In this document: piece after piece, positions 1 through 64,000 of the stretch
Layout of the letters: every line of letters begins with the position of its first letter
Numbering within the stretch: the stretch's first letter is position 1
Assembly: GCA_945881865.1 (NCBI GenBank)
Contig: CAMCVK010000001.1
Coordinates: 310,001 to 374,000, forward strand
DNA length: 64,000 nucleotides
Source: Fimbriimonas ginsengisoli Gsoil 348
Lineage (GTDB): Bacteria; Armatimonadota; Fimbriimonadia; Fimbriimonadales; Fimbriimonadaceae
Direction: 5' to 3'
Made by a program: the position numbers and the translations under genes
The notes under the pieces: model-generated
Told to the model about the DNA's origin: nothing
What the model saw: the letters and a program-made list of their open reading frames with translations, nothing else
The model's database searches: none

Positions 1-1047
1 CTGGAGGCCCGCAAGCTGGATTCCGCCGACGTTCTCGTGGGCTTCCGGTGCGTCAAGCACCTCCTCGTAGATTCGCGATGAGGCCGCCTGCACCGACGCC
101 AGCGTATTCGAAACTCCGGCAAGTCCACGGAATCCTTGGTTCACCGCGTCCATCGCAAGGGCCATGGCCGCGACGTCGGCCACCACCAAGCGACCGTCGG
201 CGGCGAGCAATCCGCTGGCGAAAAAGAACGCCGCAAGCGCCACGGCGCCGATGAGTTCGACGAGCGGTCGAAGCTTCGCCACCTGGTTCGCCGCATACAT
301 CTGGCTGTCCAACGACCGACCTACGAGCCGGGAATATTCCTTGCTAACGCTGGCTTCCGCGCCGAACGCCTTGACGACCCGGGCGCCGAGTAAAGCTTCG
401 CTGGTCACGGCACCCACCGTCGCAAGATCGCTCTGAACCTGCGTTTGCGCCCGCCGCATTTTCTGGGCGTTCTTGTTCAGCACAAACGCCATGATCGGGA
501 TAAGCACCGCCGCCAGAAGTCCGAGCGGCCACTGAATAACAAAAATGGTGACAAGCGCGACAACGACTTTTACCGGCCCATCGAGGCTATCGCGAATGAT
601 GGCGACCGCGCCCTGGTAGACGGAGACGTCGTTCGTTAGCACGCTCTGAATCGCACCGGTCCGCTTCTCCGAGAAATAGCTCACCGGCAAGCGCATCAGC
701 TTTTCGAACATCCGTACCCGCAGGTCCGAGGAAAGTCGATTCGCGGCTTCGCTAAGGTAGAAGGACTGCCCGCGCGTGAACCAATACTTGGTGATAAAGA
801 TGATCACCACGATGCCGCAGTAGCCGGCGAGGGCCTGAACCAAACCGTCGCGCTCGGCGAGATCCTTCGACGCTTCCCGGCTGAAGGCGACCAAGTGCTC
901 GATGCTGCCGATCGCGCCTTTAACGATCCAGGCCGTGGAGCCCGTAAGAATGCTCGTCACGAGCACGCAGAGCAGACCTTTGATGATGGAGCTACGCTGC
1001 TTCGCGAGGTCTGCGCTGAGTCTGGGATCCAGACGCCAAAGTTTCAA
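1..1047 (-). CDS. ABC exporter membrane domain (MsbA/multidrug type), partial
   Basis: The frame runs off the left edge, so only about the first 349 codons are seen. It encodes the inner-membrane half of an ABC exporter; the ATP-binding half would lie outside the window. Visible are hydrophobic segments near residues 23-42, 76-90, 160-190 and 262-285, and the family hallmark LPVSYFSEKRTG (120-131) followed by a Thr-Asn-Asp-Val stretch, typical of type IV ABC exporters that move lipids or drugs. No ATG fits; I chose TTG at 1047, two bases after the asnS stop, so the gene is probably cotranscribed with asnS. The substrate cannot be told from what is visible. Confidence 0.85.
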   Translation of the reverse strand, partial: MKLWRLDPRLSADLAKQRSSIIKGLLCVLVTSILTGSTAWIVKGAIGSIEHLVAFSREASKDLAERDGLVQALAGYCGIVVIIFITKYWFTRGQSFYLSEAANRLSSDLRVRMFEKLMRLPVSYFSEKRTGAIQSVLTNDVSVYQGAVAIIRDSLDGPVKVVVALVTIFVIQWPLGLLAAVLIPIMAFVLNKNAQKMRRAQTQVQSDLATVGAVTSEALLGARVVKAFGAEASVSKEYSRLVGRSLDSQMYAANQVAKLRPLVELIGAVALAAFFFASGLLAADGRLVVADVAAMALAMDAVNQGFRGLAGVSNTLASVQAASSRIYEEVLDAPEAHENVGGIQLAGLQ

Positions 1048-1049
1048 CG

Positions 1050-2465
1050 TCAGAACTCGGCGTTACCGGACGTCCGGTGGTACGGAATCACGTCGCGGAT
1101 GTTCTTCATTCCGGTGATGTACATAAGCAACCGCTCGAACCCGAGTCCGAAACCGGCGTGCGGAGCCGAGCCGTACCGCCGAAGGTCCAGGTACCACGAA
1201 TAGGCCGCTCTGGGGAGTCCGGCTTCGTCGATGCGGGCCTCCAGGTGGCCCAGCCGCTCTTCGCGCTGAGAACCGCCGATGATCTCGCCGATGCGCGGCG
1301 CGAGCACGTCCATCGCCCGAACCGTGCGGCCATCGTCGTTCGCCCGCATGTAAAACGCCTTGATCTCCTTCGGGTAGTCCGTCAAAATGACCGGTCGGCC
1401 GACCTTGACGTCCGTGAGCCAGCGCTCGTGCTCGCTCTGCAAATCGATTCCCCACGCCACCGGAAACTCAAAGTTCTCGCCGCTGGCTTCCAGCATAGCC
1501 ACGGCCTCGGTGTAGGTCAGCCGCTCGAACGGCGAGTTCACGACGTGGTCGAGGGTGGTCAGCAGTTGCGGTTCGATGCGCTGGTTAAAGAACGCAAGGT
1601 CGTCGCCGCAGTGGTCGAGGACATTGCCGATGACCTCCTTTAGAAATTCTTCGGCGAGGTTCATGTCGCCTTCTAGGTCGCAGAACGCCATCTCCGGCTC
1701 CACCATCCAAAACTCGGCGAGGTGGCGACTGGTCGAGCTGTTCTCCGCGCGGAAGGTCGGGCCGAACGTGTACACGTTCGTCATTCCCATCGCGAGCGTC
1801 TCGGCGTTCAGCTGTCCGCTCACCGTCAGGTAGGCCGGGCGGCCGAAGAAGTCGTCGGACGGGTTCACCGTCTTGAGTCGGTAGCTAAAGTGTCCGTCCG
1901 GTGCCTCTAGCGGCGCGTTCGCCTCTAGCGCGGTTGTCACTTGGAACATTGCGCCCGCGCCTTCCGCATCGCTTGCCGTGATGATTGGCGTGTGGATGTA
2001 GTGGAAACCGCGGTGGTGGAAGAACTCGTTGATGGCCTGTGCGGCCTGCGCGCGAACCCGGAACACGGCACCAAAAGTGTTTCCGCGTGCTCGCAGGTGG
2101 GCGATCTCGCGCAAGAATTCGAACGACGCGCCCTTCTTTTGCAGCGGATAGGTTTGCGGGTCGGCCTCGCCGAAAACCTCCAACCCGGTTGCGCTCAACT
2201 CCACCGCTTGCAGGGCCGCCGGGGACTCAACGATCGTGCCGTCGAACCGCACGCACGCTCCGGTCGAAACCTTCGCAAGCTCGGCATCGGGAATGGCTCC
2301 CGCAGGCACAACCACCTGAAAATCGCGAAAACAGGAGCCGTCGCTCACCTGGACAAAGGAAATTCCCTTACTGTCGCGTCGGGTCTTGACCCATCCAAAA
2401 ACGCTGATCTCGGTTCCCGGCGTGGCGGCGAAGAGGTCGCGCACGTAGGTTCGGCGGTAATCCAT
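1050..2465 (-). CDS. asnS: Asparaginyl-tRNA synthetase
   Basis: Cytoplasmic class IIb enzyme that charges tRNA(Asn) with asparagine using ATP. The 471 residues match the usual bacterial length. An N-terminal OB-fold anticodon-binding domain (about 15-110, with [21 protein letters not shown]-like features) precedes the class II catalytic core. Motif 2 lies around [19 protein letters not shown], and motif 3 is the Gly-rich [11 protein letters not shown] stretch at about 438-448. The ending IRDVIPYHR is typical of AsnRS and differs from AspRS. A direct AsnRS suggests that asparagine charging need not go through GatCAB. It starts 23 bases after scoA and ends 2 bases before the ABC exporter, consistent with one minus-strand operon. 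Confidence 0.96.
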
Positions 2466-2488
2466 GCTTACCAGAGTCTACCGGTCCG

Positions 2489-3202
2489 TTAACTTTCTCG
2501 AACCGTTCGCCGCTCGATCCGCTTTTCGTGGTCTTTTCCTTCGAAAATCCGCTGGACATAAATGCCGGGCGTATGGATTTGATCCGGGTCGAGCTCGCCG
2601 ATTGGAACAAGAACTTCCACTTCTGCCACCGTGAGCGCGGCGGCGGTGGCCATCATCGGGTTGAAGTTTCGGGCGGTCTTTCGATAGATCAGGTTGCCGT
2701 CCGCATCGCCTTTCCAGGCTTTCACGATAGCGAGATCGGCCTTGAGTGCCGTCTCCATCACGTAGCCGTGGCCGTCGAACTCGCGGGTTTCTTTGCCTTC
2801 GGCGATGAGAGTTCCAAACCCGGTTCGGGTGTAGAACGCCGGGATGCCGGCGCCACCGGCGCGGATGCGCTCGGCCAGCGTTCCTTGCGGGTTGAACTCT
2901 AGTTCCAGTTCGCCGGCCAAGAACTGCCGCTCGAACTCGGCGTTCTCGCCCACGTAGCTACTGATCATCTTTCGAATCTGCCGGGTTTGGAGCAGAATCC
3001 CAAGGCCGAAATCATCGACGCCGCAGTTATTGCTGATGACGGTGATGTCCTTCACGCCGCTCTCGCGGAGGGCAAGGATTAGGTTCTCGGGGATTCCGCA
3101 CAGGCCAAAACCGCCCGACATAATCGTCATGCCGTCCCTTAGCACTCCGGCCAGCGCGGCGGTGGCGTCGGCAAACACTTTTCGATGCGTCGTTGCAGTC
3201 AT
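2489..3202 (-). CDS. scoA: 3-oxoacid CoA-transferase subunit A
   Basis: Alpha subunit of a succinyl-CoA:3-ketoacid (or acetate/acetoacetate) CoA-transferase, 237 residues. The CoA-transferase family I signature GGFGLCGIP lies at about 30-38, and the ISNNCG segment at 56-61 is typical of ScoA/AtoD-type alpha subunits. I chose the ATG at 3202 because AAGGAA lies just upstream; a longer frame extends to 3247 but has no similar site. The beta subunit, which carries the catalytic glutamate, is not next to it: the following gene is asnS. Ten bases separate it from the upstream pseudo-receiver. It may pair with a beta subunit encoded elsewhere. Confidence 0.9.
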
Positions 3203-3212
3203 CTTCTGTTCC

Positions 3213-3551
3213 TTAATCTTCGTCGGGCGGTAGCGGGACCTTTGCAAGGATATCCGGAAGTCGACGCGCCAGCATTCCGTTGGTCACCAATTGGTCTACC
3301 ACGAGCGACTTGCCCAGCTCAATCAGCTCGCTTTCCTTGTGGCCGGTGTGCGCGATGACGTACAGGCCTCGCTCGCGCAGGCGCGGAATCCACTCGTCCG
3401 GCGGGAATCGGCGCGATCCCAAGTTCACGAGCACCATATCGGCCTCGGGAATGTCCTCCGCCGGTCGGTCGAAAACGATCGGCGTGTGGCCGGCCGCCGT
3501 CACTCCGTTTCGCAACCGGACGCTCCACAGCAGGTCCTCCTCTAAAATCAT
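3213..3551 (-). CDS. CheY-like pseudo-receiver protein
   Basis: A 112-residue protein that reads like a response-regulator receiver domain without an output domain. It has an acidic EED cluster after the first beta strand (residues 4-6), a hydrophobic strand MVLVN where the phospho-acceptor Asp normally sits (N43 here) and a strand ending VIAHTG (T69 at the conserved Thr/Ser position). Replacement of Asp by Asn suggests that it is not phosphorylated in the usual way. I chose ATG at 3551, about 13 bases after GAGG; GTG just upstream is also possible, and the frame stays open to 3623. It probably leads the scoA-asnS run. The receiver assignment is inferred from pattern only. Confidence 0.55.
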
Positions 3552-3625
3552 CACGGTCACGTCCTCTATTCTGGCGTGAAATCCGCGCGGCGAACGGGGG
3601 GTCCCTCTCGTCTTTTCGGACACAG

Positions 3626-3922
3626 ATGGCCCGCTTAGATGGAGTTTTGTGGGAGTACAACCTAGCCAAAGTCGTGTTCGTCGACGTATCGGACGACTAC
3701 CGCTTTTGCCAAGAGCCGCTTCCGTGCGAGTTCTATCCGGTGGTTTCGGAGGCTTGGTTACCGGTGCATCGTCTTACCGAACGATTAGCGGGAGGAGTCG
3801 CAGAAGAAGCGCTAAGCGGCCCGGAATATCTCTACGATTGGCACGAGAGCGTCGACCCCGGCGACGGAGAATGGTATGTCGGGGTCGTGCACCGAGAACT
3901 TGTGAAACCGACGGCGGCATAG
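3626..3922 (+). CDS. Small conserved-looking protein of unknown function
   Basis: A 98-residue, acidic, soluble protein that I do not recognise. It has no signal peptide or membrane segment. Trp, Tyr and Glu are frequent (DGVLWEYNL near the start, GPEYLYDWHESVDPGDGEWYVG near residues 70-90). It starts at an ATG without a clear ribosome-binding site and is divergent from the pseudo-receiver gene, whose longest frame ends three bases away, so the two would share a promoter region. Codon use matches its neighbours, which supports a real gene. Confidence 0.6.
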   Translation: MARLDGVLWEYNLAKVVFVDVSDDYRFCQEPLPCEFYPVVSEAWLPVHRLTERLAGGVAEEALSGPEYLYDWHESVDPGDGEWYVGVVHRELVKPTAA

Positions 3923-3944
3923 GGGCCGCTTTTCGGGGCCGCCT

Positions 3945-4229
3945 TTAGAGGCCGCCTAGAGCGGCGAGCATCGCCACCGCAACCGCGTCATTATCGATGG
4001 GTTGGGAATTCGTTTCTACGGCAAAAATAATATCGTCTCGGTCGTTTGGGTTCATCAGTTCTTTTACCAGGCCTTGCGTCAGGTTAAGGTCCATCGGGAT
4101 CATCGTGTCCTCCGCTTCGCCAAACGCCACGCGGCTATTCGCCGCAGGAACGCTAGGAGACTCGGTTTCGATATCGGTCGAGGCAGTGGATGAGGACAAA
4201 TTTTCAAGGTCAGACGGACTCGGCATCAT
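3945..4229 (-). CDS. Small low-complexity protein of unknown function
   Basis: A 94-residue protein with no recognised family. The first half is rich in Ser, Thr, Pro and Glu and looks disordered. The second half (LTQGLVKELMNPNDRDDIIFAVE, then an Ala-rich helix) could form a small helical domain. I chose the ATG at 4229 because GGAA lies seven bases upstream; a GTG at 4259 would add ten residues. It faces the 3626-3922 gene tail to tail. The 130 bases between it and the lspA end hold only a weak hairpin near 4340-4355. Confidence 0.5.
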   Translation of the reverse strand: MMPSPSDLENLSSSTASTDIETESPSVPAANSRVAFGEAEDTMIPMDLNLTQGLVKELMNPNDRDDIIFAVETNSQPIDNDAVAVAMLAALGGL

Positions 4230-4360
4230 GAGATTTCCAAAGTAAACGACTTGCGTCACTTAGAATCATCGGCTTTTCCGTCAGTCCCTGAAGTCCTACT
4301 TTCACGTGTCACCCGAAAGTGTCCCGTGATCCTACTTGCTGGGCGGTAAAGCCCAACACA

Positions 4361-4873
4361 CTACTCTTCGGCAGACGGCGTCAAATCTTTAGGGGGCTCT
4401 TGCGGTTTTTTCTCTGGTTTTTTATCCGTAAGCCAAGTCAGCAGCAGGAGCCCGGTCGCAACCGTGATGCACGCGTCCGCAATATTAAAGACCGGGAAAT
4501 TGATCAGCCGGAACCAAAACATGTCCGTCACCTTTCCAAACGCGACGCGGTCGATGAGGTTTCCTACTGCGCCGGAGGCAAGCAACCCCATCGCGGCATG
4601 CGATGGCATCGAATCTTTTGGATTCTTGAAGCTATAGACCCCAGCCGCGACCGCCATGCCAAGCGCGATGGGTGCCATGAACACACCCGCGCCTTGGAAT
4701 AGGCCAAACGCAATGCCTTTGTTGAACGTGAGCGTGATCTCGAACACGCCCGGCCAAGGCTGCCCGCCGATGGATCCTCCGGGCGGAACTTCGGCGCGGA
4801 CCCACGCCTTGACGACTTGGTCCAAAAAAATTCCGCCTATGGCAAGTACCAGGTAGAGCCGGAAGCCCTTCAT
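4361..4873 (-). CDS. lspA: Lipoprotein signal peptidase (signal peptidase II)
   Basis: Inner-membrane aspartyl protease that removes the signal peptide of lipidated prolipoproteins. The protein is 170 residues with four hydrophobic segments. The two catalytic aspartates are visible in GNLIDR (D108) and FNIADA (D133), with the conserved NKGIAFGL segment near residue 51. The C-terminal tail is Pro/Lys/Glu rich. Its ATG overlaps the ileS stop by one base (TGATG), so the pair is translationally coupled, the common ileS-lspA arrangement. Lipoproteins at 15.2, 47.3 and 58.2 kb would be substrates. Confidence 0.95.
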   Translation of the reverse strand: MKGFRLYLVLAIGGIFLDQVVKAWVRAEVPPGGSIGGQPWPGVFEITLTFNKGIAFGLFQGAGVFMAPIALGMAVAAGVYSFKNPKDSMPSHAAMGLLASGAVGNLIDRVAFGKVTDMFWFRLINFPVFNIADACITVATGLLLLTWLTDKKPEKKPQEPPKDLTPSAEE

Positions 4874-7671
4874 CAGACGCCAATCACCCGCCGGTCTCGC
4901 GCGGACAGCGGTACTTCCGCACCATCGATGACCACTACCGACACATCAGGGCGCCGCAGGCGACTCCGCTCGCAACGGAGGTATGGGCTAGATTCAAATG
5001 CAATCTCTTCCCCGCCGATTTCCACCCAGCTAAACCGAAGGAAGAGCGCCAACTCTGCGATGGAGAACGACTCCAACCCGGCCTGCTTCACTTCTGGGAG
5101 TCGGACCACGGCGTCTTCGCCGTTTTTGATCCCGGCACCGACTTTCCACTTCTCGAAGAGGGCGGCAACTTCGTCGGTAAGTGCCCGCAGGGCCGCAAAG
5201 TGCACCTGGCGCGGACTGGCTTCAATCTCGGCCATTCGCTCTTCGCTTGGCTGACGGAACAGCTCGGCATGCACGCTGAATGTTGCCGGCACCACGCCCT
5301 CGCTTGCCATCTTCTGCCACGTTTCTTCGGCGGTGAACGGCAAAATCGGTGCTACCAACGTTACGAGGCGCTCCAGCACATACGCACTGGCCGCCTGGCC
5401 CGAGATGCGCTCCGCAGACTCCTGGGCCTCGCAGTACATCCGGTCTTTGATCGCGTCCAGATAGAACTTCGAAAGCTGGTTGAGGCAGAACTGGTTCACC
5501 GCCGTCGTCACCGCGCCAAAATCGTAGCGCGCGTAGGCGTCCACCACGTCGGCGACCAGCAGGTCGGCCTGCTCGCAAACCCAGTGGTCGAGTTCCAGGG
5601 TGACGGCGGCGTCGGCGGGAATTCCTCCCAGGTTCCCCAACAGGAACCGAAGCGTGTTCCGGACATTTCGGTACACCTCGCCGACCGACTTCAGGATCGC
5701 ATCGGATACCGGCGCGTCGTTCTCGTAGTTCACCGACGCAACCCAAAGACGGAGAACGTCGGCGCCGTATTGGTCCGCCGCTACTACCGGATCGACGCCG
5801 TTGCCGAGTCGCTTGCTGATTTTTCGACCTTCGCCATCGGTAACAAACCCGTGCGTCACGACCGCTTTGTACGGCGCAACTGCCCGGCAGCCCATGCCCA
5901 ACACGAGCGAGCTGTTGAACCATCCGCGATGCTGGTCCGAGCCTTCGAAGAACAGATCGGCCGGATAGTGCTCCTTCCACTCGGGATACACCTCGCCTTC
6001 CAAAACGCAAAGGCTAACCGCGCCCGAGTCGAACCACACGTCCAAAACGTCGGTCTCTTTCTCGAATTCGGTTTCGCCGGTTGCCGGATGGATGAAGCCC
6101 GCCGGAAGCAGATCGGCTGCAGATCGCTCGAACCAGGCATCGCTGCCCTCGGCTTCGATGATCCGCGCGACGTGCTCGATCACGGTTTCGTCGAGGACGG
6201 GAACCCGCGACTTTGCGCCGTAAAACACCGGGATGCCGACGCCCCAAGGTCGTTGCCGGGAGATGCACCAGTCCGGTCGATGCCGCACCATCGCGTCGAT
6301 TCGGTTCTGGCCCTGCGGCGGAACCCAATTCACTTCCTCGATGGCGGTCAGCATGTCGTGCCGCATCGGGTCGATGGCCACAAACCATTGCTCGGTCGCC
6401 CGGAAGATCACCGGAAGCTCGTCCCGCTCGGCATAGGGATAGCTATGGTGGAAGTCCTTGACGCTGAGAAGCGCGTCGACTTCGAGCAGGCGGTTGACCA
6501 CCACGGTGTCGCAGTTCTTGTAGAACGTGCCTTCGAACTCGCCCGCCTCGTGAGTCAGGACGCCGCGCTCATCAACCGTGTTGGGAACAGGCAGCCCGTA
6601 CTTCTGGCCGGTGTAGAAGTCGTCGCGTCCGTGCGAAGGCGCGGTGTGGACCACGCCGGTTCCGTCCTCGGTCGTGACGTAGTCGGCCATGACCGAAATG
6701 GAGGGTCGGTCGAAAATCGGATGACTGAATTCGACGCCGGTGAGGTTCAGGCCAGGAAACTGCTCGAGCACCTCGAAGTTTTTCCAGCCAAGCGTGGTCG
6801 CGACCTTCTCGACGAGCGCATCGAGAATCACGTAGGTCGCCGTCTCGTCCGTTTCTTCGGCAAACGCCGGACCGGGTCGCCCGTTCACCCGCACGACCGC
6901 ATAGTCCATCTCCGGATGGAACGCGACCGCTAGGTTGGCCGGAATGGTCCACGGCGTCGTCGTCCAGATGATCGTGTGGACGTTTTGGAATTTCGTCAGC
7001 AGTTGGTCAGGATCGGTTCGGAGCGGAAACCGAACATAGATCGCTTTGCTGACGTGGTCGCGATAGACAATTTCGGACTCGGCGAGCGCGGTGCGGCTCG
7101 TTGGGCTCCATAGCGTGGGGCGTAGGCCTTTGTAGACGTGGCCTCCCGCAACCAGGCGCTTGAAAACCCGAACGATGCCGGCCTCGAACCGGTAATCCAT
7201 CGTTTGGTATGGCTTTTCCCAAAGCCCAAAAACTCCCAGTCGCTTGAACTGCTTGGTCTGAATTTCGCAGTACTCGGCGGCGTGCGCGCGGCAGGCTTTG
7301 CGGAGTTCCAATACGGTCGGCGTGATCTTTTTCTCGGCGAATTTCTTGGCCACGGCCTGCTCGATGGGCAAGCCATGGTTGTCGAACCCCGGCACGTAGG
7401 GCGTTCGGTAGCCCATCATCGTACGCGACTTCAGCACGAAGTCTTTCAGGATCTTGTTGAGGGCCGTGCCGATGTGGATCGGCGAGTTCGTGTACGGCGG
7501 GCCGTCCAGCAAAACAAACGCTTCCGCGCCCAGCCGCGACTGCTGGATTCGGTGGTAAATCTGCTGCTCCTCCCAGCCGACGAAAATGCTCGGCTCCAGA
7601 ATCGGCAGGTTCGCCTTCATCGGAATCGTGGCATTTGCGTCGGGAAGATTGAGGGTACTGCGCAGGTCCAT
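4873..7671 (-). CDS. ileS: Isoleucyl-tRNA synthetase with altered signature motifs
   Basis: Class I synthetase that charges tRNA(Ile), with an editing domain; 932 residues, usual for the bacterial type. The N-terminus (STLNLP, then MKANLP) is of the type 1 bacterial form. The HIGH motif reads HIGT (66-69) and the KMSKS loop reads KISKR (near 616). The CP1 editing region is intact (TTTPWTIPANL; TAPSHGRDDF). The C-terminal zinc site is decayed: CERC is CERS (900-903), and the second Cys pair reads LSARD (922-926). The body is otherwise well conserved, so I treat it as functional. It is coupled to lspA. A second IleRS elsewhere is possible. Confidence 0.95.
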   Translation of the reverse strand: MDLRSTLNLPDANATIPMKANLPILEPSIFVGWEEQQIYHRIQQSRLGAEAFVLLDGPPYTNSPIHIGTALNKILKDFVLKSRTMMGYRTPYVPGFDNHGLPIEQAVAKKFAEKKITPTVLELRKACRAHAAEYCEIQTKQFKRLGVFGLWEKPYQTMDYRFEAGIVRVFKRLVAGGHVYKGLRPTLWSPTSRTALAESEIVYRDHVSKAIYVRFPLRTDPDQLLTKFQNVHTIIWTTTPWTIPANLAVAFHPEMDYAVVRVNGRPGPAFAEETDETATYVILDALVEKVATTLGWKNFEVLEQFPGLNLTGVEFSHPIFDRPSISVMADYVTTEDGTGVVHTAPSHGRDDFYTGQKYGLPVPNTVDERGVLTHEAGEFEGTFYKNCDTVVVNRLLEVDALLSVKDFHHSYPYAERDELPVIFRATEQWFVAIDPMRHDMLTAIEEVNWVPPQGQNRIDAMVRHRPDWCISRQRPWGVGIPVFYGAKSRVPVLDETVIEHVARIIEAEGSDAWFERSAADLLPAGFIHPATGETEFEKETDVLDVWFDSGAVSLCVLEGEVYPEWKEHYPADLFFEGSDQHRGWFNSSLVLGMGCRAVAPYKAVVTHGFVTDGEGRKISKRLGNGVDPVVAADQYGADVLRLWVASVNYENDAPVSDAILKSVGEVYRNVRNTLRFLLGNLGGIPADAAVTLELDHWVCEQADLLVADVVDAYARYDFGAVTTAVNQFCLNQLSKFYLDAIKDRMYCEAQESAERISGQAASAYVLERLVTLVAPILPFTAEETWQKMASEGVVPATFSVHAELFRQPSEERMAEIEASPRQVHFAALRALTDEVAALFEKWKVGAGIKNGEDAVVRLPEVKQAGLESFSIAELALFLRFSWVEIGGEEIAFESSPYLRCERSRLRRPDVSVVVIDGAEVPLSARDRRVIGV

Positions 7672-7731
7672 AAGGAACCTATCAGTCTACCGGCGGGGGC
7701 GGAGGTCCCACGCACGTCGTAGAATAGTCGC

Positions 7732-9549
7732 GTGCTCACCACGCTTGCCTGCATCGTCGCAGCCTTCGCCCCGGGCCAGGCCAAGTTGCCCGCGGGCGCG
7801 ACCGAAGTCCTTCCAAAAGACGCCCTTTTCAGCGTGCCGGTTGGAGGCTTGGAACGGACAGAAGCCCGAGCCGAGACGGTAGCGAGCACCGGCACGCCTT
7901 TCAGCAAGCTCCTCCGGGTGACGCTTCCGAAAGGGAACGCAGAGACCAACGCGACGCAGTTGACCGTGCCGATCGCGCAACCGATTCAGGCGGGAGACGT
8001 GCTGCTTGCCAGCTTCTGGGTTCGCGGGGCGTCGCTGGACGGCAAGCTGCCGGCGGCGACCGAGTTCATGTTCGAACGGTCGACCGCGCCGTGGACGAAG
8101 AGCGTGACCCGGAGCGCGGCCGGAGCGCGGGTGACCACCCGTTGGCGTCATATCCTCGTGCCGTTTCGGTCTGCGGAAACCTATGCGCCGGGCGAAGCGA
8201 TGGCCAGCATCCGGCTGGCGCTCCAGCCGCAGAAGGTGGAGCTCGGCGGGCTGAGTGTTCTGAATTACCGCAACACGCAAACCCTTGACCGGCTCGTGGA
8301 GACCTCTACAGAGCTCAATCGTATCGGTGACGTACGGGCGACGCTCAGCTTTGGCCAGACGGCGCAGACCGTGCGCGGCCTCGGCGGAAACTTCTGCCAA
8401 CCGCGCTATGGCCAGACCACGACGCTCGACTCGGTTGGCGAATACGTCATGCAGAACCTGAAAGTCAGCCACGCACGGATTGGCCTGCCGCTCGAAAAAT
8501 GGAACCCCGAGCCCGGCGTCTTCAAGGATGACGCCCAGTCCGCCGCGTCCCTGCGCGCATTGCAGGAGTTTTCCCGGCGCAAGCTCCCCACGATCGTTTC
8601 TGTTTGGGAAGGTCCCGAGTGGATGGTCGGCGGGGCTAAAGAGCAGTCCGGCAAAGTTTTGCCGCGCGAAAAGTATAAAGATTGCATCGACGCGATCGCG
8701 CGCTACCTCGTTCTCGCCCGCGACAAGTACGACACCGAGGTCGACTACGTTTCCTTCAATGAGCCCGACCTGGGGATCAACTTCAAGTTTTCCTCGGCCG
8801 AAATGGGCGCGTTCATCCGCCAAGCCGGACCAGAATTTGAGCGCTGGGGCCTGGAAACCAAGTTCCTCGTCGGCGACACCGCCAACGGTACGAACTTTTT
8901 TGCCTACGCCGAGCCGCTGTTGAAAGACGCCCAGATTGCGCCTTACCTTGGACCGCTTGCGTTCCATAGCTGGGATGCGCTCAGCGCCTCCGAGACCGCC
9001 TACCGTGCCATCGCCGAGCTTGGGAAACGGTACAACAGGCCGGTTTGGTGCACCGAAGCCGGCCACGACGCCCAGCTCTGGCAGACGAAAGACCCCTGGG
9101 GAACCTGGGAAAACGCGCTGCGGCTGGCCTTGGCCTACGAGCGAACCGTTCGACTTACGGGCTCCGAAACCATGATGTACTGGACTTACGAGGACAACTA
9201 CACTCTGGTCAACAGCAAAAACCAAAAGCCTTATGCCGCGTTCAACGTGATTCAGCAGATGGAGCGGGTCTTTGCCAACGGCGCGAAGATCATCGGCGCG
9301 AGCACCGATAGCGAGGAACTGAAAGTTATCGCCAGCCAGGGTCCCGGAGCGGGCCGGTGGTCCGCGCTCCTGGTGAACCCGGCCGGGCCGGGAACGGTAT
9401 CGCTTCGCGGTCTTCCGGCTTCGGCCCGCGTCTCGATTCGAACGCTCACCGCCGCCGGAACAAAAATTCTGACGCTACGGAGCGACCCGAAAGGAGTCTT
9501 GAAGATCACCGTTCCCGGTCGGTCCGTCATCGTGGCAACGAACGGCTAG
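7732..9549 (+). CDS. Secreted GH30-like glycoside hydrolase
   Basis: Probable exported O-glycosyl hydrolase of 605 residues. A short N-terminal hydrophobic stretch (LTTLACIVAAFAPGQA) looks like a signal peptide. Residues 25-180 resemble a beta-sandwich carbohydrate-binding module, and 205-500 a (beta/alpha)8 barrel beginning VRGLGGNFCQ. The acid/base candidate is E344 in SFNEPD and the nucleophile candidate is E442 in WCTEAG, spaced as in clan GH-A. The last 80 residues form a beta domain, as in GH30. The start is GTG, with weak ribosome-binding signal. The substrate (xylan, glucan or other) cannot be told. It is a single gene divergent from ileS. Confidence 0.75.
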   Translation: MLTTLACIVAAFAPGQAKLPAGATEVLPKDALFSVPVGGLERTEARAETVASTGTPFSKLLRVTLPKGNAETNATQLTVPIAQPIQAGDVLLASFWVRGASLDGKLPAATEFMFERSTAPWTKSVTRSAAGARVTTRWRHILVPFRSAETYAPGEAMASIRLALQPQKVELGGLSVLNYRNTQTLDRLVETSTELNRIGDVRATLSFGQTAQTVRGLGGNFCQPRYGQTTTLDSVGEYVMQNLKVSHARIGLPLEKWNPEPGVFKDDAQSAASLRALQEFSRRKLPTIVSVWEGPEWMVGGAKEQSGKVLPREKYKDCIDAIARYLVLARDKYDTEVDYVSFNEPDLGINFKFSSAEMGAFIRQAGPEFERWGLETKFLVGDTANGTNFFAYAEPLLKDAQIAPYLGPLAFHSWDALSASETAYRAIAELGKRYNRPVWCTEAGHDAQLWQTKDPWGTWENALRLALAYERTVRLTGSETMMYWTYEDNYTLVNSKNQKPYAAFNVIQQMERVFANGAKIIGASTDSEELKVIASQGPGAGRWSALLVNPAGPGTVSLRGLPASARVSIRTLTAAGTKILTLRSDPKGVLKITVPGRSVIVATNG

Positions 9550-10376
9550 CGGCGCAACCGGATTCCGTAGGCTTCCAGTTCGATGGCTCCCTCTTTGTAG
9601 AGCGAGCCAATGAGCTTTTTGAACGCGCCCTTGCTCAGGCCAAAGCGCTTCTGAATTTCGGCCGGATCGGTTTTGTCGTTCACCGGCAGGTAGCCGCCGG
9701 CGGCGCGCAGCGCCTGCAAAACCCGGTCGCGCTCGCCGATGACCGCGCGGTAGCCCTGGGGTCGGAGCGAGATCGCGACTTTGCCGTCGCTCGACCGAAC
9801 CTTCTTGACGAAGGCATCGCGCACATCACCGACGTTCAACCGCTCGTGAATCTCGTCCGGGAAGATCGATCCGCGCACCCTGCCATCGACGATGACCTGG
9901 ATCGCCTCGCGGGTTTGCCCGCTCACCATGATCTTCACCGCTTGGCCCGGTTCCAAATCCTCGCCATCCGGCCGCAAATACTTGTTGAGGTGCAGCGTGC
10001 ACGTCACCCGTTGCGAAACTTCGTCTAGGTAGACCCGCACGAGGTAGCTGCCGCCTTCCGCCATATTTGGAATCTGTTCGCGAACCGGGCAGAACAGGTC
10101 CTTTTCCAGGCCCCAGTCGAAGAAGGCACCGTTCGGCGTGAGCGTGACTAACTGCAGCATGGCGAACTGCCCAACCGTGGCATACGGGCGGCGCGTCGTC
10201 GCCACGTTTCGATCCTCCGAGTCGGTGTAGATGAAAACTTCCAGCTCGTCGCCGATTTGTGTGCTCGCCGGGACAAGGCCACGGGGCAGCAGAACTTCCG
10301 CCTCGTCGTCGGCAAGATAGTAGCCGTGCGGCGACTCCCGCTCCACCTTCAGTTTCTGGTATTCCCCGATGCGCAT
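9546..10376 (-). CDS. cvfB: S1-domain RNA-binding protein, CvfB-like
   Basis: A 276-residue protein resembling the CvfB/YitL family: several S1-type OB folds followed by a C-terminal winged-helix domain (FGLSKGAFKKLIGSLYKEG near 245-263). Typical segments are GAFFDWGLEKDLFCP and VYLDEVSQRVTCTLHLNKYL. Family members bind RNA and affect gene expression in Gram-positive bacteria; the role here is inferred. I chose the ATG at 10376 (MRIGEYQKL), where similarity to the family begins; the upstream extension to 10604 overlaps the aminopeptidase gene on the other strand and is unlikely. Its stop overlaps the end of the GH30-like gene by four bases, tail to tail. Confidence 0.8.
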   Translation of the reverse strand: MRIGEYQKLKVERESPHGYYLADDEAEVLLPRGLVPASTQIGDELEVFIYTDSEDRNVATTRRPYATVGQFAMLQLVTLTPNGAFFDWGLEKDLFCPVREQIPNMAEGGSYLVRVYLDEVSQRVTCTLHLNKYLRPDGEDLEPGQAVKIMVSGQTREAIQVIVDGRVRGSIFPDEIHERLNVGDVRDAFVKKVRSSDGKVAISLRPQGYRAVIGERDRVLQALRAAGGYLPVNDKTDPAEIQKRFGLSKGAFKKLIGSLYKEGAIELEAYGIRLRR

Positions 10377-10418
10377 ACTCTTATTGTGGGTGAACCCGCC
10401 TTCGGCGATAATGCAGGC

Positions 10419-11435
10419 ATGACCTCCGTCGAGCTTTTGCAGTCCCTGACCCGGCTTTTCGGCCCGCCGGGCGAAGAGATCGCGGTTCGAAACTTTCTGG
10501 CCGAGTACCTTTCGGCGCGGGGGATTTCGGGGCACACCGATGCGAAGGGCAATTTTATTGTCCATTCCGGTTCCGGCTCGCCGCGCGTCGTCGTCACCGC
10601 CCACATGGACGAAATCGCGATGATCGTCCGGCGTGTTGAACCGGACGGTCGGTTGCGGGTCGGACCGCTGGGGGGCCTCCCGGTTTGGAAAACCGGCGAG
10701 GGTCCGGTGGCGATTCTTGCCGACGAGCCGTTGCCGGGCGTGCTTTCGTTCGGTTCAATTCACACCGAGAGCTTTGTGAGCAACGCCGTAAAGATGCGGT
10801 CGAATCCGCTTACCTGGGAAGATGCGTTTGTGCTGACTGGCATATCGGCCGAGCAGCTGAAGGCAAGCGGAGTGCGGCCGGGGACGCGGGTGGTTCTGGC
10901 CGGGTCGCGCCGCGACTTGGTTCGACTTGGGCCGCTGGTTGGTGGCTACTTTTTGGACGACCGGGCGGACCTTGTGAGCTGGCTGCTCCTGGTTGAGGAA
11001 TGCGCGGTCCGGTATCCGGACGTGGCGTTCGTGGCCACCACCGCCGAAGAAGTCGGTGGCGAGGGCGCGCTTTACTACCTGCACGCGCATCGCCCGGAGG
11101 TTTGCATCGCCCTAGAGCTGGGGCCAAACGTGCCGGATGCACCGGTGGTTTTGAACGACCAACCCACGGTTTGGGTTAACGATAGCTACGCGGCATCGTC
11201 AGCGGCGGATGTTCGTCTTTTGGCCGCTTTGGGTTCGCGGCTCGGCTTGGAGTTGCAGTTCCAGGCGCTGTCTCGCGGCGGCAGCGACGCCTCCTGTGCG
11301 GCCAGCCGCGGCCTGTGCGCCCGCCCAATCACGCTGGGCCTGCCGATGGAAAACAGCCACGGGTTCGAGGTCGTGCACCACGGCGCAATGGCAAACCTCG
11401 CCCGGCTAACGGCTGCGCTCCTGGACGAAGTTTAG
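10419..11435 (+). CDS. M42-family metal-dependent aminopeptidase
   Basis: Cytoplasmic di-metal aminopeptidase of the FrvX/PepA/TET type, 338 residues, probably assembling into large particles that trim short peptides. Metal-ligand candidates are visible: H62 and D64 in AHMDE, the FLDDRAD segment (180-184), E210/E211 in TTAEEVGGEG, E233 in ALELG and a late His in NSHGFEVVHH. The RGGSDAS segment is also typical. I chose the ATG at 10419, 42 bases from the divergent cvfB-like start; an in-frame extension upstream would overlap that gene. It is followed 28 bases later by the alcohol dehydrogenase. Confidence 0.88.
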   Translation: MTSVELLQSLTRLFGPPGEEIAVRNFLAEYLSARGISGHTDAKGNFIVHSGSGSPRVVVTAHMDEIAMIVRRVEPDGRLRVGPLGGLPVWKTGEGPVAILADEPLPGVLSFGSIHTESFVSNAVKMRSNPLTWEDAFVLTGISAEQLKASGVRPGTRVVLAGSRRDLVRLGPLVGGYFLDDRADLVSWLLLVEECAVRYPDVAFVATTAEEVGGEGALYYLHAHRPEVCIALELGPNVPDAPVVLNDQPTVWVNDSYAASSAADVRLLAALGSRLGLELQFQALSRGGSDASCAASRGLCARPITLGLPMENSHGFEVVHHGAMANLARLTAALLDEV

Positions 11436-11463
11436 TCGCGGCAAAATTTGATAAGCTGGAGCC

Positions 11464-12576
11464 ATGACGATTCATGGCAAAGCCGCCCTTCTCGAAGCCC
11501 CGGGGGCACCCGCCGTTGTTCGCGACATCACCATTGACGCACCGGGCCCGAACGAAGTCCGGGTTCAGATTGTCGCCAGCGGAGTCTGCCATACCGACCT
11601 GACGGTGAAAAACCTGAACGGCAACGGCATGGCCTTCCCCATCGTGCTCGGCCACGAAGGTGCCGGATACATCGACGCGGTCGGCGAAGGCGTCACCCAT
11701 TTGGCCGTCGGCGACCCGGTCGTCCTTGCCTACCGCGCCCCGTGCGAGCAGTGTCCGGCGTGCCGTCGCGGCGACCCGCGCCGCTGCTACGTCGCCCTTC
11801 GGCCCGGCCAGCGCATTCGGCGCGCCGACGATAACGCCCTCTGTAGCCAGGTTCTGCGGTGCGGAACTTTCGCCACCCACACCGTGGTCCACGCGAAGGC
11901 CGCCATCAAGATGCCTAGCGAGATGCCGCTCGACCGGGCTTGCCTCCTTGCCTGCGGCGTCATCACCGGCGTTGGCGCGGCTCTCAACACGACGCCCGTG
12001 CTGCGCGGCTCTCGGGTTGCGGTCATCGGATGCGGCGGGGTTGGTCTCAGCGTGGTTCAGGGCGCGGTGCTGGCAGGTGCCAGCGAGATCATCGCGATTG
12101 ATGTCAACCCGACGAAGCTCCGCTGGGCGAAGGATTTCGGCGCGACCCATCTCGTGAACGCGCGCGAAGTCGATCCGGTGGCGGAGGTCCGCCGCATCAC
12201 CGAAGACGGCTACGACGGCGGCGTTGAGTACTCCTTCGAGGCGACCGGAATCCCCTTGTGCACCGAGCAGGCGATCAAAATGCTGGCTTACGGCGGCACC
12301 GCCACCACCATCGGATTCCCGGCACAAGACGACGCCGTAACGCTGAACCTCGGCGACATGGCGACGGGCGTGTATTGGAACAAGGCCGGACTTCGCGTAT
12401 GCCACTGCGGCGACACCCTGCCTTCGAACGACTTCCCGATCCTCGCGGATTTGTACCTGAAGGGCCAGCTAAAGCTGGACGAAATGGTAACCCGCCGCAT
12501 CGGGCTGGATGACGTGGAGGCCGCGTTTCACGAGATGGAAACCGGCGACGTGATCCGGTCGGTTATCGTGTTTTAA
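11464..12576 (+). CDS. Zinc-dependent alcohol dehydrogenase (MDR superfamily)
   Basis: NAD(P)-dependent medium-chain dehydrogenase, 370 residues. Catalytic zinc ligands are C42 (VCHTD) and H64 (GHEGAG); the structural zinc site is complete (C94, C97, C100, C108). The Rossmann segment GCGGVGLSVV binds the cofactor. Overall it resembles class III or mycothiol-dependent formaldehyde dehydrogenases and NDMA-dependent alcohol dehydrogenases; the substrate is not determined by sequence. GGAG lies six bases before the ATG. The 3' end overlaps the convergent gene 12563-13606 by 14 bases. Confidence 0.88.
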   Translation: MTIHGKAALLEAPGAPAVVRDITIDAPGPNEVRVQIVASGVCHTDLTVKNLNGNGMAFPIVLGHEGAGYIDAVGEGVTHLAVGDPVVLAYRAPCEQCPACRRGDPRRCYVALRPGQRIRRADDNALCSQVLRCGTFATHTVVHAKAAIKMPSEMPLDRACLLACGVITGVGAALNTTPVLRGSRVAVIGCGGVGLSVVQGAVLAGASEIIAIDVNPTKLRWAKDFGATHLVNAREVDPVAEVRRITEDGYDGGVEYSFEATGIPLCTEQAIKMLAYGGTATTIGFPAQDDAVTLNLGDMATGVYWNKAGLRVCHCGDTLPSNDFPILADLYLKGQLKLDEMVTRRIGLDDVEAAFHEMETGDVIRSVIVF

Positions 12577-13606
12577 CGGGTCCGGCGACCCGCTTCATCA
12601 TCCACATATCGCCGTCGAGGCCTTCCACCACGGCGAGTTTTTGCGACCCGCTCATGGCCACAAACCGCGCCGCCCCGGTGTCGATCCACTTGCCATCGAA
12701 GGCAAGCAGTTTGTCCTTTCCGCCGCGCAACTTGGGGCCAACCGAGCGGTAGCGGTACCCGCCAAAGTAGAAAAACGGCTCCGGGGGCATGTCCTTGGTC
12801 CGAACCCACTTGGGAGTCGGGCCGGGCTTCACTTCTAACTCAACTCGCCCATGAGGCCATTGCTGGATGAGCAACCGTTGACGCCCAGGATCATAGGCGA
12901 ATGACGGTTCGAGGATGGGCTCCGCGCGAAGCGGAAGGTTGAAGCCCCTAGGCAGCCGGCCAAAGACCGCCGTTGAAGTGAGTTGCGTTAAGCTCCCGTC
13001 GACAAACCGGTAGCCGCGCAACTCGACGGTCCGCGAGGTGGCCGCTTTTCGGAACGCGACCAGCAAGTTCCAACCGTTTGATCCCGGAAGAGAGGCCAAG
13101 ACGTCGAACCGATGGTGCCCGTCAGGAGAAAACGTTGCGTCAAAATTTGGGTTCGGTCCACGTTGAAGCCAGCGAATCTCGGAAACCCCGCTGAATCGCA
13201 ATTTAAGGTTGTAGCTGTACCAAGTTGTTCCCGCGAGTACGTGTTGCCTATCACGGGACGCAATGGGCCATCCCGAAGATGGTCCGTTGAAAATGTGTGC
13301 CGCCGGTCCTTGAGCGCCGTTATAGCCCCGGAACTGCTGGCTCGTCGTGCTGCTGTAGATCCGAGGTTGCCGCGTGCTTTGATCGAGCGCGGTCGTAATC
13401 TGTTCGCCCCGCAAACCGACGATGCCATCCTGGTCGTGGCGCTCTACCGTTCGCTTAGCGCCTGGAAAGAACCAGTACTTTCCATCTTCGGTCAGAGTAC
13501 CGAGACCGCTGTAGTCCGAGAACTCAGGTGGAATCGCGTAAGGTAGCCGCTGCGCTTTGTATCCCGGCAAGACCGGTGGCGAAGGCGGGAGGCCCAGGAG
13601 CACCAT
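12563..13606 (-). CDS. Unknown protein, possible beta-propeller
   Basis: I do not recognise this 347-residue protein. It is rich in Gly, Pro, Arg and aromatic residues, with repeated short beta-like blocks (LTEDGKYWFF, FSPDGHHRFDV, FAYDPGRQRLLIQQW) that recall propeller blades of WD40/PD40-type proteins. There is no convincing signal peptide, only a Pro-rich hydrophobic start. Two ATGs compete, 13612 and 13606; GAGG lies seven bases before the second. It follows the icd terminator and has its own promoter-like sequence. Its end overlaps the alcohol dehydrogenase by 14 bases. Confidence 0.7.
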   Translation of the reverse strand: MVLLGLPPSPPVLPGYKAQRLPYAIPPEFSDYSGLGTLTEDGKYWFFPGAKRTVERHDQDGIVGLRGEQITTALDQSTRQPRIYSSTTSQQFRGYNGAQGPAAHIFNGPSSGWPIASRDRQHVLAGTTWYSYNLKLRFSGVSEIRWLQRGPNPNFDATFSPDGHHRFDVLASLPGSNGWNLLVAFRKAATSRTVELRGYRFVDGSLTQLTSTAVFGRLPRGFNLPLRAEPILEPSFAYDPGRQRLLIQQWPHGRVELEVKPGPTPKWVRTKDMPPEPFFYFGGYRYRSVGPKLRGGKDKLLAFDGKWIDTGAARFVAMSGSQKLAVVEGLDGDMWMMKRVAGPVKTR

Positions 13607-13617
13607 AGGCATACCTC

Positions 13618-13646
13618 AAGATACGCCGAAATGCCGGAAACCGCAA
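13618..13646 (-). promoter_or_regulatory. Candidate sigma70-type promoter for the 12563-13606 gene
   Basis: On the minus strand TTGCGG (13646-13641) is followed after 17 bases by TATCTT (13623-13618). It begins right at the end of the icd terminator T tract. Transcription would start at about the first ATG (13612), giving a nearly leaderless message. Confidence 0.35.
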
Positions 13647-13682
13647 ATAAAAAAGGCGGGTCTTGACACGTCAAGACCCGCC
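13645..13682 (-). terminator. Rho-independent terminator of icd
   Basis: A perfect 13-base stem (13655-13667 pairs with 13670-13682, two-base gap in the middle) starts eight bases after the icd stop. On the minus strand it is followed by TTTTTTATTT, so it ends icd transcription. Confidence 0.9.
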
Positions 13683-13689
13683 AACAACC

Positions 13690-14985
13690 TTAGGCCATGT
13701 GGGCGATGAGTGCGTCGCCGAACTCACTGCACTTGACTTCGGTTGCGCCGTCCATCAAGCGCGCGAAGTCGTAGGTCACCAGCTTCGCACCGATGGCACC
13801 GTCCATGCCCTTCATGATCAGGTCGGCGGCTTCCGTCCAACCCATGTACCGCAGCATCATCTCGCCTGAGAGGATCACCGAGGACGGGTTCACCTTGTCG
13901 AGGTTCGCGTACTTGGGAGCGGTTCCGTGGGTTGCCTCAAAGATCGCATGACCGGTCACGTAGTTGATGTTCGCGCCCGGCGCGATGCCGATTCCGCCAA
14001 CCTGCGCCGCCAGCGCGTCGCTCAGGTAGTCGCCGTTCAGGTTCAACGTCGCGATGACGTCGAAGTCGGTCGGTCGAGTGAGCACCTGTTGCAACGTGAT
14101 GTCGGCAATCGCGTCCTTGATGATCACCTCATGGCCATCGCGGGTCACCTTGCACCATGGGCCACCGTCGATCTCGACTCCGCCGAACGCTTCCTTGGCA
14201 AGCTGGTAGCCCCACTCCATGAATGCACCTTCGGTGAACTTCATGATGTTGCCCTTGTGGACGAGGGTCACCGAGCTGCGCTTGTTAGTAAGCGCATAGT
14301 CAATGGCGGCGTAGATCAGGCGCTGGGAGCCAATGCGCGAGACGGGTTTGATGCCGATGCCCACCATTACGTCGTCATCACCCGGTTCAATGTGCTCTGG
14401 CATCGCGGCCACCGCGAAGTCCATTCCCTTCTCCTTCGTGCTGAAGCGGATCTTCTCGTACATTTTTGGAAAGGTCGACTTGAGGAAGTCGAGCAGCTTC
14501 GCCGAATCCTCGGTCCCGGCCGCGAACTCGATTCCGGCGTAGATGTCCTCGGTGTTCTCGCGAAAGATGACCATATCTACCTGCTCGGGTCGCTTCACCG
14601 GCGACGGCACGCCCGTGAACCAGCGAACCGGACGAAGGCAAACGTACAGGTCCAAGATCTGCCGCAGGGCAACGTTCAGCGAGCGGATTCCGCCGCCAAC
14701 CGGCGTCGTCAGCGGGCCCTTGATGCCCACCAGGTACTGCCGAAAATCGTCAAGCGTGGCATCGGGCAGCCAAGAGCCGGTCGCATTAAACGCCTTCTCG
14801 CCGGCCAGAACTTCGGTCCACGAGATCTTTCGCTCGCCGCCGTAGGCTTTGTCCACCGCCGCATCAATGACCCGCACGCTTGCCCGCCAAATGTCGGGTC
14901 CGGTGCCATCGCCTTCGATGAACGGAATAATCGGATCGTTGGGCACGTTCAAGCCCGTTTCAGTCATGGTGATTGCAGTGGCCAT
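13690..14985 (-). CDS. icd: Isocitrate dehydrogenase, NADP-dependent type
   Basis: TCA-cycle enzyme that oxidatively decarboxylates isocitrate to 2-oxoglutarate; 431 residues, close to the E. coli enzyme (416). The substrate-binding loop [13 protein letters not shown] carries S102, equivalent to the serine that IDH kinase phosphorylates in E. coli. [13 protein letters not shown] is present, and [15 protein letters not shown] keeps the Lys-Tyr pair that marks NADP specificity in this family (inference). The start ATG at 14985 has no strong ribosome-binding site; an ATG seven codons in (MTETG) is possible. It is monocistronic: its own terminator follows and a divergent gene lies upstream. Confidence 0.95.
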
Positions 14986-15039
14986 ACTAGCCGCAAGGAT
15001 ACCGAAGCGAACGCCCTGCGAACCTTAGGGCCGGTATTG

Positions 15040-15122
15040 TCGTCACAAGCCGTTGGGCGTCCTTCGTGACGATCCCAAATTACTCATGGATCGGCCCATC
15101 GACCGTTGGTGGGCCAATTTTT
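15040..15122 (+). promoter_or_regulatory. Structured leader with terminator-like hairpin upstream of the peptide-binding lipoprotein
   Basis: Arms TCGTCAC (15040-15046) and GTGACGA (15066-15072) form a perfect 7-base inverted repeat. Then GGCCCA (15093-15098) pairs with TGGGCC (15110-15115), followed by AATTTTT. No plus-strand gene ends here, so the hairpin may be an attenuator for the downstream operon. This is a pattern observation only. Confidence 0.35.
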
Positions 15123-15180
15123 CGCCTGGGTCAAACGAGCCCCTCCGGTGTAACATAGCTTCACTTTGACGCCACGCCGA

Positions 15181-16776
15181 ATGAACTTTTTTGCACCCGC
15201 GATGGTGCTCGTTGCTTCGCTTGGCGTCTTCCTCATGGGCTGCGGCAAAGGAAATTCCGGGGCCGAAGAGACGGCAGCAGGTGGAAAGACGGTCTTCCGC
15301 ACCGCTATGCACACCGCCCCGACGAGCCTCGACCCGGCACTGATTCAGGACGTCGACACCGGAGAGCTCATCCAGAACGTCTACGAGGGGCTAGTCAGCT
15401 ACGACGAAAACAACAAGCTCGTGCCGCAGCTCGCCGAAAGCTGGACCGTGGAAGGCGGCGGAAAAAGCTTCACCTTTAAGCTGCGGGCGAACGCGAAGTT
15501 CCACAACGGCACGCCCGTCACCGCCGAGGACGTGAAGTTCTCGCTGGAGCGCAACAGCGACCCGGCCGTAAAATCCCCCACCGCCAGCAGCTACCTCAGC
15601 GATATCGAAGGCTTTGCCGCGCATTTCGACGGGAAGGCCAAGGACCTTCCGGGCGTCATGGTGATCGATCCCGCGACGGTGAAGATCACGCTTGACAAGC
15701 CCCGACCGTACTTCCTGGGCAAGCTCACCTACCCCTGCGCGTTCATCCTTTCAAAGGACGTCGCGAAGCGAACCGAAATCACCGCGGTTGCCGACACGAT
15801 TGGAACCGGCCCGTTCAAGCTGGCCGAATACGCGCCCGACCAGCAGCTTGTGCTTCTCGCGAACCCGGATTACTACCTAGGCAAGCCACTCGTGGACGAG
15901 CTCATCCGCCCGGTCATCAAAGACGCCGCCACCCGACTCAACCAGTACAAAGACGGCTCGCTAGACCTGCTGACCATCGAGCGGCAGGATCTGGACGCGG
16001 TCAACGCCGACCCAGTTCTGAAATCCGAGATGGTGAACGTGCCGCGGCCCGCCATCTACTACCTGGGCATGAACCAGGACATGTACACGCCGTTTAAGGA
16101 CGTTCGCGTGCGGCGCGCCTTCGCCATGGCCATCGACCGAACCCGGATCGCCACCGACATCATCAAGCTACCGGAGGCGAAGGGCTTCCTTCCGCCGGGA
16201 ATCACGGGTGCCCGGCCCGACCTCGCCGGCATCCCGTTCGATCCCGCCACCGCGCGAAAGCTGCTGGCCGAGGCCGGATACCCGAACGGAAAGGGGTTGC
16301 CGGCGCTGACGATTACGTACCGAGACGGCCGTCCCGACAGCGCGTTGCTCGCCGTGAGCGCGATCACCGACCTCAAGAAGAACCTTAACGTTGACGTTTC
16401 GCCGAAGACGATGGAATGGCGGGCGTTTTTGGAAGCCCGGAACGCGAAGAAGCTCCAATTTGTCGGCCTCAGCTGGTACGCCGACTACCTGGACCCGCAG
16501 AACTTCCTCAGCTTCTTGCTACGGACCGGGGCCACCGAAAACCGCGACGGCTACTCGTACCCGGCGTTCGACAAGCTGGTCGACGAAGCCGACACGATCT
16601 CGGACGAAGCCCGCCGAACGGAGCTGTATCAACAAGCCGAGGACATCCTCATCAAGGACGTCGCGCGGATCCCCGCCTACTTTGGCCAAGACGTGATCCT
16701 GGTCAAGAAGAAGGTCACCGGCCTGCGCACCAACCTGTTTGGGCAGATGCCGAACCTCAAAGTAAAAGTGAACTGA
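15181..16776 (+). CDS. Peptide/nickel-type ABC transporter solute-binding lipoprotein
   Basis: Extracytoplasmic solute-binding protein of family 5 (DppA/OppA), 531 residues. The signal peptide ends in the lipobox LMGC, with C21 as the lipidated residue. Family landmarks are TSLDPA near the mature start, YEGLVSYDE, LAESWTV, FKLRANAKFHNGTPVTAEDVKFSLER, and the late RRTELYQQAEDILIKD segment. It would deliver oligopeptides or similar ligands to a permease, but no permease or ATPase genes are adjacent. I chose the ATG at 15181; a TTG at 15166 would add five residues. It is followed three bases later by coaD. Confidence 0.9.
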   Translation: MNFFAPAMVLVASLGVFLMGCGKGNSGAEETAAGGKTVFRTAMHTAPTSLDPALIQDVDTGELIQNVYEGLVSYDENNKLVPQLAESWTVEGGGKSFTFKLRANAKFHNGTPVTAEDVKFSLERNSDPAVKSPTASSYLSDIEGFAAHFDGKAKDLPGVMVIDPATVKITLDKPRPYFLGKLTYPCAFILSKDVAKRTEITAVADTIGTGPFKLAEYAPDQQLVLLANPDYYLGKPLVDELIRPVIKDAATRLNQYKDGSLDLLTIERQDLDAVNADPVLKSEMVNVPRPAIYYLGMNQDMYTPFKDVRVRRAFAMAIDRTRIATDIIKLPEAKGFLPPGITGARPDLAGIPFDPATARKLLAEAGYPNGKGLPALTITYRDGRPDSALLAVSAITDLKKNLNVDVSPKTMEWRAFLEARNAKKLQFVGLSWYADYLDPQNFLSFLLRTGATENRDGYSYPAFDKLVDEADTISDEARRTELYQQAEDILIKDVARIPAYFGQDVILVKKKVTGLRTNLFGQMPNLKVKVN

Positions 16777-16779
16777 CCG

Positions 16780-17301
16780 ATGCGACGCCTAGCCATCTAC
16801 CCGGGAACGTTTGACCCACCCACGCTGGGTCACCTGGACGTGATCGAGCGGGCGTCGGCGCTGTTCGATAACCTGGTGGTGGCGATCGGCGTGAACAAGG
16901 CGAAGTCGCCGCTTCTTTCGAACGAGGAGCGGCTGGAAATTCTGCAGAACTCGGTGTTGCACCTGAAGAACGTGAAGGTGGAAGCGTTCGAGGGGCTCTT
17001 GGTCGACTTCGCCCATCGGCACAAGGCAAAATCCATCGTTCGGGGCCTGCGGGCAACCGCCGACTTCGAATATGAGTTTCAGATGGCGATGATCAACCGG
17101 CGGCTGGCCGAAGACATCGACAGCGTTTTCTTGATGACCCGGTGGGATTACAGCTACCTCAGCAGTTCCATCGTCCGAGAGGTGGCGCTGTTGGGCGGCG
17201 ACTACCATCCGATGGTTCCAGCGGCGGCGATTCCGGTCATCGAAGGCGCGCTCGCCAAGCGGCGGGAAACGAACCAGCACCGTGATACACTCGTGGTTTA
17301 A
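16780..17301 (+). CDS. coaD: Phosphopantetheine adenylyltransferase
   Basis: Penultimate step of coenzyme A synthesis: transfer of AMP from ATP to 4'-phosphopantetheine. It has 173 residues, slightly longer than usual (about 160). The nucleotidyltransferase motif TLGH (15-18) follows YPGTFDPP, and VRGLRATADFEYEFQMAMINR and YSYLSSSIVRE are the family's conserved active-site segments. It starts three bases after the lipoprotein gene and ends 12 bases before the next, so it is probably read with both. Confidence 0.95.
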   Translation: MRRLAIYPGTFDPPTLGHLDVIERASALFDNLVVAIGVNKAKSPLLSNEERLEILQNSVLHLKNVKVEAFEGLLVDFAHRHKAKSIVRGLRATADFEYEFQMAMINRRLAEDIDSVFLMTRWDYSYLSSSIVREVALLGGDYHPMVPAAAIPVIEGALAKRRETNQHRDTLVV

Positions 17302-17313
17302 CCACAGTCTTCG

Positions 17314-17859
17314 ATGGACACCCTCAAATTTCTCGACCTCTTGGAAAAAATCGCGGTTCAGGACCCCTATAAGATGCCGCTCATCCCGGTGTACTGGGGA
17401 TTAGATCAGAAGGAGATCAGCATGATGATCACCAAGATTCGCGCGACGCTGCCGCAGGAGCTCAAGGTCGCCGCCGCCACCAACCGCGAGACCGACAAAA
17501 TCCTTCAGGCCGCCGAGGAAGACGCGGAGCAGATGCTGGCGAGTGCCCATAAGGAAGCCGAGCGGATCCTTGCCGAAGCGACCGCCGAAGCCGAGCGGAT
17601 TCGGCAAGCGGCCATTCTGGAGCAGACCAACATGGTTCAGCAGAGCGAGATTTTGAAGCTTTCGAAGGCGCAAAGCGAAGAGGTTCGCAACGCCGCCGAG
17701 CGGGAGGCGTCGCAAATGCGTCGTGGCGCCGAAAAGTACGCCTACGACACGCTGGTCCAGCTGGAGGGCGTCATCAGCAAAGCAATGTCGACGATCGATC
17801 GCGGCAAGCAGGACCTTTCTCGAACCGAACCGACCGGTGATAAGCCGCGCCCCCGATAG
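17314..17859 (+). CDS. Coiled-coil protein (DivIVA-like), unknown role
   Basis: A 181-residue cytoplasmic protein. The first 55 residues look like a small folded domain (MDTLKFLDLLEKIA; YWGLDQKEISMMITKIRATLP). Residues 58-150 form a long, highly charged coiled coil rich in Ala, Glu and Arg, with no membrane segment. The organisation recalls DivIVA/GpsB or V-type ATPase stalk-like proteins, but I see no decisive motif. It lies 12 bases after coaD and 6 bases before the DUF488 gene, so it is part of the same transcript. Confidence 0.75.
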   Translation: MDTLKFLDLLEKIAVQDPYKMPLIPVYWGLDQKEISMMITKIRATLPQELKVAAATNRETDKILQAAEEDAEQMLASAHKEAERILAEATAEAERIRQAAILEQTNMVQQSEILKLSKAQSEEVRNAAEREASQMRRGAEKYAYDTLVQLEGVISKAMSTIDRGKQDLSRTEPTGDKPRPR

Positions 17860-17865
17860 CCTGCG

Positions 17866-18321
17866 GTGACGATTCTTACCGCCGGATATGGCAATCGCGG
17901 CTTCGACGGGTTCGTTGGGTTGCTTAGAGCGCAAGAGGTGACGCATATTGTCGATGTTCGCCGCATTCCGCAAAGCAGCTATTGGGAAGACTTTCGGCGA
18001 GAGCGGTTGCAGGTACTCGTCCCGCAAGTTGGGCTTCGGTACGTTTATATGGGCGACTCGCTGGGTGCTCCGGCCGACGATCCTTCGGAGCCTTTGTTTC
18101 GGGCCGGGATCGAAAAGCTGATCGACGCCGCCAAAACGCGTTCGATTTGCCTGATGTGCGGGTGCCAAGACCCGGTTCGCTGCCACCGGTTTGGCCGGTT
18201 GTCTCCGGCGATTCTTGCGGCCGGCTGCGCGGTCGATCACCTCGACATGACCGGCGACCGCCGCCCCCACGCCGAGATTCTTGCCCGTCAGAAATTACAG
18301 GGCGATTTGTTTTCGGATTGA
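17866..18321 (+). CDS. DUF488 family protein
   Basis: A 151-residue protein of the DUF488 family, function not established. Typical features are TAGYGNRGFDGFVGLL at the start, VDVRRIPQS and the Cys-rich LMCGCQDPVRCHR segment near residues 93-105. The start is GTG at 17866, six bases after the preceding stop. It is the last gene of the run from 15181; no clear terminator follows in the 170 bases before the PEP-CTERM gene. Confidence 0.85.
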   Translation: MTILTAGYGNRGFDGFVGLLRAQEVTHIVDVRRIPQSSYWEDFRRERLQVLVPQVGLRYVYMGDSLGAPADDPSEPLFRAGIEKLIDAAKTRSICLMCGCQDPVRCHRFGRLSPAILAAGCAVDHLDMTGDRRPHAEILARQKLQGDLFSD

Positions 18322-18410
18322 CGTCCGTTGGTTTTGGCGTCGTCCCTAATCTAGGCGTGATGTGTCCCGGTTTTACGTGACCCGCGTGCGTGTGATCGAA
18401 AGAGTATTGT

Positions 18411-18430
18411 TATAACGCAGTTAACGTTAT
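18411..18430 (+). promoter_or_regulatory. Inverted repeat upstream of the PEP-CTERM gene
   Basis: ATAACG (18412-18417) and CGTTAT (18425-18430) form a 6-base inverted repeat overlapping a -10-like TATAAC. I see no clear -35. It could be an operator 65 bases before the start codon. Confidence 0.25.
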
Positions 18431-18494
18431 GGGAATCCTCGATCTCATCTCGACGAGCGCTATCTCGCCCGATTTCCTGATTCTACGATAACTC

Positions 18495-19058
18495 ATGAAA
18501 AAACACCTGCTTCTCATCTCGGTGGCGTCCGCAATCGGCATTTCCGCCACCGGCCACTCCGCGCTCATCCACTTGAACCAGACTGAATTCTACGTCAACA
18601 GTTCCAACAACAATGTTCTCTATCTTGGCGGCAGTATGGTGGTGCAGCCCGGGGAACTTTTTGCCGCTCCAGTGGCGATAGAGTATGCGATAGGCGAATA
18701 TGGACGACCCTATTTTGTTCCGGACGATGAAGAACCAGTTACCGGCTATCTGATTCATTTAGGCCTCAAGAAACTTTCAGAGGGAAGCCATACCTTCGAC
18801 GTCGCAAAGGAGACAACGTATCTTGGATTTCAATGGAGCAGGCCTTTGACGACGGTCACGACGAAAACATTTCGCATATTTCCGGGAGTTCAGCGAGATG
18901 TGAGCGAAAAGGTAGATCCACGTAGTTATAGTTTTAACTCCCCCGAAGGGCAGTATGTCGATATCACCGTGACGTTCGATCCCGTGCCGGAGCCGGCGAG
19001 CATGGCCGTCCTCGGCCTTGGCGCTCTCGCCCTGCTGCGACGCAAGAAGAAAGCCTGA
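18495..19058 (+). CDS. PEP-CTERM surface protein
   Basis: Exported protein of 187 residues. A signal peptide (MKKHLLLISVASAIGISA) and a C-terminal sorting signal are both clear: PEPASMAVLGLGALALL followed by a basic RRKKKA tail. PEP-CTERM proteins are processed by an exosortase, which is not in this window. The middle is beta-rich without a recognised domain and could be an envelope or biofilm matrix protein. Base composition is lower in GC than the neighbours, with ATA and TTA codons, which may reflect relaxed selection or transfer. It is followed by repeat cluster A. Confidence 0.85.
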   Translation: MKKHLLLISVASAIGISATGHSALIHLNQTEFYVNSSNNNVLYLGGSMVVQPGELFAAPVAIEYAIGEYGRPYFVPDDEEPVTGYLIHLGLKKLSEGSHTFDVAKETTYLGFQWSRPLTTVTTKTFRIFPGVQRDVSEKVDPRSYSFNSPEGQYVDITVTFDPVPEPASMAVLGLGALALLRRKKKA

Positions 19059-19070
19059 AGCACATCTGAA

Positions 19071-19357
19071 CCCCTCTCCAATCTGTTGGAGAGGGGCAGG
19101 GGTGAGGCGAAGAGAGCCGCATGGTAGGCAATTCGTGAAATTCCTTGTTCCATCAATTGCCATCTAATTCTTTCAGCCTCATCCCGGCCCTTCTCCCCAG
19201 GGAGAAGGGTTCAGACTCGCTTCGCGTTGGAACTCGCCGAGCCCGAAGGGCTGTAGCCGACGCCTCTCTGGCGTCGCCCCCGCGAATGCCCAAGGAAGAA
19301 GGTCGGAATCACTTCCGGCTCCCTCTCCAATCTGTTGGAGAGGGGCAGGGGTGAGGC
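19071..19357. repeat. Composite palindromic repeat cluster A
   Basis: Three copies of a palindromic arm. Arm 1 is 19071-19108: CCCTCTCC and GGAGAGGG form a hairpin, followed by GGGGTGAGGC. The inverted arm 2 is 19176-19209 (GCCTCATCCC, then CTTCTCC pairing with GGAGAAG). Arm 3 is 19321-19357, same orientation as arm 1. The 67-base spacer between arms 1 and 2 holds its own partial palindrome. Between arms 2 and 3 lies a GACGCC/GGCGTC hairpin. The whole resembles a BIME/REP-type element. From 19358 to 19525 I see nothing else. Confidence 0.85.
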
Positions 19358-19525
19358 AAAAAAACGGAGAAACTCAAGCTTTCCGAGCTTGATCCAAGAC
19401 AACAGACCAGCCTAATCGGGTCTGCAGAATTGCTTTGCCCAGTTCGCTAGGCGTAGCACGCAATGGGCTGTTACGGTATGCCCGGCGCAAAATCGCACCC
19501 GGAATAGGTCACGATAAATGCGTAA

Positions 19526-20836
19526 ATGAAAACCAACTGGCAAGCCCGCGCACTGTCTCCGAACGACCTCATTCTGAAGATCAAGGACAACGGCACGGTT
19601 TTCATCCACGGTGCCGCCGCCGTTCCCATCGACCTCGTCGAATCTCTCTGCAGCCAAACGCACCTAACTAACATCACAACCTACCACGTCCACCTTGGAT
19701 GTGAGACCAAGCTCGGTACCGCGGCCTGTCCGTATATCCAGCCCATCTCCTTTTTTACTGGCGCCGACTTACGCCCCAGAATCGCCACGGGTAACTGCGA
19801 ATACGTTCCTATTTTTCTTTCCGATATCCCCAACCTTTTCTATTCGCAACAGGTCCACCTCAACGTCGCCCTCATCCAAGTTTCCCCGCCCGATGAACAC
19901 GGAATTTGCTCGCTAGGCACCAGCGTAGACTGCGCTCGCGCCGCCGTAGACACGGCCGATCTCATCCTTGCCGAGGTCAATCAGCAAATGCCGCGTACTT
20001 TTGGAAACAGCTCCATTCCGCTCTCCAAAATTGACTTCTTCACCTGCTCAGATCGCCCGATCATCGAGCACGCCCCCAAGAAGCCAACTGCCGTAGAAAC
20101 ACGAATCGGCGAAATCATCGCCGACTTAGTCACCGATCGGTCCACCCTCCAAATGGGCATCGGCGCCATCCCGGACGCGGCCCTAGCCCAGCTCAACAAC
20201 AAGCAGGACCTTGGCGTTCATACCGAAATGTTCTCGGACCAGCTCGTCACACTGTTTGAGAGCGGCGCGATCACAAACAAGTACAAATCCGTTCACCCTG
20301 GCCGAATCGCGACCAGCTTCGTGAACGGAACGAAGCGGGTGTACGACTTCGTCCACAACAATCCTCTCGTTGAGTTCCACTCATGCGACCGGACAAACGA
20401 CACAAGCCTAATCCGTAAGAATAACTCGGTAGTCGCGATTAATTCTGCCCTACAAGTTGACCTATCTGGCCAAGTCTGCGCCGATTCCTTAGGGCATTCC
20501 ATCTACTCCGGAATCGGCGGACAAATGGACTTCATCCGGGCCGCCGCGCTATCCGTTAACGGAAAAGCCATTATCGCGCTTCCATCCACGGCTGCCAAGG
20601 GCACGGTATCCCGTATAGTTAATTCCCTATCCGAAGGTGCCGGCGTGGTCACCACCCGCGGCCATGTCCACTGGCTCGTCACCGAATACGGCGCGGTTAA
20701 CCTTCACGGTAAGAGCCTACGCCAACGCGCTGAGGCTTTAATTTCGATCGCCCACCCCGACTTCCGGGCGGAACTCACCGCCCAAGTAAACGGCCTTCGG
20801 CACTTCACCATATCCGCCCCTCTGCCCGCAGACTAG
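19526..20836 (+). CDS. Acetyl-CoA hydrolase / 4-hydroxybutyrate CoA-transferase family protein
   Basis: A 436-residue enzyme of the Cat1/Cat2/AbfT CoA-transferase family, which moves CoA between acyl-CoA and a free acid such as acetate, 4-hydroxybutyrate or propionate. The family's catalytic glutamate is in GVHTEMFSD. QMGIGAIPDAALAQL precedes it, and GIGGQMDFIRAA and STAAKGTVSRIV near the C-terminus are family blocks. There is no signal peptide. The start ATG has no strong ribosome-binding site. The gene stands alone between repeat clusters A and B, and its codon use (more ATA, CTA, TTT) differs from neighbouring housekeeping genes, so acquisition is possible. Confidence 0.85.
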   Translation: MKTNWQARALSPNDLILKIKDNGTVFIHGAAAVPIDLVESLCSQTHLTNITTYHVHLGCETKLGTAACPYIQPISFFTGADLRPRIATGNCEYVPIFLSDIPNLFYSQQVHLNVALIQVSPPDEHGICSLGTSVDCARAAVDTADLILAEVNQQMPRTFGNSSIPLSKIDFFTCSDRPIIEHAPKKPTAVETRIGEIIADLVTDRSTLQMGIGAIPDAALAQLNNKQDLGVHTEMFSDQLVTLFESGAITNKYKSVHPGRIATSFVNGTKRVYDFVHNNPLVEFHSCDRTNDTSLIRKNNSVVAINSALQVDLSGQVCADSLGHSIYSGIGGQMDFIRAAALSVNGKAIIALPSTAAKGTVSRIVNSLSEGAGVVTTRGHVHWLVTEYGAVNLHGKSLRQRAEALISIAHPDFRAELTAQVNGLRHFTISAPLPAD

Positions 20837-20872
20837 GTGCCCGGCATTAACGAAAGCTTGAAAAGCCTCTGG

Positions 20873-21246
20873 CTCCCGCTCCGAGCGGAGAGGGCCGGGG
20901 TGAGGCGAAGAGAGCAGCATGGTAGGTAATTCGAACAATTCCCTGCCCCATCAATTACCATCTAATTCTTTCAGCCTCATCCCTGCCCTTCTCCCCAGGG
21001 AGAAGGGTTCAAACAAGCTTCGCGTCGAATCACCCGTAGCCCGAAGGTCTGTCGCCCACGTCTCTCTGGCGTCGCCCGATATGCCAGGCAGAAGGTCGGA
21101 ATCGCTTCCGGCTCCCTCTCCGAGCGGAGAGGGCCGGGGTGAGGCGAAGAGAGCCGCATGATAGGTAATTCGCGAACTTCTTTGTCCCATCAATTACCAT
21201 CTAATTCTTTCAGCCTCATCCCTGCCCTTCTCCCCAGGGAGAAGGG
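20873..21246. repeat. Composite palindromic repeat cluster B
   Basis: Four arms of the family seen in cluster A: 20873-20906 and 21112-21145 in one orientation (core GAGCGGAGAGGG, then CCGGGGTGAGGC), 20974-21007 and 21213-21246 in the other (GCCTCATCCCTGCCC, then a CTTCTCC/GGAGAAG hairpin). Both spacers inside the arm pairs carry AATTACCATCTAATTC, also near-identical in cluster A. The first three arms align with all of cluster A, so the CoA-transferase is flanked by roughly 280-base imperfect direct repeats. Confidence 0.85.
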
Positions 21247-21285
21247 TTCAGACGTCGCACAATGAGCTGCCCGAGGGGCCCCCAG

Positions 21286-23223
21286 TCAGAACGAAATCGT
21301 TCCCGAAACCGGACGGAAGCCGCTGATCGTTTGGATCGTCGACGTCGGTGCCACCTGGAACAGCGGGCGGTAGGCTCCGCCGTTCACTGTGAGGTAGCTC
21401 TCCACCGCGCCGTAGCCGCCAAACCCGAACGCAATGCCGAACTGCCGGCTGGCCAAGTTCACGCTCAGACTTCCGCCGTTGAACCGAACGTTTTGAACAC
21501 CCGGGAAGTTGACCGTCGTTGCCGCGTCCAGCACCGGAACGTTCAACGCGAGCGGAGCCGAAAGTGTATCGGCGGCAAGGCTCAGGTTCCCGAGCGACCA
21601 GGTTCCGTTCGCGGTGCGATCCACGATGCCGAAGCCACGAGAGTCTAGCAAGCGAACCGAGCCGTAGCGCGCCTTTCTCAACAGGAACGTGGCCTGGGTT
21701 CCCGTCAGGTCGAGGCTGCCCCAAATCTTGGCGATACCGCCGGCATTGAAGTCGCTCGAAAACCCGTGGGTATCGGTGAGCAGCCCGTACTGAAGCGGGA
21801 ACGCAACCGTATTCGCCGGTACCACCGGCACAACAGTACCGCTGAAGGGCGAGAACGCCGGTCGGGTCACGCCGTCAATGGTGCCCGGAAGGAACGCCCG
21901 AATGAAGAATCCGAGGCGAACCGTTGCCTTTCCTTTAAGGAACAGGTTTCGAACCGGGTAGTTCGGGTCGTTCGAGTTCACTGCGAGCGTTTGGTTCTCC
22001 GCTTCGAATCGATTCGCCCGGTAGCGAACAACGACCTCCGTGCTGGCACCAGGCGCGAGGTTCAGGGTCGTCGCCCCGAGCGTGCCGCCCACCGAATAGA
22101 TCGAGTAGGCAGCGGATGATGCCGGTCCGACCGAGCCAGTCAGCGGCCCGGTGCCGTTGTTCGAAATCGTGAACGTCTGGTCCGACGCGGAATCCAGCGG
22201 TCGCGTGCCGAAGTCAATCTCCGTGCGGCTGAATCCGAGCTGCGACTGGACGACGGCAAACGTCTTCGTCGTTTCGGCGGTCATGCCCTCGTCGTCGGTC
22301 ACCCGCAGCCGCACCGTCCAGGTGCCGGGCTTATTCACCACCAGCGCGGCGGCGGTTCCGTCTTGGGTGGTCACCACGCTCGTCGGATCGGTGATGATCC
22401 ACCGGGTGGCGTAGATTCCCTGCGTCGGCACGCCGTTGTCCGAGTCGCTGGATAGGCTGAACAAGCTGACGCTGGAACCGTTCGGAAAGCTATCCACGCG
22501 ATTGCCGCCAACCACCGGCCCGTCAATGCTCGCGGTCGGAGCAACGCCGGTTCGGATGTTCGCTTTCAGTTGTCCGGCCAACGTAACGTTCGCGTTCAGA
22601 CTGCTGGCCCCCGAGAATGCTTGAAACGCATCAATGGAGTAGGTCCGGGTGTTTGCATGCGTGTAGGTCGTGCCGGGAAAAGCGGGCAGGCTCAGAGTCG
22701 TTGCGCTGGTGGTCCCGTTCTGAACCGTTGTGCCAACGCCTAAGTTGAAACTTACGCCAGACGCCGTGGAAGCAGGCGATGAATTGTTCTGGATGGAGTA
22801 AGAAATCTGGTTGAAAGGTGCGTTCGTGGCACTGGAGGCTCCGACGAGGGTCCCAGAGTCGGTAAACGCGAACGGCGTTCCGGCCGCGCCGCGCACAAAA
22901 GTCTCGAGCTTCACGTTGGCTAGCCCGTACAGACTGCTCGCCGAAACGGACGCCAGCGCACTCACCACGGATCGGTAGTCAAGCTCCGAGCCCCAGAGAT
23001 CAGCACGGCTTGTCACGGAATATGGGTTCCCGGCTTGCGTCGGGCCGCTGGCAGAAAAGCCGGTTTGAACGTAAGGCGCGGGAGCCAGCACGCTGCTGAG
23101 TCCACCATTCAGCGACTTCTCGTGCGAGATCGTAATGCGATAGATCACCGGCGGAGCCTGCGCCGTCGAGAGCGCGGACAGGGTGCCAACGAGCAAAGAA
23201 GCGAAAAGCAGACGGTGACGCAT
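21286..23223 (-). CDS. Secreted multidomain protein with Ig/PKD-like and choice-of-anchor D domains
   Basis: Exported protein of 645 residues with a signal peptide (RHRLLFASLLVGTLSALSTAQA). The first 230 residues are Ser/Thr/Ala-rich beta structure. A PKD/Ig-like domain follows (near 235-340; TWTVRLRVTDDEGMTAET). Then comes a choice-of-anchor D-type domain (IDFGTRPLDSASDQTFTISN; NSNDPNYPV) and a C-terminal beta-rich region without a recognised domain. I see no sorting signal. Two ATGs are adjacent (23226 and 23223); GGAA lies about seven bases before the second. Likely a surface or extracellular structural protein. It stands alone, with repeat cluster B after its stop. Confidence 0.75.
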   Translation of the reverse strand: MRHRLLFASLLVGTLSALSTAQAPPVIYRITISHEKSLNGGLSSVLAPAPYVQTGFSASGPTQAGNPYSVTSRADLWGSELDYRSVVSALASVSASSLYGLANVKLETFVRGAAGTPFAFTDSGTLVGASSATNAPFNQISYSIQNNSSPASTASGVSFNLGVGTTVQNGTTSATTLSLPAFPGTTYTHANTRTYSIDAFQAFSGASSLNANVTLAGQLKANIRTGVAPTASIDGPVVGGNRVDSFPNGSSVSLFSLSSDSDNGVPTQGIYATRWIITDPTSVVTTQDGTAAALVVNKPGTWTVRLRVTDDEGMTAETTKTFAVVQSQLGFSRTEIDFGTRPLDSASDQTFTISNNGTGPLTGSVGPASSAAYSIYSVGGTLGATTLNLAPGASTEVVVRYRANRFEAENQTLAVNSNDPNYPVRNLFLKGKATVRLGFFIRAFLPGTIDGVTRPAFSPFSGTVVPVVPANTVAFPLQYGLLTDTHGFSSDFNAGGIAKIWGSLDLTGTQATFLLRKARYGSVRLLDSRGFGIVDRTANGTWSLGNLSLAADTLSAPLALNVPVLDAATTVNFPGVQNVRFNGGSLSVNLASRQFGIAFGFGGYGAVESYLTVNGGAYRPLFQVAPTSTIQTISGFRPVSGTISF

Positions 23224-23339
23224 CATATTTTCCAAAATCAAGAAACTCTGAATTCGAACATGATATCCGGACGAAGGAGCTTTTTTGGCTTCTTCTCTGT
23301 TTCTTAACAATTCCGATTGTGCACACGGCTCCGTTCGAG

Positions 23340-23951
23340 CTAAGGGTGCTCCAAGAAGATGCCTTCCTCTCCCATCTGCCGAACCCGCGCGTACTGACTG
23401 CACGCCACCGTGTGGTCATTGACCAGTCCAATCGCCTGGATCATCGCGTAAACGATCGTACTGCCCACGAAAGAAAAACCACGCTTTTTGAGGTCAGCGC
23501 TCATCCGGTCGGAAAGCTCGGTTCGAACTGGCGAATGCACCCCGACGCCTCGCTCGTGCTGGATGGGTCGGCCATCGACCCAATTCCAAAGGTACTCCCC
23601 GAACGTCCCAAACTCCTGCTGAACTTCCAAAAACGCGCGGGCATTTTGGATGGCGGAGTTCACCTTTGCGCGGTTTCGAATAATGCCCGGATCGGCGAGC
23701 AGCCGATCAATATCCGCCTGTCCGTACGCCGCCACTCGAACCGGGTCGAACCCTTCGAAGGCCGCCCGATAGCCTTCGCGCCGCTTCAAAATGGTAAGCC
23801 AACTGAGTCCGGCCTGCGCACCGTCCAAAACGAGATCTTCAAAAAGCCGACGCTCGCCGCGCTTGGGCACACCCCATTCGGCATCGTGATAGGCGACTTC
23901 TAGCGGATGCTTCGCCCAACCGCAAGTCGCGGGAATTTCATCGGATTTCAA
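23340..23951 (-). CDS. tag: DNA-3-methyladenine glycosylase I
   Basis: Base-excision repair enzyme removing 3-methyladenine; 203 residues (E. coli Tag 187). The zinc ligands of the family are all visible: Cys10 in ATCGWA, His22 in AYHDAEWG, and His and Cys in VNDHTVACSQ near the end. GAQAGLSWLTILKRR, the substrate pocket region, is conserved. No ATG is available; the best start is TTG at 23951, which overlaps the ilvA stop by 14 bases, so the gene is read with ilvA. A longer open frame to 24041 lies within ilvA and lacks similarity. Confidence 0.92.
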   Translation of the reverse strand: MKSDEIPATCGWAKHPLEVAYHDAEWGVPKRGERRLFEDLVLDGAQAGLSWLTILKRREGYRAAFEGFDPVRVAAYGQADIDRLLADPGIIRNRAKVNSAIQNARAFLEVQQEFGTFGEYLWNWVDGRPIQHERGVGVHSPVRTELSDRMSADLKKRGFSFVGSTIVYAMIQAIGLVNDHTVACSQYARVRQMGEEGIFLEHP

Positions 23952-25089
23952 AATCGGCCTCCACCAGCGCCCGACGCACTTCGGCGATGTGCGTGTGGTC
24001 GCGCGTTTCGATAATGCAGTCGACCTCGACCTTGGAAACATCCGGACTAGCGAACGCCCGTTCGTGCACGATCTGCTTCACGCTTGCGCCAACGCGCGCC
24101 AAAAGATCGGCAAACACGGCCAAGCCCCCGGGCCGGTCGGAGATCACGCAGCGGAACCGCGCCAGACGGCCGTCGGCCACCAATCCATGCTCGATGACCC
24201 GCCCCAAAACCGCCGGGTCGATGTTTCCGCCACACAGCACGAGCACGACATTTCGCCCCTTAAGATGCGGCAAACGACCCGAGAGCAGCGCCGCCAGCGC
24301 CGAGGCTCCGCCACCTTCAACGACGCCTTTCTCTAGCTCCAGCAAGCGAAGAATCGCCAAAGCGATGTGCTTCTCACTCACCTGAATCGTCCGATCCACG
24401 ACGGTTTGGGCGAGGGCAAAAGCGTTCGGCCCAACCCGCGGCACGCTTAGGCCGTCGGCCAGCGACGGAACGATCGGGCAGAGCACCGGCTCTCCTTTCT
24501 CCAAAGCAGCCGAGAACGTCGCACAGTTCTCTGGCTCCACACCGATGATTTCAACCTGAGGACGAAGCGTCTTGACCGCCTGGCCAATCCCGGCAATCAA
24601 TCCTGCACCGCCAATCGGAACGATCACGGCCTCGGCGTCGGAAACCTGTTCCAGAATCTCCAGCCCAACCGTCCCCTGTCCGGCCATCACGTCTCGGCCG
24701 TCGAAGCCGTGAACGTAGATCATCCCGTGTTCGGTCACAAATCGGTCTGCCAGTTCCTTTGCCTCGCCGATATCATCGCCGAAAAGCTCCACCGTCGCGC
24801 CAAAAGCCCGGCAGCGAGCCTGCTTCACCAACGGTGCAAATCGCGGCATGACGACCGTTACCGGGATGCCGAGGTCCCGCCCGTGGAACGCCAGCGCCAA
24901 GGCATGGTTCCCAGCCGAAGCCGCCACGACGCCCCGCGCGCGCTCGGCATCAGACAGCAACAGCAGCGCATTTCGCGCTCCGCGCTCCTTGAAGCTTCCG
25001 GTTCGCTGGAGGTACTCGGACTTCGCGAAAACCCGCGATCCGGTGAGCTCAGATAGTGCCGCAGATTCTCGACAGGGCGTAAGAAGCAC
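23938..25089 (-). CDS. ilvA: Threonine dehydratase with ACT domain
   Basis: PLP enzyme deaminating threonine to 2-oxobutyrate. The PLP lysine lies in RTGSFKERGARNA. The phosphate-binding loop is seen as IGGAGLIAGI, and CGGNIDP is conserved. The last 75 residues form an ACT-type domain (FRCVISDRPGGLAVFADLL), typical of the short, often catabolic/feedback form. The first canonical start is GTG at 25089, yet the frame upstream to 25161 encodes FDQILAARERIASG, which matches the expected N-terminus. The only upstream start candidates there are ATT (25161) or ATC. The true start is therefore uncertain. It is coupled to tag. Confidence 0.92.
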   Translation of the reverse strand: MLLTPCRESAALSELTGSRVFAKSEYLQRTGSFKERGARNALLLLSDAERARGVVAASAGNHALALAFHGRDLGIPVTVVMPRFAPLVKQARCRAFGATVELFGDDIGEAKELADRFVTEHGMIYVHGFDGRDVMAGQGTVGLEILEQVSDAEAVIVPIGGAGLIAGIGQAVKTLRPQVEIIGVEPENCATFSAALEKGEPVLCPIVPSLADGLSVPRVGPNAFALAQTVVDRTIQVSEKHIALAILRLLELEKGVVEGGGASALAALLSGRLPHLKGRNVVLVLCGGNIDPAVLGRVIEHGLVADGRLARFRCVISDRPGGLAVFADLLARVGASVKQIVHERAFASPDVSKVEVDCIIETRDHTHIAEVRRALVEADFEIR

Positions 25090-25293
25090 CCCGGAGGCAA
25101 TTCGCTCCCGGGCGGCGAGAATCTGGTCGAAGGTCGGTTCAAGGGTTGCGATTCTGGAAATCTACCCGCCCGAGAACCAAGTTGGAAAAAATTCATCCCA
25201 ATATTTCTTTGGACCGGGAACTTGCCGGGAGCCGCCGGGCTTAATAACACTCGTACGGGACAGCAATGCCCCGAAAAGTTTGCGAGAAATCCC

Positions 25294-25848
25294 ATGAACA
25301 AGAAAATGATCTCGGGCGGCGTCGCCCTCGGCGTGCTCGTCGTATCGGCCTTCGCTTTCGGCGGTTCCAAGTCTGGCCTCAAGGCTGGCGAGAACGTCAC
25401 CCCGTTCCACCCGAAGCACATTAGCGGACCGCTCGCCGGCACCGACAAGTGCTTCCCGTGCACGTTCCAGGCTCGCCCGCAGGTCCAGGTTTGGATCAAC
25501 GGCGACGATGCTAAGAACGTAGATGCCATCACGAAGAACCTCCAGGCTCAGATCGTGAAGAACAAGAAGAGCGAGTTCAAGGCTCTCGTGGTCATCCTCG
25601 GCGACGAGAAGAACAGCAAGGCCTACATGGACTGGGCAAAGGCAACCAGCAGCAAGGACGTTTCCATCGCCGTTCTTCCTAAGAACGACGAAGCCGTCTC
25701 GGCATACAAGATCAACACCGCCGCCGACGTCAAGAACACCGTCGTCGTCTACAAGGACTGGAAGGTTGCCACGAGCTTCGTGAACCTGAAGGGCGACAGC
25801 AAGGGCCTCGGCCAGCTCGACACTGCGATTGCCGGCCTCATCAAATAA
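25294..25848 (+). CDS. Exported thioredoxin-fold-like protein with CFPC motif
   Basis: A 184-residue protein with an N-terminal signal peptide (MISGGVALGVLVVSAFAFGG). The mature part carries CFPC at residues 53-56, followed by a beta-alpha pattern (VQVWINGDD; FKALVVILGDEKN; DVKNTVVVYKDWKVA) that recalls thioredoxin/peroxiredoxin folds, though the CxxC context is not classical WCGPC. Codon choice is strongly biased (AAG for Lys, GTC/GTT for Val, AAC for Asn), much more than in neighbours, indicating high expression. The ATG at 25294 is chosen because the signal peptide begins there. A strong terminator follows. Its redox role is inferred. Confidence 0.65.
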   Translation: MNKKMISGGVALGVLVVSAFAFGGSKSGLKAGENVTPFHPKHISGPLAGTDKCFPCTFQARPQVQVWINGDDAKNVDAITKNLQAQIVKNKKSEFKALVVILGDEKNSKAYMDWAKATSSKDVSIAVLPKNDEAVSAYKINTAADVKNTVVVYKDWKVATSFVNLKGDSKGLGQLDTAIAGLIK

Positions 25849-25869
25849 GGCTAGCTAAGCATCTCGATT

Positions 25870-25908
25870 CCGCCCGGTTGCCGTTCTGGCACCGGGCGGT
25901 TTCTGTTT
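25870..25908 (+). terminator. Rho-independent terminator after the CFPC protein
   Basis: CCGCCCGGT (25870-25878) pairs with ACCGGGCGG (25891-25899), and the stem continues inward with GCC/GGC; TTTCTGTTT follows. It lies 21 bases after the stop codon. Confidence 0.88.
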
Positions 25909-25926
25909 AGGGCATGATGGACGGGA

Positions 25927-26256
25927 ATGCGCCTTCGCTTTCTTCCACCATTTCGGATTGGGATACTCATCGCCCTGGCGTGCCTGATGCCACTGCCATT
26001 CTTAGGTGTGGCCAGCCGACTGATGGAGTTGCTTATCGCCGCCGCCGGGCTCAGCTTGGTGGTTGCCGTCGTACTGGGCGTTCGCCCGGTCGACCGGTTC
26101 AGCCTTGATGAGTTGCGGCGGACCCACGAGCGAGAAGAGCTGCGGATCCTGGAGGAAGAGCTTCCACCGGCCGGGCCGATGGTCACTTGCGTGCGGTGCG
26201 GTAACGTTTACGATTCCCGCATCCCGGTCTGTCCCGAGTGCCGTCATCCCGCGTAA
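25927..26256 (+). CDS. Small membrane protein with C-terminal zinc ribbon
   Basis: A 109-residue protein of unknown function. Two hydrophobic segments (about 10-28 and 32-52) form a membrane hairpin. A charged helix (DELRRTHEREELRILEEEL) then leads to a rubredoxin-like zinc ribbon with C88, C91, C102 and C105. The ribbon would face the cytoplasm if both ends do. The start ATG has no strong ribosome-binding site. It sits between the terminator of the CFPC gene and the cytochrome gene, 84 bases from the latter. Confidence 0.7.
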   Translation: MRLRFLPPFRIGILIALACLMPLPFLGVASRLMELLIAAAGLSLVVAVVLGVRPVDRFSLDELRRTHEREELRILEEELPPAGPMVTCVRCGNVYDSRIPVCPECRHPA

Positions 26257-26340
26257 GGTTTCAGCGGCAAGGGACTAAACAAAATCGGACGTAATTCGCG
26301 CGGCTCCAAACGTCAAACATGCGTAGACTAAAAGGCGACG

Positions 26341-28683
26341 ATGCGGTCACTCCGAGAATCTGGGCACATTGAAATCCTTCGGCTGGGAGGATTGCTTGCG
26401 TCTGCCACCTTACTCTTTGCCGCCATCGGTGCCGCAAACGGGCAAACCGCGAAGCCAAAGCCTGTCGCCGCCAAAAAGCCCGCTGTCAAGTACTCGTTCG
26501 AGAAGCACGTTGCGCCCGGGATTACCGAGTACTGCATCCCATGCCATGGCGCAAAAGACCCCGTTGCCGGCGTCAGCCTGAATCGATTCAAAACGGCCGC
26601 GCAGGTCTCAGATTCGCGGGAGATTTGGAGCAAGGTTCTTAAGAACATTGAAACCGGCCATATGCCGCCGAAAGGAATGCCCAAACCATCCGCAACCCAG
26701 CGCGCCGCGATGGTGGCTGGCCTGAAGCAGGTTCTGGTCGGCGACTGCGATCTGGCCGACGTCGGTCGGGTAACGATTCGCCGCCTAAACCGAGCGGAAT
26801 ATAACAACACCGTGCGCGACCTCGTCGGCATCGAGTTCCGTCCCGCGGATGACTTCCCGTCCGACGACGTCGGTTACGGATTCGATAACATCGGCGACGT
26901 CCTCTCGCTCTCCCCACTATTGATGGAGAAGTACTTGAACGCCGCCGAGCAGATTGCCGACCGCGCGATCCAAGTGCCGCAAAAGGGAAGCAACAAGCTG
27001 ATCGGGCCGAGCCTGAACCCGACCGGGGCAGTAACGATTGACGACGATAGCGCCGACTTCTTTAGCAACGGCAGCGTCACCGGAAAGTTTGATCTTCCGC
27101 GGACCGGCCTCTACCGAATTCGAGTGAGCGGCTATGCCACGCAGGCCGGCCCGGATCCGGCAAAGATGGAAGTGCTTTGGAATGGCGAGCGGGTCGACAT
27201 CTTCGACGTTCGAGCGGTGCCACCAAACATCACCGATTACGAAGCCCCGATTAAAGGCGTGAAGGGCCCCGGCGTCGTTACGGTTAAGTTTGTGAACGAC
27301 TTCTTTGATGCGAACGCGCCGCAAGGCAAGAAAGACCGAAACCTGTACGTGAAGTCGGTGGAAGTTCTTGGTCCGCAAGGCGGAAGCACCCCGCCGGCCT
27401 CACACCTCAAGCTCATTCCCAAACCGCCGGTCGTCGGCAAGGAGCGCGAGACCGCACGGGAAATCCTTGGTAAATTTGCCACCCGCGCCTACCGTCGGCC
27501 CGTGACTCCAACGGAAGCTGATCGACTCGTTTCGATTTTTGACCTTGCCGGCAAAATGAAGGAGCCGTTCGAGCGCGGAATCCAGCTCGGTATGACCGCC
27601 GTTTTGGTGTCGCCAAACTTCCTCTACCGTGTTGAGACGGACCGCCGCGAAAAGGCCGTACGGAACCTGAACGGCTACGAAATCGCTTCGCGACTGTCCT
27701 ACTTCATCTGGAGCAGCCTCCCAGATGAAAGGCTGATGACGCTAGCAGGTCAGGGCAAACTAGCCGACCCGGCCGTGATCAAGGCGGAGGCCCTACGGAT
27801 GCTTCAGGATCCGAAGTCGCAGGCCCTCGCCGATAATTTCGCCGAGCAGTGGTTGCAGCTCCGAAAACTCGATCTTTTCCACCCAAACCCAGACCAGTTC
27901 CCCACGTTCAATGACAACCTCAAGGAGTCAATGAAGACGGAAACGAAGATGTTCTTCCTGGGCGTCCTCCGGAACGACCGCAGCGTGCTGGACTTCCTGG
28001 ACGGCAAGTACAGCTACATCAACGAAGCCCTGGCGAAGCACTACGGCATCCCGAACGTCACTGGCCCCGAGTTCAGAAAAGTCCCGTTGGTCGGCGACCA
28101 GCGCGGAGGCGTGCTTTCCCAAGCGAGCGTGCTTTCCATAACGTCGAACCCGACCCGAACCTCGCCGGTGAAGCGCGGCAAGTGGGTCCTGGAGAACATT
28201 CTCGGCACTCCGCCACCGCCGCCGCCACCGGGCGTTGGTGACCTTGGCGACGACAAGAAGATCCTGACGTCGAAGAACATCCGCGAGCGAATGGAGCAAC
28301 ACCGCTCAAAGCCGGACTGTAAGAGCTGCCACAGCAAGATGGACCCCATCGGCTTTGGAATGGAAAACTACGACGCGGTTGGCCGCTGGCGCACGAACGA
28401 CGATGGCTCTAAGATCGACTCTTCTGGCGTGCTTCCCGACGGTCGAAAGTTTGAAGGACCGTCGCAGCTAAAAAAGATTCTCCTCGAAAACAAAGGCCAG
28501 TTTGTTAGCGCGCTGTCAGACCGATTCCTGACCTACGCTCTGGGTCGCGGCCTCGATGTTTCAGACCAGTGTTTCGTAGACGAGATCGCCCGGCGCACCG
28601 CCGCCAATGACTATAAGTTTTCGGCCTTTGTTTCGGCCGTCGTAACCAGTGAACCATTCCGGAAAAGGAAAGTAGGACCATGA
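26341..28683 (+). CDS. DUF1592-family protein with N-terminal cytochrome c
   Basis: Exported 780-residue protein of the planctomycete-type cytochrome family (domains DUF1587, DUF1595, DUF1592, DUF1588 and DUF1585 in order). A signal anchor lies at about 15-34. A heme-binding CIPCH is at 65-69, with a likely Met ligand in GHMPPKG (M108). RRLNRAEYNNTVRDL (148-162) begins DUF1587. A carbohydrate-binding-like beta module sits near 225-345. DUF1592/1588 follows (YEIASRLSYFIWSSLPDE; GVLSQASVLSITSNPTRTSP; a CKSCH near residue 661), with DUF1585 at the end. AAAGGCG precedes the start. Function is not established; an electron-transfer or surface degradation role is inferred. Confidence 0.88.
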   Translation: MRSLRESGHIEILRLGGLLASATLLFAAIGAANGQTAKPKPVAAKKPAVKYSFEKHVAPGITEYCIPCHGAKDPVAGVSLNRFKTAAQVSDSREIWSKVLKNIETGHMPPKGMPKPSATQRAAMVAGLKQVLVGDCDLADVGRVTIRRLNRAEYNNTVRDLVGIEFRPADDFPSDDVGYGFDNIGDVLSLSPLLMEKYLNAAEQIADRAIQVPQKGSNKLIGPSLNPTGAVTIDDDSADFFSNGSVTGKFDLPRTGLYRIRVSGYATQAGPDPAKMEVLWNGERVDIFDVRAVPPNITDYEAPIKGVKGPGVVTVKFVNDFFDANAPQGKKDRNLYVKSVEVLGPQGGSTPPASHLKLIPKPPVVGKERETAREILGKFATRAYRRPVTPTEADRLVSIFDLAGKMKEPFERGIQLGMTAVLVSPNFLYRVETDRREKAVRNLNGYEIASRLSYFIWSSLPDERLMTLAGQGKLADPAVIKAEALRMLQDPKSQALADNFAEQWLQLRKLDLFHPNPDQFPTFNDNLKESMKTETKMFFLGVLRNDRSVLDFLDGKYSYINEALAKHYGIPNVTGPEFRKVPLVGDQRGGVLSQASVLSITSNPTRTSPVKRGKWVLENILGTPPPPPPPGVGDLGDDKKILTSKNIRERMEQHRSKPDCKSCHSKMDPIGFGMENYDAVGRWRTNDDGSKIDSSGVLPDGRKFEGPSQLKKILLENKGQFVSALSDRFLTYALGRGLDVSDQCFVDEIARRTAANDYKFSAFVSAVVTSEPFRKRKVGP

Positions 28684-30023
28684 ACCCGATTGATCGCAGA
28701 ACGTTTTTGAAAGGCGTCGGCACCGTGATGGCGCTGCCCGTGCTGGAGCGCATGCTCCCCACGGTCGCCCTTGCCGGCAGTGCGCAGAAAGTTGCGCCAG
28801 TTCGAATGGCGTTCATGTTCGTTCCGAACGGCGTGAGCATGGAGCACTGGACTCCGAAAGCCGCCGGTGCCCTTTCGGCTGACCTACCCGACGTCATGTC
28901 CCCGCTCGCCGAGTTGCGCGAGCACTTCAATGTTCTCACGGGCCTTACCCAGCAGCACGCCTTCGCGAACGGTGACGGCCCCGGCGACCACGCGCGATCT
29001 ACGGCGGCTTGGCTTACCGGCGTTCAGCCGAAGAAGACTTCAGGTTCCGACATCCGGAACGGCATCTCGGCCGACCAGGTTGCGGCGTCGCACATCGGTC
29101 GAAACACGAAGTTCGCGAGCCTCGAAATTGGCTGTGAGCGTGGCGGCGTTTCCGGCGACTGCGATAGCGGCTACTCGTGCGCCTACAGCAGCAACGTTTC
29201 TTGGCGAAGCGCAACCACTCCGGTCGCGAAGGAAGTCAATCCCCGACTGGTTTTTGAGCGACTGTTTGGCAACGGAAACGCCAACGAAGAGGGCGAGGCC
29301 AAAACCCGCCGCGACCTGTTCCGACAGAGCATCCTCGACTTCGTAGCCGAAGACGCCGCGCTTCTGAAGGGTCAGCTTGGAAAGCGCGACGTCCGCAAGC
29401 TGGATGAGTACTTTGAGGGCATCCGTGAGATCGAAACTCGGTTGACGAAATTCGAGAACAAGCAGGCGGCGCTGCTCGCCGCCGGCATCGGAAAGCCAAA
29501 CGGCATCCCGGCGGATTACGGCGAACACATTCGCTTGATGGGCGACATGATGGTTCTCGCCTTCCAGGCCGACCTGACGCGAGTTTGCACCTTTATGTTT
29601 GCGAACGATGGTAGCAACCGCAGCTACCACCAGATCGGAGTTTCCGAAGGTCACCACGACGTGAGCCACCACGGCCACGACGCCCAAAAGCTGGAAAAGA
29701 AGCAGAAGATCGACACGTTCCACGTTCAGCAGCTTGCCTACGTGCTGAAGCGGATGCGGGACATCAAGGAGCTCGACGGCACGCTTCTGGATAATTCGAT
29801 GATCGTTTACGGCGCGGGAATCAGCGACGGCGACGCGCATAACCACGACAACCTGCCGATTTTGATGGCGGGTAATGCCGGCGGCAAACTGGCGACCGGG
29901 CGACACATCGTGTACCCGAACCACACGCCGATGACGAACCTGTTCCTTTCGATGCTGGACCGCGTCGGCGCCCGAGTAGACAAACTCGGCGACTCGAACG
30001 GCCAGCTGAAGGGTCTGTTCTGA
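28680..30023 (+). CDS. DUF1552 family Tat-exported protein
   Basis: A 447-residue partner of the DUF1592 protein. The N-terminus DRRTFLKGVG is a twin-arginine signal, so it is exported folded. The body shows the DUF1552 pattern: MAFMFVPNGVSMEHW, HFNVLTGLTQQHA, the GDHARSTAAWLTG block and, near the end, YGAGISDGDAHNHDNLPILMAGNAGG, which recalls the alkaline phosphatase/sulfatase-like fold of DUF1501 proteins. Its ATG overlaps the stop of the previous gene (ATGA), so the two are translationally coupled, the usual arrangement for this pair. The substrate is unknown. Confidence 0.9.
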   Translation: MNPIDRRTFLKGVGTVMALPVLERMLPTVALAGSAQKVAPVRMAFMFVPNGVSMEHWTPKAAGALSADLPDVMSPLAELREHFNVLTGLTQQHAFANGDGPGDHARSTAAWLTGVQPKKTSGSDIRNGISADQVAASHIGRNTKFASLEIGCERGGVSGDCDSGYSCAYSSNVSWRSATTPVAKEVNPRLVFERLFGNGNANEEGEAKTRRDLFRQSILDFVAEDAALLKGQLGKRDVRKLDEYFEGIREIETRLTKFENKQAALLAAGIGKPNGIPADYGEHIRLMGDMMVLAFQADLTRVCTFMFANDGSNRSYHQIGVSEGHHDVSHHGHDAQKLEKKQKIDTFHVQQLAYVLKRMRDIKELDGTLLDNSMIVYGAGISDGDAHNHDNLPILMAGNAGGKLATGRHIVYPNHTPMTNLFLSMLDRVGARVDKLGDSNGQLKGLF

Positions 30024-30039
30024 CTTTTGCGATCTAATT

Positions 30040-30152
30040 CCCTCCCTTTCGGCACGAGAGGGAGGGCTAGGGTGAGAGAGTCGGATTTATGTAATCCGAA
30101 GACGGCGGCTCTCCACCCCTAAACCCCTCCTCTCGGAGAAGAAAGGAGGAGA
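30040..30152. repeat. Composite palindromic element C
   Basis: Same architecture as clusters A and B with a different sequence. Left arm 30040-30076: CCCTCCC and GGGAGGG, then CTAGGGTGAG. In the centre TCGGATT (30080-30086) pairs with AATCCGA (30092-30098). The inverted right arm, about 30110-30152, has CTCTCCACCCC, then a CCTCCTCTC/GGAGGAG hairpin. It lies between the DUF1552 and rhodanese stops and may also work as a bidirectional terminator. Confidence 0.7.
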
Positions 30153-30166
30153 CTTTCCGAAGATTT

Positions 30167-30478
30167 TCAGTAAAGTGTGCCGCCCCCATATCGTTCCACC
30201 CAGGCGTTCATTCCGCCGGTTAGGTTCAAAACGCGGCCGAAGCCACGGCCGAGCAGATATTGCTGGACCCGGGCGCTGCGAACCCCAGACCGACAAATCA
30301 CCACGATCTCGTCATCAACCGAAAGCGCATCAAGACGATCAACCACATCGCCCATAGGGATATGTACAACCCCGGCAAGGCAACTGTGAGCAAGCTCATC
30401 GGCCTCGCGAACATCCAACAACACCAGCGAATCCCCGGCCGCAAGCCGGGCCGAAAGCTCCAAAGGCGAAATGTTCAC
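30167..30478 (-). CDS. Single-domain rhodanese
   Basis: A 103-residue sulfurtransferase of the GlpE type. The active-site loop is ICRSGVRS with C62 as persulfide carrier. LLDVREADELAHSCLAGVVHIPMGD is the conserved first half and LTGGMNAWV the end. It probably works in the cytoplasm, moving sulfane sulfur. Its ATG overlaps the recG stop by four bases, so it is translated after recG from the same message; the functional link is unclear. Confidence 0.9.
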   Translation of the reverse strand: MNISPLELSARLAAGDSLVLLDVREADELAHSCLAGVVHIPMGDVVDRLDALSVDDEIVVICRSGVRSARVQQYLLGRGFGRVLNLTGGMNAWVERYGGGTLY

Positions 30479-32622
30479 GAGACTGTCACCACGGCCATAT
30501 CATTCCGCGGTTCCGCCACTCGCTGCCGCGCTAATTCCCACTCATCGCCGGTTAGACCCGGGTTCAGACCGACCTCCCGAATCGCCGCCGCCCGAGCCAC
30601 CGTCAGCATCTTGGAATCGGCGACCAAGTCGGCGATGCGAAGCCCCGACTGCCCGCTCTGCTGCGTACCGGCAATAACTCCCGGCCCGCGCAACCGCAGG
30701 TCCTCGTCGGCGATTCGAAATCCGTCCGTTGTCTCTCTCATAATCTCCATCCTCTGCCGCACGTCCTCACTCGAGTCATCCGCGATGAGCACGCAAAAGC
30801 TCGCGTGCGCGCCGCGACCAACTCGGCCCCGTAGCTGGTGCAACTGCGCCAACCCAAACCGATTCGCATCTTCAATCACCATCACCGATGCGTTCGGCAC
30901 GTCCACGCCAACCTCAATAACGGTGGTCGACACCAGGATATCAAACTCCCGATCACGAAAACGCGCCATGATGTCCTCCTTCTCCTTCGCCTTCATCTGG
31001 CCGTGCAGCAGCGCAATCCTCAAATCGGGCAGAACCTCATTCTGAAGTCGCGAATACAAGTCCTCGGCCGCCTGGGCGTTCATTTTCTCGGTCTCGGAGA
31101 CGAGCGGGCAAACCACAAACGCTTGGCGTCCTTGCCCAATGACCTCTCGAACGCGCTCGTACACCCAGTCCCGCTGACTCGTTGTCTTCCAGTGCGTTTT
31201 GATTGGAGTTCTCCCGGGCGGCAACTCATCAATGATGCTGACGTCAAGGTCGCCGTACAACGTCATCGTAAGCGTGCGCGGGATCGGCGTCGCCGTCATA
31301 ACGAGAACATCCGGCGACGCCTCACTCTTGTCTCGCAACGCCTTGCGCTGCATCACGCCGAACCGGTGTTGCTCGTCGATGATCGCCAAGCCGAGGTTGC
31401 GGAATTTCACCGCATCCTGAATGAGCGCGTGCGTTCCCACCGCGATATCGACCTCGCCAGATTCGGCCTTGGCCTGAACCGAGCGCCGCTGCGCCGCCGA
31501 ATTCTTGCCAACGAACAATTCGACCCGGATGCCCAGCGGTTCGAAAATCCGTCGAAGGCCAATCGAATGCTGCTCAGCGAGAATTTCTGTGGGGGCCATC
31601 AGCGCCGTTTGGTAGCCGGAGCGCACCGCCGCCAACAGCGCGCATGCCGCGACCGCCGTCTTTCCGGAGCCGACGTCGCCCTGAACCAGGCGGTTCATCG
31701 GGAATGGTTTCGCCATGTCGTCCCAAATCTCCCTCACCACGCGCTGCTGCGCCCCCGTGAGGGTGAACGGAAGCATCGCTTCCACCTGGGCCATTAACGG
31801 CTGGCCCTGAAGGCCGGTGCGTTCGGCCGGATCGAACAGAGTCCGTGCCTCCGCCGCCACCACAGTTTCGCCCGCGAGCAGAGCCTTGATCGGGAATGCG
31901 ATGCCGACTTCCGTCTGCGTCGACTGTTTTCGCTGCGCAAGTCCGCACTGTAAGTAGAAGAACTCCTCGAAAACCAACCGGGAGCGCGCCCGCAGCCGGT
32001 CGATTTCCGAATCCGGGGCATGAATCTGCCGCAAACTCCAAGCAAGATCGGGAAGCTTCTCGCGCCTCCGAAGCTCTGGCGGGAGAGGATCGGGCAGATC
32101 GTCAAGATAGGCCAAGGCTCCGGCGCAGGCGGCGCGCACCGTGCGTTGGGCCACGCCATCCGAGAGCGCATAAACGGGCATGATGCGCGCAAAGGCCTCG
32201 GCGGCCTCGTCGTCGGCCACAAACTCCCACTCGGGCGACGCCATTTCCAGGCCGGCGACGGTCTGCTTGACCATGCCAAAGGCAACCACACTCCCGGTCT
32301 TTCCTTCTAATTGCCGCTTGACCCAAGGTTGGTTAAACCAAGTGAGAGTGATTTTTCCGGTACCGTCACGGACAATTGCGCTGGAAATCACGCGGCCGCC
32401 GCGAATCGGCCTTGCATCGACCGAGATCAACTGCCCAAGAATGGTCGCGGTTTGGCCGGGTTGCAGCGAACGGATCGGCGGCAAGTTTCGACGGTCTTCA
32501 TACCGGCGCGGAAAGTTGAATAGCGCGTCCTCAACGGTTCGGATTCCGAGCTTTTGAAGCGAAGTCGCGCCCCGCGGACCCACTCCCTTTAGATACTGCA
32601 CCTCGGTTTCAAGTCGGCTCAT
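30475..32622 (-). CDS. recG: ATP-dependent DNA helicase RecG
   Basis: Branched-DNA helicase that reverses stalled replication forks and processes recombination intermediates; 715 residues (E. coli 693). The N-terminal wedge/OB domain (YLKGVGPRGATSLQKLGIRT; FPRRYEDRR) precedes the helicase core: Walker A GDVGSGKT, DExH-type IIDEQHRFGV, motif III TATPIPRTL and motif VI QLRGRVGRG. I chose the ATG at 32622; an upstream TTG at 32652 would add ten residues. The start is 55 bases from the divergent ATP synthase operon, so they share a promoter region. Confidence 0.95.
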   Translation of the reverse strand: MSRLETEVQYLKGVGPRGATSLQKLGIRTVEDALFNFPRRYEDRRNLPPIRSLQPGQTATILGQLISVDARPIRGGRVISSAIVRDGTGKITLTWFNQPWVKRQLEGKTGSVVAFGMVKQTVAGLEMASPEWEFVADDEAAEAFARIMPVYALSDGVAQRTVRAACAGALAYLDDLPDPLPPELRRREKLPDLAWSLRQIHAPDSEIDRLRARSRLVFEEFFYLQCGLAQRKQSTQTEVGIAFPIKALLAGETVVAAEARTLFDPAERTGLQGQPLMAQVEAMLPFTLTGAQQRVVREIWDDMAKPFPMNRLVQGDVGSGKTAVAACALLAAVRSGYQTALMAPTEILAEQHSIGLRRIFEPLGIRVELFVGKNSAAQRRSVQAKAESGEVDIAVGTHALIQDAVKFRNLGLAIIDEQHRFGVMQRKALRDKSEASPDVLVMTATPIPRTLTMTLYGDLDVSIIDELPPGRTPIKTHWKTTSQRDWVYERVREVIGQGRQAFVVCPLVSETEKMNAQAAEDLYSRLQNEVLPDLRIALLHGQMKAKEKEDIMARFRDREFDILVSTTVIEVGVDVPNASVMVIEDANRFGLAQLHQLRGRVGRGAHASFCVLIADDSSEDVRQRMEIMRETTDGFRIADEDLRLRGPGVIAGTQQSGQSGLRIADLVADSKMLTVARAAAIREVGLNPGLTGDEWELARQRVAEPRNDMAVVTVS

Positions 32623-32677
32623 GAATAAAAGATGTAGACGTTTGACGCGCAACGGACGATTTCGGTAACCTTACCGT

Positions 32678-33112
32678 ATGCCGCGCGAATCTGAAGAACC
32701 CTCGAAAGAGTCCCGCGGCGAGTTGGACCTCCCCTCACTGGAGGAGGTTTCGGAGCGATTACACCGAGCCCGGTTGCGGGCCGAGGGCGACGCGACCGAA
32801 GGTCCACTTGAACCAACCCCAATCCTGCAATCCAAACTCCCCGACGTGCCCGAATGGGAGTTCAAGAAGCGGGAGATTCCGGGACAGCTCAAGGTGGATA
32901 CCGGAAGCTACCTCACCCTTGGCGTCGGCCTCTCGGCGGCCTATTCCCTCATCGGTAGCACGATCTTCGGCTGGCTTATTGGAAAGCTCATCGACCAAAA
33001 CGGCGGTTTCCTCGCTCAGGCCATCGGCACCTTGCTGGGCGCTGTGCTGGGCTTGGCCAGTTCCATCATTCTAATTATCCGGGCGCAGGCGAAAGATGCA
33101 GAAAGAAAGTAA
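32678..33112 (+). CDS. atpZ: AtpZ-like ATP synthase accessory protein
   Basis: First gene of the ATP synthase run. The 144-residue protein has a hydrophilic N-terminal half (about 75 residues) and two C-terminal membrane segments (LTLGVGLSAAYSLIGSTIFGW and AIGTLLGAVLGLASSIILII), the AtpZ/AtpI-type hairpin. Such proteins assist c-ring assembly or Mg/Ca handling in other bacteria. CGGTAA/TTACCG (32663-32676) forms a short inverted repeat just before the ATG, and TTGACG at 32642 could be a -35. It overlaps the next gene by 17 bases. Confidence 0.75.
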   Translation: MPRESEEPSKESRGELDLPSLEEVSERLHRARLRAEGDATEGPLEPTPILQSKLPDVPEWEFKKREIPGQLKVDTGSYLTLGVGLSAAYSLIGSTIFGWLIGKLIDQNGGFLAQAIGTLLGAVLGLASSIILIIRAQAKDAERK

Positions 33113-33458
33113 ACCGCCCCCTCGAAACCTGGACGTCTATGTGATCGTCGTCGGGGCGCTTATTGCCGCCGCCCTCGGTCTCAACGCTTTGCTCGGCTAT
33201 GCGCTTGGCGTTGGAGCCGGCCTGTTTGGCGCGATGACGCTCTATTTCGTCCAGCGACTTTTTGCCGACGTCGCCTCGGTTAAGCCGATTGCTATCGGAT
33301 TCATTCTGCTGGCGTTCCTAGTGAAATTCCCTCTCATCGGCATCCTGGGCTACGTAAGCTATCTGCAAGGTGAGCTCGCCTTGGCGGTGTTCACCGTAGC
33401 CGTCGTGTTGGTATACTCCGGCCTAGTTTGGAGAGCCTCGACCTCCAAACTTTTTTGA
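33096..33458 (+). CDS. atpI: ATP synthase subunit I (AtpI-like)
   Basis: A 120-residue membrane protein with four hydrophobic segments (about 13-33, 34-52, 65-87 and 91-112), fitting the AtpI/UncI family that helps assemble the c ring. Sequence conservation in this family is low, so the call rests mainly on position between atpZ and atpB. Its start lies within the end of atpZ (17-base overlap), implying coupled translation. Confidence 0.7.
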   Translation: MQKESKPPPRNLDVYVIVVGALIAAALGLNALLGYALGVGAGLFGAMTLYFVQRLFADVASVKPIAIGFILLAFLVKFPLIGILGYVSYLQGELALAVFTVAVVLVYSGLVWRASTSKLF

Positions 33459-33469
33459 CGTACAAGCTC

Positions 33470-34264
33470 ATGGACCTATTACAAGGATGGAATCCAGGAA
33501 CGATCCTGCCAAATCTTTTGGCTTGGGGCGGAGGTGCTGCCGAGGAAGCTGCGCATGGCGCGGCCGAGCACGGCGGTAAACACGAACCGGGTTTTGGCTG
33601 GAAAATGTTGGTGGTCGCGATCATCATCGGACTCATCATGGGGCTCCTCACCGTCGCCCGGTCTGGCTACAAAGAGCGCGTTTTCAAGAATCCCATCACG
33701 CAGTGCGCCGAGCAGCTTTTCCTCTTCTTGCAGCAGCTCGCCCTCGGAATCATCGGCAAACACGGTCGCAAGTACCTGCCGATGGTCGCCACCTACTGGC
33801 TCTTCATTTTCGTCTCCTGCATCTTCGGCCTGTTCTTCGATTGGACGCCGACCGCTGACCTGAGCCTTAACCTAGGACTTGCCATCACGGCCATTGCCTA
33901 CGTGCAGTGGGAAGGAATCCGGACAAACGGCATCGCCGGCCACTTTGGCCACTTCGCCGGTCCCAAGCTTGGCGGAATCATGGTGATCGTCTCCGGAATG
34001 ATCTTCCTCATTGAGATCATCTCCGAAGCGATGAAGCTTCTGTCGCTTTCTCTGCGACTTTACGGAAACATCCATGGTGGCCACGAGGTTCTGCTGAATC
34101 TGAACCAACTGGGTGCGCTCAACTTTGGCCCGCACGAAGCCTACATCCCGCTCGGCGGCCTGTTGCTGCCCATCAAGCTCCTCACCTGCTTGGTCCAGGC
34201 GCTGGTATTCACGCTTCTGTTCTGCGTGTACATCGGCTTGGTTACCAGCCACGAAGAGCACTAA
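33470..34264 (+). CDS. atpB: ATP synthase F0 subunit a
   Basis: Membrane subunit that forms the proton half-channels next to the c ring; 264 residues. The essential arginine is in LSLSLRLYGNIHGGHEVL, and FIFVSCIFGLFFDWTPTADLSLNL is the conserved earlier segment. Five or six hydrophobic helices are visible. I chose the ATG at 33470; a TTG at 33428 in the same frame overlaps atpI and would add 14 residues. Neither has a good ribosome-binding site. A Gly/Ala/His-rich periplasmic-looking stretch (GGGAAEEAAHGAAEHGGKHE) precedes the first helix. Confidence 0.93.
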   Translation: MDLLQGWNPGTILPNLLAWGGGAAEEAAHGAAEHGGKHEPGFGWKMLVVAIIIGLIMGLLTVARSGYKERVFKNPITQCAEQLFLFLQQLALGIIGKHGRKYLPMVATYWLFIFVSCIFGLFFDWTPTADLSLNLGLAITAIAYVQWEGIRTNGIAGHFGHFAGPKLGGIMVIVSGMIFLIEIISEAMKLLSLSLRLYGNIHGGHEVLLNLNQLGALNFGPHEAYIPLGGLLLPIKLLTCLVQALVFTLLFCVYIGLVTSHEEH

Positions 34265-34326
34265 ACGATTTTCTCACCGCGCCTCAAAACTCCAAACGGA
34301 ATTAACTTAAAGGAAACCATAAAAAC

Positions 34327-34548
34327 ATGCTAGGACTTGGAATTGCACTCGGCGTCGCCGCTCTCGGCGTTGGAATCGGACAGGGAATCGCGGCAAGCAG
34401 CGCGCTCGGCGGCATTGCTCGCCAGCCGGAAGCGGCTGGAAAGATTCAGACGGCCATGTTGATCGCACTCGCGTTCATGGAGCTCGTCTTCCTCTTGACC
34501 TTCGTCTCCGCGCTCATTCTCCAGGCAAAGGTCACCCCCGGCGCCTAA
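34327..34548 (+). CDS. atpE: ATP synthase F0 subunit c
   Basis: Proteolipid that builds the rotor ring; 73 residues in two membrane helices joined by the loop ARQPEA (31-36). The ion-binding carboxylate is E52. Q19 in GIGQG is the glutamine also found in sodium-binding rings, but the Ser-Thr pair that follows the Glu in sodium types is Leu-Val here, so proton coupling is more likely (inference). AAAGGAAACC lies 11 bases before the ATG, one of the clearest ribosome-binding sites in the operon, in keeping with the need for many c copies. Confidence 0.95.
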   Translation: MLGLGIALGVAALGVGIGQGIAASSALGGIARQPEAAGKIQTAMLIALAFMELVFLLTFVSALILQAKVTPGA

Positions 34549-34574
34549 GCCTGGGTAACCAAACGCAACTTCGC

Positions 34575-34598
34575 GGGGCAGACTGTTAAGCCTGCCCC
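34575..34598 (+). other. Intercistronic hairpin between atpE and atpF
   Basis: GGGGCAG (34575-34581) pairs with CTGCCCC (34592-34598), with a 10-base loop and no U tract. It may protect the atpE 3' end or reduce read-through to atpF, helping to set a high c-subunit level. Confidence 0.6.
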
Positions 34599-34615
34599 CT
34601 CTCCCCACAACTTTC

Positions 34616-35224
34616 ATGGCAAATCACGAAGCAGAAGCAAAGTCCGGAAATCTTGCAGCGTCACTCATTGGCGGTCTCGCCGTCATTGGCGCGGGCATTG
34701 CCATTCAAGGATTCGTTGAAACCCTAAAGCTTGGCGATCTCACGATCAACATCGGACAGTCGCTGTCGATGGCCGGCGTCGTCATCCTTCTGTTTCCGGT
34801 CGTAAAACTATTTTTCACCGACCCGCTCGGAGCGGCTATCCATGAGCGAAATTCGCAGTTGGAAGCGACGTTCACCGACGCCGAGAATCTCCGGACCGAA
34901 ATGCAGAAAATGCGATCGGACTATGAGACGAAGCTGACGGCCGCCGAATCGAAGGCGCGGGAAGAGATTCAAACCGCAATTAAGGACGCCCAAGCACTTC
35001 GGCAAACCATCATGTCCGAAGCGACCGAGCGTGCTGACGAACTCGTGAAGAAGGCGCAGGCCGAGATCGAAAGCGAGAAGGCAAAGCTCATCGTTGAGCT
35101 CCGAACCAAGGTCGTTGATCTCTCCCTTGCCGCCGCCGAGAAGGTTATCGGCGAGAACATGGACACGGAGAAGAACCGACGCCTCGTCCAAGACTTCATC
35201 AACAATGTCGAGGTGGCACGCTAA
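34616..35224 (+). CDS. atpF: ATP synthase F0 subunit b with two hydrophobic segments
   Basis: Peripheral stalk subunit, 202 residues. Residues 80-195 form the long charged coiled coil typical of b (QLEATFTDAENLRTEMQKM; IKDAQALRQTIMSEATERAD). Unusually, two hydrophobic stretches precede it, about 11-31 (LAASLIGGLAVIGAGIAIQG) and 48-67 (SMAGVVILLFPVVKLFF), where most b subunits have one. The second directly abuts the coiled coil and is the likely canonical helix. The stop is three bases before atpH. Confidence 0.92.
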   Translation: MANHEAEAKSGNLAASLIGGLAVIGAGIAIQGFVETLKLGDLTINIGQSLSMAGVVILLFPVVKLFFTDPLGAAIHERNSQLEATFTDAENLRTEMQKMRSDYETKLTAAESKAREEIQTAIKDAQALRQTIMSEATERADELVKKAQAEIESEKAKLIVELRTKVVDLSLAAAEKVIGENMDTEKNRRLVQDFINNVEVAR

Positions 35225-35227
35225 ACC

Positions 35228-35782
35228 ATGGCCGACACCCGCGTCGCACGTCGCTATGCCCAGGCTTTGTTCCAGACCGCTCTGAAGCAAGGCATCGTTC
35301 GGGGCGTCGAAGACGATTTGGGAGCCTTCGTGGAAGCCCGCCGCACCGGAAGCTCGGTCAAGGCGTTCCTGCAGAGCCCAACCGTGACGCGAGAAGCAAA
35401 AATTCGCGTTCTCGACGAAAAGTTTAGCGACCAGATGACGGCGCTTGCCCTCAATGCCCTCAAGCTCATGGTGCTTAAAGGCCGGGAAGACAAGCTCGAC
35501 CAGATCTACGACGCTTTCGTTGTGATTCGTCGAAACTACGACGGCATCATCTACGCGGCCATTACGTCTGCGGAAGTTCTCCCCATCGACCAAAAGGACG
35601 CGATCGTCCAGAAAATTTCTCAAATCCTCGAAAAGACGGTGGAAGCCGAATTTCACGTGGATCCCTCGCAAATTGGCGGCGTCAAAGTCGCCTACGACAA
35701 CTACGTTTTAGACGGCACCGTTCGCGGAACCCTGAGCAAGCTCCGCGAAAAGCTTCGGTATGAACTACTGAAGCAACTATAA
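35228..35782 (+). CDS. atpH: ATP synthase F1 subunit delta
   Basis: Links the b stalk to the top of the alpha/beta hexamer; 184 residues. The N-terminus RVARRYAQALFQTALKQG and the C-terminal IGGVKVAYDNYVLDGTVRGTLSKLREKL are the two conserved blocks of the OSCP/delta family. It lies three bases after atpF and 24 bases before the atpA ATG. Confidence 0.94.
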   Translation: MADTRVARRYAQALFQTALKQGIVRGVEDDLGAFVEARRTGSSVKAFLQSPTVTREAKIRVLDEKFSDQMTALALNALKLMVLKGREDKLDQIYDAFVVIRRNYDGIIYAAITSAEVLPIDQKDAIVQKISQILEKTVEAEFHVDPSQIGGVKVAYDNYVLDGTVRGTLSKLREKLRYELLKQL

Positions 35783-35806
35783 GCTCAATTGCCCCGAGAG
35801 ACCTCA

Positions 35807-37333
35807 ATGGCCAGCATTAGACCCGAAGAGATCACCGATATCCTCCAGCAGGAACTCGACAAGTTCGAGAACAAGATCGATACCGAACACGTCGGTACGG
35901 TCCTCCAAGTTGGAGATGGTATCGCCACCGTGCACGGACTGCCCGATTGCCAGATGGGAGAACTGCTTGAGTTCCCCGGTGGCGTCATGGGCCTTGCCCT
36001 CAACCTGGAAGAAGACTCCATCGGCGCCGTTCTTATCGGCGACGACCGGAAGATTCGAGAAGGAGATTCCGTCCGCGAAACCGGACGCATCATCCAGATT
36101 CCGGTTGGCAAGGGCCTGCTTGGCCGCGTCGTGAACTCGCTGGGCCAGCCCATCGACAACAAGGGCGAAATCCCGAGCGAAGAGTTTGGACTCATCGAGC
36201 GCATGGCACCCGGCGTTGTCGACCGACAGCCTGTTACGGAGCCAATGCAGACCGGCATCAAGGCCATCGACGCCATGATTCCGATCGGTCGCGGCCAGCG
36301 AGAGCTCGTTATCGGCGACCGACAGACCGGTAAGTCTTCCATCTGTATTGATACGATCATCAATCAGAAAGCCACGCACGAGCCGGGTGGCTCGCCGGTT
36401 TACTGCATCTACGTTGCCTGCGGACAGAAGCTGGCCAACGTTGCCCGTGTTGTTCAAACGCTGACGGAAGTCGGAGCGATGGAATACACCACCATCGTCG
36501 TTGCCTCCGCCGCCGACTCGAACGCCATGCAGTACCTGGCGCCGTTCGCCGGTGCCGCCATCGGCGAGTACTACCGAGACAACGGAATGCACGCGCTGGT
36601 CATCTACGATGACCTTTCGAAGCACGCCGTTGCCTACCGCGCCCTTTCGCTTTTGCTTCGCCGCCCGCCAGGACGAGAAGCCTATCCGGGAGACGTTTTC
36701 TACCTGCACAGCCGCTTGCTGGAGCGAGCCGCAAAGATGTCCGACGAAATGGGTGCCGGTTCGCTTACGGCGCTTCCGATCATCGAGACCCAGTCGGGCG
36801 ACGTTTCGGCGTACATCCCGACCAACGTTATCTCGATTACGGACGGCCAGATCTACCTGGAGCCGGACCTGTTCTTTGCCGGTGTTCGCCCGGCCGTTAA
36901 CGTCGGTATCTCGGTTAGCCGTGTCGGTGGAAACGCCCAGATCAAGGCAATGAAGAGCGTCGCCGGAAAGCTGAAGCTCGAAATGGCCCAGTACCGAGAC
37001 GTTGCGGCGTTCGCTCAGTTCGCCAGCGACCTAGACCGCGCCACGCAGATGCAGCTCATCCGAGGCCAGCGCCTCACCGAGCTTCTGAAGCAGGACCTTG
37101 CGTCACCGATGAACGTTATCGATCAGGTCATCTCGATCTACGCCGGTTCGACCGGTGTTCTCGACGACCTCACGAACGATAAGGTTAAGCCTTTCGAGGC
37201 CGGACTCATCAAGTACGTACACGACAAGTACTCCGACGTTGTTGAGACGATCCGGAACACGAAAGCCCTCGGCAAGGATGTGGAAGCAACCTTGGCAAAG
37301 GCGATCAAAGAGTTCGCCGCCTCCTTCAAGTAA
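35807..37333 (+). CDS. atpA: ATP synthase F1 subunit alpha
   Basis: Non-catalytic nucleotide-binding subunit of the F1 hexamer; 508 residues. Walker [10 protein letters not shown] lies near 171-179, after the beta-barrel domain. [22 protein letters not shown] and the Arg-finger region [11 protein letters not shown] are conserved. I chose the ATG at 35807, preceded by GAGAG; a TTG six codons upstream is possible. It is followed by a hairpin and atpG; atpD, which normally follows atpG, is absent here and lies at 60809. Confidence 0.97.
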
Positions 37334-37341
37334 TTCCTTTC

Positions 37342-37361
37342 GGCCCCCCCACCTGGGGGCC
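37342..37361 (+). other. Intercistronic hairpin between atpA and atpG
   Basis: GGCCCCC (37342-37348) pairs with GGGGGCC (37355-37361) with a 6-base loop, eight bases after the atpA stop. There is no U tract. It may stabilise the upstream message or tune atpG expression. Confidence 0.55.
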
Positions 37362-37382
37362 AACCGCTGATTTCAATCACTC

Positions 37383-38243
37383 ATGGCAACGCTAAAGCAG
37401 ATTAGGGCCCGCATCAAAGCGGCGAAGAACATCCAGCAAATCACGAAAGCGATGAAGCTGGTCGCGGCCGCGCGCCTCAAAAAGGCGACGGATCGAGTTC
37501 TGGAAGCCCGGCCGTATGCCGACAAACTGAAGTCGGTGATGGAAAGCTTGTCTTCGGCGGGCGAGCTCCCTTCGCACCCGCTGATGGAAAAGCGAGAAGT
37601 TAAGCGGATCACCGTCATCCTCCTCACCTCAGATCGCGGTCTTGCTGGAGCCTACAACACGGGTCTCATCCGAAAAGTAAGTGACTTCGTGAAGGATTCC
37701 GCGGTCGATGTACAGCTCATCACCGTCGGTAAGAAAGGAACCCTCTTCTTTGGCAAGCGGAACTACAAGCTGGTGCACTCGATGTCGGTTCCCAGCAGCG
37801 GTGCCCGCCTGAGCGACGCCGTCGAAGTGACGCGGATTACGCGGCAACTATTTGAGTCCGGCGAGGCCGACGCGATCTATGTTTGCTACGCGAAGTTCTA
37901 CTCGGCGATCCGACAAATTCCCCAGATCGTAAAACTGCTCCCGATCGAACCGCCCGCAAGCGAAGACACCAGCGGCGCCGCTGCGGAGATCGTCTTCGAG
38001 CCGAATCCGCAGGAGCTACTCGGCACGCTGCTTCCCCGCTACTTCCTCACGCTCGTGTGGCAGTCGATGCTGGAAAGCACCGCCAGCGAGTTCGGCGCGC
38101 GAATGACGGCCATGACCTCGGCTACCGACAACGCAGGCAAGATGATCCAGAACCTTACGCTCAAGGCGAACCGAGAGCGACAGGCCGCGATCACGACGGA
38201 AATCCTCGAAGTCGTCGGCGGCGCCGAAGCCCTCAAGGGTTGA
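37383..38243 (+). CDS. atpG: ATP synthase F1 subunit gamma
   Basis: Central rotor shaft, 286 residues. The N-terminus TLKQIRARIKAAKNIQQITKAMKLVA is the conserved coiled-coil strand, LLTSDRGLAGAYN is a family block, and the C-terminal coil SATDNAGKMIQNLTLKANRERQAAITTEI is clear. It is the last gene of this cluster: the stop is two bases from the convergent prmC stop, with no terminator between. Subunits beta and epsilon are encoded 22.5 kb away. Confidence 0.96.
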   Translation: MATLKQIRARIKAAKNIQQITKAMKLVAAARLKKATDRVLEARPYADKLKSVMESLSSAGELPSHPLMEKREVKRITVILLTSDRGLAGAYNTGLIRKVSDFVKDSAVDVQLITVGKKGTLFFGKRNYKLVHSMSVPSSGARLSDAVEVTRITRQLFESGEADAIYVCYAKFYSAIRQIPQIVKLLPIEPPASEDTSGAAAEIVFEPNPQELLGTLLPRYFLTLVWQSMLESTASEFGARMTAMTSATDNAGKMIQNLTLKANRERQAAITTEILEVVGGAEALKG

Positions 38244-38245
38244 CG

Positions 38246-39058
38246 CTACCGCAGTCGGTGAGCGATCACCAGCCGGTCGATTCCCGCAAGGTCCTTTCGC
38301 ACCTCGGTCGTGAAGCCTTGACCGGCGAAAAGCTCCGAGACCGCCGCCGCCTGAGTGTGGCCAACCTCAACCGCCACCCGACCGTCCTCCGCCAAATGCG
38401 CGGGAGATTCCGCGGCGATCCGGCGGTAGAAGGAGAGCCCGTCGTCGCCGGCAAACAGCGCCTCGGCCGGTTCAAACTCGCGAACTTCCGCCGAAAGTGA
38501 CTCGCCGAGAGCGATGTAGGGCGGATTCGAGACGATCAGGTCGAACCGCCGCCCCGCCACCGGCTCGAACAAATCGCCCAAAAGCACCCCAACGGAAGCC
38601 CCCAGAGCCGTCGCGTTCAGCAAGGTTCGGTCCACCGCTCGGGGCGAGATGTCACACCCCGTAACCCGGCAGCCGGGCTCTTCAAGCGCGATCGAAACCG
38701 CCACGCACCCACTGCCACAACCAAGATCTAGACAAGAATCCGGACGAAGGTCGCAAGCGATCTCGACCAGAAGCTCCGTCTCCTGTCGTGGAATGAGAAC
38801 CCCCGGACCGACCGAAAACGGCCGCCCAAAGAACTCGCGGGTTCCAAGGATGTAGGCCAGCGGTTCGTACGCCAGGCGTCGCGCCAACAAGCCGTTGGCC
38901 GCCAAAACGGGAATCTCTTCAAGCGGATGGGTCAAGACCCAAGTCCGGGTGGACCGAAAAACGTGGGCGGCAAGCAAGGTCGCCTCAAGTCGGGCGGCGT
39001 CAGCGCCGCTCTCGGCCAACAAGGCGGTCGCCTCGTGGACCCATTCGCCAATCGTCAC
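38246..39058 (-). CDS. prmC: Release factor glutamine methyltransferase
   Basis: Methylates the GGQ glutamine of peptide release factors; 270 residues, the usual size. The SAM-binding motif LDLGCGSGCVAVSIAL lies at 110-125, the catalytic NPPY at 178-181, and IPRQETE (89-95) is the hallmark of PrmC versus other methyltransferases. prfA, a frequent neighbour, is absent. It starts five bases after the ANTAR regulator stop, suggesting one transcript, and ends tail to tail with atpG. Confidence 0.94.
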   Translation of the reverse strand: MTIGEWVHEATALLAESGADAARLEATLLAAHVFRSTRTWVLTHPLEEIPVLAANGLLARRLAYEPLAYILGTREFFGRPFSVGPGVLIPRQETELLVEIACDLRPDSCLDLGCGSGCVAVSIALEEPGCRVTGCDISPRAVDRTLLNATALGASVGVLLGDLFEPVAGRRFDLIVSNPPYIALGESLSAEVREFEPAEALFAGDDGLSFYRRIAAESPAHLAEDGRVAVEVGHTQAAAVSELFAGQGFTTEVRKDLAGIDRLVIAHRLR

Positions 39059-39063
39059 GCCAG

Positions 39064-39630
39064 TTAGATCGACTTCGCGAGGATAATCGCTTCCGCGACC
39101 TCTTTCATCGTCTTGCGAAGGTTCATCGACTGAATCTGGATCTTGCGGTAAGCCTCGGTCTCGTTCAGCCGCTGCTCATCCATCAGGATTCCCTTCGCCC
39201 GGTCAATCAGCTTTCGGGTTTCCAGCTTCTCTTGCAGACTCGTAACCTCGCTGTTCAGGTCCTTGTTCTGCTCGAATCGGCTGCGCGCAACTTCAATGGT
39301 CGGGGCGAGGTCGCTCGGCTTATACGGCTTGACGAGGTAGGCAAACACGCCGGCGGCTTTGGCCCGTGCAACCAGTTCCTGGTCCGAGTAGGCGGTGAGC
39401 AGGATGGCGGGGGCGATCTCTTCGTCGGTAAGGATGCCGACCGCGTCGATGCCGTCCATCACGGGCATCTTCACGTCGAGAATGCAAACGTCCGGCAGGG
39501 TTTCTCGGGCAAGCTGAACGGCCTGCTGGCCATCTCCGGCCTCCGCTACCACTTCGTAGCCCAGGTTCTCGAGGAGTTGCTTCAAATCTAACCGAATAAT
39601 CGGATCATCGTCTGCGATCAAAACTCTCAT
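39064..39630 (-). CDS. Response regulator with ANTAR RNA-binding domain
   Basis: A 188-residue AmiR/NasT-type regulator. The receiver domain (1-120) has the acidic cluster DDD (7-9), phospho-acceptor D52 in ILDVKMP, T in LLTAYS and the Lys of YLVKPYKP. A short coiled coil leads to the ANTAR domain (about 130-188; LIDRAKGILMDEQRLNETEAYRKIQ), which binds RNA hairpins to prevent termination. No kinase is adjacent. Its own target is unknown; no ANTAR-type tandem hairpin was identified with confidence in the window. Confidence 0.92.
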   Translation of the reverse strand: MRVLIADDDPIIRLDLKQLLENLGYEVVAEAGDGQQAVQLARETLPDVCILDVKMPVMDGIDAVGILTDEEIAPAILLTAYSDQELVARAKAAGVFAYLVKPYKPSDLAPTIEVARSRFEQNKDLNSEVTSLQEKLETRKLIDRAKGILMDEQRLNETEAYRKIQIQSMNLRKTMKEVAEAIILAKSI

Positions 39631-39715
39631 AACTTTTGCAACTTACTGGAATGCGCTTCCTTGCGAAATTCTCGTATTAACCCATAGTATACCGGTCATC
39701 GGGTTAGATAGCCAA

Positions 39716-40459
39716 ATGAGTCCCGCCTTGGCCCGCCTTCTCGAGTCTGCCTTCGACACCGCTGCGCCCGCCGCAAGCTCTCCCTACGGGCGATGCTGGC
39801 TCCAGAACGCCGCAAGCCTGACGGAATCAAAATCGATTCCGGTCATCGCGGTCGGTGCCGCTGCCGCCTCGCGCGAGGAATGGGAAGCCGAGCGTGCCCA
39901 AGACGCCGAGCGCCTCAACCAGTTCTTTAAGGCCGGAAACCTGGTGGAGGGTTACGAAGTCTCGCTCCCACCCGGGTCCAGCGTGGAAGACAATCGCCGC
40001 CAGCTCGACGAGCTACGGGGCTTTTCCGAGGTCGAGGTCATCGTGCAGGTAACCCAAGTCGATTTGCTGGAGGGACTGGAGGAGCGGGACTACATTGCCG
40101 CCCTGCCGGTGGCCGACCCACTGATCCTAGCCGAGCTCGTCGTTGAGTGCCTGGCGCTGGAAACCGCCTTTGTGTTTCGCGGAGGCGGTTCAAGTGCCTT
40201 CTCATCGGGAAGCACTGGATTCCTTAACCTGCTCGCTGGAACGGCCATCGGCTTCGCCGAAAACCTGAACGCCCGCGAACTTGCCCGCGTGTTCAGCGCT
40301 GCTGACGGCTGGACGTTCAGCGAATCCTATATCAGCTTCGAGCGATACCAACTCTACCTGCCGGAGATCATCGAATCGCGATTCTTGGCCCTGGCGACAG
40401 ATGGCGTGTCGGCGGCAGAGATTCCGGCCAAACTTAAGGAAGCAGGTCTGAATCTATGA
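39716..40459 (+). CDS. Unknown protein coupled to fumarylacetoacetase
   Basis: I do not recognise this 247-residue protein. It is acidic and Ala/Glu-rich, with no signal peptide, and seems alpha/beta in structure. Residues 85-150 (SVEDNRRQLDELRGFSEVEV; QVDLLEGLEERDYIAALPVADP) may be a folded core, followed by a Gly/Ser-rich loop (RGGGSSAFSSGSTG). Its stop overlaps the ATG of fumarylacetoacetase (ATGA), so the two are made together and it may act in the same pathway. The upstream region, shared with the ANTAR regulator, has TTGCGA (39661) and TAGTAT (39685) with 18-base spacing. Confidence 0.65.
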   Translation: MSPALARLLESAFDTAAPAASSPYGRCWLQNAASLTESKSIPVIAVGAAAASREEWEAERAQDAERLNQFFKAGNLVEGYEVSLPPGSSVEDNRRQLDELRGFSEVEVIVQVTQVDLLEGLEERDYIAALPVADPLILAELVVECLALETAFVFRGGGSSAFSSGSTGFLNLLAGTAIGFAENLNARELARVFSAADGWTFSESYISFERYQLYLPEIIESRFLALATDGVSAAEIPAKLKEAGLNL

Positions 40460-41700
40460 AATTTATCATCCCATCAAGCGCGAAGAGCCGGATCGAAGTC
40501 GATCCGAACAGCCATTTTCCCATCCAGAACCTGCCGTTTGGCTTCGCCCAGCTCGATGAGGATGCGTTCTCGGTCGTCATTCGCATCGGCGACCAAGTGC
40601 TGGTGCTGCAAGAACTGGTCGACATGGGAATGCTCGAAGAAACGGAGTTTCCAGATCTGGACCAGATCTTGGACCTCAACCCGACGCAACTCCGCTACCT
40701 TCGGCGGCTCGCCTTCGACCTTCTGCGCGACGACAGCCCGCAGCTCAAGGCGGAGCCGGACCTCCTGGACGACGCCCTCCTCCCGATCTCGGCGGTCGAG
40801 ATGCTGCTGCCGATGCAGGTCGCGACGTTCACCGATTTCTATTCCGGAATCAACCACGCGTCCCACGTCGGTCGGCTCTTCCGCCCGGATGGCAGCCCGC
40901 TGCCCCCCGCCTACCGGCACATTCCCCTCGCCTACGTGGGTCGAGCCTCCGGAGTGATCGGCAGCGGCGAGGACGTCTACCGTCCAAAAGGAGTCTTTCG
41001 TTTGGGCGAAGACGCCGTGTTTCAGCCGACCGGTGAGCTCGATTTCGAGCTCGAACTGGGAGCCTTCATAGGAAAGGACCATGAGCCAGGTAGCAAACTC
41101 ACCCCGTCCGGCGCGGAAGACCTCATCAACGGCCTCGTGCTGGTGAACGATTGGTCGGCGCGCGACATCCAGGCGTTCGAATCGATTCCGCTCGGCCCGC
41201 ACATGGCGAAGAGCTTCGCAACGAGCGTTTCGCCTTGGCTGGTGACGCTGGACGCACTGGAGCCGTTCCGAGTTGCAGGCCCAGAGCAGGATCCGAAGCC
41301 GTTGCCGCACCTGCGTCAGCGCGGCCCGGGGCACTTCAACTTGGTGTTGGAAGCTTGGCTTCAGCCACACGACCGCGACGGCCGGGTGCGAATCACCGAG
41401 GGCACCACGCACGACATCTACTGGAGCTTCGGCCAGCAGATCGCGCACACGGCTTCGAATGGCGCACCGCTGGAAATTGGCGACCTGATGGCATCCGGAA
41501 CGATCTCCGGCACCGAACCCGGCACCTTCGGCTGTCTTTTGGAAGCGACGGCACGCGGCCGCGACCCGATTGAGGTCGGCGGCGGCTCGCGCCGAACCTA
41601 TCTGGAAGACGGGGATTCGATCACGCTCACCGGCTATGGCCAAGGCGAGGGGTTCCGGGTCGGATTTGGCGAGCTCACGAATACGATCGTTTCGGAGTAG
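40456..41700 (+). CDS. fahA: Fumarylacetoacetase
   Basis: Last step of tyrosine breakdown, cleaving fumarylacetoacetate to fumarate and acetoacetate; 414 residues, the size of the eukaryote-type enzyme. Family blocks include FTDFYSGINHASHVGRLFR with the catalytic His, the metal-binding LDFELELGAFIG, LVNDWSARDIQAFE, GPHMAKSF and SGTEPGTFGCLLE. A FAH-superfamily decarboxylase or isomerase is less likely given the full-length N-terminal domain. It could feed acetoacetate to ScoA (2.5 kb) if a beta subunit exists. It is coupled to the unknown gene upstream. Confidence 0.92.
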   Translation: MKFIIPSSAKSRIEVDPNSHFPIQNLPFGFAQLDEDAFSVVIRIGDQVLVLQELVDMGMLEETEFPDLDQILDLNPTQLRYLRRLAFDLLRDDSPQLKAEPDLLDDALLPISAVEMLLPMQVATFTDFYSGINHASHVGRLFRPDGSPLPPAYRHIPLAYVGRASGVIGSGEDVYRPKGVFRLGEDAVFQPTGELDFELELGAFIGKDHEPGSKLTPSGAEDLINGLVLVNDWSARDIQAFESIPLGPHMAKSFATSVSPWLVTLDALEPFRVAGPEQDPKPLPHLRQRGPGHFNLVLEAWLQPHDRDGRVRITEGTTHDIYWSFGQQIAHTASNGAPLEIGDLMASGTISGTEPGTFGCLLEATARGRDPIEVGGGSRRTYLEDGDSITLTGYGQGEGFRVGFGELTNTIVSE

Positions 41701-41828
41701 CCGGAGGCGCGGGTTTCTCCGGGATGGTTCCCCTTAACGCGAAGCGGTAGGGGGATGCAGTGTTACGGCAATGTTGGCAAACGTCACCTAGCGTACACAG
41801 TGTAGCTCCAGATCCTTCCGATGACCTG

Positions 41829-41847
41829 AAAAGGCGGCAGAGCCGCC
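41829..41847 (-). terminator. Terminator-like hairpin, third of a series
   Basis: GGCGGC and GCCGCC with an AGA loop (41833-41847); on the minus strand TTTT follows. It repeats the pattern of the hairpin at 41872-41896. Confidence 0.6.
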
Positions 41848-41871
41848 CGCGTAAGACAACCCGAGTATCGC

Positions 41872-41896
41872 AAAAAAGCGGTGGCAGAGCCACCGC
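41872..41896 (-). terminator. Rho-independent terminator, second of a series
   Basis: GCGGTGGC (41878-41885) pairs perfectly with GCCACCGC (41889-41896), with a 3-base loop. On the minus strand it is followed by TTTTTT. Confidence 0.75.
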
Positions 41897-41928
41897 AGTC
41901 CAAATTCTGCAACAGGACACACAAAATA

Positions 41929-41954
41929 GGGCCGGGGGAATGCTCCCCCGGCCC
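41929..41954 (-). terminator. Strong hairpin ending the 41968-43377 gene
   Basis: A perfect 11-base GC stem (41929-41939 with 41944-41954) and 4-base loop, 13 bases after the stop codon; TATTTTGT follows on the minus strand. Confidence 0.85.
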
Positions 41955-41967
41955 CTTTAGTGAAGCC

Positions 41968-43377
41968 CTACGACTTCGGCTTTGCAACCGTCGTGATGAG
42001 CACGTGGTTGGTCGCCTTGTCGAACTCGATGTTGATATTGAGCGCGTCACGCAAGAAGCTCATCGGGACGATCGTTCGGCCGCGGTCCAGGTAAGGAGTG
42101 GCTTCCAGGGTCACCGACAGCTCGTTAACCTTTGCGTTCGGGTCTCCGATCATCACGAAGATCGACTTTCCGTCGGCCTTGGCCGACACCGACTTCGTGA
42201 GGTTCTCCCACTTGACTTCGCCACCGGCCGTCTCGAAGAGATGGCGGAACGGGGTCATCGGGATTCCGGCTTCGACGCGCGGGGCCACATCGAACTTCAC
42301 GACCTTGTTGTTGAACAGGACCGAGTAGGTTCCGACGTTCGGCAGTCGCGTTCCCTTCATGATCGACAGCGTGAGGGCCGTCTTCATGGCACCAACGGCG
42401 GAGGCAACCTGCGGGGTTACTCGCGTATTGGCGGAAACCGGCGCCATCGAAAGATCGATGCGGTTGTTTCGCGTTCCGGTCGGGGTCATGAGCTTAGGAC
42501 CGGCCGCAACCACCTTGGAAGTGCCGATGGCTTTGGTCCCGCTCGGGGTCGAAAGGGTAGCGGCGGTGAACGCCGGTCCCGTCACGTTTGGTAGCTTCGG
42601 TGTCGTAACCTTAGGCAGAACGCTGCTGGCAACGGTCTTGCCGTTAAGAACGCTCTTCACGCCCTTCACCGATCCGACCATCGCGCCCGAGATCGCGTTG
42701 TTCGACGGGATCAGGTCACCCGAAACGCCGAGTCGGTCGGTTCGACCGCCCGGATTGTTGATGAAAACGCGCGTCTTGCGGGTCTTGTAGGTGTTGCTCG
42801 ACTCGTCGATGGCCCATGCCTCGATCTCGTGCCAACCGTTCGACTCTTTCGTCGTGTCCCAGTTGTAAACGAACGGCGGGTAGTTGGTCATTCCCTTAAA
42901 GTTGCCGTCCACGAAGAAGCTCACGTAGCTGCTCTTCATGCCGGCACTCATGCCAACCTTGATCTCAACCTCACCCATCAGGGCTTGGCCAAGCTTTGGC
43001 GAGGACAGATATACCGGCGCACCCGAGGTCTGTTCGGTCTGGATGACGGTCTTCTGCGAGCCAACCATCTTGCCGGCTCGGTCGAAAAGTCGAATTTCGA
43101 CGACGTTATCGCCGTCTCGAAGTTGCGCAAGGTTGATCGGGAACGTAGTTTCTCCGATTGCCTTGACTGGTGAAGTCGTGCGTGTGCCCACGCTTTCGCC
43201 GTTGAGTCGGAACTCAATCAGCGTTGCGCTGGCGCCGCTATATCGCACCGACAGTGTTGAACTGTTCAGAGCGCGGTCTACGCTAATTTTGACGTCTTTT
43301 GATCCTGCGAACGCGACTGCGGTTAATACCGCAAGGCCCGCGAGGATGCTCAGCTTCCCTACCGATTTCATCGTCAT
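41968..43377 (-). CDS. Secreted protein with Ig-like and copper-amine-oxidase-N-like domains
   Basis: Exported 469-residue protein. A signal peptide (VGKLSILAGLAVLTAVAFA) precedes an Ig-like beta region (about 25-215; SSYVSFFVDGNFKGMTNYPPFVYNWDT is the clearest block). A Thr/Pro/Gly-rich linker runs from about 235 to 330. The C-terminal 130 residues resemble the copper amine oxidase N-terminal domain repeat (IPMTPFRHLFETAGGEVKW; GRTIVPMSFLRDALN), found in many cell-surface proteins without oxidase activity. I chose the ATG at 43377, eight bases after AAGGGAG. A strong promoter precedes it, and three hairpins end it, so it is a single-gene unit likely well expressed. Confidence 0.8.
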   Translation of the reverse strand: MTMKSVGKLSILAGLAVLTAVAFAGSKDVKISVDRALNSSTLSVRYSGASATLIEFRLNGESVGTRTTSPVKAIGETTFPINLAQLRDGDNVVEIRLFDRAGKMVGSQKTVIQTEQTSGAPVYLSSPKLGQALMGEVEIKVGMSAGMKSSYVSFFVDGNFKGMTNYPPFVYNWDTTKESNGWHEIEAWAIDESSNTYKTRKTRVFINNPGGRTDRLGVSGDLIPSNNAISGAMVGSVKGVKSVLNGKTVASSVLPKVTTPKLPNVTGPAFTAATLSTPSGTKAIGTSKVVAAGPKLMTPTGTRNNRIDLSMAPVSANTRVTPQVASAVGAMKTALTLSIMKGTRLPNVGTYSVLFNNKVVKFDVAPRVEAGIPMTPFRHLFETAGGEVKWENLTKSVSAKADGKSIFVMIGDPNAKVNELSVTLEATPYLDRGRTIVPMSFLRDALNINIEFDKATNHVLITTVAKPKS

Positions 43378-43417
43378 ACGATTGACTCCCTTCCCCAATA
43401 CCCGTTAAGGCATCGTT

Positions 43418-43446
43418 ATTCTCGCACTAATCGTTAACGGTGTCAA
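43418..43446 (-). promoter_or_regulatory. Sigma70-type promoter with flanking inverted repeat
   Basis: On the minus strand a consensus TTGACA (43446-43441) is followed after 17 bases by GAGAAT (43423-43418), about 40 bases before the ATG at 43377. The arms CCGTTAA and TTAACGG (43434-43440 and 43402-43408) lie across the spacer and the start region, a possible operator. Confidence 0.7.
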
Positions 43447-43521
43447 GGCTATTTGCTCTTCTTGAAGCGAATTAGCGATTTTTTAATCCAAAGAAGCCCT
43501 TCAAACGTCTATAGTCGTTCT

Positions 43522-44847
43522 ATGCTCGGTCTGCTAGTCGCCGTCGCTTTGTCGCCCACTATGATGAAGCCCCCCGCAGTACGGCAGTCCCCGCCCAAGG
43601 AGCTCTACACCTATTTGCAGACCAGTCGTGCCGAAAAAGATGCCGTGCTGAAGAGCGTCGAGCGAACGGAAAACAGCCCGCTTCAGACCGAACTGAAGTT
43701 TGAGAGCCAAACCTGGCAGGGCATCAAGTGGAACCATAACATCCTCTTGCAGCAACCCGAGCGCGGAATTGCGAACGGAACCGCGATCCTCTTCATCACC
43801 GGCGACGGCCCGCGCCCCGGCGATCTGAATGACGTCAAGCTGATTTCCGCCGCGGCCGGCCTGCCGGTCGGCATGCTTTTCGACGTTCCTAACCAGCCGA
43901 TTTGGGACATGAAGGAGGACGACCTCATCGCCCACACCTTCGAGCGGTACCTCGAAACGAGGGATGCTTCTTGGCCGCTACTTTTCCCGATGGCAAAAAG
44001 CGCCCTGCGGGCCATGGACGTCATTCAGGCGGAAACCGCAAAAAGCGCTAACCCGATCCGCCGATTTGTCGTCGCTGGGGCCAGCAAGCGCGGGTGGACC
44101 ACGTGGTTCGTTGGCTGCAGCAGAGACAAGCGCGTCGTAGGCATCGCGCCGATGGTGATCGATAACTTAAACATCAACGCCCAGATGCCGCACCAGCTCG
44201 CCAGTTGGGGCAGCTACAGCGTCCAGATCGAGGACTACACCCGGCGCGGCCTCCAAAGCAAGCTCAACGATGCAACCGGGAACAACCTGGCCCGAATCGT
44301 CGATCCCTACTCCTACCGCGAGAACGTCAAGGCACCGACCTTCATCATCAATGGCGGAAACGATCCGTACTGGACGGCCGACGCCTCTAGCATGTATTGG
44401 AACGACCTTCGCCAGCCCAAGTGGATTCTGACCGTGCCGAATGCCGGCCATAGCCTCGGCAACCGCGTCCAAGCCATCGAATCGCTTGGCGCGTTTGCGC
44501 GAGCGCGGTCCGTCGGCAGCAATTTGCCAGTCCCGGCCGGCACCATCACCTCAAACGGATCCGTCCTGACGGTGCGAACCGAGGCTCCGAAGTTCGCGCG
44601 CAAGGCCGGACCGGATGCGTTCAAGCTATCCAGCGTCACGCTCTGGACCGTCACCTCGACCAACACTGACTTCCGCGCGATGACCTGGCGCCCGGCAAAG
44701 CAGATCGAAACCGACAGTGCGACGAACTTCGAACTGCCCCAGCCACAGGACCGAAACCTCGCGGCGTTCGTCGAATTCCGCTTCAAATCCGAAGGCCGAG
44801 CCTACAGCTCCGGCACGCCCGTCCAAGTATTCAAGCGCCCCAACTAA
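43522..44847 (+). CDS. PhoPQ-activated pathogenicity-related (PqaA-like) hydrolase
   Basis: A 441-residue alpha/beta-hydrolase of the PqaA family. The N-terminus is a short signal-like segment (MLGLLVAVALSPTMM). Conserved features are WQGIKWNHNILL, ILFITGDGP, the nucleophile elbow AGASKRGWTTW, APMVIDNLN and FIINGGNDPYW near the acid, with NAGHSL holding the catalytic His. The role in non-pathogens is unknown; an exported esterase or peptidase is inferred. I chose the ATG at 43522 because an upstream extension lacks similarity. Its stop overlaps the ATG of the sugar ABC ATPase (TAATG). Confidence 0.82.
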   Translation: MLGLLVAVALSPTMMKPPAVRQSPPKELYTYLQTSRAEKDAVLKSVERTENSPLQTELKFESQTWQGIKWNHNILLQQPERGIANGTAILFITGDGPRPGDLNDVKLISAAAGLPVGMLFDVPNQPIWDMKEDDLIAHTFERYLETRDASWPLLFPMAKSALRAMDVIQAETAKSANPIRRFVVAGASKRGWTTWFVGCSRDKRVVGIAPMVIDNLNINAQMPHQLASWGSYSVQIEDYTRRGLQSKLNDATGNNLARIVDPYSYRENVKAPTFIINGGNDPYWTADASSMYWNDLRQPKWILTVPNAGHSLGNRVQAIESLGAFARARSVGSNLPVPAGTITSNGSVLTVRTEAPKFARKAGPDAFKLSSVTLWTVTSTNTDFRAMTWRPAKQIETDSATNFELPQPQDRNLAAFVEFRFKSEGRAYSSGTPVQVFKRPN

Positions 44848-46289
44848 TGCCGACCTTAGAAACCGTTCAACTCACCCGGCGCTACGGCGAGTTCACCGCC
44901 TTACGGGACATTAGCCTGCGGTTCACGGCAGGCGAGATTCACGGCATTGCCGGCGAAAACGGGGCCGGAAAAAGCACCCTGATGAAGGTCCTCTCCGGAG
45001 TCCTGCCCCCCAGCGAGGGGCAGCTATCGTTGGATGGCGCGGCCCTGCGGCTGAGCGGGGTTCGGGACGCGTTGGCCCACGGCATCGTCATGATCCACCA
45101 AGAGTTGAACCTGGTGGATGACCTCACCGTCGCTGAGAACATCGCCCTTGGCTTTGAGCCGCTGCAAAACGGGTTTTTGAACCGCCGGCAAATGGCCGAG
45201 GAAGCCGAAGCGCGCCTCCGCCAGGTCGGTGCTAAGTTCTCCGCCGCCACCCCGGTCGGAAGCCTGTCTATCGCCGAAAAGCAGCTGGTCGAGATTGCCA
45301 AGGCGCTCTCGCGAGACGCCCAGGTTCTCATCATGGACGAGCCGACGGCGGTCCTCAGCCAGACCGAAACGGACGCGCTGCACGGCCTGGTTCGCGAGCT
45401 TGCCGCAAGCGGCAAAACGGTGCTGTACATCAGCCACAAGCTGGGCGACCTGGTCCAAACCTGCGACCGCATCTCCGTCCTGCGCGACGGCGAGTTCGTG
45501 AAAACCGTACTGGCCAGCGAGACAAATCCGGCCCAAATCGCCGAGATGATGGTCGGTCGGCCCCTGGAGGACATTTACCCGCCGAAGCAATTCTCAACTG
45601 AAACCGGTGCTGCGCTCGAGGTCAGCGCTCTCGGCGTTCCAGGCCGGGTCCACGACGTTTCCTTCAGCGCCCGAAAAGGTGAGGTCCTGGGCTTTGGCGG
45701 CCTCATCGGCGCCGGGAGAACCGAAATGGCCGAGGCCATCGCCGGTCTGCGAAGGCGAACCGGAACCGTGCGGGCAACCGGAAAGGTGGCCTACGTGAGC
45801 GAGGATCGAAAAGGGCGCGGGCTGGTGCTGGACATGACGGTTACCGAGAACATCACGCTGGCATCTTTGGCCAAGTTCTGGCTGAACCAACGCCAAGAGG
45901 CCGGCACCGCCGCCGAGTGGGTCGAGAAAATGGGAATCCGGGCGGGCAACCTCAACGGGGCCGTGCGCGCTCTCAGCGGCGGAAACCAACAGAAGGTCGC
46001 CATCGCCAAATGGCTAGAGACTAAGCCCGACGTTTTGATTCTGGACGAACCGACCCGTGGTGTTGATGTGGGCGCGAAACGTGAGATTTATCGACTCATC
46101 GCCGACCTGGCAGCCCAAGGTCTAACCTGCATCGTCATCAGCAGCGAAATGCCCGAGCTCATCGGTCTTTGCCACCGGGTGCTCATCCTTCGCGAAGGCG
46201 TCGTCACCGGTGAGCTGAGCGGCGCGGAAATCACCGAAAGCGAGATGATGCGGCTTGGGCTTGGCATCGGAACCGGCGGGAAGGGGTAA
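44847..46289 (+). CDS. Sugar ABC transporter ATP-binding protein (RbsA/MglA type)
   Basis: Duplicated ATPase of the CUT2 importer family, 480 residues. The first Walker A is GENGAGKS (36-43), with Walker B VLIMDEPT and a degenerate signature LSIAEKQ. The second half has the characteristic degenerate Walker A GLIGAGRTE, the signature LSGGNQQKV and VLILDEPTRGVDVGAK. It energises uptake with the permease and binding protein that follow. It starts inside the stop of the PqaA-like gene and is 11 bases from the permease. The sugar cannot be told from sequence. Confidence 0.93.
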   Translation: MPTLETVQLTRRYGEFTALRDISLRFTAGEIHGIAGENGAGKSTLMKVLSGVLPPSEGQLSLDGAALRLSGVRDALAHGIVMIHQELNLVDDLTVAENIALGFEPLQNGFLNRRQMAEEAEARLRQVGAKFSAATPVGSLSIAEKQLVEIAKALSRDAQVLIMDEPTAVLSQTETDALHGLVRELAASGKTVLYISHKLGDLVQTCDRISVLRDGEFVKTVLASETNPAQIAEMMVGRPLEDIYPPKQFSTETGAALEVSALGVPGRVHDVSFSARKGEVLGFGGLIGAGRTEMAEAIAGLRRRTGTVRATGKVAYVSEDRKGRGLVLDMTVTENITLASLAKFWLNQRQEAGTAAEWVEKMGIRAGNLNGAVRALSGGNQQKVAIAKWLETKPDVLILDEPTRGVDVGAKREIYRLIADLAAQGLTCIVISSEMPELIGLCHRVLILREGVVTGELSGAEITESEMMRLGLGIGTGGKG

Positions 46290-46300
46290 GACTCTCGCGA

Positions 46301-47314
46301 ATGAAAACGGGAACGAAGCCGGATTTGCGCGCGCTGATCGCCGGGAACGGCGTGCTCATCGCATTCGTGCTCATGTTCATCGTGAGCGCCGCGATGCAAC
46401 CGGGCGTGTTTTTGCGGCCCGAGAACCTGCGGAACCTCGTGAACCAGAACGTGCCGGTCGGGTTCCTTGCCATCGGCATGACGCTGGTGATCATCGCCGG
46501 CGGAATCGACCTCGCCGCCGGAAGTCTGCTTGCTCTCGCCGCTGTGCTCAGCATGTTGGCGCTCAACCACTTCGTTGGACTTCAGCAGGAGTCCCTCGGG
46601 ATTCTCATTGCCGTAGGCACCGGGCTTGCGGTCGGCGTTCTGGGCGGGCTTTTAAACGGCTTCATCATCACCAAAGGAAAGGTCACCCCGTTCATCGCCA
46701 CGCTTTGTGGCCTCTTGGCGTATCGCTCGACCGCAAACGGACTCACGAAGGCGAGCGAGCTGCGTTCGCTAAGCCCCGATGTGTGGCCAAGCTTCGCGAA
46801 GAGCGGCGTTCCGATCCCGTTTTTGCCCGCTGCCGGCAACCAGCCCTTCACGATCACGTGGCCGATGATCTTGTTCTTTGTGGTCGCCGGTGCCTTCAGC
46901 GTGTTGCTGGGCCGAACAAAGTTTGGCCGACACTGCATCGCAGTCGGATCGAATGAGGTGGCGGCCCGCTACTCGGGAATCAACACCGCCCAAGTTCGAA
47001 TCGCCACCTACGCGCTGCTTGGCCTCTGCATTGGCATCGCGGCGGTTAGTCAAAGCTCCCGATTCAACAGCGTAAGCAGCGCCCAGATGGGCCAATACTA
47101 CGAGCTCGACGCCATCGCGGCGGTGGTTATCGGCGGAGCAAGGCTCAGTGGCGGGTACGGAAAAATTTGGTCCACCGTGCTGGGCGTCCTGCTTCTTGGC
47201 ATCATCACGAACATGCTGCAAACTTCCGGCATCTCCGACTACTGGCAAGGCGTGGTGAAAGGTGTTATCATCCTGCTTGCCGTCCTGGTTCAACGTGATA
47301 AGGACACCGCCTGA
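46301..47314 (+). CDS. Sugar ABC transporter permease (RbsC type)
   Basis: Inner-membrane permease of the CUT2 family, 337 residues with eight to ten hydrophobic helices. Landmarks are IIAGGIDLAAGSLLAL, GLLNGFIITKGKVTPFIATL and the coupling segment NEVAARYSGINTAQVRIATYALLGL. AVVIGGARLSGGYG near the end is highly typical. There are two or more extra periplasmic residues around SFAKSGVPIPFLPAAGNQ, as in several RbsC homologues. It works with the genes on either side. Confidence 0.93.
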   Translation: MKTGTKPDLRALIAGNGVLIAFVLMFIVSAAMQPGVFLRPENLRNLVNQNVPVGFLAIGMTLVIIAGGIDLAAGSLLALAAVLSMLALNHFVGLQQESLGILIAVGTGLAVGVLGGLLNGFIITKGKVTPFIATLCGLLAYRSTANGLTKASELRSLSPDVWPSFAKSGVPIPFLPAAGNQPFTITWPMILFFVVAGAFSVLLGRTKFGRHCIAVGSNEVAARYSGINTAQVRIATYALLGLCIGIAAVSQSSRFNSVSSAQMGQYYELDAIAAVVIGGARLSGGYGKIWSTVLGVLLLGIITNMLQTSGISDYWQGVVKGVIILLAVLVQRDKDTA

Positions 47315-47329
47315 GGACTGAATCTAGAC

Positions 47330-48319
47330 ATGAAATTTCCTAACCTGAAAATGCTCGTCGGGGCCGTGGCCGCTCTGGCAATTTTTGCGGGCTGCAGCCC
47401 GGCTCCAACCGCCAGCACGGAGGGTGGATCGACTCCCGCCAAGAAGATCCGCATCGGCGTTTCGATTCCGTCCGCCGACCACGGCTGGACGGCCGGCGTG
47501 AACTATTGGGCGGATCAAGCCAAGTCGCTCTACCCGGACGTTGAGTGGACGATTAACGCCGCCGACGGACCGGCCAAGCAGATTTCTGACTTGGAAACGA
47601 TGGCCGTGAAAGGTCTCGACGGTATGGTCATTCTGGCCACCGAAAGCGCGCCGATCACCCCGGCCGCAGAGAAGCTGAAAGAGCAGGGAATTTTCATCGT
47701 GAACGTTGACCGCGGCTTCCTCAAGCCGGTCGCCGACATTTTCCTTGAAGGCGACAACAAGGCATTCGGCCGAAAGTCCGCCGAATACATGGCCGAGAAG
47801 CTGGGCGGAAAGGGCAAAATCCTCATCCTGCGCGGCATCCCGTCGACCGTCGACACCGATCGAAACGAAGCCTTCATGGAAGTCATGAAGCGAAATCCTG
47901 GAATCACCGTTCTCGACGCTCAAAGCGGCATGTGGAACCGCGAGAAAGCGCTCAACGTCACGCAGTCTCTGCTCATCAAGCACAAGGAAGTCGATGCCAT
48001 CTGGGCATCCGACGACGACATGGCGCTGGGAGCCGAGCAGGCTCTAAAGGAAGCCGGACGGACTGGAGTCTGGATTCTTGGCGGCGCCGGCATGAAGGAC
48101 GTCATCAAGCGCGTGATGGAAAACGACCCGATCTTCCCCGCCGACATCACCTACCCGCCGAGCATGATCGCCATGGGCATGCACCTGGCCGTTAGCGCGC
48201 TGCGGGACGGAAAGTCGAAGGATAAGGCGCAGTTCACGCCGAAGCACCTGATGATCGACGTCGAACTCGTCACCCCCGAGAACGCGAAGGACTTCTACTT
48301 CCCGAACAGTTCCTACTGA
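47330..48319 (+). CDS. Sugar-binding lipoprotein (RbsB type)
   Basis: Solute-binding protein of the type I periplasmic (LacI-like) fold, 329 residues. The signal peptide ends in the lipobox FAGC with C22 lipidated. The mature part begins with a Thr/Gly-rich linker and IRIGVSIPSADHGWTAGVNYWA, and ILILRGIPSTVDTDRNEAF and IWASDDDMALGAEQAL are the usual ligand-cleft and hinge blocks. It lies 15 bases after the permease. No regulator or sugar kinase is nearby to hint at the ligand. Confidence 0.93.
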   Translation: MKFPNLKMLVGAVAALAIFAGCSPAPTASTEGGSTPAKKIRIGVSIPSADHGWTAGVNYWADQAKSLYPDVEWTINAADGPAKQISDLETMAVKGLDGMVILATESAPITPAAEKLKEQGIFIVNVDRGFLKPVADIFLEGDNKAFGRKSAEYMAEKLGGKGKILILRGIPSTVDTDRNEAFMEVMKRNPGITVLDAQSGMWNREKALNVTQSLLIKHKEVDAIWASDDDMALGAEQALKEAGRTGVWILGGAGMKDVIKRVMENDPIFPADITYPPSMIAMGMHLAVSALRDGKSKDKAQFTPKHLMIDVELVTPENAKDFYFPNSSY

Positions 48320-48337
48320 TTCATGCTTCCTAGCCGT

Positions 48338-49009
48338 ATGAACCGAAATCGGGCGTTCACGCTCATTGAGTTACTGGTCGTCATTGCGATCATCGCCATC
48401 TTGGCGGCCATCTTGTTCCCCGTCTTTGCCCAGGCAAAGATGGCGGGCAAGCAAACCCAGTGCGCGTCCAACGTCCGGGGTCTTTCCCAGGCCATGGTCA
48501 TTTACATGACCGACTACGACGACCGGTTCTCCTTGGCGGCGTACTTCGACGAAGGCGGCACGCACCTCTGGCATGATCTGCTGGACCCGTACGTGAAGAA
48601 CAAACAGGTGTGGCTTTGCCCGGGCTGCGCGCTAAAGGATCGCGACGAAACCGGCGCGCCGACCAGCCACTTCGGCTATAACGTGGGCTACCTGACGGAC
48701 TTCGCCCAAGATTTCTCGAACGCTGCCTCTTCGACGGCGGTCAGCCTCAGCTCGGTCGGGAGCCCGTCTGATACCGTGCTCTTCACGTCGGCGCGAACGT
48801 CGATGTACCCCGAATCCAGCTGGTGCGGCGACGACGGCAAGCTGTTGCTGCCGCCGAGCTGGCCGAGCGGCGATTGCTGGGGCCGACCCGACCCCGTGCA
48901 CTTCAACAAGGCCACGATCGCCTGGACCGACACCCACGTGACGAAGCGCGCCCTGTCTGGCTTTTACTCGGGCCAAAACCCGCAGGACCGTTGGTTCGAT
49001 CTAGAATAG
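48338..49009 (+). CDS. Prepilin-type protein with N-terminal methylation site
   Basis: A 223-residue exported protein. The type III signal cleaves at A6/F7 (NRAFTLIELLVVIAIIAIL), with Glu at mature position 5. The region after the helix continues FPVFAQAK, very common in Armatimonadota and planctomycete-type pseudopilins. The C-terminal block HFNKATIAWTDTHV is close to the H-X9-DG motif of the DUF1559-like group, but Asp-Thr replaces Asp-Gly. The ATG at 48338 is chosen from the signal; one five codons upstream is possible. It probably is a pseudopilin or surface protein; no pilus assembly genes are near. Confidence 0.85.
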   Translation: MNRNRAFTLIELLVVIAIIAILAAILFPVFAQAKMAGKQTQCASNVRGLSQAMVIYMTDYDDRFSLAAYFDEGGTHLWHDLLDPYVKNKQVWLCPGCALKDRDETGAPTSHFGYNVGYLTDFAQDFSNAASSTAVSLSSVGSPSDTVLFTSARTSMYPESSWCGDDGKLLLPPSWPSGDCWGRPDPVHFNKATIAWTDTHVTKRALSGFYSGQNPQDRWFDLE

Positions 49010-49012
49010 GGC

Positions 49013-49786
49013 ATGGGACCTTCCAGACTCGTCGCCGTCGTCGGACTGCTGGTTGCGGTTGTAGCCGCGCAAGCAGCTCCGCAGCTCCGCTTTAAAGGCC
49101 GGTTATTGCTGTTCACGCCGCAGGCGCTGCCGTTCAACGATGGCGGAACCTTGTTCGTACCGCTTCGCGAAACGGTTGGCCAATCGAACGTTGTCCTCGA
49201 CATTCAGGACAGCGGCCGACGCTTCGAAATGAGTTACAACCGCACCACGGCAGAGTACGTGAAGGGCGCAACCCGATTCCGCCTGAACGGGTCGTGGCGA
49301 AGCCTCTCGGATTCTTCTCAGGAGCGGAACACGATTCTCTTCGTTCCGTTTGCTATCTTCAGCCAACTCACTGGCGGCGACCTGAAGATTGACCGCAGCA
49401 ACAACAACGGCGGGTTCGGCAATAACAACAACGGCGGGTTCGGCAACAACAATAACAACAACTCTGGCACCGACCTCTACTACAACGGTCGCCGCCTGAG
49501 CTTCTCGGGCAACGAGGAGCCGTACAGCTCCCAGGGAACCACCCTAGTCCCGTTCCGGGCGCTGGGTTCTGCGCTTGGCCTCAAGACCGACCGATCGCCC
49601 GACGGCAAGCGGGTTTGGATTTGGCGGAACTCGGACCGGATCGAATATAACAAGGGAATGGTCTGGTATCGCCTGAACGAGGATCGTCGCGACATCGGCG
49701 CAAAGTCCGAAGAGAAGTCCGGCGTTCTGTTTGTGCCGATCGAACTCTTCAAGGCCCTTGTTGGCCGTAGCCTAACGACCCGCTGA
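49013..49786 (+). CDS. Secreted protein with two copper-amine-oxidase-N-like domains
   Basis: Exported 257-residue protein. A signal peptide (LVAVVGLLVAVVAAQAA) leads to a first domain (about 25-120; PFNDGGTLFVPLRETVGQ and ILFVPFAIFSQLTGG) and a second (about 155-255; YSSQGTTLVPFRALGSALG and VLFVPIELFKALVG) of the copper amine oxidase N-terminal type. Between them is an Asn/Gly linker (about 126-148) with two GGFGNNNN units. The fold is probably a surface-binding module; no enzyme domain is attached. It starts three bases after the prepilin stop and ends at a strong hairpin. Confidence 0.8.
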   Translation: MGPSRLVAVVGLLVAVVAAQAAPQLRFKGRLLLFTPQALPFNDGGTLFVPLRETVGQSNVVLDIQDSGRRFEMSYNRTTAEYVKGATRFRLNGSWRSLSDSSQERNTILFVPFAIFSQLTGGDLKIDRSNNNGGFGNNNNGGFGNNNNNNSGTDLYYNGRRLSFSGNEEPYSSQGTTLVPFRALGSALGLKTDRSPDGKRVWIWRNSDRIEYNKGMVWYRLNEDRRDIGAKSEEKSGVLFVPIELFKALVGRSLTTR

Positions 49787-49793
49787 AAGCTTG

Positions 49794-49818
49794 GTTCCCG
49801 GGCTTCAAGCCCGGGAAC
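49794..49818. terminator. Bidirectional hairpin between convergent genes
   Basis: GTTCCCGGGCTT pairs with AAGCCCGGGAAC across one central base (49794-49818). It lies between the stops at 49786 and 49828, without a U tract on either side, so its termination role is inferred from position. Confidence 0.55.
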
Positions 49819-49827
49819 TGCAGCGGA

Positions 49828-52800
49828 TTACAACCGACGGATGCGAATGTTGCGGTAGCTCACGGGATCGCCGTGGTCCTGTAGGACGATGAAGCCCTTC
49901 TTCTCACGGGCGTACTTCGGCATGCCATTGAACTTGGACGCCGCCACCAACTTCCAGAATGCATCCGACGACCGGTCGTAGGAAGCTACCAACTGGCCGT
50001 TGAGCCAATGCTCAACCTTGGAGCCCTTCGAGACGAGCCGAACAGAGTTCCAAAGTCCGGGCCCCCGGGCGGCGAAGATCTGCGTTGGCATCAACGCATA
50101 GGCCGCACCGGCGGCAGTTCGCGCGTCGCGCCCATCCGCGTGCCGCTCGTTGTCCAGAACCTGCATCTCCACGCCCGTCATCCACGGAGCACCGAACTCC
50201 TCGGTCGAGTGGTACATGATTCCGCTGTTACCACCCTGACTCACCTTCCAATCCAGCCGAAGCTCGAAGTCCTGGAACTCGTCGCGGGTTCGGAGGTCGC
50301 CGCCAGGCTGACCGGGCGTAAAGTTGAGCGTTCCGTTGCCGGCCGCCCATGCCTTCGGCACGGAAGTCTGCCGGAAACCAATCCAATGGTCGACGTTTGT
50401 TCCGTCAAACAGCGGCTGGAATCCTTCCTTAAGCTCAATAGCTGACGGTTTCAGCTCGCTCTTCTTAACCGGATTCGGTCGGACCGTCTTGTTCTTCGGA
50501 AGCCGGTTTAGCGTGTACCAGGCCTCGGTCGTCCAAAGCGTTCGACCGGAAGCCGCGATAAGCACCGGATCGAGCCGGACGTAGAACACTCGTCCTTCGG
50601 TGGGAGCGTTCGTTTCCAAGAAGATACGCTTTCGATCTCGGCTCACCGTCACCGATTGGATCTTCTCCATGCGTTCATTCACCTTCGGCCCGCCGTATTC
50701 GGCGGTCGGAACGTATCGCCACGACTGGAGCGTGTAGAAGGAAGCCTCTTCTCCAAGCCCCGCCGCCATCGGCTCGGTGAGCTCGATTTCGAAGCCGTTT
50801 GTTTTCACGCGAAGCGCCCGCATTTCGAACGTGGTCGCGCCGGTGTACGAAATCTTCTGAAGTCCGTACCGCTCCTTTCCTTCCTGGCCCCAGTTTCCAG
50901 CGGAGCCGATTCCGCCGATGTACAGTGCACCGTCCGGTCCCCAGTGGATGCGGTTCACGCCGCCTTCCAGGCCCTGCGTGAAGCGGAACACCGCTCCTTG
51001 CAATTGGCCCTCAACTTCCTCGACAAACACGCGCTTTACGCCGCCGTGGGTCACGTCGCCGTGGAGCATCTGCCCCTTGTACGGACCGTCCTTCGAGATC
51101 GTCGGCTCGGACGGCGAGTTTCCGATCTCGCCCTGCGGAAGCCAAACCACCGGCGGGGTTTCCGGCGTTTTCTTCGTTCCGATCGGATCTACCGAGCGAG
51201 AACCGTAGAACCCACCCTTCTTGATGTGCATTATCTTGGACGACGGCAGCCAGTCGCCTTGGTTATCGGCAACGAACAAGCCGCCCTTGTAGCCCAAGCC
51301 AATTCCGTTCGGCGTTCGAAGACCGCTCGCGATGAACTCGTAATCGCCGGTCTTCGCGTTGATCTTGATAACCCGACCGCGGTCGATGTTCTGCGGCTGC
51401 GTGCTTGCACCACCTGGATTGATGGCCGTCGCGAGCGTCGCGTAGAAGAAACCGTCCCGGTAAGCCAAGCCAAAGGCGAATTCGTGGAAGTTATCCGTCA
51501 CGCCCCAGCCGTTCGCCACCGCGTAGTACTCGTCCGTGATACCGTCGCCGTTGTGGTCAACGAGCTTCGTCAGCTCCTGCTTCTGCAGCACGTAGATGTC
51601 TTTGCCGACCACGGCCACGCCAAGTGGCTCGGCGAGACCTTGCGCGATGCGCTGAACTTTGACATTCGTAGCATCCCCCTCGACGCCTGAAAGCAGATAA
51701 ACGCCGCCTTCTGGCTCCCAGTTACAGACCACCATGCGGCCATCTGGCAAGAAGCTGATGCCACCGACGCGCGGTCGGAAAGTGGCCGGTCGCACCGTCG
51801 TAAGTTTGTAGGAAGGATGAACCCCCGCCAACGGTACGCGATCGCCCGGCCGGTAAAACATCGTAGCGCTGTAGACCCGCTTCTTGCCCGGCGACGTCAC
51901 ACGGACTTCGCCGTCCGGCGTGCTGAAGGCGCTGGGCGGAACGAGTTCGAACGTACGCTCGCCCGGCTGCTTCCACTCCAGCCGCAGAAGCTCATCTGCC
52001 TGATTTTCGAAAAATTCGATTCGGATCGGGTGGACACCGGCATCGAATTCGAAGTCACCGGTCCCGCTTGTTCCGGAGTTCAAGCCGTCGTGGTCGACGA
52101 CTTTCGTGTCACGCACCCAGAAAACTGCGCCGTCGTCGCTGCTCAGACGGAACTCGTACTTGCCCGGGCGATTGATGCGAATGTTGCCCGTGATGTGCAC
52201 CAGGAACATCTCTTCTAGTCCGCCAAAGTCGGCCGGCTTAGTGAAGTTCACCTGTGGCGCAACAAAGCTCTTGTTCGGCGTCTGCCCAAGCACCAGCGAC
52301 GGAAGTCGGTTCATCCCTTCACCGATGTCGTAGACGCGGACCGCGAGGCCGGGAATGTCTTCGGCTTCCGGTAGAACCTCTGGCTCCGGTGCGGCGGCGG
52401 CCGGCCCGCGAAGCGTCGATTCCGTCGGTCGAACGATCTCGTCAACTCGCTTGAATTGAGTGGTCAACCGCGACGGCGTACCGTCGATCCGGATCGTGCC
52501 GCCAGCGAGCGACTGCCCGGTGAACTGCGTCTCGGCAATGTGGGACACCGTGGTCGGGCGATCGAGAGTCAGGTAGGCCCCGTTCGGCAAGCCTTTCGCC
52601 ATGAAGTCACGGACGAGCACCGCGGCGCCGTCTCGCTCGGCGGCCTCCGGGGTCTCGTCCACGCGAACAATCTGCTTCCCTACGTTGAATTCGTATTGCA
52701 GAACGACCTTCTTGGCCTCAAACCGGTAGCCACGGAATCGCGGCCGGAGGGCGGTCGGCTGCGTTGCTCCTGCGGCGAAGTATCGCCAGACCGGCAGTTC

Positions 52801-53097
52801 GGTTTCGCCGATCGAATAGGCGAGGCCTTGGCTGGTCGGCTGCGGCCCGTGCGTCGTGGTGTAAACCGCTCCATCGAATCGAACCCCGCCCTTCCAGGCC
52901 TTGTACAGGCCGCAGTTGGTAGCATCGTAGGCAACCCAAAGGTTGTCGCTCAGCGCCAACGTTAGGCGGCGGGCTTTACGATCGAGGACAGAGCGAAAGG
53001 CCCAAATCTCGCGCCCGCGCGGCGGTGCCGGAACGGGGGCGAGTTGGGTTTGGATGCCGGGAGACAGAAGAACGGCAAAGACCAGCGGTGCGATCAC
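49828..53097 (-). CDS. Giant secreted protein: PA14 + six-bladed propeller + DUF1080
   Basis: Exported protein of 1089 residues with a short signal peptide. After an N-terminal beta region (25-230), a PA14 domain lies at about 265-390 (IRINRPGKYEFRLSSDDGAVFWV; VHPIRIEFFENQADELLRLEW). A propeller of the sugar dehydrogenase/PVC-type follows at about 440-760 (RVGGISFLPDGRMVVCNWEPEG; EPLGVAVVGKDIYVLQK; GLRTPNGIGLGYKGGLFVADNQGDW; NRIHWGPDGALYIGG). Residues 895-1089 are a DUF1080 domain (3-keto-disaccharide hydrolase-like; FQPLFDGTNVDHWIGF; SGIMYH). It is probably an extracellular polysaccharide or glycoside processing enzyme. It lies 38 bases after the DPP-IV gene. Confidence 0.85.
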   Translation of the reverse strand: MIAPLVFAVLLSPGIQTQLAPVPAPPRGREIWAFRSVLDRKARRLTLALSDNLWVAYDATNCGLYKAWKGGVRFDGAVYTTTHGPQPTSQGLAYSIGETELPVWRYFAAGATQPTALRPRFRGYRFEAKKVVLQYEFNVGKQIVRVDETPEAAERDGAAVLVRDFMAKGLPNGAYLTLDRPTTVSHIAETQFTGQSLAGGTIRIDGTPSRLTTQFKRVDEIVRPTESTLRGPAAAAPEPEVLPEAEDIPGLAVRVYDIGEGMNRLPSLVLGQTPNKSFVAPQVNFTKPADFGGLEEMFLVHITGNIRINRPGKYEFRLSSDDGAVFWVRDTKVVDHDGLNSGTSGTGDFEFDAGVHPIRIEFFENQADELLRLEWKQPGERTFELVPPSAFSTPDGEVRVTSPGKKRVYSATMFYRPGDRVPLAGVHPSYKLTTVRPATFRPRVGGISFLPDGRMVVCNWEPEGGVYLLSGVEGDATNVKVQRIAQGLAEPLGVAVVGKDIYVLQKQELTKLVDHNGDGITDEYYAVANGWGVTDNFHEFAFGLAYRDGFFYATLATAINPGGASTQPQNIDRGRVIKINAKTGDYEFIASGLRTPNGIGLGYKGGLFVADNQGDWLPSSKIMHIKKGGFYGSRSVDPIGTKKTPETPPVVWLPQGEIGNSPSEPTISKDGPYKGQMLHGDVTHGGVKRVFVEEVEGQLQGAVFRFTQGLEGGVNRIHWGPDGALYIGGIGSAGNWGQEGKERYGLQKISYTGATTFEMRALRVKTNGFEIELTEPMAAGLGEEASFYTLQSWRYVPTAEYGGPKVNERMEKIQSVTVSRDRKRIFLETNAPTEGRVFYVRLDPVLIAASGRTLWTTEAWYTLNRLPKNKTVRPNPVKKSELKPSAIELKEGFQPLFDGTNVDHWIGFRQTSVPKAWAAGNGTLNFTPGQPGGDLRTRDEFQDFELRLDWKVSQGGNSGIMYHSTEEFGAPWMTGVEMQVLDNERHADGRDARTAAGAAYALMPTQIFAARGPGLWNSVRLVSKGSKVEHWLNGQLVASYDRSSDAFWKLVAASKFNGMPKYAREKKGFIVLQDHGDPVSYRNIRIRRL

Positions 53098-53135
53098 GCA
53101 CGGAGGTTTACCTGTTATCCGCCGCTAGTTGACAC

Positions 53136-55268
53136 TCACGAGGCGATGGTTGACTTTCCCCGCCAAACCGCTGCCTGCGGTTTGGAATTTGGGTTCAAAA
53201 TCAACCACTTCATGAAGTACTCCCACATGCGAACCGAGTTCACTTGCGTGTGCCCCGCATCTGGTCCAACCTGAAGGTCGTACCGCTTGCCTTCGCGATC
53301 GAGGTCGCGAATGAGTTTGTAGGTGTTTGATGGATGAACATTGTTGTCCGCCGTTCCGAAGAAGAGCATCAAGTGCCCCTTGAGCCCTTTCACATAGGTG
53401 GAAGCCGAACCAGCGTCGTAGCCCGCCTTGTTCTCGTTTTCCCACGGCAAGCCCATGTAACGCTCGGTGTAGATCGTGTCGTAATGCCGCCAATCGGTTA
53501 CCGACGAGCTCGCGCAGGCGGCCCGGAAGACATCTGGATGCCGGAGGATCGCCATCGCCGAGGCGTACCCGCCGTACGACGTCCCGTAAATGCCAACGTT
53601 TTTGCCGTCGACGTACGGCCGCACGGCGAGTGCCTTGATGCCCGCCGCCTGGTCGTCGATCTCAACCACCCCGAGCTTGCCGTAAACCGCATCACGAAAC
53701 GCCTTGCCTCTCCCCATCGTGCCTCGGCCGGCAATGTTCACCACCAAGAAGCCGAGCTCGGTCAGAGCCGACGGCGTCGAGAACCGCACGTTCGGGCCGC
53801 CGCTTTCTGGGCCGGCGTAAACCGAAAGGATCACCGGATACTTCTTTTTAGGGTCGAAATCGGACGGAAACTGGAGCGTGCCGTAGCAATCGGTTGTGCC
53901 ATCTGCGGCCTTGAAAGCGAACAGCTCAGTCTTCTTGAGGCCTGCCTCGTTGAACTTGGTGATGTCGCTTTCCTTCAGCGTCGCCAGCGTCTTGCCCTTA
54001 AGGTCGATGAGTCTGGTCACCGCCGGGGTCGAAGGATTTTGCGCGATGTCGACGAAGTGCTTGCCGTCCGGCGCGAGCATGACCTCATGGTGCAGATCTG
54101 GATTCGTGAGGAGCTGGTCGCCCTTGCCATCGAGGCCAACCCGATACAACTGGATGAAATACGGATTCTTTGGACCGGCGCCGGTGTAAAAAACGGCCTT
54201 CTGGTCTTCCAGCACGGTGACGCCGGAAGCGTCTCGCGACGCGTCTCGTCCGTCCGGCGTGACCGTGCCGAGGAACTTGCCGCTGAGGTCGCGAAGTTCA
54301 TACCGAGCAAAACCGCTCTTCTCAGTAAACCAAAGGAACCGCTTGCCATCCTTCAGGAAGATCACCGTCGGATGGTTCTCGACCCAGGCCTTTTCGTATC
54401 GCTCTTCCACGACGACGCGCGACTTTCCGGTCGCCGGATCGGCGGCGCAGAACTGCATCACATTTTGCTTGCGGTTCGTTCGGTAGTAGTACAGCTCTCT
54501 TCCGTCCGCCGACCAGCGCACGTCATACACGTACTCGCCCAAGGTGGCGTCGCCGAAGGAAGTATCGATGACCGTCTTGCCCTCGCCTTCCACCGGCGAA
54601 ACCAGAAGCTGCACTTTCGGGTTCGCTTGACCGGCCTTCGGATACGCCTCGACGTCGAGCGTCGACTGAAACTGCGCCTGATCCATCGCCAGGTAGTAGT
54701 CGCGCACCGGCGACTCATCGAACCGATAGTAGGCGAGGTACTTGTTATCCGGCGAGAACCACATCGATTCGCGAACTTCCAGTTCCTCCCCGTAGACCCA
54801 GCTTGCAACTCCGTATTTCGTGCGGTCTTTCACATTGCCGTCGGTGGTCACGGCCCGTGGGTTTTTGCCGTCGCCACCCGCGATGACGACGTTCCGCTCG
54901 TTCACGAACGCCATCTTCGTGCCGTCTGCGGAGTAAGCCTTGTCGAATTGGCGGCCGCGCTCGGGCGCATTTCGGTTTCGCCTTCCCGGCGTGGCAGTTG
55001 CGGCCTTCTCGGTCACTTCCGCCTGCTGCCCGGTTGCGACGGTGTGGCGCATGGTCTTTCCGTCCTTCTGGAACGTGAAACTCTTCCCGTCGGCATCCCA
55101 TGTCACGCGGAGCGCGCCGGAGACGGTCATGCTCCCGAGCGAACGAATCAGTTTTTGGTAGCGGTCATAGCGCGGCATTTCCTGAAAAACTTCCTGGGCG
55201 TGAACTTTCGGAGCGAACGCCACGGAAACGAGGAAGAGAGTGCCAAGCCATGCGGACGGTCGAGCCAT
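53136..55268 (-). CDS. Dipeptidyl peptidase IV-like serine peptidase (S9B)
   Basis: Exported 710-residue protease that removes N-terminal dipeptides, often Xaa-Pro. A signal peptide (WLGTLFLVSVAFAPKVHA) is followed by an eight-bladed propeller (about 50-460) with the substrate Glu pair in WVYGEELEVRESMWFSPD. The alpha/beta-hydrolase domain has the nucleophile Ser in GTSYGGY (near 563), Asp in FFGTADNNVHPSN, and His in GPDAGHTQ. It lies 30 bases after the MscS stop and before the PA14 gene, so it may be part of a minus-strand run from gap. Secreted, it would act on peptides in the periplasm. Confidence 0.9.
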   Translation of the reverse strand: MARPSAWLGTLFLVSVAFAPKVHAQEVFQEMPRYDRYQKLIRSLGSMTVSGALRVTWDADGKSFTFQKDGKTMRHTVATGQQAEVTEKAATATPGRRNRNAPERGRQFDKAYSADGTKMAFVNERNVVIAGGDGKNPRAVTTDGNVKDRTKYGVASWVYGEELEVRESMWFSPDNKYLAYYRFDESPVRDYYLAMDQAQFQSTLDVEAYPKAGQANPKVQLLVSPVEGEGKTVIDTSFGDATLGEYVYDVRWSADGRELYYYRTNRKQNVMQFCAADPATGKSRVVVEERYEKAWVENHPTVIFLKDGKRFLWFTEKSGFARYELRDLSGKFLGTVTPDGRDASRDASGVTVLEDQKAVFYTGAGPKNPYFIQLYRVGLDGKGDQLLTNPDLHHEVMLAPDGKHFVDIAQNPSTPAVTRLIDLKGKTLATLKESDITKFNEAGLKKTELFAFKAADGTTDCYGTLQFPSDFDPKKKYPVILSVYAGPESGGPNVRFSTPSALTELGFLVVNIAGRGTMGRGKAFRDAVYGKLGVVEIDDQAAGIKALAVRPYVDGKNVGIYGTSYGGYASAMAILRHPDVFRAACASSSVTDWRHYDTIYTERYMGLPWENENKAGYDAGSASTYVKGLKGHLMLFFGTADNNVHPSNTYKLIRDLDREGKRYDLQVGPDAGHTQVNSVRMWEYFMKWLILNPNSKPQAAVWRGKSTIAS

Positions 55269-55298
55269 GGGAGCTATTATCCGCGACGTACGGCGAAA

Positions 55299-56372
55299 TT
55301 ACTCCGCCGTTGGCAAAACTGGCGCCGCATTTGCCAGCCGGATCCCACGGGCCTGCGCTGCCTTCAAAACTTCCGTAAGTAATCGATCCTTCAGCGCCAA
55401 TTCTTCCGAGAGCGTATCGACTTCGAAAAACGTTAGGACGTAGATGCCGACCGAAACCTCGGTGAGTTCGGTGACCGCCACAATGCTTCTCGAGAAGGCG
55501 ACTTCTTGCTGGGCTTCGAGCCAATCCCGAATGTCTTGGCAAAGCCCCTGAAGGTCGGCGGGCTTTGTGTCGTATCCCACTCGGATGTTGATCCGCTGCC
55601 GCCGGCTTCGCCGAGCGCCGTAGTTCTCGACCGCCGCCCGGATCAGGTTTGCGTTCGGTAGCGTGATTAGCGTGTCCTCAAACGTTCGAAGCCGGGTAGA
55701 GCGAAGGTTGATCTCCTCAACTACTCCCTCGACCGTGCCAATTTTCACCCAGTCGCCCAGCTTGAAGGGCATATCGAAGAGAATCGTCAGGGACCCGAAG
55801 ACGTTCTCAACCGAGTCTTTGGCGGCGAGCGCCACCACGATGCCGCCGATCCCGAGTCCGGCCACGACGCCAGCAACATTTACACCGAACACGCTAAAGG
55901 CAAGCAGCGATCCGGTGACGATGATACAAAACCGGATGAGCTTGCGTGTAACGGGAACAAGCAGCTTTTCTGCCCGCTGGCTCTCGGTGCGCGAGACGAT
56001 GGTGTCGCACACCGCATCCCAAAAGAAGATCGCAAGAAATATCGCTCCGATGAGCATGCCGCTTCGGCTCACGGCCAGCGTGAACCCGGCCGCCGCTAGC
56101 GGCATATTGAGCTGTTTTGCCAGCGGCCAGAGCACGTAACTGGAGCCCAACAAGGCAAAGGCGCGGACTAGGTTATGGGTTGTCGCATCCGACGGTTTCT
56201 GCTCGGTACCCGGAAAGAACCTCCGCACCAATCGGCGCGCAACTGCGCTGAATACTCGGAACGCGATAAAGCAGGCCAGCAGAATGCAGCCGAGCCCGAC
56301 CCACTGCCATGCCTCGACTCCACCAAACTTGACGTGCCACTCCTTCGAAAAACCGGCGGCCCATTCTTGCAT
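55299..56372 (-). CDS. Small-conductance mechanosensitive channel (MscS family)
   Basis: Membrane channel of 357 residues that opens under tension to release solutes in osmotic downshift. Four or more hydrophobic segments occupy the first 190 residues. The pore-lining helix is represented by VAGVVAGLGIGGIVVALAAKDSVENVFGS, and the beta domain begins LTILFDMPFKLGDWVKIG, with VEEINLRSTRLRTFEDTLITLPNANL, all standard. The ATG overlaps the DUF554 stop (TAATG), so the two are coupled. Confidence 0.92.
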   Translation of the reverse strand: MQEWAAGFSKEWHVKFGGVEAWQWVGLGCILLACFIAFRVFSAVARRLVRRFFPGTEQKPSDATTHNLVRAFALLGSSYVLWPLAKQLNMPLAAAGFTLAVSRSGMLIGAIFLAIFFWDAVCDTIVSRTESQRAEKLLVPVTRKLIRFCIIVTGSLLAFSVFGVNVAGVVAGLGIGGIVVALAAKDSVENVFGSLTILFDMPFKLGDWVKIGTVEGVVEEINLRSTRLRTFEDTLITLPNANLIRAAVENYGARRSRRQRINIRVGYDTKPADLQGLCQDIRDWLEAQQEVAFSRSIVAVTELTEVSVGIYVLTFFEVDTLSEELALKDRLLTEVLKAAQARGIRLANAAPVLPTAE

Positions 56373-57070
56373 TAAGCCATTCTCCTACTAAACCGCCGAC
56401 TCAAGATCAGAAATAGCGGCGCGAGGAAAAGCGCCGGGAGGAAGTTAGCGGTCGGCACCTTCTTGAGATCAAGCAAGCCGAGGCCAATGCCTAGCATCAT
56501 AAGGCCGCCGACCGCGCTGACTTCGGCGATCATCTCCGCGTCTTCGGCCAGCCAGGCCAACCGATGGGCACCTAGCGTTAAGGCACCCTGCACAACCAAA
56601 ACTACGAGCGCGGAGGCGATGATGCCCGGTCCGAGCGTGGCCGCCAAGAAGAACGCCGCAAAGCCATCCAACGTGCTTTTGACGCCGAGAAGCTCACTCT
56701 TCCCTTTCAAGCCGTCTTCAATGCAGCCCAAGATCGTCATCGGTCCAACGCAAAAGAGGATGCTCGCCGTTACGACGGCTTCATTGAACCGGCCAGAACC
56801 GCCAAACGTTTGGCGAAGAAGGTCTGCGATCTGGCCGAGACCAGCGTCGATGCGGAGCAAGTAGCCCAGCACCCCGCCCAGGGCCAGAGCGGCCGCAACC
56901 AAGAGAATGTTTTTGCTGGGGAGAAACAGTTTGATGCCCAGGCCGATGGATACGAAGCCGAGCCCGCTAAGGACGATCGATTGAAGGTCCGTGGGGACGG
57001 CGCGGCCGGCAAACGTGCCGACGGTGCCGCCAACTACCACCGTCGCCACGTTAAGCCAGGTACCCCGCAT
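56372..57070 (-). CDS. DUF554 membrane protein (YdfK type)
   Basis: A 232-residue integral membrane protein with six or seven hydrophobic segments. The conserved DUF554 pattern is visible: GTWLNVATVVVGGTVGTFAG at the start and ILFCVGPMTILGCIEDGLKG with the following KSTLDGFAAFFLAATLGPGI. Function is unknown; a transporter is often suggested. It starts 27 bases after gap and is coupled to MscS. Confidence 0.88.
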   Translation of the reverse strand: MRGTWLNVATVVVGGTVGTFAGRAVPTDLQSIVLSGLGFVSIGLGIKLFLPSKNILLVAAALALGGVLGYLLRIDAGLGQIADLLRQTFGGSGRFNEAVVTASILFCVGPMTILGCIEDGLKGKSELLGVKSTLDGFAAFFLAATLGPGIIASALVVLVVQGALTLGAHRLAWLAEDAEMIAEVSAVGGLMMLGIGLGLLDLKKVPTANFLPALFLAPLFLILSRRFSRRMA

Positions 57071-57097
57071 TTCTAAGGCAAGGTACCCGGCGAATGG

Positions 57098-58108
57098 TTA
57101 CAGGCCCTTGTCGGCGAGGAACTTCACGAGGTCGGCAACGCGGCAGCTGTAGCCCCACTCGTTGTCGTACCAGGCGATGACCTTGACAAGGTCGTCAACC
57201 AGCACGGTGTCGATTGCCGAGAAGATCGACGAATGTGTGTTCCCGCGGAGGTCGCTGCTGACGAGCGGCTCTTCCGAGTAAAGAAGGATTCCCTTCATTG
57301 CGCCTTCGGCATATTCCTTCATCGCGGCGTTGATTTCCTCAACGCTAACCGCGCGGCTGAGCACCGCGGTGAAGTCCACGACCGAAACGGTCGCGGTCGG
57401 AACTCGGAACGCCATGCCGGTGAACTTGCCCTTCAGCTCGGGAATGACTAGGCCAACCGCGCGTGCGGCACCGGTGGAGCTGGGAACGATGTTCTGCGAA
57501 GCGGCGCGGGCGTCGCGCAGGTCCTTCGCGGCGGTGTCTTGCGTCTTCTGCGAGTTCGTGAAGGCGTGTACCGTCGTCAGCAAGCCCTTCAGGATGCCGA
57601 ACTTCTCGTGCAGAACCTTGGCGACCGGCGCGAGTCCGTTTGTCGTGCAGCTTGCATTCGAGATGACGTGGTGGGTTGCCGGGTCGTAAACGTTGTCGTT
57701 CACGCCGAGCACGATGGTGAGGTCCTCGTTCTTGGCCGGAGCGGAGATGATGACTTTCTTGACGCTGCCGCGTCGGTGGGCAACGGCCTTGGTCGCGTCG
57801 GTGAAGAATCCGGTCGCTTCGATGACGACGTCAACGTTCTCCGATTCCCAGGGAATGTTCGCTGGATCTCGCTCGGCGAACACCTTGATGGCCTTGCCGT
57901 TTACGTGGATGGCCTGGTCGTCGTGCTCCACCGTTCCGGCAAACGGGCCGTAGGTGCTGTCGTACTTGAACAAGTGAGCGTTAGTTAGCGTATCGGTAAG
58001 GTCGTTAACGGCGACCACTTCGATTTCTTCCGGGTGACGGGCGAGGATGGTGCGCAGCGAAAGGCGACCGATGCGACCAAAACCATTAATTCCAACTCGA
58101 ACTGGCAT
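57098..58108 (-). CDS. gap: Glyceraldehyde-3-phosphate dehydrogenase
   Basis: Glycolytic enzyme oxidising glyceraldehyde 3-phosphate with NAD; 336 residues. The N-terminal Rossmann segment VGINGFGRIGRL, the catalytic Cys in SNASCTTNGLAPV (near 154) and the general-base His in LLTTVHAFTNSQ are clear. SSTGAARAVGLVIPELKGKFTGMAFRVP is the phosphate-binding region. AGGAG precedes the ATG by six bases, one of the better ribosome-binding sites here. It is followed by DUF554 rather than pgk or tpi. Confidence 0.97.
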   Translation of the reverse strand: MPVRVGINGFGRIGRLSLRTILARHPEEIEVVAVNDLTDTLTNAHLFKYDSTYGPFAGTVEHDDQAIHVNGKAIKVFAERDPANIPWESENVDVVIEATGFFTDATKAVAHRRGSVKKVIISAPAKNEDLTIVLGVNDNVYDPATHHVISNASCTTNGLAPVAKVLHEKFGILKGLLTTVHAFTNSQKTQDTAAKDLRDARAASQNIVPSSTGAARAVGLVIPELKGKFTGMAFRVPTATVSVVDFTAVLSRAVSVEEINAAMKEYAEGAMKGILLYSEEPLVSSDLRGNTHSSIFSAIDTVLVDDLVKVIAWYDNEWGYSCRVADLVKFLADKGL

Positions 58109-58194
58109 TGAATACTCCTATTGATCCGACTGGCCGCACTGCCAAAGATCGTCTCATTTTACTCACCGGCTGATCGTTGCGTGCGGCTGCCGGG

Positions 58195-59019
58195 TCACTG
58201 GCGGGTGTATCGGTTGCCGGTTACCGGGTTGAAGAGGAAGTTTTCGTCGTCTTCGACCCGGAAGACGACCTTTCCGGCATCGCGAATGTATTGGTATTTT
58301 TTCTGCAGCAACGGCGCCCGGTCGATGTTAGCCGAGAAGTCGGCCGCGCTGAGATCGATTCGGATGGTGGTGTTCAGAACCTCGTACGGAACCGCTGCGA
58401 CCGACTGCCAGTTCCCGTCTGCTTGTGAAAAAACGTCGCTACTTACGAAAAAGCAGATCGCAAACCTCTCCGTGCCCGAGCGTGCGAAACTATCCTGCAC
58501 GTATTTGTAGGCAACCAAGTCGTCCTTCCTCGTCCCATCGGACTCGTAGAAGAAGCCGCCAAAGCGATGGAACGCGCTGTTCGGCGTTGTCTCCGAAGCC
58601 TTCTCTACCAATGTTCGGGCTGCCTCCGCGCTAAAGGTTCCAGAACTGCTTGTCGGAAGAAGTTCTGGATAGAGTCTATCAGTGCCTTTCTCTCGGGCGA
58701 AGCCATCAACGTTGTATGTGGCACCTTCCTTCGGAATCAGGAAAAATCGGACTCCGTCACGGTTCATCACGCCCAAAAGCTCTTCCTTATTCGCGTCGTA
58801 GCTGGTCGGCTCGAAGAGATAATCCCCGAATGGAGTGTTGCGTACGGACAGAAGCAATTTTTCCTGTTTCAACTGCAATTCGGCGGTTTCCTTGCCAAAT
58901 ACATACCGAGACTTCTCGGCGGAAAAAGTCTTGCCCGCGACGTTAAGCGGGGCGCGGCAACCCGAAATCGAGAGAAGAGACGCGGCCAACAAAATCGCAC
59001 TGAAAGGGAACGCTTTCAT
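58195..59019 (-). CDS. Lipoprotein of unknown function
   Basis: A 274-residue exported lipoprotein with signal peptide and lipobox SISGC (C21). The mature part has beta-rich blocks (SRYVFGKETAELQLKQEKLLLSV; NRDGVRFFLIPKEGA) without a recognised domain. It follows the anti-sigma gene by 45 bases on the same strand and could be a target or partner of that regulatory pair. I chose the ATG at 59019; a longer frame starts at 59061 but lacks the lipoprotein signal at its beginning. Confidence 0.75.
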   Translation of the reverse strand: MKAFPFSAILLAASLLSISGCRAPLNVAGKTFSAEKSRYVFGKETAELQLKQEKLLLSVRNTPFGDYLFEPTSYDANKEELLGVMNRDGVRFFLIPKEGATYNVDGFAREKGTDRLYPELLPTSSSGTFSAEAARTLVEKASETTPNSAFHRFGGFFYESDGTRKDDLVAYKYVQDSFARSGTERFAICFFVSSDVFSQADGNWQSVAAVPYEVLNTTIRIDLSAADFSANIDRAPLLQKKYQYIRDAGKVVFRVEDDENFLFNPVTGNRYTRQ

Positions 59020-59064
59020 ACGACGATGTTGACCCAGGGCGGGCCGCCCGGCAGATGACAAATG

Positions 59065-59307
59065 TCAAGCGGCGGAGGATTCCGCGGCCAGCGAAGCCTG
59101 GATCTTGCTGAACAAGTCGGCAGGGGCCAGCGGCTCTCGCACCCGGCATTGCACATGGCGAAGCACCATAGCTTCGAACTCATATTCTTCGGCACAGACG
59201 CCGCAGCCAGAGAGGTGCTCGTCCACTAGGCGGGTCTCGTCCTCCGACAGTTCCCGATCAAGATAGTCTTGGAGCCTCTCAAAGGTCTCATTACACGTGT
59301 ATTTCAT
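59065..59307 (-). CDS. Anti-sigma factor with zinc-finger (zf-HC2) domain
   Basis: An 80-residue cytoplasmic protein with the zinc-binding anti-sigma motif: YLDRELSEDETRLVDEHLSGCGVCAEEY provides the His and two Cys ligands in H-x3-C-x2-C spacing. There is no membrane segment, so it is a soluble, probably redox- or stress-responsive, ZAS-type regulator. It begins within the sigma factor stop (ATGA overlap), the usual pairing. Confidence 0.9.
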   Translation of the reverse strand: MKYTCNETFERLQDYLDRELSEDETRLVDEHLSGCGVCAEEYEFEAMVLRHVQCRVREPLAPADLFSKIQASLAAESSAA

Positions 59308-59888
59308 TGGGTTTCCTTAGGTGTAATCCCGTAGGCCTGCGCAAGTTCCCAGAGGTGAACTTGGAGTTGCTTTCGGGCCCGGTGAAGGCGCGACCGAACG
59401 GTGCCGACCGGTATCTCCAGCACGGCCGCGATTTCTTCGTACGGCATTTCGCTCACAAGGTGCAGGGTTGCGACGACCCGATATTCTTCCGGCAGTTTCG
59501 CCAAAGCCGCCTGAACCGCTTCCTCGTTGATTTTTTCAAACACGGACGCGACCGATTCTTCACGGTCCACCGGGATCCCATCGGCCTTGAACCGATCGTA
59601 CAGATAGAGGTCCGGCGCAGCATCAAGCGATTCGGTCGCCAACTTCGACGCGCGCTCGCGGTTTCGGAAGAACCGGTTCGTTAAGATGCGGAGGAACCAA
59701 GCCCGGAAATTCGTCTCGGGCGAGTAGCTCGCGAAGTACTTGAACGCCAAAAGCGAGGCGTCCTGAACCAAATCCATCGCTTCGTCTCGATTCCCCGTGA
59801 GCCGGAACGCATAGCGGAAGGCCACGTCGACGATCGGCTGAAGCTCGCGCTCGAACCGGTGTTGGACGCTTAGCTCTTCCGTCATCAT
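59304..59888 (-). CDS. ECF-family RNA polymerase sigma factor
   Basis: A 194-residue sigma-70 family member with sigma-2 and sigma-4 domains only. The sigma-2 region reads AFRYAFRLTGNRDEAMDLVQDASLLAFKYF, followed by NFRAWFLRILTNRFFR. The sigma-4 region is LAKLPEEYRVVATLHLVSEMPYEEIAAVLEIPVGTVRSRLHRARKQL, with the helix-turn-helix. Its stop overlaps the anti-sigma start, so they are a coupled pair. It starts 49 bases from the divergent dienelactone hydrolase gene, whose promoter may be in its regulon. Confidence 0.95.
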   Translation of the reverse strand: MMTEELSVQHRFERELQPIVDVAFRYAFRLTGNRDEAMDLVQDASLLAFKYFASYSPETNFRAWFLRILTNRFFRNRERASKLATESLDAAPDLYLYDRFKADGIPVDREESVASVFEKINEEAVQAALAKLPEEYRVVATLHLVSEMPYEEIAAVLEIPVGTVRSRLHRARKQLQVHLWELAQAYGITPKETQ

Positions 59889-59937
59889 TCGAGAAGATTA
59901 TCACGAATTCGGCACAAAGCCCGACGTAGAATTTGGT

Positions 59938-60696
59938 ATGCAAAGAATTGCCGTCGCCGCTTCGCTGCTCGCCATCTTTTCCGCTTCCGCTCTAGCCGAG
60001 ATCAAGACTAGCTTCGTGGAATACCAAGAAGGCGGGGTGACTTTGCAAGGCTTCCTGGCCTACGACGACGCAAAGGTCGGTTCCCGCCCGGCGGTGATGA
60101 TCGTGCACGATTGGGACGGCTTGGGAACCTACGAGCAGGATCGGGCGAAGCAGCTTGCCGCAGAGGGCTACGTTGCCTTTGCCGCCGACATTTATGGCAA
60201 AGGGGTTCGACCAAACAACCCGCAGGACAACGCGAAGGAAGCGACGAAGTACCGAAGCGACATCCCGCTGTTCCGACGCCGATTAAATGCTGGCTTCGAC
60301 GCAATGGTGAAGCAGGCAAACGTCAACCCGGCAAAGACGGCCGCCATCGGCTACTGCTTTGGCGGTGGCGGAGTGTTGGAACTTGCGCGTAGCGGCGCAA
60401 ACGTTCAAGCCGTCGTTAGCTTCCACGGCGGCCTCGGGACCGCGACCCCGCAGGATGCGAAGAACATCCGCGGAAAGGTTTTGGTCATCGGCGCCGCCCA
60501 AGACCCGGCGGTTCCCCGCGAAGTGAACACCGCATTTCTAAACGAAATGCAGGGGGCAAAGGTCGACTACCAGTTCGTGCTCTACAACCTGAACGTCCAT
60601 GCATTCACGGTCCCCGGGGGGCAATACGATGCCACGGCCGACCGCCGCAGCTTCGCCCAGATGAAAACCTTCTTTGGCGAAGTCTTCGGAAGCTGA
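59938..60696 (+). CDS. Exported dienelactone hydrolase family protein
   Basis: A 252-residue alpha/beta hydrolase with a signal peptide (IAVAASLLAIFSASALA). The catalytic triad is visible: C140 in GYCFGG, Asp in AAQDPAVP and His in NVHAFT. PAVMIVHDWDGLGTYEQDRAKQLAAEGYVAFAADIYGKG is the usual N-terminal block. It is probably an esterase in the periplasm; a chlorocatechol-pathway role is not suggested by the neighbours. It is divergent from the sigma factor and lies before the atpD promoter. Confidence 0.85.
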   Translation: MQRIAVAASLLAIFSASALAEIKTSFVEYQEGGVTLQGFLAYDDAKVGSRPAVMIVHDWDGLGTYEQDRAKQLAAEGYVAFAADIYGKGVRPNNPQDNAKEATKYRSDIPLFRRRLNAGFDAMVKQANVNPAKTAAIGYCFGGGGVLELARSGANVQAVVSFHGGLGTATPQDAKNIRGKVLVIGAAQDPAVPREVNTAFLNEMQGAKVDYQFVLYNLNVHAFTVPGGQYDATADRRSFAQMKTFFGEVFGS

Positions 60697-60730
60697 CTTT
60701 CCGCCGAGCGTTAAGGTCCGGAAGCGACGA

Positions 60731-60759
60731 ATACCTGCGGTGAAAGCCGTAGGTATAAT
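60731..60759 (+). promoter_or_regulatory. Promoter with overlapping inverted repeat for atpD
   Basis: A perfect TATAAT (60754-60759) lies 50 bases before the atpD ATG. The arms ATACCTGCGG (60731-60740) and CCGTAGGTAT (60747-60756) match at nine of ten positions and run into the -10, so a repressor or activator site is plausible. No clear -35 is seen. Confidence 0.6.
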
Positions 60760-60793
60760 CTGCCCAGGCTTCGGGTCCCCCCGCAGACCCTAG

Positions 60794-62245
<1,452 letters not shown>

Positions 62246-62251
62246 ACCAAC

Positions 62252-62656
62252 ATGGCCCGAGACATCACCCTCTCGATTGTCGCTCCGGACAAGTCCGTGA
62301 TGGAGGAACCCGTTTCCTCCATCGTCGCTCCGGGCACGGAAGGGTATTTCGGCGTCCAAGCGGGCCACGAGCCGCTTGTCGCTTCGCTCAAAGCCGGCCT
62401 GCTGGAATATGTCCAGAACGGACAGAGAAGTTTTGTTTACATCGGCGGAGGTTTTGCTGAAGTTCGACCGGATCGAGTGACGATCCTGGCCGACGAAGCC
62501 GAACTCGCGCAAAATATCAGCCTCGCCCACGCCGAAGCTGACCTCGAAAAGGCCCGCGCCGGACTGCAAGGCGAAGGCGTAATGGGTTCCGATGAGTCGG
62601 TCCAGCAGATCGAGAAAGCGATCCAGCGGCTCCGCGCCGCCCGAATCGTAAAATAA
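62252..62656 (+). CDS. atpC: ATP synthase F1 subunit epsilon
   Basis: Rotor subunit that couples and can inhibit F1; 134 residues. The N-terminal beta-sandwich is clear (TLSIVAPDKSVMEEPVSSIVAPGTEGYFGVQAGHEPLVASLKAG, then IGGGFAEVRPDRVTILADEAE), followed by the C-terminal helix pair. It starts six bases after atpD and ends 20 bases before RNase J. Confidence 0.94.
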   Translation: MARDITLSIVAPDKSVMEEPVSSIVAPGTEGYFGVQAGHEPLVASLKAGLLEYVQNGQRSFVYIGGGFAEVRPDRVTILADEAELAQNISLAHAEADLEKARAGLQGEGVMGSDESVQQIEKAIQRLRAARIVK

Positions 62657-62676
62657 GCCTGGTACCCTGACGGGGA

Positions 62677-64000
62677 ATGCCCCAAGTTCAAATTATTCCC
62701 CTCGGCGGCGTAGGGGAGATCGGCAAAAACTGCACCGTTGTGCAAGAAGGCGATGACCTACTCATCGTAGACTGCGGCCTGAGCTTTCCCAATGAGGAAA
62801 TGCTCGGCATCAACATCGTTGTTCCAGATTTCACTTACCTCGTTCAGAACAAAGATAAGTTCAAAGCGATCTTCCTAACCCACGCGCACGAGGACCACGT
62901 TGGGGGACTTCCCTACCTTCTCGACAAACTGCGGGTGCCCATCTACTGCACCGAGTTCACCGCCGCCCTCATTCGCCAAAAGTTGGACGAAAAAGTCGGC
63001 CGCGACAAGTACGATATTCGCATCTACAAACCGGGCGACATCGTCAAAGTCGGCGCGCTCTCGGTAGAGCCGGTTCGAATCACCCACTCGATTCCGGAAA
63101 ACTGCGGCCTAGCCGTTCGTTGCTCCCACGGCATCATTTTCTTCACCGGTGACTTCAAGTTTGACTTCACGCCGGTAGACGGCAAAGCCACCGATATGGC
63201 CCGGTTGAGCGAGCTCGGACGGGAAGGCGTCGTTGCCCTCCTCAGCGACTCGACCAACGTCGAGCGACCAGGCTGGGGCCCCAGCGAGCGGTCCGTCCTC
63301 CCCGGAATGCAGGCGGTTTTTGCCGCCGCCGAGGGTCGCATCCTCATGACGACGTTCGCCAGCAACATCCACCGGATGCAGCAGTTTATGGATGTCGCCG
63401 CTGAATACGGACGCAAAGTCGCGGTCGTCGGTCGCCGGATGGAGCAGAACATCGACACCTGCGAGCGGCTTGGCTACATCAACGTCCCCAAAGGCACGCG
63501 CATCAAGCTTGAAGATCTCGCGCTGTATCCGCCGAACAAGGTCGCCATCCTGACCACGGGCAGCCAGGGCGAACCCATGAGCGCGCTCGTGCAGATGAGC
63601 CGCGGCGAGTACGGCCGGTTACAGATCAAGGCGGGAGACACCCTTGTCTATTCGGCGCGCCCAATTCCAGGTAACGAAGGCGCCATCTGGCGAACGATCA
63701 ACCGACTGTTCCAGCAAGGCTGTCGGGTCATCTACGATTCGCCGATGCCGATCCACGTTTCCGGCCACGCGTACCAGGAGGAGCTGAAGATGATGATCAA
63801 TCTTCTGAAGCCGTTCTACATCGCGCCGGTGCACGGCGAGCCGCGCCACCAGTACCTGTACAACCACATTGCCCGAGAGATGGGCCACCCAGAGCACCGG
63901 ATCTTCACGATGGCCACCGGCGTTCCGTTGAATCTGGACGACACCTCGGCGGCGCTAGGAACAGCCGTCGCGGCGGGCAGTGTTTTGGTAGATAACGCCG
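62677..64000 (+). CDS. rnj: Ribonuclease J, partial
   Basis: The frame is open to the right edge; 441 codons are visible of about 555 usual. RNase J is a 5'-3' exo- and endoribonuclease of the metallo-beta-lactamase/beta-CASP family. The metal-binding motif HAHEDH is at residues 69-74. VQIIPLGGVGEIGKNCTVV is the typical start and FFTGDFKFDFTPVDG holds another ligand Asp. The beta-CASP part has LLSDSTNVERPG, MTTFASNIHRMQQ, LTTGSQGEPMSAL and IAPVHGEPRH. It starts 20 bases after atpC and may share its transcript. Confidence 0.95.
   Translation, partial: MPQVQIIPLGGVGEIGKNCTVVQEGDDLLIVDCGLSFPNEEMLGINIVVPDFTYLVQNKDKFKAIFLTHAHEDHVGGLPYLLDKLRVPIYCTEFTAALIRQKLDEKVGRDKYDIRIYKPGDIVKVGALSVEPVRITHSIPENCGLAVRCSHGIIFFTGDFKFDFTPVDGKATDMARLSELGREGVVALLSDSTNVERPGWGPSERSVLPGMQAVFAAAEGRILMTTFASNIHRMQQFMDVAAEYGRKVAVVGRRMEQNIDTCERLGYINVPKGTRIKLEDLALYPPNKVAILTTGSQGEPMSALVQMSRGEYGRLQIKAGDTLVYSARPIPGNEGAIWRTINRLFQQGCRVIYDSPMPIHVSGHAYQEELKMMINLLKPFYIAPVHGEPRHQYLYNHIAREMGHPEHRIFTMATGVPLNLDDTSAALGTAVAAGSVLVDNA

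Follow-up and report, generated by a model that had tools for sequence, protein, structure and literature searches.

We consider it rather probable that two clusters of palindromic repeats bracketing a CoA-transferase gene, here called A and B, are arrays of a non-autonomous palindromic element, that a form of this element carries a DUF559 gene and that the repeats owe their spread to DUF559 nucleases. The basis for this reading was computed: a repeat family with its clusters, long repeats that bracket DUF559 genes, a match between enzyme and arm, near-identical copies and one empty site.

The window, the whole stretch of 64,000 nt analysed here, corresponds to C1:310001-374000 of a 3.23 Mb genome in 26 contigs. 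Direct reading, a repeat finder and a covariance model agree on the seven arms of alternating orientation that had been predicted in it. Cluster A holds P1 (19062..19110, plus strand, C1:329062-329110, E 1.0e-9, also seen by direct reading), N1 (19174..19218, minus, E 3.0e-11) and P2 (19311..19359, plus, E 1.0e-7), the last with the same loop as P1. Cluster B holds P3 (20865..20908, plus, E 2.7e-5), N3 (20972..21016, minus, E 1.5e-11), P4 (21104..21147, plus, E 4.5e-6) and N4 (21211..21255, minus, E 7.1e-12), with a period of 239 nt between the P3–N3 and P4–N4 repeats. Coordinates are the limits of the covariance model, slightly wider than those of the original prediction; E values, all ≤2.7e-5, refer to the whole 3.2 Mb genome and to a model built partly from these seven arms. 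Each arm is a hairpin, as had been proposed: pairing holds in 94.2% of cells, and none of the 500 shuffles reaches the observed covariation score. The claimed homology of the two clusters also held, with 186 nt in common at 87%, arm–spacer–arm units that are 90–92% identical and an inter-arm segment that is 79% identical (89/112 columns). There is no Rfam match in window positions 18900-21500, and we rejected a known RNA family. Another facing palindrome pair, of a different subtype (CCCTCCC..GGGAGGG, with a GGGGTGGAG tail), was seen by pattern scan at 30041-30153 of the window.

P1 consists of a hairpin and a GGGGTGAGGC tail, with the stop codon of a PEP-CTERM gene 12 nt upstream, and P3 starts about 29 nt past the stop codon of the CoA-transferase gene. 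P arms often directly follow stop codons, as at these PEP-CTERM and CoA-transferase genes, and they may additionally play a part in transcript ends. The 3′ end of the PEP-CTERM gene (18984..19058, plus strand) has 91% DNA identity with two other PEP-CTERM genes, which have the same arm after the stop codon as that at 19062..19110. Among the three (window 18984-19115; L004, C2:235156-238266), the last 75 nt are common at 91%, the next 57 nt, which include the P arm, are 88–89% alike and the remainder only about 49%. The PEP-CTERM sorting signal and the repeat thus look as if they were copied or converted as one block.

The whole-genome search proposed in the original prediction revealed a dispersed family, with clusters at genes of all kinds. 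Arms were gathered by BLAST before attention turned to DUF559; of 46 arm strings, 44 were kept, of which 33 entered the model alignment, the other 11, near-duplicates or odd copies, being omitted by hand. The covariance model gives at least 63 full-length arms in 20 clusters, a count that may be a lower bound because 150 of the 1,359 candidates were scored, and 57 of the 63 scored arms sit in groups of two or more. At the loci that were read, the arms are extragenic. Their consensus is TCTGAACCC(T/C)TCTCC-loop-GGAGA(A/G)GGG-NN-GG(G/A)TGAGGC, and two subtypes occur at the locus: P (GGGGTGAGG, often with a loop of 8 nt) and N (GGGATGAGG). Arrays of N-type arms (L265, C19:10001-30000; L266, C23; L019, C12) adjoin frames with YDGHGNMVAT stretches, which look like Rhs-repeat remnants.

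Facing pairs are regularly spaced: 20 of 25 start 100–112 nt apart, and 22 lie within 100–135 nt. The basic unit is a pair of inverted 45-nt arms at a fixed distance of about 60 nt. Several groups are tandem arrays of such a pair and its flanking DNA, with periods of 188–249 nt, so that clusters A and B are one case among several. This regular spacing and the tandem amplification in several clusters bear out the proposed BIME-like unit, and A and B would be tandem arrays of a non-autonomous element with this REPIN/BIME architecture. Selection of the whole unit as one long hairpin was considered and rejected, the inner segments folding no better than shuffles (z −1.6 to +1.3). The idea that spacers are unrelated between clusters proved partly wrong: several can be aligned (z up to 9.9), which makes the fixed spacing at least partly a matter of common descent.

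The gene between the clusters (19526..20836, plus strand; acetyl-CoA hydrolase/transferase family) was originally suspected of having been moved or gained with them, or by recombination between them, a reading we now regard as very improbable. In its favour, the codon use of the gene is deviant, as had been noted (0.245 bits per codon vs 0.06–0.13 for the five longest other genes); as also noted, it has no operon partner, there being no close same-strand neighbour. In G013 and G014, the two nearest relatives that carry the gene, it lies elsewhere, and the clusters stand at both breaks of synteny. Against a gain, the gene is vertically common to G013 and G014. The CoA-transferases of the three genomes form one clade (SH-aLRT 99 in a 99-row tree), with 66% identity to those of G013 and G014 compared with 65–67% for two neighbouring vertical genes of the left flank; divergence like that of vertical neighbours, within one clade, means that the gene was not gained recently. 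Other members of the genus have a different CoA-transferase subfamily (about 45–52%).

The comparison of the locus in relatives thus showed the gene to be present, with the pieces of the locus apart. In both G013 and G014 the CoA-transferase gene adjoins ppa-miaB, and each of the two flanks of the present locus has a separate location. The G013 coordinates are C3:426k for the left flank, C1:291k for the CoA-transferase gene beside ppa-miaB and C4:267k for the ilvA-tag portion of the right flank. In our genome miaB is at C15:59384 with ppa 4.5 kb away and inverted, and no CoA-transferase gene is there. The locus was assembled by rearrangement. With its three pieces apart, no empty site can be read that would speak for repeats moving the gene, and, because synteny with G013 is in any case interrupted every few genes, the clusters cannot be blamed for the rearrangement. 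The loops of P2 and P3 also differ, and the two edges of the gene have only arms in common. Mobilization or gain of the gene with the clusters thus fails on the missing empty site and on the age of the gene in the lineage; the CoA-transferase gene would be a bystander.

A different reading takes the arms for ordinary RAYT-driven REPINs, mobilized in trans by one of the four Y1_Tnp genes in the genome. RAYT–REPIN systems are well described (PMC3116915, excerpts), and within the inter-arm segment of cluster A lies a 19-nt exact copy (19240..19258, minus strand) of a palindrome of a second family, GGCTACAGCCCTTCGGGCT, which flanks the Y1-transposase gene at C1:291528. A further paper is also said to describe such systems. 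The suggested search for a RAYT partner did find Y1 genes, but none of the four is flanked by arms of the family of clusters A and B (family 1), in flanks of 1.5 kb on each side for three genes and shorter ones for the fourth. Each lies among palindromes of its own (L107, C1:290028-293267; L105; L106; L108), which belong to at least three families (the GTAGCC, CCCGGGTC and CACTGGTG types). The GTAG tag is absent from family-1 arms, whose conserved tail is GTGAGG or GATGAGG. Given these other palindromes and the missing tag, we find mobilization by a Y1 transposase improbable.

A comparison of arm spacings pointed to another partner: in two facing pairs, spaced at 409 and 410 nt, the arms enclose a DUF559-like open frame. 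A profile search gave five DUF559 genes in the genome and one weak match inside a 1,844-codon frame. Three of the five lie exactly between facing family-1 arms: the gene at C23:8779-9084, a pseudogene with stop codons at C12:876-1118 and the gene at C1:298658-298918, some 11 kb before the start of the window, whose P-type arms are almost identical to P1, the loop being the main difference. Only three of the 25 facing pairs are wider than 135 nt (409–482 nt apart), and exactly these hold DUF559; the probability of such a placement by chance is about 5e-9. The other two genes, on C11 (L298, 1268-2050) and at C3:91219 (L299, 2083-2700), are related to each other and are bracketed by palindromes of a third family (CCCCCTCCCCCACGGTTCCCCC..). 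Strings like those of the third family also occur in inter-arm segments at C1:160.8k, C4:193k and on C13. The C23 DUF559 frame (L266, 8707-9087) ends inside an arm, which therefore encodes its last residues (SPHPIPSPLGEGL).

Bracketing extends to relatives. Among this genome and 60 relatives, 42 of 61 genomes have a PF04480 match. Ninety-four of 118 DUF559 rows were taken (two G040 rows and the 22 weakest were omitted, and the C12 pseudogene was kept), and 89 of these loci had enough flank to score. Long repeats, inverted or direct at a stricter joint threshold (99th percentile of mismatched pairs), bracket 65 of the 89 loci, in 32 of 34 genomes; considered separately, with the 99th percentile of mismatched pairs as the minimum, 57 loci have inverted and 34 direct brackets. 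None of 39 CoA-transferase and coaD control loci was bracketed (maximum 13.0), and 7 of 1,500 random windows were; as a further control, 3 of 27 PEP-CTERM genes of this genome lie above the threshold. The family-1 model, which was trained on the arms of this genome, matches 14 of 30 DUF559 loci, several weakly and one of them from this genome, vs 0 of 39 controls.

The similarity of enzymes follows that of their arms, both within genomes (rho 0.44; 2 of 2,000 permutations) and between them (rho 0.39; 0 of 500 permutations), among the 54 of 65 bracketed loci that have the domain motif in frame. Among named plasmid records from four phyla, 9 of 16 DUF559 loci are bracketed, with 16 of 37 DUF559-matching records examined and the threshold taken over from the test on relatives. 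The bracketed loci are from Neisseria, Pseudanabaena, Deinococcus, Sinorhizobium (two), Qipengyuania, Sphingobium, Sphingomonas and Novosphingobium; those below the threshold are from Synechocystis, Azospirillum (two), Shinella, Escherichia, Methylobacterium and Photobacterium. On a Sphingomonas parapaucimobilis plasmid (L353, 1465-1875), a palindrome-bracketed DUF559 gene separates sufB from sufC. The Sinorhizobium repeat resembles, we presume, RIME elements.

Several copies point to movement of the gene with its brackets. Two in G049 (L361 and L363) share 96.7% identity across 549 nt, in a match that begins and stops at the palindromes; beyond it the flanks are unrelated. Two in G051 (L337 and L375) are 94% identical over 736 nt. 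The C11 element occupies 783 nt between conserved flanks where G013 and G014 have 48 nt, which is an empty site. In these three cases terminal inverted repeats bound a moving unit, as in insertion sequences and MITEs; no target-site duplication is evident at L361/L363 or C11. Related Sinorhizobium records have the same element beside the same left flank, so no empty site can be read there.

DUF559 genes of this genome score 95.6 and 80.3 bits against PF04480 (curated cut-off 20.6). Across 14 DUF559 domains, E15, D43, E54, D56 and H60 are invariant and D65 is present in at least 90%. The spacing of E15, D43, D56, H60 and D65 agrees within one residue with that of E73, D102, D115, H119 and D124 of Caulobacter VsrA, which have been proposed as active-site residues (PMC12907096, excerpts). 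Going by this alignment, the putative active-site residues are intact. VsrA is a DUF559 protein, the presence of which causes a DNA damage response without a methyltransferase (same excerpts). Profile matches in the PDB are to 3hrl (4.4e-27) and, weakly, to 3r3p, a ‘Mobile intron protein’ (0.043). E. coli YcjD, which we take to be PRK09767, is named a DUF559 protein by NCBIfam. YcjD was earlier placed in the PD-(D/E)XK superfamily (PMC1189080, excerpts). A role of DUF559 as a defence system was considered and rejected, with only a weak match to DpdF in PADLOC (E 0.0022).

We hypothesize that the Vsr-like PD-(D/E)XK nuclease encoded by a DUF559 gene, which lies between facing arms in the gene-carrying form of the element, recognizes its own palindrome and cuts or nicks there. 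Repair from an arm-bearing copy would spread the DUF559 gene, amounting to homing into REPs, and the same repair may spread short units of arms alone as well as local tandem copies, for example A and B. Local unequal exchange at broken arms could likewise give rise to tandem arrays such as these. A more general version is that DUF559 proteins are selfish REP-homing enzymes, each breaking the palindrome of its own family and copied in by repair, and that they generate and maintain RAYT-less REP/BIME families in Armatimonadota, Pseudomonadota, Cyanobacteriota and Deinococcota; this we put forward tentatively, as a conjecture that may well prove too broad.

Bracketing could also come from a gene that merely inserts into existing REPs. 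The arms would then be landing sites that spread in some other way and serve the host, in transcript ends or DNA structure, and the DUF559 element would be comparable to insertion sequences that insert into REPs, for which there is reportedly published precedent. The frequent position of P arms directly after stop codons suits such a role. The unbracketed loci, 24 of the 89 in relatives, do so too and, with 7 of 16 on plasmids, count against spread driven by DUF559. So do the arms of G055 and G060, two genomes in which the model matched 10 and 9 arms and the DUF559 search matched nothing; these may be orphan repeat families, and completeness is 98% for G055 and only 81% for G060. Nine or more arms occur in five genomes, three of which (G000, G016 and G059) have DUF559 genes. 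The arms on the two sides of a gene, however, match each other far beyond mismatched pairs, and the within-genome correlation of enzyme and arm is unexpected for a passive site; it would be expected only if every enzyme had specificity for its own arm, and that assumption already contains most of the model of DUF559-driven spread. No other partner gene of family-1 arms was found here. We therefore think passive landing sites unlikely, although less so than mobilization by a Y1 transposase, and keep DUF559-driven spread as our preferred explanation.

In a search of titles and the beginnings of abstracts, with most subscription journals outside its reach, we found no literature linking DUF559 to palindromic repeats. 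How REP-like palindromes spread without a RAYT is stated as an open question in excerpts of PMC3733652. DUF559 is a concrete candidate enzyme for such RAYT-less repeats, with a predicted target in the arms beside its own gene, and the results suggest a new type of driver behind a very common group of bacterial repeats. If this is true, the large DUF559 family of genes of unknown function gains a role, and the local tandem arrays of such repeats could be explained.

The closest known arrangement is that of REPIN/BIME–RAYT systems, in which extragenic palindromes form facing pairs of fixed spacing and tandem arrays that include flanks, with several families per genome, each with one palindrome-flanked enzyme gene (PMC3116915 and PMC3733652, excerpts). 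The elements described here share the short palindromes, the facing pairs of fixed spacing, the tandem arrays, the several families and a partner gene between the same palindromes. They differ in that the partner is a PD-(D/E)XK (Vsr-like) nuclease rather than a Y1 HUH transposase, in the lack of a GTAG tag on the arms, which GTAG REPs have, and in the near-identical gene-carrying element found at several places, unlike RAYTs, which are single copy (PMC3116915, excerpts). CGTC-tagged REPs are similarly palindromic, paired and without a RAYT partner, and have no dedicated transposase according to their authors (PMC3733652, excerpts); they carry CGTC at one end of a stem of 8–9 bp with a loop of 4–5 nt. 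Here CGTC was seen beside some arms, in several spacers.

At the level of the enzyme, the likeness is to YcjD and Caulobacter VsrA, with the same PF04480 domain and the same putative active-site residues. The excerpts of the Vsr and DUF559 papers present VsrA as a repair nuclease (PMC12907096) or the family as predicted nucleases (PMC1189080), with no link to repeats there, and the E. coli DUF559 copy that was examined has no brackets, unlike the elements here. Homing endonucleases of the Vsr fold, represented by 3r3p, are distantly similar (E 0.043), and the DUF559 enzymes would, like them, spread by cutting and repair. Unlike the 3r3p type, they are associated with neither an intron nor an intein: their genes lie between palindromes, which are themselves the suggested target.
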